Below, in pieces: positions 1-26,327 of a stretch of 26,327 bases of DNA (position 1 is its first letter; the number at the start of each line of letters is the position of its first letter). Source of the DNA: a virus; IMG/VR virus record IMGVR_UViG_3300028419_000029, positions 1-26,327 of that record, one strand, 5' to 3'. Made by a program: the position numbers and the translations under genes. The notes under the pieces were generated by a model. The model worked only from the letters and a program-made list of their open reading frames with translations, made no database searches and was not told where the DNA came from.

Positions 1-142
1 AGGTTTTAAACTCTACCTTGTGTTGGCTAAGTGCTACAAAGTTTTCCTCTATAGCAGGAAATTCCACTAATGAAATAGCGTATATTCCATCTTCTCTGCT
101 TTCTTCGTCTATAAAAAGTTCTATTGTATCTAAGTTCTCCAT
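1..142 (-). CDS. XkdF-like phage structural/protease protein, N-terminus (partial)
   Basis: The gene starts at ATG 142-140 and runs off the left edge, so only 47 codons are visible. The N-terminus has an acidic opening (ENLDTIELFIDEE) followed by DGIYAISLVEFPAIEENF. The pattern 'ISLV-x-x-PAIE-x-F' is what I know from the start of XkdF-like putative serine proteases and related head proteins of Bacteroidota phages. In such phages the protein is thought to be a head maturation protease or capsid-associated protein. It lies 37 bases downstream of the tape measure gene on the same strand, so head genes would follow tail genes here. The catalytic part is outside the window, so a protease function is inferred from the N-terminal motif only. 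Confidence 0.55.
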   Translation of the reverse strand, partial: MENLDTIELFIDEESREDGIYAISLVEFPAIEENFVALSQHKVEFKT

Positions 143-179
143 ATTATTGTAACGTTTTGTTTGTTATATTATATTGTTT

Positions 180-2390
180 TTAACCACCAAACCTTGCTGA
201 TGATTTAGTATTAGCATCTAATTGCTGTTGATTAGTTATGTCTTTAGAAACTACATAAGCCTTGATAGGTTTATCAAATTGACCTTGTACTGCTTCTGCA
301 ACTTGGTTACCTTGACTACTACCAACTAAGTTGAAGTCAAAGGTCCTGTTACCTACACCACCACCTCCACCACCACTTGCTGTTCTTATTGGTGTAGATG
401 CTGCTTCTGGTTGGAATTTTTGTCTTGCTATAGTTGCAACTTGTAATAAACCACTTGCAATGGTAGCACTTGCTAAAGCAATCCTTGCAATAGTACTTGG
501 AACAGTTTTATCGTTTAATGCTTTGGAAGCACCTGCATAAGTATCTACAACTGCCATAGCAATATTAAATGCCTTTTGAGTATTAAATTGCTTCTTTTTA
601 ATTTCATTTTGTTTTTTTCTGTTTTCTTCATCATTTCTTGCTATCTCGTTTTGTATTCTCTTTCTTTCTTTTACAGATAGGTTTTCATTAAGTAATCTGT
701 TATTTAACTCTTCGTTTAAAGCATTGGTTTTATTTTGTTCTATCTGTAATTGTCTTTCAAATTCACCATTTACAAAATCAGTAACACCAGACATTAAAGT
801 TTTGTAGGTTTCTATGTAATGAGATAAGGCATCAAATTCTTCTTGTTTTTTATCACCATTACCTATACCAATAGCAGCTCTTCTCGCTTCCCCTAATGAT
901 TCGTAAAGGCTAAATAAAGGTTCGTACGCTTCATCTATTTGTGAGATTGTATCACTTAATTCTTTACCAGATTGAAGTATAGATTCCCTTGTCTTTGATT
1001 CTGCATCACCTGTTAACTCTTTCTTCTTAGCCTCACTTATACTTTTATCTAACTTAATTTTTAACTTATACTCTTCTAATATTCTCATTAGATTAGCAAC
1101 GTGTTCATCGTGCTTTGCTCTTGCTATATTTTTTTCTGTACTTTTAGCAAGTTCAAGTCTTTTCTTTTCATTACTCAACTCCATCTCCAAGTAAACCTTA
1201 GAGTATCTTTCTTTTATTCTTTTTTTATCTTTTTCTGTAGATGCATTTGCTAATTCCTCTGCCTCTCTATTCTTTAAGTTTTGAATCTTTATTTTTTCTT
1301 GAAGCCTTAATATCGCTTGTTCTTGATTCTTAACATCTAAATCTAAATCTTCTTTAGTTTTGAATATAGAGATTTTGTTTTTCCCAGAAGTTCTACCTTT
1401 TTTATTTCCACCAAAAATAAATTTAGCTAACTCTCCATCATTCTTTTTAAGCATATCTAAATACTTCTGAATAGTGTCTTTAGATGATTTTAATGCTTCT
1501 TCTTGGTTTTTACTATCAGCTTCTAAAGCATCAGCCATACCTGCACCAGCACCACTAATACTATTTATTAAAGCATAGTAAGCTGTTTCGTACCACTTTA
1601 AATTCTCTCCTGCTGTTCGAGCCTCTATTTTAGATTGCTCAATCATTTCGTCTTGAATAAGTTTAGCTATTGCTCTTGCTTTAGCATTTTTTATAAAAGA
1701 CATAGATAGTAAATCTATTTTTTCAGCAGCCTCTTCACTTAATTCTCCAGTATCACTTATTGATATATTTAAGTCTTTAAATTCATCATTAGCTTTACTT
1801 ACTAATTCTTTTTTAGTTTCTAATGATATATTGCTGTCATTTAAAGCATCTTTAAGAACCATTAACTTAGTAGCTTCTTCTCCAAATGTTTCGTTTAAAG
1901 AATCAATAGCTTTTTTAGCTTTTTGACTACTACCTTCCATTCTCTCCATTATAGAAACAATAACAGATATAGCAAATACAACACCTAAAGGACCTAACAT
2001 TGCTTTACCCATATCCTTTAAAGCACCACGAAAACTACCTGCTGTCTTTGTTGCAAATGCCATTTGAGAGGCTAACTGTGTAATGTTGTTAGCCATACCT
2101 CTCATTCCGTAGTTAGAATCTTGAATAACCCTACCTAATTCTAATACAGAAGATGTTGCACCACCAGAGGCTTTACTAAAATCGTTTTTAGCTTTAGATG
2201 TTGATTTTAAGCTGTTATTAAACTTATCAAACCTAACCTTTTCAACTTCTTTAGCAAAATTACCAAACTCTTTTCTAAGTTCTTTTATAGGAACTTGTGT
2301 AGCAACAATTTGACCTCTAAAATCTCTCAAAGTAGCTGTTCCACTCTCCTTGTCTACAAGTATCTTATATGTTATACTATTATCTGCCAT
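180..2390 (-). CDS. Tail tape measure protein
   Basis: 736 aa protein that sets tail length and is ejected with DNA. The first 110 residues contain a small globular part, then a Gly/Ala/Met-rich stretch. A hydrophobic segment (about residues 130-148, LGPLGVVFAISVIVSIM) is followed by long charged helical regions rich in Lys/Glu (about 350-600), and a second Ala/Ile-rich hydrophobic segment near 605-665 (AMAVVDTYAGASKAL, IASGLLQVATIA). A Gly-rich linker and a short C-terminal domain end the protein. This mix of coiled coil and isolated membrane-like helices in a long protein placed among tail genes is typical of tape measures. The length is modest, implying a short-tailed siphovirus. The start ATG overlaps the end of the preceding 52-aa gene by 11 bases, consistent with translational coupling. 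Confidence 0.85.
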   Translation of the reverse strand: MADNSITYKILVDKESGTATLRDFRGQIVATQVPIKELRKEFGNFAKEVEKVRFDKFNNSLKSTSKAKNDFSKASGGATSSVLELGRVIQDSNYGMRGMANNITQLASQMAFATKTAGSFRGALKDMGKAMLGPLGVVFAISVIVSIMERMEGSSQKAKKAIDSLNETFGEEATKLMVLKDALNDSNISLETKKELVSKANDEFKDLNISISDTGELSEEAAEKIDLLSMSFIKNAKARAIAKLIQDEMIEQSKIEARTAGENLKWYETAYYALINSISGAGAGMADALEADSKNQEEALKSSKDTIQKYLDMLKKNDGELAKFIFGGNKKGRTSGKNKISIFKTKEDLDLDVKNQEQAILRLQEKIKIQNLKNREAEELANASTEKDKKRIKERYSKVYLEMELSNEKKRLELAKSTEKNIARAKHDEHVANLMRILEEYKLKIKLDKSISEAKKKELTGDAESKTRESILQSGKELSDTISQIDEAYEPLFSLYESLGEARRAAIGIGNGDKKQEEFDALSHYIETYKTLMSGVTDFVNGEFERQLQIEQNKTNALNEELNNRLLNENLSVKERKRIQNEIARNDEENRKKQNEIKKKQFNTQKAFNIAMAVVDTYAGASKALNDKTVPSTIARIALASATIASGLLQVATIARQKFQPEAASTPIRTASGGGGGGVGNRTFDFNLVGSSQGNQVAEAVQGQFDKPIKAYVVSKDITNQQQLDANTKSSARFGG

Positions 2391-2538
2391 CTCTTAATGC
2401 TTTTTGTCTTTTTCTGTAATCTTTTAACCTCTTTATACTTGTAGGAAAGTTGTACGCACCTTTAGCAAACTGAATATCGTCATCTGCTATATCGTAAAAA
2501 TCGTTACTATTTAATAGTTCTATTATATCTTTAATCAT
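2380..2538 (-). CDS. Small 52-aa protein coupled to the tape measure gene
   Basis: A 52-codon frame starts at ATG 2538-2536, one base after the TAG stop of the large FN3 tail protein gene, and ends with TAA at 2382-2380, inside the tape measure start. The N-terminal half is acidic (DIIELLNSNDFYDIADDDI) and the C-terminal half is basic (SIKRLKDYRKRQKALRDGR). The tight junctions on both sides fill the only gap between two large tail genes and argue that it is real. Tail assembly chaperones often sit just upstream of tape measures, but this one is too short and featureless to call. Function unknown. Confidence 0.6.
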   Translation of the reverse strand: MIKDIIELLNSNDFYDIADDDIQFAKGAYNFPTSIKRLKDYRKRQKALRDGR

Positions 2539-2539
2539 A

Positions 2540-5335
2540 CTATATATTTCTTGTTCTTACTTCTAATTTTGCACTTCTTGCACTTACATTACCTGCTGCA
2601 TCTAAAGCCTCTACTGTTACACCATAATCTGTATCTGGTAATAATCCACCAAATGTATAGAATGTATTAGCATCAGAAGGTGTTTGTAAAACGTTATCTA
2701 AATAAACCTTATACATAGTTACACCTGTATCATCAGTTGAAGCATCCCAAGCAACTGTAAAACCGTTAGAACCTATTAAGGTTGTTCTTAGGTTAGTTGG
2801 TATTGTAGGTGACGTTACATCTGATACACTACCAGTAGTTGCTGTAACCTCTGTAGCAGAAGATAATAAACTTTCATTACCTGCCTCATCATAAGCTGTA
2901 ACCTTTATAGCATAGCTTGTAGATTGACTTAATCCTGTAATCATTATATTGTTTTGTAAACCTAATGTAGCATATAATACACCATCTACATAAACCTTAT
3001 ACCCTGCAAGGTCTGTTTCTATATTTTGATTCCAAATCATTCTAACTCTATCTGTAAGCGTTGTTTCTATAGCTAACCCAACTACATCAGCAGGTGGTGT
3101 TACATCAACAAACTCTTCTAAATTAATATCAAAAGCAGTAATTAAGTCTAATTGACTCTTATTAGTGTTTAAGTTAGTTGTTATTTCATTTATAACGTAT
3201 GGTGCGCCATTTATAATCAATCTGTCTGCTAAAGAATATTCAAATAAGAAACTTAAAGGAAGCCTACCTTCTATCTTTAGGTTTCTTGATTCATTATTAA
3301 ACATATTTGAGATATAAGAACTATAATAGTTATTAAATAAACTATTTTCATTTACTTGCAACGTATATTCATCCACTTCTTTACCAAAGTTGATAGTTAA
3401 AGAACCATCTGAATTACTATTAGAACCTCTGTTATAAGTGCTTATAAAACTTGTTTCTTCTCTTAATCCAAACTTGTAAACATTCGTATCTACAGAAGTA
3501 TTTATCCCAAAAAATAATATAGGTTTAGGTGTTTCTGGTTCTTGGTCTTCATTAACTAACCAACCCTCACAAATATTAGTTAAATCACTATTATTCTCAT
3601 CACGAAGCCTACTAAAGTAAAGTTTCTCAAAAGGAACTTTTACATCATATTTACCTTTATCAAATACAAAGTTATTATTCTTACCATTATCTGTAGCATC
3701 AAATTTTAAATCTCCAAAATTATCTTGTTGTATTTCATTATGATTAACTAACCCAAAAGTAGAAGCATCTTCGTAATTAAAGTTTATATCTCCATATAAC
3801 TGTAATCTCTCTATATCGTAATTAAAAGTATCTACATAATTTGTTATATCCCTTTCTTGACCTGAAAGATAGTAATCGTTTAAAGGCAATATATCCATCT
3901 CTCCTGTACTGTCATCTACCTTAGCAACCAAATTAAACATCTTAAAAATACCTGTCATAAAGTCTATTACTTTCATATCTGGTACTTGCCTCATAATCTC
4001 TGCTCTCTGTGGAAAAGTATAAGCACCTTCTATTGATGGATATGTATGTGTTTTATCATTGCTACTCCAAGCACTGTCAGATATAGAAGCAGAGTAAGAA
4101 CGAGTTTCATAAAACTCATCTATAGTCATTTCTACATCATAATTAGCAACACTACCATCAGATGTTATTCTAAACCTAATATCCCAAGTCTTGTATTCTA
4201 TTGATTTTAACTCATACTGAATAGAATCAGAGCCTAAACTTGTACTTCTTTTAGATACTAATGGAGTAGTGCCATCAAATATCTCCATAGTGTATTCTAC
4301 ATCTCCAGCTATAGGGTCGTTAATAGTTACATCAAACTGTATCTCAGTTCTGTTTCTTGCTTGTTGGAAACCTTCATACCTTGTGTAAGTGTTTATAGGT
4401 AGTAATTCTTGGTCTGCACCAGAAGTATCGAAATCAGTTCTACCATTATTAGAGTAAACTATAAAAGTCTTAGAAAATGTTTCATCACCACCAACACCTT
4501 GTGTCAAAGAGCCTTTCTTGTTGTGCAATAGTAAATATAATTCATTTAACTTTGAGCCATAAACAAAACAGTCTTGTTTTATATTTATAGAATCATACTT
4601 TTCATCTATTGCTTTAAATATATGAGCAACTTTTATTGCAGGTTTTAATTGAGTGTATCTTAAACCATAATTAGCATCTGCACCACTATTGTCTTTATAA
4701 ATATTTACAGAAAAACCTTCCTGAAATTCAGTATCAGAAGTTACTCCACTACCATCATAAAACCATTTATTCTGTACAGATATTAAAGGATATATTATAT
4801 CTCTTGATATATTAGTAAACTCTTCCATAGCAGTACCATTATACTGCAATCCCTTTTTTAATCCACTACTTACATTAGATAAGTTAAATTCGTGGTCGAA
4901 TCTATTTAGATAATCTAAATCAGATAACTTATCTTCTCCTATAACATCTCCTAAACCACTCAAAGCACCAAAGAAAGTAAGATTGTAAGCATAAGGATAA
5001 CCATTCTTTATTTTAGAAGCAGTTAGTCTTATATAACCTTGCTTAAAGAATATACCATTAATAAATATTCTTGCTCTTTTCTTAATTCTTGCATCAAATG
5101 AATTTATTAGGGATGTAGAATAATAGTGTTGAAATATTCTATTATTTCTACTATTAGCAGGTACAACAAATTCTTTTGTATAATCTGTAAAAACAACATC
5201 AAACTCTTGTATGTTCTTAATAGTTTCAGTAATTTCTATAGTTTCAAAGTCAAAGAAATCTACTAATTCATAATTAGCTTCTTCGTCTATAGTATTATTA
5301 GAAGTATCAATATAAAGTTGTGTTTTTAATCTCAT
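2540..5335 (-). CDS. Large tail/baseplate protein with two C-terminal FN3 domains
   Basis: 931 aa. The N-terminal part (roughly residues 20-130) contains a pattern seen in tail-tip hub proteins of Bacteroidota phages: an 'iqeFdvvFTdyTKeFvvPAns' segment followed by a hydrophobic beta-rich region with 'GYIRL'. The middle is beta-rich and has no motif I can name. From about residue 750 there are two tandem fibronectin type III domains, each with the typical YKVYxD and 'LxxxTxYxxxVxAxDxAGN' pattern. FN3 domains in phage tails usually mediate weak carbohydrate or surface binding. Position next to the tape measure supports a role in the tail tip or adsorption apparatus. It overlaps its upstream neighbour by one base. 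I infer tail tip/hub; the exact subunit (Dit, Tal or receptor-binding) cannot be fixed. Confidence 0.7.
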   Translation of the reverse strand: MRLKTQLYIDTSNNTIDEEANYELVDFFDFETIEITETIKNIQEFDVVFTDYTKEFVVPANSRNNRIFQHYYSTSLINSFDARIKKRARIFINGIFFKQGYIRLTASKIKNGYPYAYNLTFFGALSGLGDVIGEDKLSDLDYLNRFDHEFNLSNVSSGLKKGLQYNGTAMEEFTNISRDIIYPLISVQNKWFYDGSGVTSDTEFQEGFSVNIYKDNSGADANYGLRYTQLKPAIKVAHIFKAIDEKYDSINIKQDCFVYGSKLNELYLLLHNKKGSLTQGVGGDETFSKTFIVYSNNGRTDFDTSGADQELLPINTYTRYEGFQQARNRTEIQFDVTINDPIAGDVEYTMEIFDGTTPLVSKRSTSLGSDSIQYELKSIEYKTWDIRFRITSDGSVANYDVEMTIDEFYETRSYSASISDSAWSSNDKTHTYPSIEGAYTFPQRAEIMRQVPDMKVIDFMTGIFKMFNLVAKVDDSTGEMDILPLNDYYLSGQERDITNYVDTFNYDIERLQLYGDINFNYEDASTFGLVNHNEIQQDNFGDLKFDATDNGKNNNFVFDKGKYDVKVPFEKLYFSRLRDENNSDLTNICEGWLVNEDQEPETPKPILFFGINTSVDTNVYKFGLREETSFISTYNRGSNSNSDGSLTINFGKEVDEYTLQVNENSLFNNYYSSYISNMFNNESRNLKIEGRLPLSFLFEYSLADRLIINGAPYVINEITTNLNTNKSQLDLITAFDINLEEFVDVTPPADVVGLAIETTLTDRVRMIWNQNIETDLAGYKVYVDGVLYATLGLQNNIMITGLSQSTSYAIKVTAYDEAGNESLLSSATEVTATTGSVSDVTSPTIPTNLRTTLIGSNGFTVAWDASTDDTGVTMYKVYLDNVLQTPSDANTFYTFGGLLPDTDYGVTVEALDAAGNVSARSAKLEVRTRNI

Positions 5336-6543
5336 TATCCTACGTTATTTATAACTTCTCTGGCAAACTTAAATTCTATTGTATAATTTATTAATTTCTC
5401 GTTTATATGTTGTTTATATTGAAACTCAGAGGTAGATATATTAGCTGTATGTTCTTTATTGTCTTTATAGTCATATATTGTAACATCTTCTGATAAAAGT
5501 AATTGTTTGAAAGCCTCATTCATCTCTTCCTCTACAAAACCACTATTTAAAGTTATTTTCTCTACACCATTAACGTTGTAATCTTGATATGTCTTTATAG
5601 TGCTTGAAGCGTTGTAGGACTGAATAGAATTAACCCTATAAGATTCTTTTTCTATCTGTAAAGTAACATCACTTCTCTTAAAGAACCATAAATCTTCTTT
5701 AATACCCCATCTATTAAGAAAAGTAACCCTATAAGGGTTGTATTTGCATTCAGAGATAGATTTTACTATAACTTCATTACGATAAACTATGCCTGCAACT
5801 TCAAATAAAAAGTCTATACGAGCAACATCGTTTAAATCAAAATCCTCTAAGAAATTAAGTAAGCATTTAGTTTCTTCAATCTTTCCACCACTTGTCAAAA
5901 AGTCAGAGTCAGAGGTGACTCTATCTTTGAATGAGGAGTAATTATAATCAACTATTAAGCCATCTGAAATTGAAGAATTTGTTTCTTGACGAACTAACTC
6001 ATTACTTTTACTATAATAGTTTACTTGTAAATCTCCACCTATTCCAGGAGGAAGTAAAGTAGGTAACCTTAGATTAGAATCATCTAATTTATAGACTATA
6101 TTAGACGAGCCTGCATAACCAGCTTTGTTTTTTAAATCGTCTAACAAGCTAAACACTCCTTTACTATCAATAACAGTAGCATTTCCGTTATATCCATCAG
6201 TAGAAAATAAATAACCTCTTCTTGCCGTATATGTTGTTACAATATCAGTGCCTTTTCCACCTGTAGATAAATCTCCAGAAAGTGTTGTTCTTACAGTTAA
6301 GGCTGAATAAGTTCCACCACCTGTATAAAAAGAACCATTACCTGTAGTAACCCATTCATACTCTTTAGAATCAAAATAATCATCTACCAGTGGAGATATG
6401 TCTAATAAATAATTATTCCTAAAAGCTAAATTAAAAGTCTTTAATACATTAGCACCATTAAGTATTTCTAATTTTAGAGTAGAAGCCGAATCTCTATCTT
6501 CTCTACTTACAAAATAAGGACTTCTTGTTAATATTAAACTCAT
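5335..6543 (-). CDS. Putative tail protein, 402 aa
   Basis: 402 aa, beta-rich by composition, without signal peptide or membrane segment. The opening is 'SLILTRSPYFVSREDRDSAS' and there is a segment describing a domain rich in Gly/Ser/Thr around residues 60-110. I recognise no catalytic motif. It is placed between the gp10-like gene and the FN3 tail protein, with single-base overlaps at both ends, so all three are surely translated from one message and belong to tail assembly. A distal tail (Dit-like) or baseplate role would fit the position directly ahead of the hub-like protein, but this is inference from order alone. Confidence 0.55.
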   Translation of the reverse strand: MSLILTRSPYFVSREDRDSASTLKLEILNGANVLKTFNLAFRNNYLLDISPLVDDYFDSKEYEWVTTGNGSFYTGGGTYSALTVRTTLSGDLSTGGKGTDIVTTYTARRGYLFSTDGYNGNATVIDSKGVFSLLDDLKNKAGYAGSSNIVYKLDDSNLRLPTLLPPGIGGDLQVNYYSKSNELVRQETNSSISDGLIVDYNYSSFKDRVTSDSDFLTSGGKIEETKCLLNFLEDFDLNDVARIDFLFEVAGIVYRNEVIVKSISECKYNPYRVTFLNRWGIKEDLWFFKRSDVTLQIEKESYRVNSIQSYNASSTIKTYQDYNVNGVEKITLNSGFVEEEMNEAFKQLLLSEDVTIYDYKDNKEHTANISTSEFQYKQHINEKLINYTIEFKFAREVINNVG

Positions 6544-7058
6544 TATTGTATTTTTATATTATCAAACTCAAATGTTTGTTTCATTCCTTCTATAAGTTCT
6601 AATCTGTACGCTTCTGTAATCTCTCCTGCAAGTTTACCTTCCATTTGTTGATTAACTCTTTGTATAATTCTTGAACCTCTATAGTTAAATCGCTCAATAG
6701 TACCTTCTTTGTCAATACTTTTCGCTAACGCATAACCTAAACTAAGAAAACTTCTATCTGTCATTTTCTTAAACCTACCTTTACTATCTCTTAACAAAGG
6801 TCGCATACCCTTTCTTTTTGCCCACTCAGCTAATTTCTGTGCTGGTGGCTTACTCCATCTCTTTAAATAACCATTAGAACCTAATAAATGAGCATACTTC
6901 TTATCAGATGTTATAGAAAAACCAGTATCAGTTACCTCAAACCTAATAGAGTTCTTTAAATCACCTTTATCAACTAATTCTTCCTGTACTATTAGTCTTT
7001 GTATAGCTTCTTTATAGTCTTTAGCTAAATCTGATAAAACTTCCTTTAATTTACCCAT
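6543..7058 (-). CDS. HK97 gp10-like head-tail/tail completion protein
   Basis: 171 aa. It has the layout of the HK97 gp10-like minor structural family: an N-terminal helix, a central beta part with 'DKGDLKNSIRFEVTDTGFSI' followed by 'YAHLLGSNGY' (compare the family's Y-A-x-x-x-E-x-G), and a C-terminal helix. Residues 60-100 are very basic (KRWSKPPAQKLAEWAKRKG). In known phages these proteins plug the head-tail connector or help join tail to head. It overlaps the next gene by one base and is two bases from its upstream neighbour, so it is co-translated with tail genes. Confidence 0.5.
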   Translation of the reverse strand: MGKLKEVLSDLAKDYKEAIQRLIVQEELVDKGDLKNSIRFEVTDTGFSITSDKKYAHLLGSNGYLKRWSKPPAQKLAEWAKRKGMRPLLRDSKGRFKKMTDRSFLSLGYALAKSIDKEGTIERFNYRGSRIIQRVNQQMEGKLAGEITEAYRLELIEGMKQTFEFDNIKIQ

Positions 7059-7059
7059 T

Positions 7060-7518
7060 TTAACAGATTGTAACGTTGTTTTTAACTCTAATTGATATAG
7101 TTGCTTCCCAACCTGCTAAAAGGTTCTTAAAACGCTCTTTAAATGGCTCTGCAATAGGTTCGTTGTCTAATTGATATTGAGTTCTGTATAAATCACCTCT
7201 TCTAAGACTTGTTATAAGACCATTAATAACTGTTAACTGAGTGTTTAATACATCGTGTAAGTTGTCATTACCAAAGAAATCATCAAACTCTGTTTCTTCA
7301 TTACTAAAATCAACTATATCAGCAACCAGTACAGAGAAGTCAAATATCAGCATATTATCCTCATTTCTTACTCTTTCTACGAAAATGTGAGATAATGGAA
7401 ATATAGTAGTCTTATCTAAGTCTATATCTGATAAATCCCCAAAAGTAACAGTATTTATGCTATTATTTGCTCTTAAAGCATCTTTAACTGCATCTACTGC
7501 TGTATAAAATTCTCTCAT
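7060..7518 (-). CDS. Putative tail completion/terminator protein, 152 aa
   Basis: 152 aa soluble protein. It starts with a helix (REFYTAVDAVKDALRAN), then alternating strands, including a 'PLSHIFVERV' strand and a C-terminal 'AGWEATISIRV' strand. This arrangement (N-terminal helix, then a sheet ending in an amphipathic strand) recalls small phage tail terminator and DUF3168-like proteins, and the position next to a gp10-like gene is the usual one for such a factor. No residue motif proves it. The ATG overlaps the stop of the upstream frame in an ATGA junction, pointing to translational coupling with the chaperone-like pair. Confidence 0.4.
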   Translation of the reverse strand: MREFYTAVDAVKDALRANNSINTVTFGDLSDIDLDKTTIFPLSHIFVERVRNEDNMLIFDFSVLVADIVDFSNEETEFDDFFGNDNLHDVLNTQLTVINGLITSLRRGDLYRTQYQLDNEPIAEPFKERFKNLLAGWEATISIRVKNNVTIC

Positions 7519-7739
7519 CGTTTCATATTTTGTTTCATAATCTTATTCTCTGTTTCGTTTAATTCCTTAATGTATTCTAAGTACATTAATGCTTTATGTA
7601 CATTTAAGGTTGTAACTTCATCAAATTTCGTAACATCTCCCTGTGCAAGTGTATAGATTGCTTGGTATCCACCCCACTTTTTTCCGAAGGATTGTCTAAG
7701 CGATTCTCCACGTTCTCCTGTAACTGTTGAAGTGTACAA
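7515..7739 (-). CDS. gpT-like tail assembly chaperone domain, probably reached by -1 frameshift
   Basis: A 74-codon frame whose only possible independent start near its 5' end is TTG (7739-7737). Its open frame actually extends upstream to about 7850. It ends with TGA overlapping the next ATG. The sequence 'FGKKWGGYQAIYTLAQGDVTKFDEV' followed by a Leu-rich helix resembles the C-terminal domain of tail assembly chaperones (the 'T' part of the lambda gpG/gpGT type), where a W-G-x-Y then A-x-G-D/N-x-x-x pattern is common. It overlaps the 3' end of the 230-aa gene by 136 bases in the -1 frame. Lack of a good start plus a slippery heptamer upstream suggests it is made as a fusion of about 260 aa rather than as a separate protein. 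Confidence 0.55.
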   Translation of the reverse strand: MYTSTVTGERGESLRQSFGKKWGGYQAIYTLAQGDVTKFDEVTTLNVHKALMYLEYIKELNETENKIMKQNMKR

Positions 7740-8296
7740 TCCATCGTATAAAGAGGCAATTTTTTCGCTAAATTGTAAAAAAAAACCCTTACACCTAAGT
7801 AAACATCTAAAGGTGCATCCTTCATTATGTCTGATAAGTGGTCTGAACCTTTATACCTCTGTATATGATACGCATCTCCTTTTCTGTACTGAACAGGTCT
7901 ATACAATACAGCCATTGCTCTATGTGCTGTCTTATAATCGTAAATATAATTCTCTAAATCCTTATACTCACCATAACTCATTTCGTCTAAGTTAGGTACT
8001 AAACCAAACTCAACCTCTACACCATCAGTTCCTCTTAGTTTAAAGGTATTAACTCTAATATCATTCTCACCTAATACATCTCCTAAGTGGTCTAATACCT
8101 CTTGAAATTGACTTAAAGGTATACTATTAATAATCTTTAAATCTAAACCACAAAAGAACTGTAGTGCTTTTAGGTTAATAAACTCATCACTATCTTTTAC
8201 ATCTTTATTTTTTTCTAAAACGTCTTGAAACTTCTGCCAGTCCTTCAGTTTTATATCCCTCTTTGTTGCAGGTATTTTAATAATAAATTCTTCCAT
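7604..8296 (-). CDS. Probable tail assembly chaperone (gpG-like), 230 aa
   Basis: 230 aa, first gene of the minus-strand tail block. Recognisable segments are 'FGLVPNLDEMSYGEYKDLENYI' spread over residues ~113-135 and 'AHRAMAVLYRPV' just after, a pattern I associate with a family of proteins in tail modules of Bacteroidota phages; I do not know a proven function. The C-terminal 57 codons are read over a region that is also open in the -1 frame, and here third positions are unusually often G or C (CAG, GAG, AAC, GTG, GAG, CGC, GAC) for this AT-rich genome, as expected for dual coding. The chaperone call rests on this architecture: a longer first protein and a frameshifted C-terminal extension upstream of tail genes. 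Confidence 0.5.
   Translation of the reverse strand: MEEFIIKIPATKRDIKLKDWQKFQDVLEKNKDVKDSDEFINLKALQFFCGLDLKIINSIPLSQFQEVLDHLGDVLGENDIRVNTFKLRGTDGVEVEFGLVPNLDEMSYGEYKDLENYIYDYKTAHRAMAVLYRPVQYRKGDAYHIQRYKGSDHLSDIMKDAPLDVYLGVRVFFYNLAKKLPLYTMDCTLQQLQENVENRLDNPSEKSGVDTKQSIHLHREMLRNLMKLQP
7778..7784 (-). other. Candidate -1 slippery heptamer T TTT TTT
   Basis: On the minus strand the 230-aa frame reads GTT TTT TTT TAC across a run of nine T (7785-7777). The last T of GTT plus the two TTT codons form T TTT TTT, a canonical X XXY YYZ heptamer. A one-base backward slip leads into the frame that encodes the 'KKWGGYQAIYTLAQGD' domain, giving a product of about 260 aa. A purine-rich stretch (TAAGGG) lies directly upstream. 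The homopolymer could also be an indel hotspot. Confidence 0.45.
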
Positions 8297-8332
8297 ATAC
8301 TATTATAACGTAAAAGGTAAAATTTATCTTTA

Positions 8333-8362
8333 TATGTTAAAATATGTTAAAATTTGTTAAAA
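8333..8362 (+). repeat. Three tandem 10-bp repeats TATGTTAAAA
   Basis: TATGTTAAAA (8333-8342), TATGTTAAAA (8343-8352) and TTTGTTAAAA (8353-8362) follow one another exactly, one helical turn apart, directly upstream of the -33 element of the plus-strand promoter and within the divergent intergenic region between the tail block and the plus-strand operon. In-phase repeats of this kind usually bind a regulator on one face of the DNA. Confidence 0.7.
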
Positions 8363-8365
8363 AGG

Positions 8366-8395
8366 TTGTGTAAGTCATTTTATATTGTATCTTTG
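8366..8395 (+). promoter_or_regulatory. Bacteroidota-type promoter for the plus-strand operon
   Basis: TTG at 8366-8368, a 19-nt spacer, then TATCTTTG at 8388-8395, which matches TTG-N19-TAnnTTTG. Transcription would start near 8401, about 20 bases ahead of the first ATG at 8423. Confidence 0.75.
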
Positions 8396-8422
8396 CTATG
8401 TATTAATTAAAAAACAAGTTAA

Positions 8423-8683
8423 ATGAAAGATTTAAAACTATATGAAACAATAGCTACCACTATACCTACTTTTGAGTATATTAATGGTGTGGCGTATGAG
8501 ATAACTATAGACGCAGATAATATGCAGTTGTCTTTAGATAGAAATGGTACATTAGGTTTACAATGTAAAAAGAAGATGGAATTATCTACAGAACTTATTA
8601 GTAGTATAATGAATATTTTAGAGCAGAGGTTAAATAAAGAAGTTGATAAAAATAAATTAAATTGGTATTATGAAGCTAACTAA
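8423..8683 (+). CDS. Hypothetical protein, 86 aa
   Basis: First gene of the plus-strand operon, 28 bases after the promoter -7 element. No signal peptide or membrane segment. The N-terminal half looks beta-rich (VAYEITIDADNMQLSLDRNG), the C-terminal half is a helix (LISSIMNILEQRLNKEVD). It overlaps the next gene by 14 bases, so translation is likely coupled. I do not recognise the family. Given its place in a divergent early-type operon it may be regulatory, but nothing in the sequence shows that. Confidence 0.6.
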   Translation: MKDLKLYETIATTIPTFEYINGVAYEITIDADNMQLSLDRNGTLGLQCKKKMELSTELISSIMNILEQRLNKEVDKNKLNWYYEAN

Positions 8684-9176
8684 AGAAATGCTTGCAGAGA
8701 TTAAGTATGAGTACAATAATTTTAAGAGTGTATTAAAGATAGACCCTTTTCAAAAGACCAGAAAACAACCCACACCCTTTCTTAGAGCAGTATTTTATAA
8801 GATATTATATTGCAAAGGTTTTAATGACCAAGATACAGAGGATATAATGTTTAGATTAGGTTACAAGGTAGACAGGTCTACTGTTTATGTAGGTATTAGT
8901 GGTTTAGAAACTAACTATAAGATGAACCCTACTTGGAGGTACTATTATGATAAGTTCTTCACAGACTTTAAAGAAAGATATGAACCAGTACACATACTTA
9001 ATAAAAAAGATGATAGAGAGAAAGATAAGTTGGATAAGCTAATAGACGACATACCTAAAAACAAGAGAGAGGAAATATATGAGTTGGTTAATCTGAGAAT
9101 AAAATCTTGGAGTTGGAAAAGTAAAGATAGGTGTGAGATAATCGAAGGTAGTTCTCCATTAGAGGATACTTTTTAA
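8670..9176 (+). CDS. DnaA domain IV-like DNA-binding protein, 168 aa
   Basis: 168 aa. Residues ~35-90 contain 'PFLRAVFYKILYCKGFNDQD' followed by 'IMFRLGYKVDRSTVYVGI'. The spacing and the D-R-S-T-V motif resemble the C-terminal DNA-binding domain of DnaA (helix, helix, then a [RK]-DHxTV recognition helix). No AAA+ ATPase part is present, so this is not an initiator ATPase but a small protein with a DnaA-C-like helix-turn-helix. The C-terminus is a charged helix (residues 110-150). Such proteins occur in Bacteroidota phages and may bind the origin or operators. The resemblance is to a short motif, so the call is tentative. Confidence 0.45.
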   Translation: MKLTKEMLAEIKYEYNNFKSVLKIDPFQKTRKQPTPFLRAVFYKILYCKGFNDQDTEDIMFRLGYKVDRSTVYVGISGLETNYKMNPTWRYYYDKFFTDFKERYEPVHILNKKDDREKDKLDKLIDDIPKNKREEIYELVNLRIKSWSWKSKDRCEIIEGSSPLEDTF

Positions 9177-9191
9177 TAAATAAAAACAGAT

Positions 9192-9476
9192 ATGATACAA
9201 GGAGTACAACCTAAATATAGGTTAATTCGAGAGAGAGATAAGTTAATAAAAGAATCAGCTAAAGTGTTATGGTTAGAATGGAATGAAGATGGTACATTTA
9301 AAGATAAGTTTGAATTACCTGCTGTAGGTCGTTCATTAATTATGTCGCCATTTAATAATTTCTTTACTTGGCAGACTACAACAATAACAGAGATTGTAGA
9401 GCAAAAAGATGATTATGTAAAGTTTAAAACAGAGAATAGTAATTACGAATTATTTAAAATAGATAAAAATGAATAA
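9192..9476 (+). CDS. Hypothetical protein, 94 aa
   Basis: 94 aa soluble protein with a central beta pattern (VLWLEWNEDG, then SLIMSPFNNFFTWQTTTITEIVEQ, then YVKFKTENSNYELFKI). The repeated strand-turn-strand pattern suggests a small beta barrel, such as an OB or SH3-like fold, but no named family is recognised. Start ATG at 9192 is 16 bases after the previous stop. It overlaps the next gene by 8 bases. Confidence 0.6.
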   Translation: MIQGVQPKYRLIRERDKLIKESAKVLWLEWNEDGTFKDKFELPAVGRSLIMSPFNNFFTWQTTTITEIVEQKDDYVKFKTENSNYELFKIDKNE

Positions 9477-9792
9477 ACAAGAAGAATTAGACAAAGCATT
9501 CACCAGATTCATATTAGTATGTATCTCATCAGAAGCTACAGGACAAAGATTAATATCACAAGATGTTTTAAACATTAAAGAACTTGCTAATAACGTTACT
9601 GATATAGTAAAATCTCCTATAGACCTTCTATACGCAGACATTATAGATAACTTTAGAGATTTAGAGTTGAATATGGTAGTTAGTGAAGAAATAGGATTAG
9701 AAGACCTTACAGAAGATGCAGAATGGGTAGATATGATAACAGATTTAGTAGAACAAATAAAAGAACATTATTATTTAACAATTAAACAATAG
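9469..9792 (+). CDS. Hypothetical acidic helical protein, 107 aa
   Basis: 107 aa, strongly acidic and mostly helical by composition, with a cluster of Glu/Asp in the C-terminal half (EEIGLEDLTEDAEWVDMITD). No membrane segment, Cys motif or known domain is seen. Translation is probably coupled to the upstream gene through the 8-base overlap, and the lipoprotein gene follows after 5 bases. Function unknown. Confidence 0.6.
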   Translation: MNKQEELDKAFTRFILVCISSEATGQRLISQDVLNIKELANNVTDIVKSPIDLLYADIIDNFRDLELNMVVSEEIGLEDLTEDAEWVDMITDLVEQIKEHYYLTIKQ

Positions 9793-9797
9793 AAATT

Positions 9798-10061
9798 ATG
9801 AAAGCAATTAAATTATTAGTAGTAGCATTAGTATTAACTTTTTCTTCTTGTGTAGAAGAATATGAACAGCCAATAGAGTGTAATAGTGATAAGGATTTCT
9901 GTGGTATAGTAGAGAGTTCTACCCTTAAAGACAATAACAGGTATGAAACATTACTTAGATTACCTTGTGGTAAAGAGTTCTGGAAGATTATAGAAACTAA
10001 TGATGAAAAAGCTAAAGGTTCTGTAATATGTGATTTAAGAGATGAGAAAATAAAACTATAA
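9798..10061 (+). CDS. Small predicted lipoprotein, 87 aa
   Basis: 87 aa. The N-terminus has a short basic part (MKAIK), a hydrophobic core (LLVVALVLTF) and a lipobox ending SSC, so Cys18 would be lipidated. After it come acidic residues (EEYEQ), typical of Bacteroidota lipoproteins exported toward the surface. Four further Cys occur in the mature part (near residues 27, 33, 53 and 76), which could form two disulfides in the periplasm. Phage-encoded lipoproteins in early-type operons often act in superinfection exclusion, but no homolog is recognised, so this role is speculation. It is the last gene of the operon and is followed by a long hairpin. Confidence 0.65.
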   Translation: MKAIKLLVVALVLTFSSCVEEYEQPIECNSDKDFCGIVESSTLKDNNRYETLLRLPCGKEFWKIIETNDEKAKGSVICDLRDEKIKL

Positions 10062-10072
10062 AAATAACAAAG

Positions 10073-10114
10073 CCAAGCCTCACGTATCGTAGCATCCACT
10101 ATGTAGAGGTTTGG
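10073..10114 (+). other. Long hairpin after the lipoprotein gene
   Basis: CCAAGCCTC (10073-10081) pairs with GAGGTTTGG (10106-10114) with one G-T wobble, and the stem continues inside with ACGTA/TATGT. That gives about 14 base pairs, unusual in this AT-rich genome. No T-tract follows, so it is not a classical terminator; it may stabilise the 3' end of the operon message. Confidence 0.55.
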
Positions 10115-10175
10115 TAATGTTTAACTACAATAGATAAAACTTATAGAAATGTAACATACTATATTATTTATTTAT

Positions 10176-10199
10176 AGTTATCGATAAACGATAATTTTT
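10176..10199 (+). terminator. Probable intrinsic terminator of the plus-strand operon
   Basis: AGTTATCG (10176-10183), loop ATAAA, CGATAATT (10189-10196) and a run of five T (10195-10199). The stem is AT-rich but followed by T, and it sits 115 bases after the last stop codon of the operon. Confidence 0.5.
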
Positions 10200-10230
10200 A
10201 TCAACTAAAAATAAATTATTTCGTTATATT

Positions 10231-10432
10231 GTAGTAGAGAGTAAGGATACTACCAAACTTGTGTCATAATTGTAAGGCACTTGGTTCAGTTAAATTAAAT
10301 CTGTTTAGTAATTGCATCAGTATCCTTTATACATTTCGTAATGCAACCCAGCTGATATTCAAACTAACCAGTATAATAGCTAACCACTTACTTAGCAAGT
10401 AAGAAACTTAAATGTATAGGAGGGTTGCGTTA
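10231..10432 (+). ncRNA. Structured, pseudoknot-like non-coding region (candidate RNA element)
   Basis: The 400-base stretch 10062-10464 has no gene, but 10231-10432 contains many complementary segments. A 9-bp helix pairs 10243-10251 with 10319-10327 (AAGGATACT/AGTATCCTT). A 5+3 bp bulged hairpin lies inside it (10252-10256 and 10261-10263 with 10278-10285). A 9-bp helix pairs 10328-10336 with 10410-10418 (TATACATTT/AAATGTATA). An 11-bp helix with one wobble pairs 10339-10349 with 10422-10432 (TAATGCAACCC/GGGTTGCGTTA). The last two are interleaved, so they form a pseudoknot or two alternative states. A 7-bp hairpin with a 3-base loop is at 10387-10403. GTAGTA 10231-10236 can pair with 10248-10253 and would compete with the first helix. 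Strand is assumed from the neighbours. No match to a known class could be made by eye. Confidence 0.5.
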
Positions 10433-10464
10433 ATTAGTATTAATATTAAGATATAAAATAGATT

Positions 10465-11229
10465 ATGAAATATTGTAATAATTGTAATAAAGACACAGAA
10501 CGCTATAGTTCTGGACATTGTAAACCTTGCGTTCGTCAACGTAACGAAGTTTTAAATAAAAAACGAAGTGAAGTTGGTGTTAAGTATATTAACTATGAGA
10601 AAGTATCAGAATCGAGAGTTGTTTTCAACAAAGAAAACTACGAAAGATTCGATATAAAAAATATACTTCTGTCTAATAAAGATAAGTATATTTACTTCTT
10701 ACTAAAGAATGAGGAGTTAGTTTATATAGGTAAATCTAATGGTAGCTTGTTAGGAAGAATAAGTAGTCATATAAAAGATAAAGATTTTGATGACGTCTAT
10801 GTTAGAGCCGTTAATGATGTTAAATCATTAGATAAGTATGAAAAGAAATGGATAGAAAAATATAGACCTAAACTAAATAAAGAATTTATATTTAATGGCA
10901 TAACATACGATATATTTGACCTTAAAACAGAAGAAAAAATAACAGCTACTAAAGAAGAACTAATCAACACCATAGGCTGTAATAAACATACAATAAATGG
11001 ATTCCTTAATGAAGACAGAAAAAAGTTATACAATAGATACGTTCTATATAAGAATAGACCTAAAGAATCTAACTTTAAAAATGTATTAGATAATCATACT
11101 GGTATAGTTGAAAAACATAACTACATAACGTTTGCTGAAAAAGTAGGTAAATCTCAAAGCCAAGTATGGTACTTTATGAATGGATTACATAAAACATTTA
11201 TGAAGAAAAGATATACGTTAATTGATTAA
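10465..11229 (+). CDS. GIY-YIG homing endonuclease with N-terminal zinc finger
   Basis: 254 aa. Residues 4-22 hold a CxxC...CxxC zinc-binding motif (C4, C7, C19, C22). The GIY-YIG nuclease domain follows at about residues 72-140: 'YIYFLLKNEELVYIGKS' gives the YIY (75-77) and YIG (87-89) parts, 'LLGRISSH' gives the catalytic Arg (98), and 'YEKKWIEKYRPKLN' the Glu region. The rest has two helix-turn-helix-like segments (residues ~155-190 and ~225-250) of the NUMOD type that contact DNA. Free-standing GIY-YIG enzymes cut at a defined site in related genomes and spread their own gene. It is preceded by the structured region at 10231-10432 and faces the GP88 operon. No interrupted gene is visible around it, so it is not an obvious intron ORF. 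Confidence 0.8.
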   Translation: MKYCNNCNKDTERYSSGHCKPCVRQRNEVLNKKRSEVGVKYINYEKVSESRVVFNKENYERFDIKNILLSNKDKYIYFLLKNEELVYIGKSNGSLLGRISSHIKDKDFDDVYVRAVNDVKSLDKYEKKWIEKYRPKLNKEFIFNGITYDIFDLKTEEKITATKEELINTIGCNKHTINGFLNEDRKKLYNRYVLYKNRPKESNFKNVLDNHTGIVEKHNYITFAEKVGKSQSQVWYFMNGLHKTFMKKRYTLID

Positions 11230-11522
11230 GATTTGTGAATTCATATAATATCCTGTTAAATTCTTGAGCATTTGTAACTAAGTATTCTAATATCTGATTT
11301 TACGTTAAACGACTTCTAAGCGACTTTAATACACTTCTGGTACCTTAATATTAAATTATTGTTTGGATTGATTAGGAGGCTTAAAAAGGGTGAAATAGAG
11401 TGGTTTAATTTTCCAATCTATATCACATATCAAAATCAATACCTTTAAAAAATATTTGTATAAATTATCTTTATATAAAGTACCTTAATTATAGGGTTTA
11501 TTTATGGTTAATTATAAGGTAT
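11230..11522. other. Gene-free spacer with repeated GTACCTTAAT motifs
   Basis: No coding frame is supported between the GIY-YIG gene and the accessory operon terminator. GTACCTTAAT occurs at 11340-11349 and 11480-11489, with a third copy at 11544-11553. The inverted form TAAGGTA is at 11515-11521, so TACCTTA (11481-11487) can fold with it. CGACTT also occurs twice near 11310-11326. Confidence 0.4.
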
Positions 11523-11550
11523 AAAAAAAGGTACTTTTTTATAGTACCTT
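11523..11550 (-). terminator. Intrinsic terminator of the GP88 accessory operon
   Basis: On the minus strand AAGGTAC (11550-11544) and GTACCTT (11534-11528) form a perfect 7-bp stem, followed by a T-run (11529-11523). It lies 13 bases after the stop codon of the last gene of the minus-strand operon. Confidence 0.75.
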
Positions 11551-11562
11551 AATTTAATTTAG

Positions 11563-11760
11563 TTATTTTTTTATTGTTAAAAATTCTTTTTTGATGCAGC
11601 TTATCACCTTAAAAAATGTAAACTTATTTTTGTGTCTTATAAGGTCGTCCGTTAAAATATATTCATTAATTATATTGTTTTGTGTATTAAAGCAAATGAA
11701 AGCCTTTTTTGTGTTTAGTATCTTTTTTGCTGCTGCTGGTTTTAGTTTTATTGCATCCAT
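11563..11760 (-). CDS. Small basic protein, 65 aa
   Basis: The frame is open from 11817, but the ATG at 11760 is preferred because it lies just after the stop of the GP88-like gene (11771) and gives a protein beginning MDAIKLKPAAAKKIL. The product is 65 aa, very Lys-rich, with one hydrophobic stretch (KAFICFNTQNNIINEYIL). No domain is recognised. It is the last gene of the operon, directly ahead of the terminator. A DNA- or RNA-binding or antitoxin-like role is conceivable from charge and size alone. Confidence 0.55.
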   Translation of the reverse strand: MDAIKLKPAAAKKILNTKKAFICFNTQNNIINEYILTDDLIRHKNKFTFFKVISCIKKEFLTIKK

Positions 11761-11770
11761 ATTCTTATTT

Positions 11771-12496
11771 TTAGTAATTGTTAATAACAAAGCCTGATGT
11801 ATCTTTCTTAGCATCACCTTTTGCTTTTAAACCTAAAATAACGCCTTTGTATTTTAGCATTTCAAGGTCTGATTTATCCCCGTCAACAACTTTGATATTT
11901 TTATATTTTTTAGGTAGTTCACCAGAAAAAACAACAGCTATATTTATACCTTTTTCAAGTCTTATTTTTTCACATTCTTTTAAATTACTTTCAGACTTAC
12001 TAAAAGTTAGTGTATAATTTTTATGATTTTTATACCTAATAGCACGTGCATAACTTTTTGTGTAGTCATAAAAATAAACTTTGTCGTATGGTATTAAATT
12101 AATGTGATAATCCTGGTATTTTGCCATTAAGTAAACGAAATCAATATCACTTGTACCGTTTAATCTAAATGCTACCTTATAATCGTTTTTTGCTGCTTTA
12201 GTTACTTCTTTTCTAATCTCAGAAACCAACTGTTTTATAAATTCTTTTTTGTCACTTACAAAATAGTTAGCTTTATTAATCCTACTTTTTTGAACGTTTG
12301 AAAATTTACCCCTACCAGCACTATATAAACAACTTGCAATGCATCCTTTTGATGCGTTCGGACATAGTGTAATTTTTTTGCTGTTTAAATTGTGTGGTGA
12401 TAAATATAGTATAAACGTTTTTATATCGTTTTTAGCTGTTTTGCTGTTAGTAGTACCTTTGCTTAAAAGGTTTTTAACTGGTTTATATTGTTTCAT
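11771..12496 (-). CDS. GP88-like phage/plasmid protein, 241 aa
   Basis: 241 aa. The N-terminal third contains 'YLSPHNLNSKKITLCPNASK' and then 'GCIASCLYSAGRGKF', a Cys triad (about C45, C52, C56) with the Y/S-A-G-R-G motif. I know this combination from the 'gene product 88' family found in actinophages, other phages and plasmids, whose function is not established. The next segment (residues 70-130) is helical with 'FIKQLVSEIRKEVTKAAK' and 'VAFRLNGTSDIDF'; the Arg-Leu-Asn-Gly-Thr-Ser-Asp motif is also typical. A metal or Fe-S site at the Cys cluster is plausible. It is the main gene of a small accessory operon of four genes with its own promoter motif and terminator. Confidence 0.6.
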   Translation of the reverse strand: MKQYKPVKNLLSKGTTNSKTAKNDIKTFILYLSPHNLNSKKITLCPNASKGCIASCLYSAGRGKFSNVQKSRINKANYFVSDKKEFIKQLVSEIRKEVTKAAKNDYKVAFRLNGTSDIDFVYLMAKYQDYHINLIPYDKVYFYDYTKSYARAIRYKNHKNYTLTFSKSESNLKECEKIRLEKGINIAVVFSGELPKKYKNIKVVDGDKSDLEMLKYKGVILGLKAKGDAKKDTSGFVINNY

Positions 12497-12507
12497 TTTT
12501 TTAAGTT

Positions 12508-12678
12508 TTATAAATTATAAATTTCTTTAATCATTTCTTTGCCCTCGTTGTAATTCTCGTTACCATACTTGTAAAAATTCTCTATCAAATCAAAAACTAT
12601 TTGATTATCTAAATCATTTTTTAAAAGTAATGTATTTAGATTACTAATTAATTGGCTTTGTTTTTCTTTTGTTGTCAT
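12508..12678 (-). CDS. Small acidic helical protein, 56 aa
   Basis: 56 codons from ATG 12678 to TAA 12508. The product is a helical, Asn/Leu/Glu-rich peptide (NTLLLKNDLDNQIVFDLIEN, then FYKYGNENYNEGKEMIKEIY). It ends 11 bases ahead of the GP88-like start and shares an A-rich leader (TAAAATAAACAAA before ATG) with its upstream neighbour. No family recognised. Confidence 0.55.
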   Translation of the reverse strand: MTTKEKQSQLISNLNTLLLKNDLDNQIVFDLIENFYKYGNENYNEGKEMIKEIYNL

Positions 12679-12696
12679 TTTGTTTATTTTAAAGGT

Positions 12697-12861
12697 TTAT
12701 AAATTATTGTTATTTTTTGTATATTCAATTTCTAATTTTGATTGCAAATTGTGAGCGTATCTACTATATCTATAGTTTTTGCTTACTTGTTTTTTGGTAT
12801 GTTCATCTACTACTATAAAAAAATCATTTTCTATATAAACCTCAAATCTATTTGTGTACAT
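12697..12861 (-). CDS. Small protein, 54 aa, first gene of the GP88 operon
   Basis: 54 codons from ATG 12861 to TAA 12697. The sequence begins with a strand-rich part (RFEVYIENDFFIVVDEHTKK) and continues with a Tyr/Arg/Lys-rich helix. It sits 31 bases downstream of a TAGATTTG promoter element. Function unknown. Confidence 0.5.
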   Translation of the reverse strand: MYTNRFEVYIENDFFIVVDEHTKKQVSKNYRYSRYAHNLQSKLEIEYTKNNNNL

Positions 12862-12892
12862 TTTACTTATTTTAATTATTGTTTTACGGTTA

Positions 12893-12900
12893 CAAATCTA
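12893..12900 (-). promoter_or_regulatory. Promoter -7 element TAGATTTG of the GP88 operon
   Basis: On the minus strand TAGATTTG matches TAnnTTTG and is identical to the elements at 16933 and 17955. The -33 position 20 bases upstream is T-rich but lacks TTAACA or TTG, so this is a partial match. Confidence 0.5.
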
Positions 12901-13193
12901 CAATACATTTTCGATATAAAAAAATAAATTGACAAAAAAATATAAAAAAATGTAAAAATAAATAGTTAACTAATTAATTTACAGTTAATTAAGTTAAAAC
13001 AAAAGTTATATTTTTTATGTTTTTATGTGTTCTGGTTACTTTTTAAATTGCATCCATATAAGAATACATATGCGAATACAAAAAATAAATAACATAAACA
13101 AGTGTATAAATAAATTTTATACAAATTATTTTAGCATAGATAAAAACTATATCAAATGTGAGGTACTATGTATTGCAAAGTACTATGCGATAG
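12901..13193. other. Very AT-rich gene-free region with inverted repeat
   Basis: No gene is supported here. It is made almost only of A and T, with A-runs at 12919-12955. AACTAATTAA (12968-12977) and TTAATTAAGTT (12985-12995) form an imperfect inverted repeat. Together with the repeats that follow at 13194, it has the look of an unwinding region, but this is inference. Confidence 0.4.
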
Positions 13194-13374
13194 GGGATTA
13201 TATTAAAGCCAAATAGGGGTTCATATTAAAGCCAAGTAATTAATTATCAATTAGTTATAGGGTTCATATTAAAGCCAAGTACCCGTTCATATAAAATCGA
13301 GATTAGTTGTTAAAAACTTTATCCCATCATATAAAACTTTTTTCGTATATTACCCATTCATATAAAATCGAGAT
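13194..13374. repeat. Array of six related ~22-bp repeats
   Basis: Type A, GGGTTCATATTAAAGCCAAG plus TA, occurs perfectly at 13217-13238 and 13260-13281, and with four mismatches at 13194-13215. Type B, CCCGTTCATATAAAATCGAG plus AT, occurs at 13282-13303 and, with one mismatch, at 13353-13374; a degenerate copy with CCCATCATATAAAAC is at 13323-13337. All share TTCATAT-(A/T)-AAA. The ATAT cores start at 13200, 13223, 13266, 13289, 13329 and 13360. A3 and B1 abut exactly. The last copy ends 3 bases before the HNH start codon. Confidence 0.8.
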
Positions 13375-13377
13375 AAA

Positions 13378-13845
13378 ATGAAAGAAATCTGGAAAGAATA
13401 TCCTTACGACAAAAGATACAAAGTATCAAGCAAGGGAAGGTTTAAAGGACTTAAAGGTCAAATATTAAAACAATATATCGATAAGTCTGGTTATCCAATG
13501 ACTCATTTAGGTAAATATAAAATGAGGTCTCATTTATTTATAGCTGAAACATTTTTAGGTCACGTAAGATGTGGTCATAAGGTAGTTGTAGACCATATTG
13601 ACAACAATCCACAAAACAATAGAGTAGATAACCTGCAATTAGTTACACACAGGGTAAACTGCTCAAAAGATAAGAAAGATAAAACAAGTAAATATACTGG
13701 AGTGTATTTTGATGAGAATAAATACAGAGCGCAGGCTTGTTTAGGAGGTAAGACATATTTCTTAGGAAAATACGACACAGAAGAAGAAGCATACATTGCA
13801 AGGATTGATGCTCTCCACGAATACAATGAATATATTAATGAATAA
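13378..13845 (+). CDS. NUMOD4-HNH-AP2 homing endonuclease, 155 aa
   Basis: Three modules in order: NUMOD4 ('EIWKEYPYDKRYKVSSKGRF', residues 2-25), an HNH_3 nuclease with 'VVVDHIDNNPQNNRVDNLQL' (about 65-85), and a C-terminal AP2-like DNA-binding domain ('SKYTGVYFDENKYRAQACLG', 102-125, then 'FLGKYDTEEEAYIARI'). This is a standard free-standing homing endonuclease of phages. It is on the plus strand, alone, between the repeat array and a strong terminator, and points toward the end of the minus-strand replication operon. Regulation may involve the repeat array that forms its leader. Confidence 0.85.
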   Translation: MKEIWKEYPYDKRYKVSSKGRFKGLKGQILKQYIDKSGYPMTHLGKYKMRSHLFIAETFLGHVRCGHKVVVDHIDNNPQNNRVDNLQLVTHRVNCSKDKKDKTSKYTGVYFDENKYRAQACLGGKTYFLGKYDTEEEAYIARIDALHEYNEYINE

Positions 13846-13852
13846 CTTAATT

Positions 13853-13877
13853 AGAGTGGTTTTAAGCCACTCTTTTT
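13853..13877 (+). terminator. Intrinsic terminator of the HNH gene
   Basis: AGAGTGG (13853-13859) and CCACTCT (13867-13873) form a perfect 7-bp stem with a 7-base loop, followed by TTTT. It begins 8 bases after the HNH stop codon. Confidence 0.85.
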
Positions 13878-13900
13878 ATTTTCTACACTAACTATCCAAC

Positions 13901-13940
13901 AAAAAAGAAAAGTGCCTTAGAATTAACTAAAACACTTTTT
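13901..13940 (-). terminator. Intrinsic terminator at the end of the minus-strand replication region
   Basis: On the minus strand AAAAGTG (13939-13933) pairs with CACTTTT (13914-13908), with extra pairing TAG/CTA inside the loop, and a T-run follows (13906-13901). It lies 25 bases after the stop of the acidic 105-aa gene, back to back with the HNH terminator. Confidence 0.7.
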
Positions 13941-13964
13941 ATTTGATTACAAAGAATAAAAGTC

Positions 13965-14282
13965 TTATGCTTTTATCTTCCAACTTATCTGTTGGTGTAT
14001 TTCTTTTTCTAAACCTACTAATTCATCATCATCTAATTCAAGTTCTAATTCTCCACCATCTTCATCAGAACCAAAGTATTCTGGATATACCTCTACATCT
14101 ACATTATAATCTCTAACATCTCCTTCATAATCTAAGTCTACATAAACATCTATTTTAACGAAGATGTATTCATTGTCTGTTGTTCCAATTTCATATTCAT
14201 CTACTTTAAACACAAAGTCTCTGTCTAAAGCATCAAAGTTTTCTAATAAACTGTCTAATTTTAATTGTCCTGTAATTTTCAT
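13965..14282 (-). CDS. Highly acidic small protein, 105 aa (possible DNA mimic)
   Basis: 105 aa with 31 Asp/Glu against 9 Lys/Arg, so a net charge near -22. Acidic residues are spaced along predicted beta strands (for example YIFVKIDVYVDLDYEGDVRD and YNVDVEVYPEYFG), which differs from a disordered acidic tail. This pattern is seen in small DNA-mimic proteins that block restriction or DNA-binding enzymes, but also in unrelated phage proteins. It has its own promoter-like element and terminator, so it can be made separately from the replication genes. Start ATG at 14282 has an A-rich leader. No family is recognised. Confidence 0.65.
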   Translation of the reverse strand: MKITGQLKLDSLLENFDALDRDFVFKVDEYEIGTTDNEYIFVKIDVYVDLDYEGDVRDYNVDVEVYPEYFGSDEDGGELELELDDDELVGLEKEIHQQISWKIKA

Positions 14283-14314
14283 AATATATTGTTTTTAAAT
14301 TCTATGCTAAACTA

Positions 14315-14347
14315 CAAAATAAAAATATACCCTGCAAATATTTTAAC
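14315..14347 (-). promoter_or_regulatory. Probable promoter for the acidic protein gene
   Basis: On the minus strand GTTAAAA (14347-14341), 19 bases, then TATTTTG (14321-14315). This is a one-base-short version of the TTAACA-N20-TAnnTTTG promoters at 16933 and 17955. It lies 33 bases upstream of the ATG. Confidence 0.4.
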
Positions 14348-14352
14348 ACTTT

Positions 14353-15183
14353 TTAACTTATTGTAGGTAAATTAGAATCTGTTAGATTGAAACTAAATGG
14401 TTCAAATGGAACATTCCTTGTTCTTCTACATACAACATCAATACATCCAGTATCTTTATTTGCTTTAAGTGTGTACTGTAATTCTGCCTTTTTTTCTAAC
14501 AGAGACCCCAAATGCCCCGTTGGTTTGTCAGAACCATAGTTACTATGTATAATAGTTACAATATGGCAATTAAATCTTGAGGTAACTTCCATTAACCACT
14601 GTACAACTAAGTTACTGTGCTTTAAATCATTTACATCAGAAACTAAATCAGCAATACCATCTATAACAACTAAACCAATCTTATCTCCATTATCAACCAT
14701 TTGTTGCAACTTATATTCTATGTATTGTCTTCTTGTATTGTAGTTAAGTTCTCTTAAAGAGAATGTTTCATAGAAGTCTGGTATTTTATTATCACCAATC
14801 ATATCAACAACTCTCATAAATACTCTCTTACAATGCCATTTACCTTGCTCTGTATCAAAATGTATTAACTTTCTATTTCCTCTATGTGCTTGTATATCTC
14901 CTATGTAAGATACATCTGCACCAGCATAAGCACCTGCAAGTAATGACATAAAGAATGTCTTATAACTCTTTGGTGGTGCTTGTACGAAACTAAAGTTACC
15001 ATAAGTAGCTAAAGGTATATCGAATTTAGTTAATCCATTCTTACCTCTGTAAATCTTCTCTCCTTTTGTTAAGCAAACAGGAGGTCTATCTATTTTCTCT
15101 GTTAAATCTACAACACATTCATTCTTTTCATCTATGTATTGCATTAATAATTTATCTTCTTCTTCTAATCTAAGGTTATCCAA
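14353..15183 (-). CDS. RecA-like ATPase, RepA/DnaB helicase type (AAA_25), 276 aa
   Basis: A P-loop ATPase of the RecA fold. The modified Walker A 'QAPPKSYKT' is at residues 68-76, the segment 'HFDTEQGK' (108-115) matches the H/D-x-E box typical of RepA-type helicases, Walker B 'LVVIDGIADL' is at 171-180, and a sensor-like 'TIIHSN' is at 210-215. The absence of an N-terminal primase and the 'APPKSYKT' type P-loop point to the AAA_25 (RepA/RSF1010-like) group, which acts as a replicative helicase or helicase loader. It follows SSB and ERF genes in the same direction, the expected place in a replication module. An intrinsic terminator-like hairpin lies between it and the SSB gene. Confidence 0.8.
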   Translation of the reverse strand: MDNLRLEEEDKLLMQYIDEKNECVVDLTEKIDRPPVCLTKGEKIYRGKNGLTKFDIPLATYGNFSFVQAPPKSYKTFFMSLLAGAYAGADVSYIGDIQAHRGNRKLIHFDTEQGKWHCKRVFMRVVDMIGDNKIPDFYETFSLRELNYNTRRQYIEYKLQQMVDNGDKIGLVVIDGIADLVSDVNDLKHSNLVVQWLMEVTSRFNCHIVTIIHSNYGSDKPTGHLGSLLEKKAELQYTLKANKDTGCIDVVCRRTRNVPFEPFSFNLTDSNLPTIS

Positions 15184-15206
15184 ATTAATGTGCTTTAAAG
15201 GTTAAT

Positions 15207-15237
15207 AAAAAATAGGGTAAGCCGAAACCTACCCTAT
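15207..15237 (-). terminator. Terminator-like hairpin between SSB and the ATPase gene
   Basis: On the minus strand ATAGGGTA (15237-15230) pairs with TACCCTAT (15219-15212), followed by a T-run (15212-15207). The 8-bp stem with T-tract has full intrinsic terminator form, although the next gene is only 24 bases further in the same direction. It may attenuate expression of the ATPase. Confidence 0.65.
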
Positions 15238-15252
15238 ACTCAATCCAGTTAG

Positions 15253-15552
15253 TTAGAATAGAAAATCATCATCATTATCTACCACAGATGCAGGTTGTGA
15301 TTGCTCTTCCTTCTCTGCAAGAACAATATTTCCATCAGTCCAGATAACTTTTCCATTACCTAAGTAATTCTTAGGCTCTTTACCTTCTCTTTCTTCTTTT
15401 GATTGAGATACAAAGAAAGAAGCATTGTTACCAAACTTTGTTTCATCGTTAATACTTGCAGTAATGTTAATGTACTGCCCTTTTTTACCCTTGATAATCT
15501 TATCTTTAGGTAGTTTGCTTAAGTCTAAGCTGAAATTTACTAATGCACTCAT
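15253..15552 (-). CDS. ssb: Single-stranded DNA-binding protein, 99 aa
   Basis: 99 aa with an OB-fold-like start ('SALVNFSLDLSKLPKDKIIK', then 'GQYINITASIND' and 'GNNASFFVSQS') and a short acidic C-terminal tail ending DDDFLF, the tip type (acidic residues plus a terminal Phe) that SSBs use to bind partner proteins. It is shorter than bacterial SSB (about 170 aa), as is usual for this class of phage SSB-like proteins. Placed between the ERF annealing protein and the helicase-like ATPase, it completes a recombination/replication set. Confidence 0.7.
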   Translation of the reverse strand: MSALVNFSLDLSKLPKDKIIKGKKGQYINITASINDETKFGNNASFFVSQSKEEREGKEPKNYLGNGKVIWTDGNIVLAEKEEQSQPASVVDNDDDFLF

Positions 15553-15573
15553 AATTTCTGGTTTTAATTTAAT

Positions 15574-15720
15574 TTATAATCCTACGTTAATTGTATTATC
15601 TATTTCTTGTACTAAGTGTCTAAAATCACTTCTTTCTCTTTCGCCTGTTACATCTACTCCATTAATAAGTAACCTGTAATGGTCTTTTTTGTCTGTTCTT
15701 TTTAATTCAAATTTATTCAT
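15574..15720 (-). CDS. Small protein, 48 aa
   Basis: 48 codons from ATG 15720 to TAA 15574, one base after the ERF stop. The product starts MNKFELKRTDKKDHYRLLIN and contains 'GVDVTGERERSDFRHLVQEI'. The compact beta-beta-alpha pattern is protein-like and the junctions are tight. No function can be given. Confidence 0.55.
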   Translation of the reverse strand: MNKFELKRTDKKDHYRLLINGVDVTGERERSDFRHLVQEIDNTINVGL

Positions 15721-15721
15721 A

Positions 15722-16276
15722 TTATTTACTTCTTGATTGTAACATTTGTTTTACAGAGGCTGTAAGCGTATATTTCCTCTCTATCTGCTCTACAGTTACG
15801 CTACCATTTTTAACTGCCTCTAAAGCCTTCTTAAATGGTTCTGTATTGATTTTTAATTGAGGTTTACTACTTCCTTTATGGTCATTTACAGCATCACTAT
15901 CTTTAGTATCATCTATTAATAGTAAGTTACCTAATGCATACTTCTTAGCATAAGATGAAGAACTACCAGTTCTTTGTGGGTTCTGCATACCTTTAGCATC
16001 AAAATCTAATATAGCATAAGCATCAGAACTAATACTGCTAACCTCTTGCTCTTCTAAATCATAGATTGTTGCTGTAGATTTAATAGCTAAATAACCACCT
16101 CTTTCAACTAATTCTTCTGTTATCTTAAACATTGTCTTAGTTTCTTTAGATATTGGCTTAATAGCCTCTAATATATCCTCTGCTGAACGATAATTGTAAT
16201 TACCGAATTTGTTTCTTTGTCCTTTGTGAACGTGTAAAGTTGTTTGTATCAACTGTAGTTTTTCTAAAATGTTCAT
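15722..16276 (-). CDS. erf: ERF-family single-strand annealing protein, 184 aa
   Basis: 184 aa. The N-terminal ERF core includes 'GQRNKFGNYNYRSAEDILEA' (residues ~19-38) and the signature 'MQNPQRTGSSSSYAKKYALG' near residue 100, followed by 'NLLLIDDTKDSDA'. ERF proteins anneal complementary single strands and drive phage recombination and genome circularisation. The C-terminal 45 residues are a linker and helix that may contact SSB. It is directly upstream of the SSB gene, the usual arrangement. Start at 16276 follows the previous stop by 3 bases. Confidence 0.85.
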   Translation of the reverse strand: MNILEKLQLIQTTLHVHKGQRNKFGNYNYRSAEDILEAIKPISKETKTMFKITEELVERGGYLAIKSTATIYDLEEQEVSSISSDAYAILDFDAKGMQNPQRTGSSSSYAKKYALGNLLLIDDTKDSDAVNDHKGSSKPQLKINTEPFKKALEAVKNGSVTVEQIERKYTLTASVKQMLQSRSK

Positions 16277-16279
16277 AAT

Positions 16280-16441
16280 TTAATCTGCTATTGGTTTATT
16301 TAATATTTCACTTCTTACTATTCTTCTGTAGTCTTCTGGACAATCTTCATCAGATAACTCCAAGACATACCTTTCTAACTCTTTAACTCTCTTGTCTAAC
16401 GCTTCTATACGTCTAAACTGAAAATCTACTAATTCTTTCAT
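16280..16441 (-). CDS. Small coiled-coil protein, 53 aa
   Basis: 53 codons from ATG 16441 to TAA 16280, ending 3 bases before the ERF start. The product is a charged helix (VDFQFRRIEALDKRVKELER with a heptad pattern), then DEDCPEDYRR. It overlaps the upstream small gene by 29 bases. Function unknown. Confidence 0.55.
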   Translation of the reverse strand: MKELVDFQFRRIEALDKRVKELERYVLELSDEDCPEDYRRIVRSEILNKPIAD

Positions 16442-16583
16442 TCTCTTCTGTTTTTTTATTAATGTAAACTTGTTTCCATTCGTCTATTAACTTCAATATA
16501 ATAGGACTTTGTGTTTTTCTGTAGTCAGAGTGTAGTTGTAATATATGTTCTCTTACTCTGTCTGTTGATTGTAATTTACTCAT
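16413..16583 (-). CDS. Small protein, 56 aa
   Basis: The frame is open from 16610, but the start at ATG 16583 is preferred because it gives an 8-base overlap with the stop of the upstream gene (GATGAGTAA junction), in keeping with other genes of this cluster. The product is 56 aa and basic, helical (STDRVREHILQLHSDYRKTQ). No family recognised. Confidence 0.5.
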   Translation of the reverse strand: MSKLQSTDRVREHILQLHSDYRKTQSPIILKLIDEWKQVYINKKTEENERISRFSV

Positions 16584-16758
16584 CGTTAAATAATTTATAT
16601 TGTGATTCATCTAATTCTTCCCAAAAATACAATTTGTCTATTGTGTTATTAATGTCTTTATTAATCTGCTTTCTCTTTAGTAGAAGATTATCTAATTTTG
16701 TGTGTAACTTATTTATTTTAGAGTTTATCTCTTCTAATGTGTATGTCTTGCTACTCAT
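16576..16758 (-). CDS. Small coiled-coil protein, 60 aa
   Basis: 60 aa, almost all helix with heptad-like Leu/Ile spacing (LEEINSKINKLHTKLDNLLL, then KRKQINKDINNTIDKLYF). It overlaps both neighbours by 8 bases. Function unknown; likely a dimerising accessory protein. Confidence 0.6.
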   Translation of the reverse strand: MSSKTYTLEEINSKINKLHTKLDNLLLKRKQINKDINNTIDKLYFWEELDESQYKLFNDE

Positions 16759-16909
16759 AATTCTTATATTTATCTGCCATAGTTAAATAAAACTTATCAT
16801 CTTTAGATAACTTTAAACTTAAATAATCATTCATTACATTAGTTCTCTTAACACCTCTTGGTAAATTATCTATAAGTTGTGCTAATCTCTGTATTAATAG
16901 TTTCTTCAT
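16751..16909 (-). CDS. Small basic protein, 52 aa, first gene of an early operon
   Basis: 52 codons from ATG 16909 to TAG 16751. The product is basic and helical (KKLLIQRLAQLIDNLPRGVK, then TNVMNDYLSLKLSKDDKFY). It lies 24 bases downstream of a consensus promoter and overlaps the next gene by 8 bases. Function unknown. Confidence 0.55.
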   Translation of the reverse strand: MKKLLIQRLAQLIDNLPRGVKRTNVMNDYLSLKLSKDDKFYLTMADKYKNYE

Positions 16910-16932
16910 AATTTATTGTTTTGATTATGATA

Positions 16933-16966
16933 CAAATCTAAGGCTTTATTTCTTATTAATTGTTAA
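16933..16966 (-). promoter_or_regulatory. Promoter TTAACA-N20-TAGATTTG
   Basis: On the minus strand TTAACA (16966-16961), 20 bases, TAGATTTG (16940-16933). Same structure as the promoter at 17955 and the plus-strand one at 25652. It feeds the small-gene, ERF and SSB operon. Confidence 0.7.
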
Positions 16967-16984
16967 AGAAAACTTAAAAAAGTG

Positions 16985-17434
16985 TTAAAAGAATAATAAC
17001 TCTGGTTTCTTAATATAGTTATCAGTGTCAAAATAAATACTTTCATTAAATAAGTGTATTCTTTCTATTCTATGAAGAATAAGTTGTTTTACAAGTCTAA
17101 ACCTTTGATTAGGGTTAATACATCTAAATTTAACAGCTTTACCTAACCTATGTGCACTATCAGTATTTAATCTAATCTTATCTGCATAAGTCTTAGAAGT
17201 GTAACCTAACTCTATGAATGCTTGTAACCTTTCTTTTCTTAATGCTTCATCTAATATAAACACAGGTTCACTTTCCATAAACATTTTACCACTACCTAAC
17301 TTATCTGGACTATCGAACATAGACCATTTAAGCACTTTTAAGCCTTCTGTATCCATTTCTTTAGTATAAGCATCTGTATAGTTTACTTCGTGCTGATACT
17401 TGATTAAATCCTTTCTTTTACTGTACCAACTCAT
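16985..17434 (-). CDS. Degenerate M15 peptidase-like protein, 149 aa
   Basis: 149 aa. The segment 'LNTDSAHRLGKAVKFRC' (residues ~92-108) matches the zinc peptidase M15 pattern S-x-H-x-x-G-x-A-x-D, but the metal-binding Asp is replaced by Lys. The later H-x-D site corresponds to 'SIYFDTDN', with Phe in place of His. Upstream, 'DSPDKLGSGKMFMESEPVFI' and 'LQAFIELGYTSKTYADKIRL' fit the helix pattern of the family. I infer an M15-like fold that has lost catalytic zinc binding. It sits in the early operon, far from the lysis genes, which suggests a non-lytic, perhaps binding, role. It could also be an unrelated phage family with a chance motif. Confidence 0.5.
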   Translation of the reverse strand: MSWYSKRKDLIKYQHEVNYTDAYTKEMDTEGLKVLKWSMFDSPDKLGSGKMFMESEPVFILDEALRKERLQAFIELGYTSKTYADKIRLNTDSAHRLGKAVKFRCINPNQRFRLVKQLILHRIERIHLFNESIYFDTDNYIKKPELLFF

Positions 17435-17439
17435 AAGTA

Positions 17440-17673
17440 TTATCTATCTATTCGTTCTCTAATATACTCTTTCTGCTTTTGCTCTAAATAAGCTATCTCT
17501 CTTTGCAGATAATCTAATGCTTTACGCAAGTCTTGTAATTCATCATCTTTTTTACCTGCTCTTGCTACGTATTTAAGTATGTTACCTCTGTTAAAGTTAA
17601 GAGCGTAATCTTTACACACGTCTATAATATCGTAATCTTTACCTGTTTCATAATGTAATTGTGTACTTCTCAT
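17440..17673 (-). CDS. DUF3310 (SaV-like nucleotide kinase-type) protein, 77 aa
   Basis: 77 aa made almost entirely of the DUF3310 motif: 'DYDIIDVCKDYALNFNRGNI' continuing 'LKYVARAGKK', then 'LQDLRKALDYLQREI'. The L-x-F-x-x-G-N-x-x-K-Y-x-x-R-A-G-x-K pattern is diagnostic. DUF3310 proteins are common in phage replication regions and have been called nucleotide kinase-like, with no proven role for this short form. The ATG overlaps the stop of the tiny membrane peptide gene by 4 bases. Confidence 0.85.
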   Translation of the reverse strand: MRSTQLHYETGKDYDIIDVCKDYALNFNRGNILKYVARAGKKDDELQDLRKALDYLQREIAYLEQKQKEYIRERIDR

Positions 17674-17738
17674 ATTTTTCTTGTTTTTAAGTATGCTACA
17701 ATAAATAGCACTATTAATATTATTAATACTGTTTTCAT
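17670..17738 (-). CDS. 22-aa single-membrane-span peptide
   Basis: A 22-codon gene (MKTVLIILIVLFIVAYLKTR plus KI) from ATG 17738 to TGA 17670. It overlaps the upstream stop and the downstream start by 4 bases each (ATGA at both ends), which is good evidence for real coupled translation despite its size. The product is one hydrophobic helix with a basic C-terminal end, so it would insert in the cytoplasmic membrane. A holin is normally larger; an early membrane peptide acting on a host protein is possible. Confidence 0.6.
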   Translation of the reverse strand: MKTVLIILIVLFIVAYLKTRKI

Positions 17739-17917
17739 AATTCTCTTAAATATTCTCTTATTCTTGATTCACTTAAATTAAGAATGTAAGCAATATCTTT
17801 AACAGATGCGTTATACTTTGATTTTAATAAGTTAGCTTTATTAGCTTTCTCTTGTGTTTCTGCGTTTACAATCTTTGTGTATTCTCCTGTTGCAGAGTTC
17901 CAATTTGTTCCTTTCAT
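17735..17917 (-). CDS. Small helix-turn-helix protein, 60 aa
   Basis: 60 aa. The C-terminal half 'YNASVKDIAYILNLSESRIR' plus 'EYLREL' is a typical helix-turn-helix: first helix, turn at N-L-S, recognition helix ESRIREYLR. The N-terminal 30 residues are polar. It is the first gene after a consensus promoter whose -33 element is covered by a perfect dyad, so autoregulation is plausible. Confidence 0.65.
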   Translation of the reverse strand: MKGTNWNSATGEYTKIVNAETQEKANKANLLKSKYNASVKDIAYILNLSESRIREYLREL

Positions 17918-17954
17918 TTTATTTATATATTAATGTTATTGTTATTTCACACTA

Positions 17955-17988
17955 CAAATCTACAGATTATTTTATTAATAAGTGTTAA
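17955..17988 (-). promoter_or_regulatory. Promoter TTAACA-N20-TAGATTTG
   Basis: On the minus strand TTAACA (17988-17983), 20 bases, TAGATTTG (17962-17955), 38 bases ahead of the HTH gene start. Confidence 0.7.
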
Positions 17989-17999
17989 CGAAACGTTAA
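17985..17999. promoter_or_regulatory. Operator-like dyad TTAACG-AAA-CGTTAA
   Basis: A perfect 6-bp inverted repeat with a 3-base spacer overlaps the -33 element of the promoter at 17955-17988 and the last codons of the upstream gene. A protein bound here would block that promoter. The nearest DNA-binding candidate is the 60-aa HTH protein. Confidence 0.55.
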
Positions 18000-18394
18000 A
18001 AAAGTTTTTTCATTGAAGCAAGACCTTCTTTTAGCACATAACTATACTTTGTTATCTTACTGTTTTTATTGAAGTCTGTTGTCTTAGGACACTTAAAAGG
18101 TATTGGATTACTATTTAAAATAACACCTATATTTTTAGTTATATTAAATATGTATATCCCTTTTTCATCTGTAACAACATAGATGAATATTTTGTCTTTT
18201 AATTGAGATGACTGGTAGTTCTTAAACAGTTTAAGGCATTCTATTAGCTTATCACTATAATACTTTCTTCTGTTCTTTATCTCAACAATATAATTACTAT
18301 CTTCAGCATCATAGGAACTAAAACTATCCTTACAAAGAATAAGATTAGTTCCATAGTTACTGTTTATGAAATCTATAGTTGATTTCTCGTTCAT
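17996..18394 (-). CDS. PD-(D/E)XK nuclease-like protein, 132 aa
   Basis: 132 aa. Residues 27-48 read 'SYDAEDSNYIVEIKNRRKYY', which fits the core of restriction-like nucleases: D near 29-32, then E-x-K in 'VEIKNR' on the second strand. Next comes the helix 'DKLIECLKLFK' and the strand 'KIFIYVVTDEKGIYIFNI'. The order alpha-beta-beta-alpha-beta is right for the fold. It directly follows a GIY-YIG gene, and small proteins of this kind often accompany homing endonuclease genes in phages. Substrate unknown. Confidence 0.5.
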   Translation of the reverse strand: MNEKSTIDFINSNYGTNLILCKDSFSSYDAEDSNYIVEIKNRRKYYSDKLIECLKLFKNYQSSQLKDKIFIYVVTDEKGIYIFNITKNIGVILNSNPIPFKCPKTTDFNKNSKITKYSYVLKEGLASMKKLF

Positions 18395-18397
18395 TAA

Positions 18398-18979
18398 TTA
18401 AATTCTTTCAAAAATTAGACCTTTAACTTCTTTATATATTCCTCTTAAGTGTTTTGATAAGTAGCTATTGTCTATATTGTAATACCTACCAGCTTCTCTC
18501 ACACTAAAGAACTCCTTACCATCATTAACACATCTAACACCGTGCTTTACGCACGGATTATTTTCTCTGTTTCTTTTCGATGTACTATTTGATAGTTTTT
18601 TTATGTATTCTACATTACTTCTAAAAGACTCTACTTGCTTTTTTATACTCAACGGAGTGTGATTACTAACACCTTTTCTCATTTTAGACATTTTCTTTCT
18701 TGTTTCTTCTGAGAATCTTGGATGGTCACCTCCAGAAGAAAGATTACATAAATTACTAAGTCCTATCTCTGAAATTATAAACTCTTCTAACTCTAAGGCT
18801 TCATCAATAGATAGTTTACTTGCAACAACATCAACAATGTAACCGTATTTGTTAACAGTATTAACCCAGTGATTAGTTCTTCCGTGTTTATGTTTAGCTC
18901 TTTTTAAACTACCCATACCAACATAAAAAATCTCATTATTTGTTTTTTTTCTATGCAAGTAAACTACCTTATTGTTCAT
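18398..18979 (-). CDS. GIY-YIG homing endonuclease with NUMOD DNA-binding modules, 193 aa
   Basis: The GIY-YIG domain occupies residues 1-85: 'VVYLHRKK' and 'IFYVGMGSLKRA' give the two halves (with the common V-G-M-G variant and the Arg at 27), and 'DEALELEEFIISEIG' supplies the Glu. NUMOD3-like repeats follow ('RFSEETRKKMSKMRKG', ~88-103), and the C-terminus has a NUMOD1-like helix-turn-helix ('KEFFSVREAGRYYNIDNSYL', ~154-175). A free-standing endonuclease placed one base after the metallophosphoesterase stop and three bases before the next gene. Confidence 0.85.
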   Translation of the reverse strand: MNNKVVYLHRKKTNNEIFYVGMGSLKRAKHKHGRTNHWVNTVNKYGYIVDVVASKLSIDEALELEEFIISEIGLSNLCNLSSGGDHPRFSEETRKKMSKMRKGVSNHTPLSIKKQVESFRSNVEYIKKLSNSTSKRNRENNPCVKHGVRCVNDGKEFFSVREAGRYYNIDNSYLSKHLRGIYKEVKGLIFERI

Positions 18980-18980
18980 A

Positions 18981-19733
18981 CTACTTAAATTTAGATTTCT
19001 TCCCGTATTTTTCTAATTGCATTGGTACAGCTATAGCAGTGTGACCACCTATTACAACTCCACAGCCGATTGCTGGTTTTTTACCAGCTTTAGCGTAAGC
19101 GAAAGCATATCTCTCGTGGTCTATTCCACACCCACACTGTAGTCCAAAAACTCTTGAGTTATTACCTACCATATACTCTGAATAAAGCTGAGTATGCAAG
19201 TGACCTTGAACTGTAGACTGCATATCCATCTTAGCCCTGCTTCTGGCAGTACCACCTTCACCGTGAACATACTTAACACCATCAATCTCTGTAGATACTT
19301 TAAAATCCCAATTAGGCACCTCTAAAACATCATTATAATCTTTTATCCACTTCTTAGGTATACCACCTGTTTGTGCCTTACGAGCCACCATACGAGTATG
19401 ATTACCTATCATAACTTCAACGTTAGGAAATTGCTTATAATACCTATTTAATCTCTTGATAGCTAAATCTAACTCATCTCCACCACCTAAACCATCAGCA
19501 TCTGTTTCGTGATAGCTTGAGTAATGATTATCAATCTCATCTCCAATATGTATAACTCTATTACAATTATACTTATTGTAAGTATCTACTAAGAAGTCTA
19601 AATAAGTATCTAAGTCAAAAGGACAATGTGTGTCTCCTATAACTAATACTCTTGATTCTTGATTGTTCTGCCTGTAATTCATAAGCATTTGTTCTTCGTC
19701 TTTAGATAGACGATACCTGTTTGAACGATTCAT
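18981..19733 (-). CDS. Calcineurin-like metallophosphoesterase, 250 aa
   Basis: All metal-binding motifs are in order: 'VIGDTHCPFD' (GDTH at 33-36), 'HIGDEID' (64-68), 'IGNHTR' (110-112), 'YVHGEGG' (~157-163) and 'VQGHLHTQ' (~176-183). Phage enzymes of this family remove phosphate from DNA ends, nucleotides or host proteins; the substrate cannot be read from sequence. Length is normal for the phage group. The start at 19733 overlaps the exonuclease end by 32 bases; a later Met (residue 16) would remove the overlap but would leave out part of the N-terminal helix. It follows the exonuclease directly, suggesting joint action on DNA. Confidence 0.85.
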   Translation of the reverse strand: MNRSNRYRLSKDEEQMLMNYRQNNQESRVLVIGDTHCPFDLDTYLDFLVDTYNKYNCNRVIHIGDEIDNHYSSYHETDADGLGGGDELDLAIKRLNRYYKQFPNVEVMIGNHTRMVARKAQTGGIPKKWIKDYNDVLEVPNWDFKVSTEIDGVKYVHGEGGTARSRAKMDMQSTVQGHLHTQLYSEYMVGNNSRVFGLQCGCGIDHERYAFAYAKAGKKPAIGCGVVIGGHTAIAVPMQLEKYGKKSKFK

Positions 19734-20433
19734 ACTGTTTGATTTTTTTTACGTTAGTTACTAATTTTAACATTTTTTTACATTCATTAAATTTATCTTT
19801 AGCTTCATCTTTATAGAACTCTAAAAATAAACTATAAACTCTTCTGATTAAAGCAAACTCTGTTTTAGCACCTTTAAGTATTTTATGTGCTTTAGCTTTA
19901 CCATAACCTTTAAAGTATTTTACATTATCAGCAGTATCTCCCATTATCATTTGATGATAAAAGTTATACTTAGCCTCAAAATCTTCTATCTTAACCAACT
20001 CTCTTCTGGAGTAGTAAGTATCAAAAAACCAACAAGGAAATTGCTTGTAGTCTTTATCATTAGCAGCGATAATTACATTATTCTCACCTAATTCATCGCA
20101 AGATTGTTTCCATAAGGTAGCAACAACATCATCTGTTTCATAACCATCAACCCAATAAGAATTAAACTCTTTTTTTACGTGATTATGTAACTCTGACAAA
20201 AATGCAGGTCTTTCTTGTGTTCTATTAGCCTTGTATTGCTTATTTAAAGCCACTCTAAAGTTGTTTTTAGAGCCATTGCATATCCAAATATCATCGAACT
20301 CACAAATGTCGCTTAAATCCTTTAAAACGTAGCCTAAATAGTTATCAAACTTATTCTTAGCCTCATCTAATGTTTCTACATTAAAACAAGCTGAATAAAT
20401 TAAAGAATCTGCATCTAATATTAGTCTGATAAC
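19702..20433 (-). pseudogene. 5'-3' exonuclease (FEN/PIN family), start codon lost to an HNH insertion
   Basis: The frame is open from 20433 to 19702 and encodes a T5/T7-type 5'-3' exonuclease: 'LILDADSLIYSACF' with the first metal Asp, 'YKANR', 'GYETDDVVATL' (E-x-D-D), 'ANDKDYKQF', and the H3TH motif 'MGDTADNVKYFKGYGKAKAH'. Such enzymes remove RNA primers and flaps. The codons before LILD are TAA GTT ATC AGA CTA, with no ATG, GTG or TTG until GTG at 20253, which lies after the first active-site Asp. The missing 'ATG CGA TTA ATA TTA GAT' is found 629 bases upstream, at the start of the HNH frame. The gene was therefore split at codon 6-7. It is either inactive or started in an unusual way; the lack of any decay in the rest of the frame suggests recent insertion or remaining expression. 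Confidence 0.75.
20412..20423. repeat. Direct repeat copy 2 (TAATATTAGATG) at the HNH insertion
   Basis: The 12-bp sequence CATCTAATATTA (plus strand) is identical to 21041-21052. It encodes part of the exonuclease N-terminus and marks the downstream border of the inserted HNH gene. Confidence 0.8.
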
Positions 20434-21038
20434 TTACCTCCTTTCTTTAAATTATCTTCAGCCCATAAGGGTTGTAAATTAGTGTAATGACATAATCTAA
20501 TTAATTCTTCTTCTGTGTTAGCAGATGATAGTGGCACTATATGGTCTATATGCCATTCAGACCTGTTATCCCAATTCATACCAGTTGTAAATTGATTTTC
20601 TAAGTGTATTTTTAAACCATAATAATCAATACCTATTATCTCGTGTGTTTTACTTTTCTTAGTGTAACCTCTTTTTTTTAATGCCCTTGAAGTATATGTT
20701 GATATATCACGCCTTAATCTGTATAGAATATCCGTTTTTTTTCGCTCTCTATTCCTTTTGTTTATTCTCTGTTTATTTTCTTGATACCACTTCTTACTAT
20801 ACTCACTTTGGTATTTAGCTAAACTTTCTTTGTTTTTTTTACGATATTCCTTATTTCTCTTACTTAATCTCTCTTTGTTTTTTAACCAATAATCTTTATT
20901 ATATTTATCTCTCTTTTCAATATCCCTTGATAACGAATCACATTTTTTACAAGAAGGTCTATACCCATCTTTAAATATTTTACCCTTATAAAATAAGGAG
21001 AAACTTTTTAGTTCTTTGCATTTACTGCATTTTTTCAT
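20421..21038 (-). CDS. HNH homing endonuclease inserted in the exonuclease gene
   Basis: The frame is open from ATG 21059, but the first seven codons (MRLILDE) are the captured start of the exonuclease. The genuine HNH start is likely ATG 21038 (MKKCSKCKELKSF). Residues 4-30 form a CxxC...CxxC zinc finger. The middle is a long basic region of Lys/Arg/Asn-rich repeats. The C-terminal HNH nuclease is clear: 'EWHIDHIVPLSSANTEEELI', then 'LCHYTNLQPLWAEDNLKKGG'. The product is about 205 aa. It ends with TAA at 20423-20421, inside the repeated 12-bp sequence. Translation may start at either ATG; the upstream one uses the old exonuclease leader. Confidence 0.85.
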   Translation of the reverse strand: MKKCSKCKELKSFSLFYKGKIFKDGYRPSCKKCDSLSRDIEKRDKYNKDYWLKNKERLSKRNKEYRKKNKESLAKYQSEYSKKWYQENKQRINKRNRERKKTDILYRLRRDISTYTSRALKKRGYTKKSKTHEIIGIDYYGLKIHLENQFTTGMNWDNRSEWHIDHIVPLSSANTEEELIRLCHYTNLQPLWAEDNLKKGGKLSD

Positions 21039-21040
21039 TT

Positions 21041-21052
21041 CATCTAATATTA
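21041..21052. repeat. Direct repeat copy 1 (TAATATTAGATG) at the HNH insertion
   Basis: Identical 12 bp to 20412-20423, 629 bases apart. It carries codons 3-7 of the original exonuclease start, which begins at ATG 21059-21057. Confidence 0.8.
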
Positions 21053-21060
21053 ATCGCATC

Positions 21061-21528
21061 TTAACTGTTATAAATTTCTATGTACTTATTTAAGTTCTCT
21101 TGGTAGCTTTTTACACAAGAAGAACAACTACTTGGCTTCATTTTAGTATTAAATATACTGTTGTAAACAGAAACTAATCTTTCTATTTCATTAAACTTCC
21201 ATCTTGACTTTTTTCTAATGTTTTCTGAAACATACCAGTTATAGTCTTCCTCAGAGATACAATTTAACTTTCTTCTACCCCAAACACTAAACTTATTAAG
21301 TTTCTCTTTACGTTCTTCACAACCACAATCATCTGTAATAGCTTCTACAACCTTCTTAATACCTGTAGCTTTAGTAATCTTTTCTACCACGTCACCTAAA
21401 CCTACTTCTTCTTTCTCTTGGAATTTAGCTTTCCATTCTTTATACTCCCTATAGTCTTTAGAACGTTTGTCTATGCTATCGTAGTAACCTTTTTTTTCTA
21501 AATCTTTGTAATACTTGTCTTTTTTCAT
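21061..21528 (-). CDS. Conserved-type phage protein with Cys pairs, 155 aa
   Basis: 155 aa. The N-terminal half is charged helix (YYDSIDKRSKDYREYKEWKA). Residues ~45-78 read 'VVEKITKATGIKKVVEAITD' and then 'DCGCEERKEKLNKF', a combination I have seen in many Bacteroidota phage proteins without known function. A second Cys set, 'SSCSSCVKSY', is near residue 135, so a zinc site formed by CxC and CxxC is possible. The gene lies one base before the exonuclease start and overlaps the upstream gene by 4 bases. Confidence 0.6.
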   Translation of the reverse strand: MKKDKYYKDLEKKGYYDSIDKRSKDYREYKEWKAKFQEKEEVGLGDVVEKITKATGIKKVVEAITDDCGCEERKEKLNKFSVWGRRKLNCISEEDYNWYVSENIRKKSRWKFNEIERLVSVYNSIFNTKMKPSSCSSCVKSYQENLNKYIEIYNS

Positions 21529-21755
21529 AATTTGTTATAATAATGTTTATATGCTTCTAATATTGTTTCGTAAATCTTTTCTTTCTCTTTCTTTGTCTTT
21601 TGCTTGAAGATTGTAGTACCTTTTCTTCTTGTTATCAACTTTCCGTTCTCTATGTTGTAAACATCTATTCTTACATCTTGCATACTGTTGACTACTACTG
21701 GTGATATAAATATACCATTAATCCAACAATCTCTAACCTCTTTACAATTTATCAT
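21525..21755 (-). CDS. Hypothetical protein, 76 aa
   Basis: 76 aa, beginning 'MINCKEVRDCWINGIFISPV' and containing a beta part (VRIDVYNIENGKLITRRKGT) and a C-terminal helix (TKKEKEKIYETILEAYKHYY). Overlaps both neighbours (14 bases with the sigma-like gene, 4 bases downstream). No recognised family. Confidence 0.6.
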   Translation of the reverse strand: MINCKEVRDCWINGIFISPVVVNSMQDVRIDVYNIENGKLITRRKGTTIFKQKTKKEKEKIYETILEAYKHYYNKL

Positions 21756-22311
21756 AATCGCCGTTAAAAAAATCCTCTATATTTTCCTTGTATTTTTCTC
21801 TTAACTCTTTCTTTAGTTTCTTTAACTTCTCAGACACAGAATACTTTGTTACATTGGCATCATCAGATATTTTCTGTTGAGATAGTTTTTCTTTAGAGAA
21901 GTAAGATACATTACTATTAATAGGTACTCTATAATACAATTCAAATAACTTTTGTATAAATTGGTCTTTCTTAGACAAATCCTTTCTTATATCGTTTATA
22001 ATGTCTTCTAACGCTGCATCTCTTGCATAATCATAATTAACATCTTCTGGTAAATCTAATTCATCATTAAGTAATAAAGAATCAGTTAATAGTTTCTTTC
22101 TTTTAATGTCTATGAATAAGTTTTTTAAAGTCATATAGATATAGTATTTATTTATATCATCTTGACCATATTTAAACTTATCTTTATTCTCTACCTTAGA
22201 AATCTTTAAGTACATTTCCTGTACTATGTCTTGTGCATCTTGGTAATTACAACCAAAGTTAATACAGCACTTCATCCATAAACTGTGTAATTCTGCTACC
22301 TTATCTAACAT
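21742..22311 (-). CDS. RNA polymerase sigma-70-like (ECF-type) factor, 189 aa
   Basis: 189 aa. Region 2 is visible at residues ~8-80: 'LHSLWMKCCINFGCNYQDAQ', 'DIVQEMYLKI' and 'YYIYMTLKNLFIDIKRKK', the R-N-x-x-x-D-x-x-R-x-x-like 2.3/2.4 part. A linker with acidic residues follows. Region 4 is at the C-terminus ('EKLSQQKISDDANVTKYSVS' plus 'EKLKKLKKELREKY'), a helix-turn-helix for the -35 element. It is smaller than primary sigma factors and fits phage-encoded factors that redirect host RNA polymerase to late genes. Late genes in this window lack the TAnnTTTG consensus, which agrees. It overlaps its neighbours by 11 and 14 bases. Confidence 0.75.
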   Translation of the reverse strand: MLDKVAELHSLWMKCCINFGCNYQDAQDIVQEMYLKISKVENKDKFKYGQDDINKYYIYMTLKNLFIDIKRKKLLTDSLLLNDELDLPEDVNYDYARDAALEDIINDIRKDLSKKDQFIQKLFELYYRVPINSNVSYFSKEKLSQQKISDDANVTKYSVSEKLKKLKKELREKYKENIEDFFNGDYDKL

Positions 22312-22645
22312 TTACTATATCTAAATTGATTAACATTTGTAGTATATCGTAGAAGTCTTCCTTAGTCATAACTACTACTTCTCCTTTATGATTTCTTTTA
22401 TGAAAGATAACGTTGTAGTTGTTATCTGTAGGCATACTCTTTAGTATTTCGTGATAGCTTGGTGATAGCCTCTCAACTGCCTTTGCTTGTATATTAAAGA
22501 TACCTGTGTTTGTTAAGTCTACACCTGCATCATCTAACATCTTACTTTCAAATCTTGACGTCTTACAGTCTTCAAAACCAAACTCTCTAAACTCTTTAGC
22601 TAATTTTCTTTCGTAAGAACTTCCTTTATTTTTACTATGTGGCAT
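22301..22645 (-). CDS. PD-(D/E)XK nuclease, Holliday-junction-resolvase-like, 114 aa
   Basis: 114 aa. 'NKGSSYERKLAKEFREFGFE' (residues 6-25) is the N-terminal helix with the conserved Glu12; 'DDAGVDLTNTGIFNIQAKAVE' spans 38-58 with Asp43 and the Q-x-K catalytic pair (Gln53, Lys55). A basic arm 'CKTSRFESKM' lies between. The size and motif order match Hjc/phage resolvase-type enzymes that act on branched DNA. It is placed in the early operon next to the sigma-like gene. An alternative is a general phage endonuclease of the same fold. Confidence 0.65.
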   Translation of the reverse strand: MPHSKNKGSSYERKLAKEFREFGFEDCKTSRFESKMLDDAGVDLTNTGIFNIQAKAVERLSPSYHEILKSMPTDNNYNVIFHKRNHKGEVVVMTKEDFYDILQMLINLDIVNVR

Positions 22646-22648
22646 AAT

Positions 22649-22816
22649 TTAATTATCTAATTTATGTTCTTGCGTCATCTTAATAAAGTAGTCAAATTTC
22701 CCTTTCAACTCAACTAATTCTCTTGTAGCTTGTCTAAAACAAGCTTCTCTATACGCAGGGTTATTTTGTTCCCACCATTTATAACCTTTAAACTCATTTA
22801 ATGTTTTCATTGTCAT
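22649..22816 (-). CDS. Small protein, 55 aa
   Basis: 55 codons from ATG 22816 to TAA 22649, three bases before the nuclease start. The product contains 'TLNEFKGYKWWEQNNPAYRE' and then a charged helix ending in DN. The Trp-rich N-terminal part and tight junction support it. Function unknown. A second in-frame ATG at 22810 is equally possible. Confidence 0.55.
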   Translation of the reverse strand: MTMKTLNEFKGYKWWEQNNPAYREACFRQATRELVELKGKFDYFIKMTQEHKLDN

Positions 22817-22863
22817 TAATTTGTTGCAATATACAAAAAATATTTTAATTATCTACAATTATT

Positions 22864-23217
22864 TTAAATAAATTTCTGATTTTTATATTTTAACACAGCC
22901 TTGCTAAGAGTTTCTTTTCTCTTAATCAGTTTATCTGAACCATAACCTCTGTTATTTTTATTAGTGTAGTAATAAGATTCATTAAGAAAGTTATTATAAG
23001 CACTTCTACTCTTACTTGGTTTGCTTATTCTAAATTCCTCTGTTATCCTAAGTTCATCTAATATATCATCCATAAACGTCATATTAGACGTATTAAAGTA
23101 TAAATATACTAAATCTTTCTTCTTGCCTAAATCCAATACTCTTTGTACTGTAAGGTCTTTGTGTTTACCTACTTTTAACGTAGACTTTCTTGTAAGTTTT
23201 CTTAATGTTGCTATCAT
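22864..23217 (-). CDS. EXO-X C-terminal-like protein, 117 aa, first gene of the early operon
   Basis: 117 aa, very basic. Residues 13-60 read 'TLKVGKHKDLTVQRVLDLGK' then 'LVYLYFNTSNMTFMDDILDE', resembling the short 'f-G-K-h-K-g-x-t-v-x-x-v' module found at the end of exonuclease X-like proteins and in small phage proteins. The C-terminal part has a Tyr/Asn/Lys-rich segment (YYYTNKNNRGYGSDKLIKRK). It is the first gene after the operator-controlled promoter, so it is among the earliest expressed. The domain call is from a weak motif; function unknown. Confidence 0.55.
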   Translation of the reverse strand: MIATLRKLTRKSTLKVGKHKDLTVQRVLDLGKKKDLVYLYFNTSNMTFMDDILDELRITEEFRISKPSKSRSAYNNFLNESYYYTNKNNRGYGSDKLIKRKETLSKAVLKYKNQKFI

Positions 23218-23236
23218 AATTATTAATTTTATAATG

Positions 23237-23266
23237 CAAATATAATAAAAATAATTTAATAAACAA
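23237..23266 (-). promoter_or_regulatory. Early promoter TTG-N19-TATATTTG
   Basis: On the minus strand TTG (23266-23264), 19 bases, TATATTTG (23244-23237): a full Bacteroidota consensus, 20 bases ahead of the start of the 117-aa gene. It drives the long early operon. Confidence 0.8.
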
Positions 23267-23267
23267 G

Positions 23268-23299
23268 ATTGTTAATAACATAGAAATATTGTTAATAAC
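23268..23299. promoter_or_regulatory. Paired operator: two ATTGTTAATAAC repeats 20 bp apart
   Basis: ATTGTTAATAAC occurs at 23268-23279 and 23288-23299, exactly two helical turns apart. Each contains the palindrome GTTAATAAC (GTTA-N-TAAC). They sit between two divergent promoters, touching the -33 element of the early one, and are likely binding sites for a dimeric regulator. Confidence 0.7.
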
Positions 23300-23314
23300 T
23301 TTTTAAAATAAGTC

Positions 23315-23345
23315 TTGCATAAATAAAACTTTTGGTTTAAATTTG
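23315..23345 (+). promoter_or_regulatory. Divergent plus-strand promoter TTG-N20-TAAATTTG
   Basis: TTG at 23315-23317, a 20-base spacer and TAAATTTG at 23338-23345. It points away from the early operon into a gene-free region with strong hairpins, so it probably makes a non-coding transcript. Confidence 0.7.
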
Positions 23346-23350
23346 CTTAT

Positions 23351-23480
23351 TTTTGTTTTAGAACTACTATTAAGTAGTCTAACGCAGACGACCTCCCCAA
23401 AGAGGGTCGTCAAGTGATTGATAACGCAAAGTGGAATTGGAAAAGGTGCTATTTAAAAAAAAGAGATATATTTATTTTTT
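23351..23480 (+). ncRNA. Candidate structured RNA from the divergent promoter
   Basis: Downstream of the promoter at 23315-23345 there is no convincing gene. Two hairpins stand out: ACTACT-ATTA-AGTAGT (23363-23378) and a long GC-rich one, GACGACCTC (23387-23395) with GAGGGTCGTC (23402-23411), exceptional in this AT-rich genome. AACGCA appears at 23381 and 23423. A 22-codon frame from GTG 23413 (MIDNAKWNWKRCYLKKRDIF plus IF) could be a leader peptide but has little support. The 3' end is not defined; an A-run/T-run pair (23455-23480) may end it. Confidence 0.45.
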
Positions 23481-23507
23481 AGTGTTTAAGAAAAGTTTAA
23501 TACGTTC

Positions 23508-23526
23508 AACCCTTTTTGAGAGGGTT
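23508..23526. terminator. Hairpin after the large terminase gene
   Basis: AACCCT (23508-23513) and AGGGTT (23521-23526) form a 6-bp stem with a 7-base loop, 9 bases after the terminase stop on the minus strand. No clear T-tract follows on either strand, so termination here is only possible. Confidence 0.35.
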
Positions 23527-23534
23527 TCACTTAG

Positions 23535-24752
23535 CTATCTTATGTGGTAAATTCCTGAACTTTTACCCTGAACCAAATACATCATAGCATATCTAATAGC
23601 ATCAATAAAGTGGTTAAACTTATCTATAGGTACAGTACCTTTATCTTTCCAAGCATAGTTGTTTACTTCCTTAATAATACCTGTACTTTCTTTATCTATA
23701 ATCCATTCATAGTCTTGTATTAAAGCTATACCACTTAATATACTACCTGCTTTCTTAATAGTAGGTTTAATATTTAGTCCTGCATTCTTTAACTCTCTTA
23801 CAAGTCTTGGTTCTGAATTATCACAAATGATTAAGCTATTACCTGCATAAGCCTTATTAAGTCTTATTATATCAGTTGTAGATAGATTAGGTTTACCATA
23901 ACACTCTTTTATCCAAACCTTTCTTTCAGGTACATCTACAGCTACCTTAACTAATGTAGTATCATCTAAAGAGAAACCAAAATCTTGCCCATAACAAGTT
24001 ATATCTGTTTCCCTAAACTCTCCTGCTCTCCAATTCTTTATAATAACACCCTCTGCCTTTTCTTTCCAACCTCCTAAGATTTGGTGTAAGTATTTACTTG
24101 GGTTATTCTTTTTAGTCTTGTAAATAGTCTGTAAGAAAGAATCAGGTAAATTAGCCTTATTGTCTTTATAAGTAGTATGTATGTATGTAACACCTTTCTT
24201 TGTTAAATTACTTCCATCAGTAACTAAAGCATCTCTAAAGAACCTCTTATAAATCCAATGCTCTTTAGTCGCAGGGTTTAATATTAAGATAACCCTATTC
24301 TGTTTAGTAATTGCTCTAACAGATAAATCTATCTTATCAAACGTTTCTTCATCATCTAATTCTTCTGCTTCATCAACAACGAATGTAGTAATACCATTAA
24401 GAGATTTTAGAGCAGCTGTTTGATTTGAACTACTTGTCCTTATACCCTTGAAAATTATAGATGAGCCTGTTTTTAGGTTGTATATTTCATCTTTAGTAAC
24501 TCTAAAATCTTGACCTTTACCCATTAAATCTATCTTTTCAACAAACTCTGGTATAATAGAGGTGTGTGCTGATGTTAAGGTATATCTTGTAAATAATACC
24601 TTGTGTCCTTCTTCGTAAGTTAAAGTTAGTAATCTTAATGAAACACTAAAAGACTTAGAACTTCCCCTTCCACCAGAAACTATAAAGTATCTACTATCAG
24701 AAGTCCATAGTGGTTTGTACTTGTCGCAAATTTTTATATCTTTCTTAGCCAT
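23535..24752 (-). CDS. terL: Terminase large subunit
   Basis: 405 aa packaging motor. The ATPase domain has Walker A 'SGGRGSSKSF' (residues ~27-36), Walker B 'FVVDEAEEL' (~119-127) and a coupling-type 'ILNPATKEHW' motif. The nuclease domain starts near residue 245 with 'CYGQDFGFSLDDTTLVKVAV' (first catalytic Asp), then 'LIICDNSEPR' and 'FNHFIDAIRYAMMY' (last Asp). The layout matches Terminase_3/PBSX-type large subunits and the length is complete. It overlaps the upstream HNH gene by 8 bases, so its translation is now coupled to that gene. Confidence 0.95.
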   Translation of the reverse strand: MAKKDIKICDKYKPLWTSDSRYFIVSGGRGSSKSFSVSLRLLTLTYEEGHKVLFTRYTLTSAHTSIIPEFVEKIDLMGKGQDFRVTKDEIYNLKTGSSIIFKGIRTSSSNQTAALKSLNGITTFVVDEAEELDDEETFDKIDLSVRAITKQNRVILILNPATKEHWIYKRFFRDALVTDGSNLTKKGVTYIHTTYKDNKANLPDSFLQTIYKTKKNNPSKYLHQILGGWKEKAEGVIIKNWRAGEFRETDITCYGQDFGFSLDDTTLVKVAVDVPERKVWIKECYGKPNLSTTDIIRLNKAYAGNSLIICDNSEPRLVRELKNAGLNIKPTIKKAGSILSGIALIQDYEWIIDKESTGIIKEVNNYAWKDKGTVPIDKFNHFIDAIRYAMMYLVQGKSSGIYHIR

Positions 24753-25218
24753 TTATTTCCTTTAATTTATTCTCGTAGGTTAAATGTGCATCGTATTCAT
24801 TATTAAACCTACCTAAGTTTTTTTGTTTACCATTAATTTTTATTGAAGCAACCCATTTACTCCTCGACTTATCCCAACAAACACCTGTATATTTACTTGA
24901 CGATTTGATTTTTGAGGTGTAGTTTTCTCTATTACGTCTTGGAGATACTTCTCTTAAATTATCAAGATTGTTATTAGATTTATCTCCATCAATATGGTCT
25001 ATAACTAAATGTTTATTCTTACCTGTAGATTTATGGTTTAAAAATACCATAGCTACCAATTTATGAACCTTATAGCATTTACCATCAAGCCTTAATTGAT
25101 AATACCCATCAGAATTTAATGATGGTTTTAAAAACCTATCAGATTTATAACTATAAACTCTACCCTTGTTACTAACACTGTAATCACTATGTCCTTCGAC
25201 TATTCTAAATTTTTCCAT
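24745..25218 (-). CDS. NUMOD4-HNH-AP2 homing endonuclease between the terminase genes
   Basis: The start at ATG 25218 (MEKFRIVEGHSDYSVSNKGR) is chosen over the upstream ATG 25233 because NUMOD4 proteins begin this way. Modules: NUMOD4 (residues 1-22), HNH_3 with 'HLVIDHIDGDKSNNNLDNLR' (~75-95) and AP2 with 'SKYTGVCWDKSRSKWVASIK' (~111-130) then 'NLGRFNNEYDAHLTY'. It has the same architecture as the plus-strand HNH at 13378 but is clearly diverged from it. Its last codons overlap the terL start. Insertion next to terL is common for such enzymes because the target is conserved. Confidence 0.85.
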   Translation of the reverse strand: MEKFRIVEGHSDYSVSNKGRVYSYKSDRFLKPSLNSDGYYQLRLDGKCYKVHKLVAMVFLNHKSTGKNKHLVIDHIDGDKSNNNLDNLREVSPRRNRENYTSKIKSSSKYTGVCWDKSRSKWVASIKINGKQKNLGRFNNEYDAHLTYENKLKEING

Positions 25219-25245
25219 AACGCTAATATACAAAAAATAATTGAA

Positions 25246-25638
25246 TTAATCTTCATCATCTACCTCTTTATGTTCTACATCAATAGTCTTTTCCTCTAAT
25301 GTTGGATTACTACTCCCAAAGAAGTTAATTACAGGTGCATTATTAGTAACAGGCTTAACATCCTTTTCATCATCATAAGCATAGTCAAATAACATCTTAT
25401 AAGCATTTACATTACCTGTATCTTTAGCTTTCTTAGCAAGTGCTTCAAATGCTTCTACTTCACTACCAAATACATTCTTTAATGCTTTCTTAGCGTATTG
25501 CTTAGTTCTTTTCTTCTTAGCATAATTCTTTGCAGGAACATTACTACGTTCTCTATCTGGTACTTTACTTAATGGTATTGATTTCTTCCTACTGTTATTT
25601 CTTCTACCATCATTTGGTTTTATTTCTTCTGACTTCAT
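25246..25638 (-). CDS. Probable small terminase subunit, 130 aa
   Basis: The frame is open to 25728, but the ATG at 25638 is preferred because the N-terminal extension would overlap a strong plus-strand promoter and looks non-coding. The product starts MKSEEIKPNDGRRNNSRKKS, a basic tail, followed by a helical core 'ALKNVFGSEVEAFEALAKKA' and 'GNVNAYKMLFDYAYDDEKDV', and an acidic C-terminus. The 'A-x-x-K-D-x-G-N-x-x-A-Y-K-x-L-F-D-Y' pattern fits small terminase or terminase-associated proteins of Bacteroidota phages. Its position upstream of terL supports this. Confidence 0.6.
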   Translation of the reverse strand: MKSEEIKPNDGRRNNSRKKSIPLSKVPDRERSNVPAKNYAKKKRTKQYAKKALKNVFGSEVEAFEALAKKAKDTGNVNAYKMLFDYAYDDEKDVKPVTNNAPVINFFGSSNPTLEEKTIDVEHKEVDDED

Positions 25639-25651
25639 ATTTAACGTTTTC

Positions 25652-25685
25652 TTAACATTACTTAAATAAATAATACTTATATTTG
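25652..25685 (+). promoter_or_regulatory. Plus-strand promoter TTAACA-N20-TATATTTG
   Basis: TTAACA at 25652-25657, 20-base spacer, TATATTTG at 25678-25685. It has the same geometry as the minus-strand promoters at 16933 and 17955 but reads away from all protein genes, toward a perfect terminator 56 bases downstream. Confidence 0.65.
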
Positions 25686-25690
25686 CATAG

Positions 25691-25774
25691 AGATTGTTTT
25701 TAATGCTAACAAATCTGTTAGTTTTCATAGGTTGTCAGAGATAGGGTCATACAAGGTATGGCTCTATTTTTTTT
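25691..25774 (+). ncRNA. Candidate small RNA of about 84 nt
   Basis: A transcription unit with promoter and terminator but no protein gene. The RNA would begin near 25691. It has a 6-bp hairpin GCTAAC/GTTAGT (25705-25710 with 25717-25722, 6-base loop), a single-stranded link (25723-25740) and the terminator hairpin. It is in the intergenic gap between the u-spanin-like gene and the small terminase gene, antisense to the minus-strand message that spans this gap. Confidence 0.6.
25741..25774 (+). terminator. Strong intrinsic terminator of the small RNA
   Basis: ATAGGGTCATAC (25741-25752) pairs fully, with two wobbles, with GTATGGCTCTAT (25756-25767); the loop is AAG, and a run of eight T (25767-25774) follows. 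On the minus strand there is no T-tract after the hairpin, so it works in the plus direction. Confidence 0.85.
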
Positions 25775-25779
25775 ATACA

Positions 25780-26223
25780 CTAAAAGAACTTAATCCTTAC
25801 TAAAAGAATAATAACTATAGCTTGGAAGATTATTGTTATCCACATCCAAAGAGGTGTCTTAAACTTAACCACTTCCTTACTACTCTCTTTTAATAGTTTT
25901 TCATACTTTACTTTATAAGTTTTATCTAATATACTCTTATATCCGTTTAAATCAATTTTAGCTGTTATACTATCGTTTTTACCTTCTATTAGTATTGAGC
26001 CTTGCTTTATCTTTAAAACTTGCTTAAAAGGCTTTAAATTACCTAAACTATCACAAGGTTCTTCAACAGTTAATGTGTCTGTATAACGTTCTACTTCTTT
26101 TATCGTTCGAGTGGTGAAAATCGTATCTTTGACAACCCTATCTTTATACTCTGTAACAATCTTTTTAGAAGTACAACCGAATACAATAAAACCAATAGTA
26201 AAAAAAAATAAAACCTTTTTCAT
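25780..26223 (-). CDS. Lipoprotein with C-terminal membrane anchor (u-spanin-like), 147 aa
   Basis: 147 aa. N-terminal signal with lipobox: 'KKVLFFFTIGFIVFGC', so Cys17 would be lipidated and held in the outer membrane. The C-terminal segment 'LWMWITIIFQAIVIILLV' (about 125-142) is a transmembrane helix ending in a basic RIKFF. The middle is a charged periplasmic rod with coiled-coil and strand character. This is exactly the architecture of a unimolecular spanin, which links both membranes and fuses them in the last step of lysis. The gene follows the M15 endolysin gene by a TAATG overlap, the right place for a spanin. Function rests on architecture and context, as no sequence motif is diagnostic. 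Confidence 0.65.
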   Translation of the reverse strand: MKKVLFFFTIGFIVFGCTSKKIVTEYKDRVVKDTIFTTRTIKEVERYTDTLTVEEPCDSLGNLKPFKQVLKIKQGSILIEGKNDSITAKIDLNGYKSILDKTYKVKYEKLLKESSKEVVKFKTPLWMWITIIFQAIVIILLVRIKFF

Positions 26224-26327
26224 TATTCTTGTCTTTCAAAATGTGGTGTATCTACAAATTTCCAATTACCACCCCATCGATTCTTATCATTTAAACTTTC
26301 CCAAAAAGCACCAAGTTCTTTTAATCA
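26223..26327 (-). CDS. M15 peptidase endolysin, C-terminal fragment
   Basis: The last 32 codons before TAA (26225-26223) encode 'LKELGAFWESLNDKNRWGGN' followed by 'WKFVDTPHFE'. The W-G-G-x-W/F then D-x-P-H-F-E pattern is the conserved C-terminus of M15 L-alanoyl-D-glutamate / D-Ala-D-Ala type peptidases, whose last His binds zinc. The enzyme cuts peptidoglycan cross-links. The codon at the window edge (26327-26325) reads TGA in this frame. Either the gene is frameshifted just upstream or an extra base is present in the run of four A (26318-26321); removing one gives LIKELGAF. The rest is outside the window. Confidence 0.7.

Follow-up and report, generated by a model that had tools for sequence, protein, structure and literature searches.

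The minus-strand gap of 141 bases between the lysis and terminase genes of this phage raises the question of whether its plus strand carries a gene for a small RNA and, if so, on what such an RNA might act. The window, the whole 26,327-nucleotide stretch analysed here, is a virus contig from a phage of a marine flavobacterium; its nearest relatives are phages known from metagenomes, and seawater Nonlabens phages stand at 50% TerL identity. On the minus strand, the genes run in the order M15 endolysin (an assignment made on L102), a small lipoprotein-like gene in the Rz position (25780..26223; PHROG 30696, a family of unknown function), the gap that holds the unit, a putative terS (25246..25638), an HNH endonuclease gene (24745..25215), and terL (23535..24752; PHROG 2, E 2.9e-47). 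The terminase small subunit was named by position only, since in relatives it stands directly before TerL; a family search with its product gave no match, and no TerS homologues were found in annotated phages or genome contigs. An N-terminal extension of TerS to 25728 (a 160-aa frame) was rejected as spurious, since the relatives start at MKSEE and have no such in-frame start. The HNH gene is likely a homing-endonuclease insertion and is absent from three TerS-bearing relatives (L004, L006, and L011); other endonuclease-like genes were recognized by eye at 13378-13845, 18398-18979, and 20421-21059. A DNA search of cultured phages matched only the end of the Rz-like gene of Polaribacter phage P12002S.

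Judged by its sequence, the segment TTTAACGTTTTCTTAACA-N20-TATATTTG (25640-25685, plus strand) is a Bacteroidota-type (sigma-ABfr) promoter. The upstream block TTTAACGTTTTCTTAACA occupies 25640..25657, with TTAACA (25652-25657) in the -33 position, and a 20-base spacer separates TTAACA from the -7 element TATATTTG at 25678..25685. The -7 consensus measured in Flavobacterium johnsoniae is TAHHTTTG, with the start 4-5 nt beyond (PMC6847099), and TATATTTG fits it. The window holds four copies of the arrangement TTAACA-N18-22-TANNTTTG, where chance would give 0.21, and none of 100 shuffles reached that count. Three of the four combine N20 with TANATTTG, namely the unit promoter and two nearly identical minus-strand sites of the form TTAACA-N20-TAGATTTG, at 17955..17988 (preceding gene 17735-17917) and 16933..16966 (preceding gene 16751-16909). 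In an exact-match search that allowed two free positions, the extended block TTTAACGTTTNNTTAACA was found in the window only at the unit and at 17983-18000 on the minus strand, before a phage gene. The original prediction had described a promoter of the phage's own early type. In this, "early" is an inference; the sibling promoters sit among replication and recombination genes (Erf-like protein, exonuclease, resolvase). Elsewhere in the window, 21742-22311 scored 19.7 bits against sigma-70 region 2, short of the cut-off of 24, and a gene of the same region in phage P12024L is annotated as of sigma-70 region 2 type; a phage sigma factor encoded there could drive the late promoters.

An intrinsic terminator lies downstream on the same strand (25741..25774). 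Its arms, ATAGGGTCATAC (25741-25752) and GTATGGCTCTAT (25756-25767), enclose the loop AAG (25753-25755) and form 12 pairs, two of which are G-U pairs that also suit the plus-strand RNA; eight T follow (25767-25774), the first of which also closes the stem. The predicted string of TTAACA-N20-TATATTTG, 12-bp stem, three-base loop, and eight T is therefore all in place, and the gap from the -7 element to the stem, given as 56 bases, comes to about 55 by coordinates. When the segment was dinucleotide-shuffled 2000 times, only 1 shuffle matched the terminator in strength, and the opposite strand has none. A generic terminator scan overlooked the hairpin, since part of the T run is taken up in A-U pairs. 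A further hairpin at 11528-11550, symmetric, T-rich on both sides, and placed between convergent genes, is a possible bidirectional terminator.

Since starts fall 4-5 nt after the -7 element (PMC6847099), the predicted RNA begins at 25690 or 25691 and, ending at the T run, is 84-85 nt long (25690..25774, plus strand). A 92-nt segment folds better than its shuffles (z -4.8). Near the 5' end, the element AUUGUUUUUAA (25693..25703, plus strand) is mostly single-stranded and is a candidate site for pairing to UUAAAAACAA leaders or for a chaperone; within the predicted fold, UUGUUUU has a mean unpaired probability of 0.75. An internal 7-bp hairpin, GCUAACA-AAUC-UGUUAGU (25705..25722, plus strand), belongs to the window type only and does not occur in L004, L006, or L011. 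A protein-coding unit was considered and rejected: the sole plus-strand ATG frame has 13 codons (25703-25744), and the three relatives lack the same frame. The claim that no protein gene lies between promoter and terminator is upheld, and the region holds none of the conserved protein frame that would have spoken against an RNA. The unit has its own promoter, its own terminator on the same strand, and no conserved protein frame, three generic marks of a small-RNA gene. Rfam at the gathering score gave no match for the window and 20 relatives, lax thresholds gave chance-level matches only, FopS among these, and a tRNA/tmRNA search of the window found none.

Eleven other records encode relatives of TerS at 79-100% identity, and a twelfth encodes a fragment. 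L001-L003 are identical to the window; the identity is 98% for L004/L005, 92% for L006, 89% for L008-L010, and 79% for L011. The -7 element TATATTTG is kept at nearly equal distance from terS in L004/L005, L006, and L011. The RNA body, the terminator sequence, and the adjoining lysis gene are all replaced in L004, L006, and L011 relative to the window (L006 and L011 have related lysis genes). Each of these three has a strong plus-strand terminator just past the lysis-gene stop, equalled by 0 of 2000 shuffles and with none on the opposite strand. L008-L010 have neither promoter nor terminator, although their terminase genes are the same, so that the two signals are gained or lost jointly. The near-identity of the L004 and L006 promoter blocks is partly due to a recently shared terS side, which leaves L011 as the only informative record on conservation of the -7 element. 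Among more distant TerL relatives (57-71%), the unit is absent save for a possible case in L045. One further relative, the 38635-base G001 (L100, L101), has both ends mapping to overlapping parts of window gene 4305-4443, which suggests a circularly permuted, near-complete genome. The compact unit for an RNA of about 84 nt is strongly supported by the sequence signals together with these relatives, and as a sequence feature the small-RNA gene has good support; the differing RNA bodies of L004, L006, L011, and the window, and the dispensability of the unit in L008-L010, count against that reading.

The same comparison bears on the idea that the unit is an insulator or a promoter remnant, left by an emptied moron or a convergent gene, in which the promoter would fire, the terminator would protect the late operon, and the RNA would have no role. 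The unconserved body and the records that manage without the unit fit this idea, and a real convergent gene does occupy this place in some relatives of the Rz-like gene (L107, L109, L116, L123, L125, and L128). Against it, TATATTTG is kept from 100% down to 79% TerS identity alongside four different strong terminators, which suggests upkeep, as does the recurrence described below of units with a common UUGUUUU element. We consider a remnant rather unlikely.

We scanned loci of related phages, about 1 Mb in all, for further units. Since these loci had been picked out by their lysis and terminase genes, a preference for that place remains unproven. Pairs of TATATTTG and a strong terminator within 130 bases numbered 27, while none of six shuffled sets contained any; a few of the hits are probably ordinary gene ends. 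Of the 91 non-redundant strong terminators, 16 were preceded on the same strand by TATATTTG at a distance of 120 nt or less, and the controls at the same terminators gave 1 (opposite), 0 (reversed), and 2 (complemented). In many units, the body is rich in U and holds no frame. The element UUGUUUU was present in 11 of 17 units, compared with 2.9 in shuffled bodies (maximum, 8), and in 15 of 92 stretches preceding other terminators. Given the enrichment of 16 among 91 over controls of 0-2, compact orphan units whose U-rich body bears UUGUUUU constitute a recurrent class. Sense-direction units follow lysis genes in L141, L171, L181, and L185, and in the cultured Nonlabens phage P12024L one lies at 9826-9900, between holin and gp16. 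These five resemble the window unit in having TATATTTG (TATCTTTG in L185), a frameless U-rich body, and a strong terminator beside the lysis module; they differ from it in their sense orientation and their sequences, and are grouped here by build.

The scanned loci held several variants. A sense unit with TATATTTG and a U-rich body lies 265-310 nt after holin in L181, L186, L188, L194, L195, and L198, and the same holin-downstream unit has the variant -7 element TATCTTTG in L185, L187, and L192; both types end in terminator AGAAGGAGGGTCTAAAAGCTCTCCTTTT or AGAGAGCTTGTAAAAAGGCTCTCT. Similar small sense units occur about 300 nt past the lysis gene in L141, L142, L144, and L153, sharing AUUGAUUA and terminator AAATAGAGGTCAGAAATGGCTTCTATTT; the -7 element of L153 is TATATTTA. 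In L158 and L159, a promoter-like TGTATATTTG stands on the antisense strand right after the lysis gene (stop, 1920), followed by a strongly folding region of about 180 nt whose ends pair (AGTTCTTTG/CAAAGAACT). This region, which had no match in Rfam or the tRNA/tmRNA search, is possibly a larger structured RNA. In L116 and L125, TATATTTG is antisense after the Rz-like gene and precedes a conserved 50-aa frame, MKATIKNSSKNKSKYDNVYFDFTINGHLFENVERSEVRHLIEILDNGIGV, that overlaps the lysis stop.

The neighbouring genes are read from the minus strand, which places the unit antisense to any transcript running from lysis to terS, as the original prediction had it. A cis-antisense RNA of the P22 sar or lambda OOP kind would pair with this late mRNA and trigger its cleavage or lower terS expression. 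By position, complementarity is perfect over about 85 nt, the antisense placement is found in the window, L004, L006, and L011, and phage precedents are known. P22 sar resembles the window unit in that it is short, runs antisense to an intercistronic region, and has a promoter and terminator of its own; lambda OOP, a phage antisense transcript of 77 nt, likewise has both signals. The likeness to sar is one of layout. However, sar represses ant translation and OOP covers the cII 3' end and leads to RNase III cutting, whereas the window RNA covers no translation start and overlaps no coding sequence. The RNA is encoded opposite its would-be target transcript and lacks the overlap with a translation start or coding end that marks the sar and OOP type. 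It lies wholly inside the gap (25690-25774), ending 5 bases short of the Rz-like stop (25780-25782) and starting about 50 nt before the terS ATG (25638). The terS start would be covered only if the gene began at 25728, a frame start that L004 and L006 lack. In other flavophages, similarly built units are sense-oriented after lysis genes. With no translation start or coding end covered, an orientation that varies, and a body that is freely exchanged, the antisense geometry stands and a purely cis-antisense function is weakened; we regard it as unlikely, if still worth weighing. In our literature search, antisense RNAs beside terminase genes were not found.

Two other readings take their cue from the terminase genes. 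The activity of the promoter itself might matter, through DNA opening for a replication or packaging site or through transcriptional interference with terS, with the RNA as a by-product; the unit does sit at the terS boundary, and the lambda OOP promoter affects replication regulation apart from its RNA (PMC12197685). This is improbable, positive evidence being absent and the unit missing in L008-L010 beside the same terminase genes. The suggestion of a packaging RNA as in phi29 found no support and has almost no chance of being correct. The phi29 pRNA is likewise small and phage-encoded, and size and a terminase-adjacent position are all that recommend the comparison. Nevertheless, it belongs to a different packaging system: the TerL here is canonical (PHROG 2), not a phi29-type packaging ATPase, the window RNA has no match to any Rfam family, the packaging-RNA family included, neither body nor fold is conserved, and L008-L010 again do without the unit.

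We return to the RNA itself and its exposed 5' part. Our preferred reading, held with about even confidence, is that the stretch is a phage small-RNA gene whose product would probably act by base pairing, most likely in trans, with A-rich translation leaders as its targets. The host primary sigma factor (sigma-ABfr type) would start transcription at about 25690, and RNA polymerase would make about 85 nt before halting at the intrinsic terminator. The U-rich 5' part could then pair in trans with A-rich leaders, the candidates in the window being the UUAAAAACAA-type leaders before 13965-14282 and 17440-17673. The terminator hairpin would give stability and perhaps chaperone binding, as in the FopS sRNAs of Bacteroides. 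Perfect pairing with the intercistronic lysis-terS mRNA may add a secondary cis effect, an RNase III cut between lysis and terS.

The leader motif TTA3-6CAA, complementary to UUGUUUU, occurs in 28 of 513 flavophage leaders, compared with 9.6 after shuffling (maximum, 17), and in 5 of 43 leaders of the window, compared with 0.98. The match between UUGUUUU and the leaders was noticed before it was tested, and could come from an overall abundance of U and A or from a site bound by a protein. Over the whole body, the pairing energy of the RNA with the window's gene leaders was no better than that of shuffled bodies (P 0.17). On account of this null result and the post hoc motif match, action in trans is offered as a hypothesis. 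Its extension to the class, in which recurrent sRNA genes of flavobacterial phages, usually beside the lysis module, would act as anti-leader regulators by pairing UUGUUUU with A-rich UUAAAACAA leaders, is a speculative and, in our judgement, doubtful proposal; UUAAAACAA leaders are used for translation in these genomes, which are free of Shine-Dalgarno sequences.

The closest known system in build is the FopS family of Bacteroides (Rfam RF04319), whose members bind near start codons, are in some cases antisense, and include a sequence reported in a Caudovirales phage of Bacteroides (PMC11697453). Like the window RNA, FopS RNAs have a sigma-ABfr promoter, begin with a single-stranded 5' part, and end in an intrinsic terminator, within about 70-85 nt. 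In a comparison with the FopS R1 seed, UGUUUUU aligned near the 5' end, with local body similarity at P 0.14 for the window and 0.013 for L006. Nevertheless, the covariance score in a 101-base search was 16.6 bits (E 1.1), below the gathering score of 56, and on this evidence the window RNA is not a member of FopS. Small RNAs of Bacteroidota phages were sparsely covered in the literature that we searched; the closest case was the FopS-like sequence in that one Bacteroides phage.

The recurrence of compact units in flavobacterial phages is the most interesting outcome of this analysis. The recurrent and easily recognised promoter-terminator signature points to a specific set of candidate sRNA genes, which includes the unit at 9826-9900 of the cultured Nonlabens phage P12024L, and makes RNA-based regulation of translation by phages of Shine-Dalgarno-less hosts directly testable.
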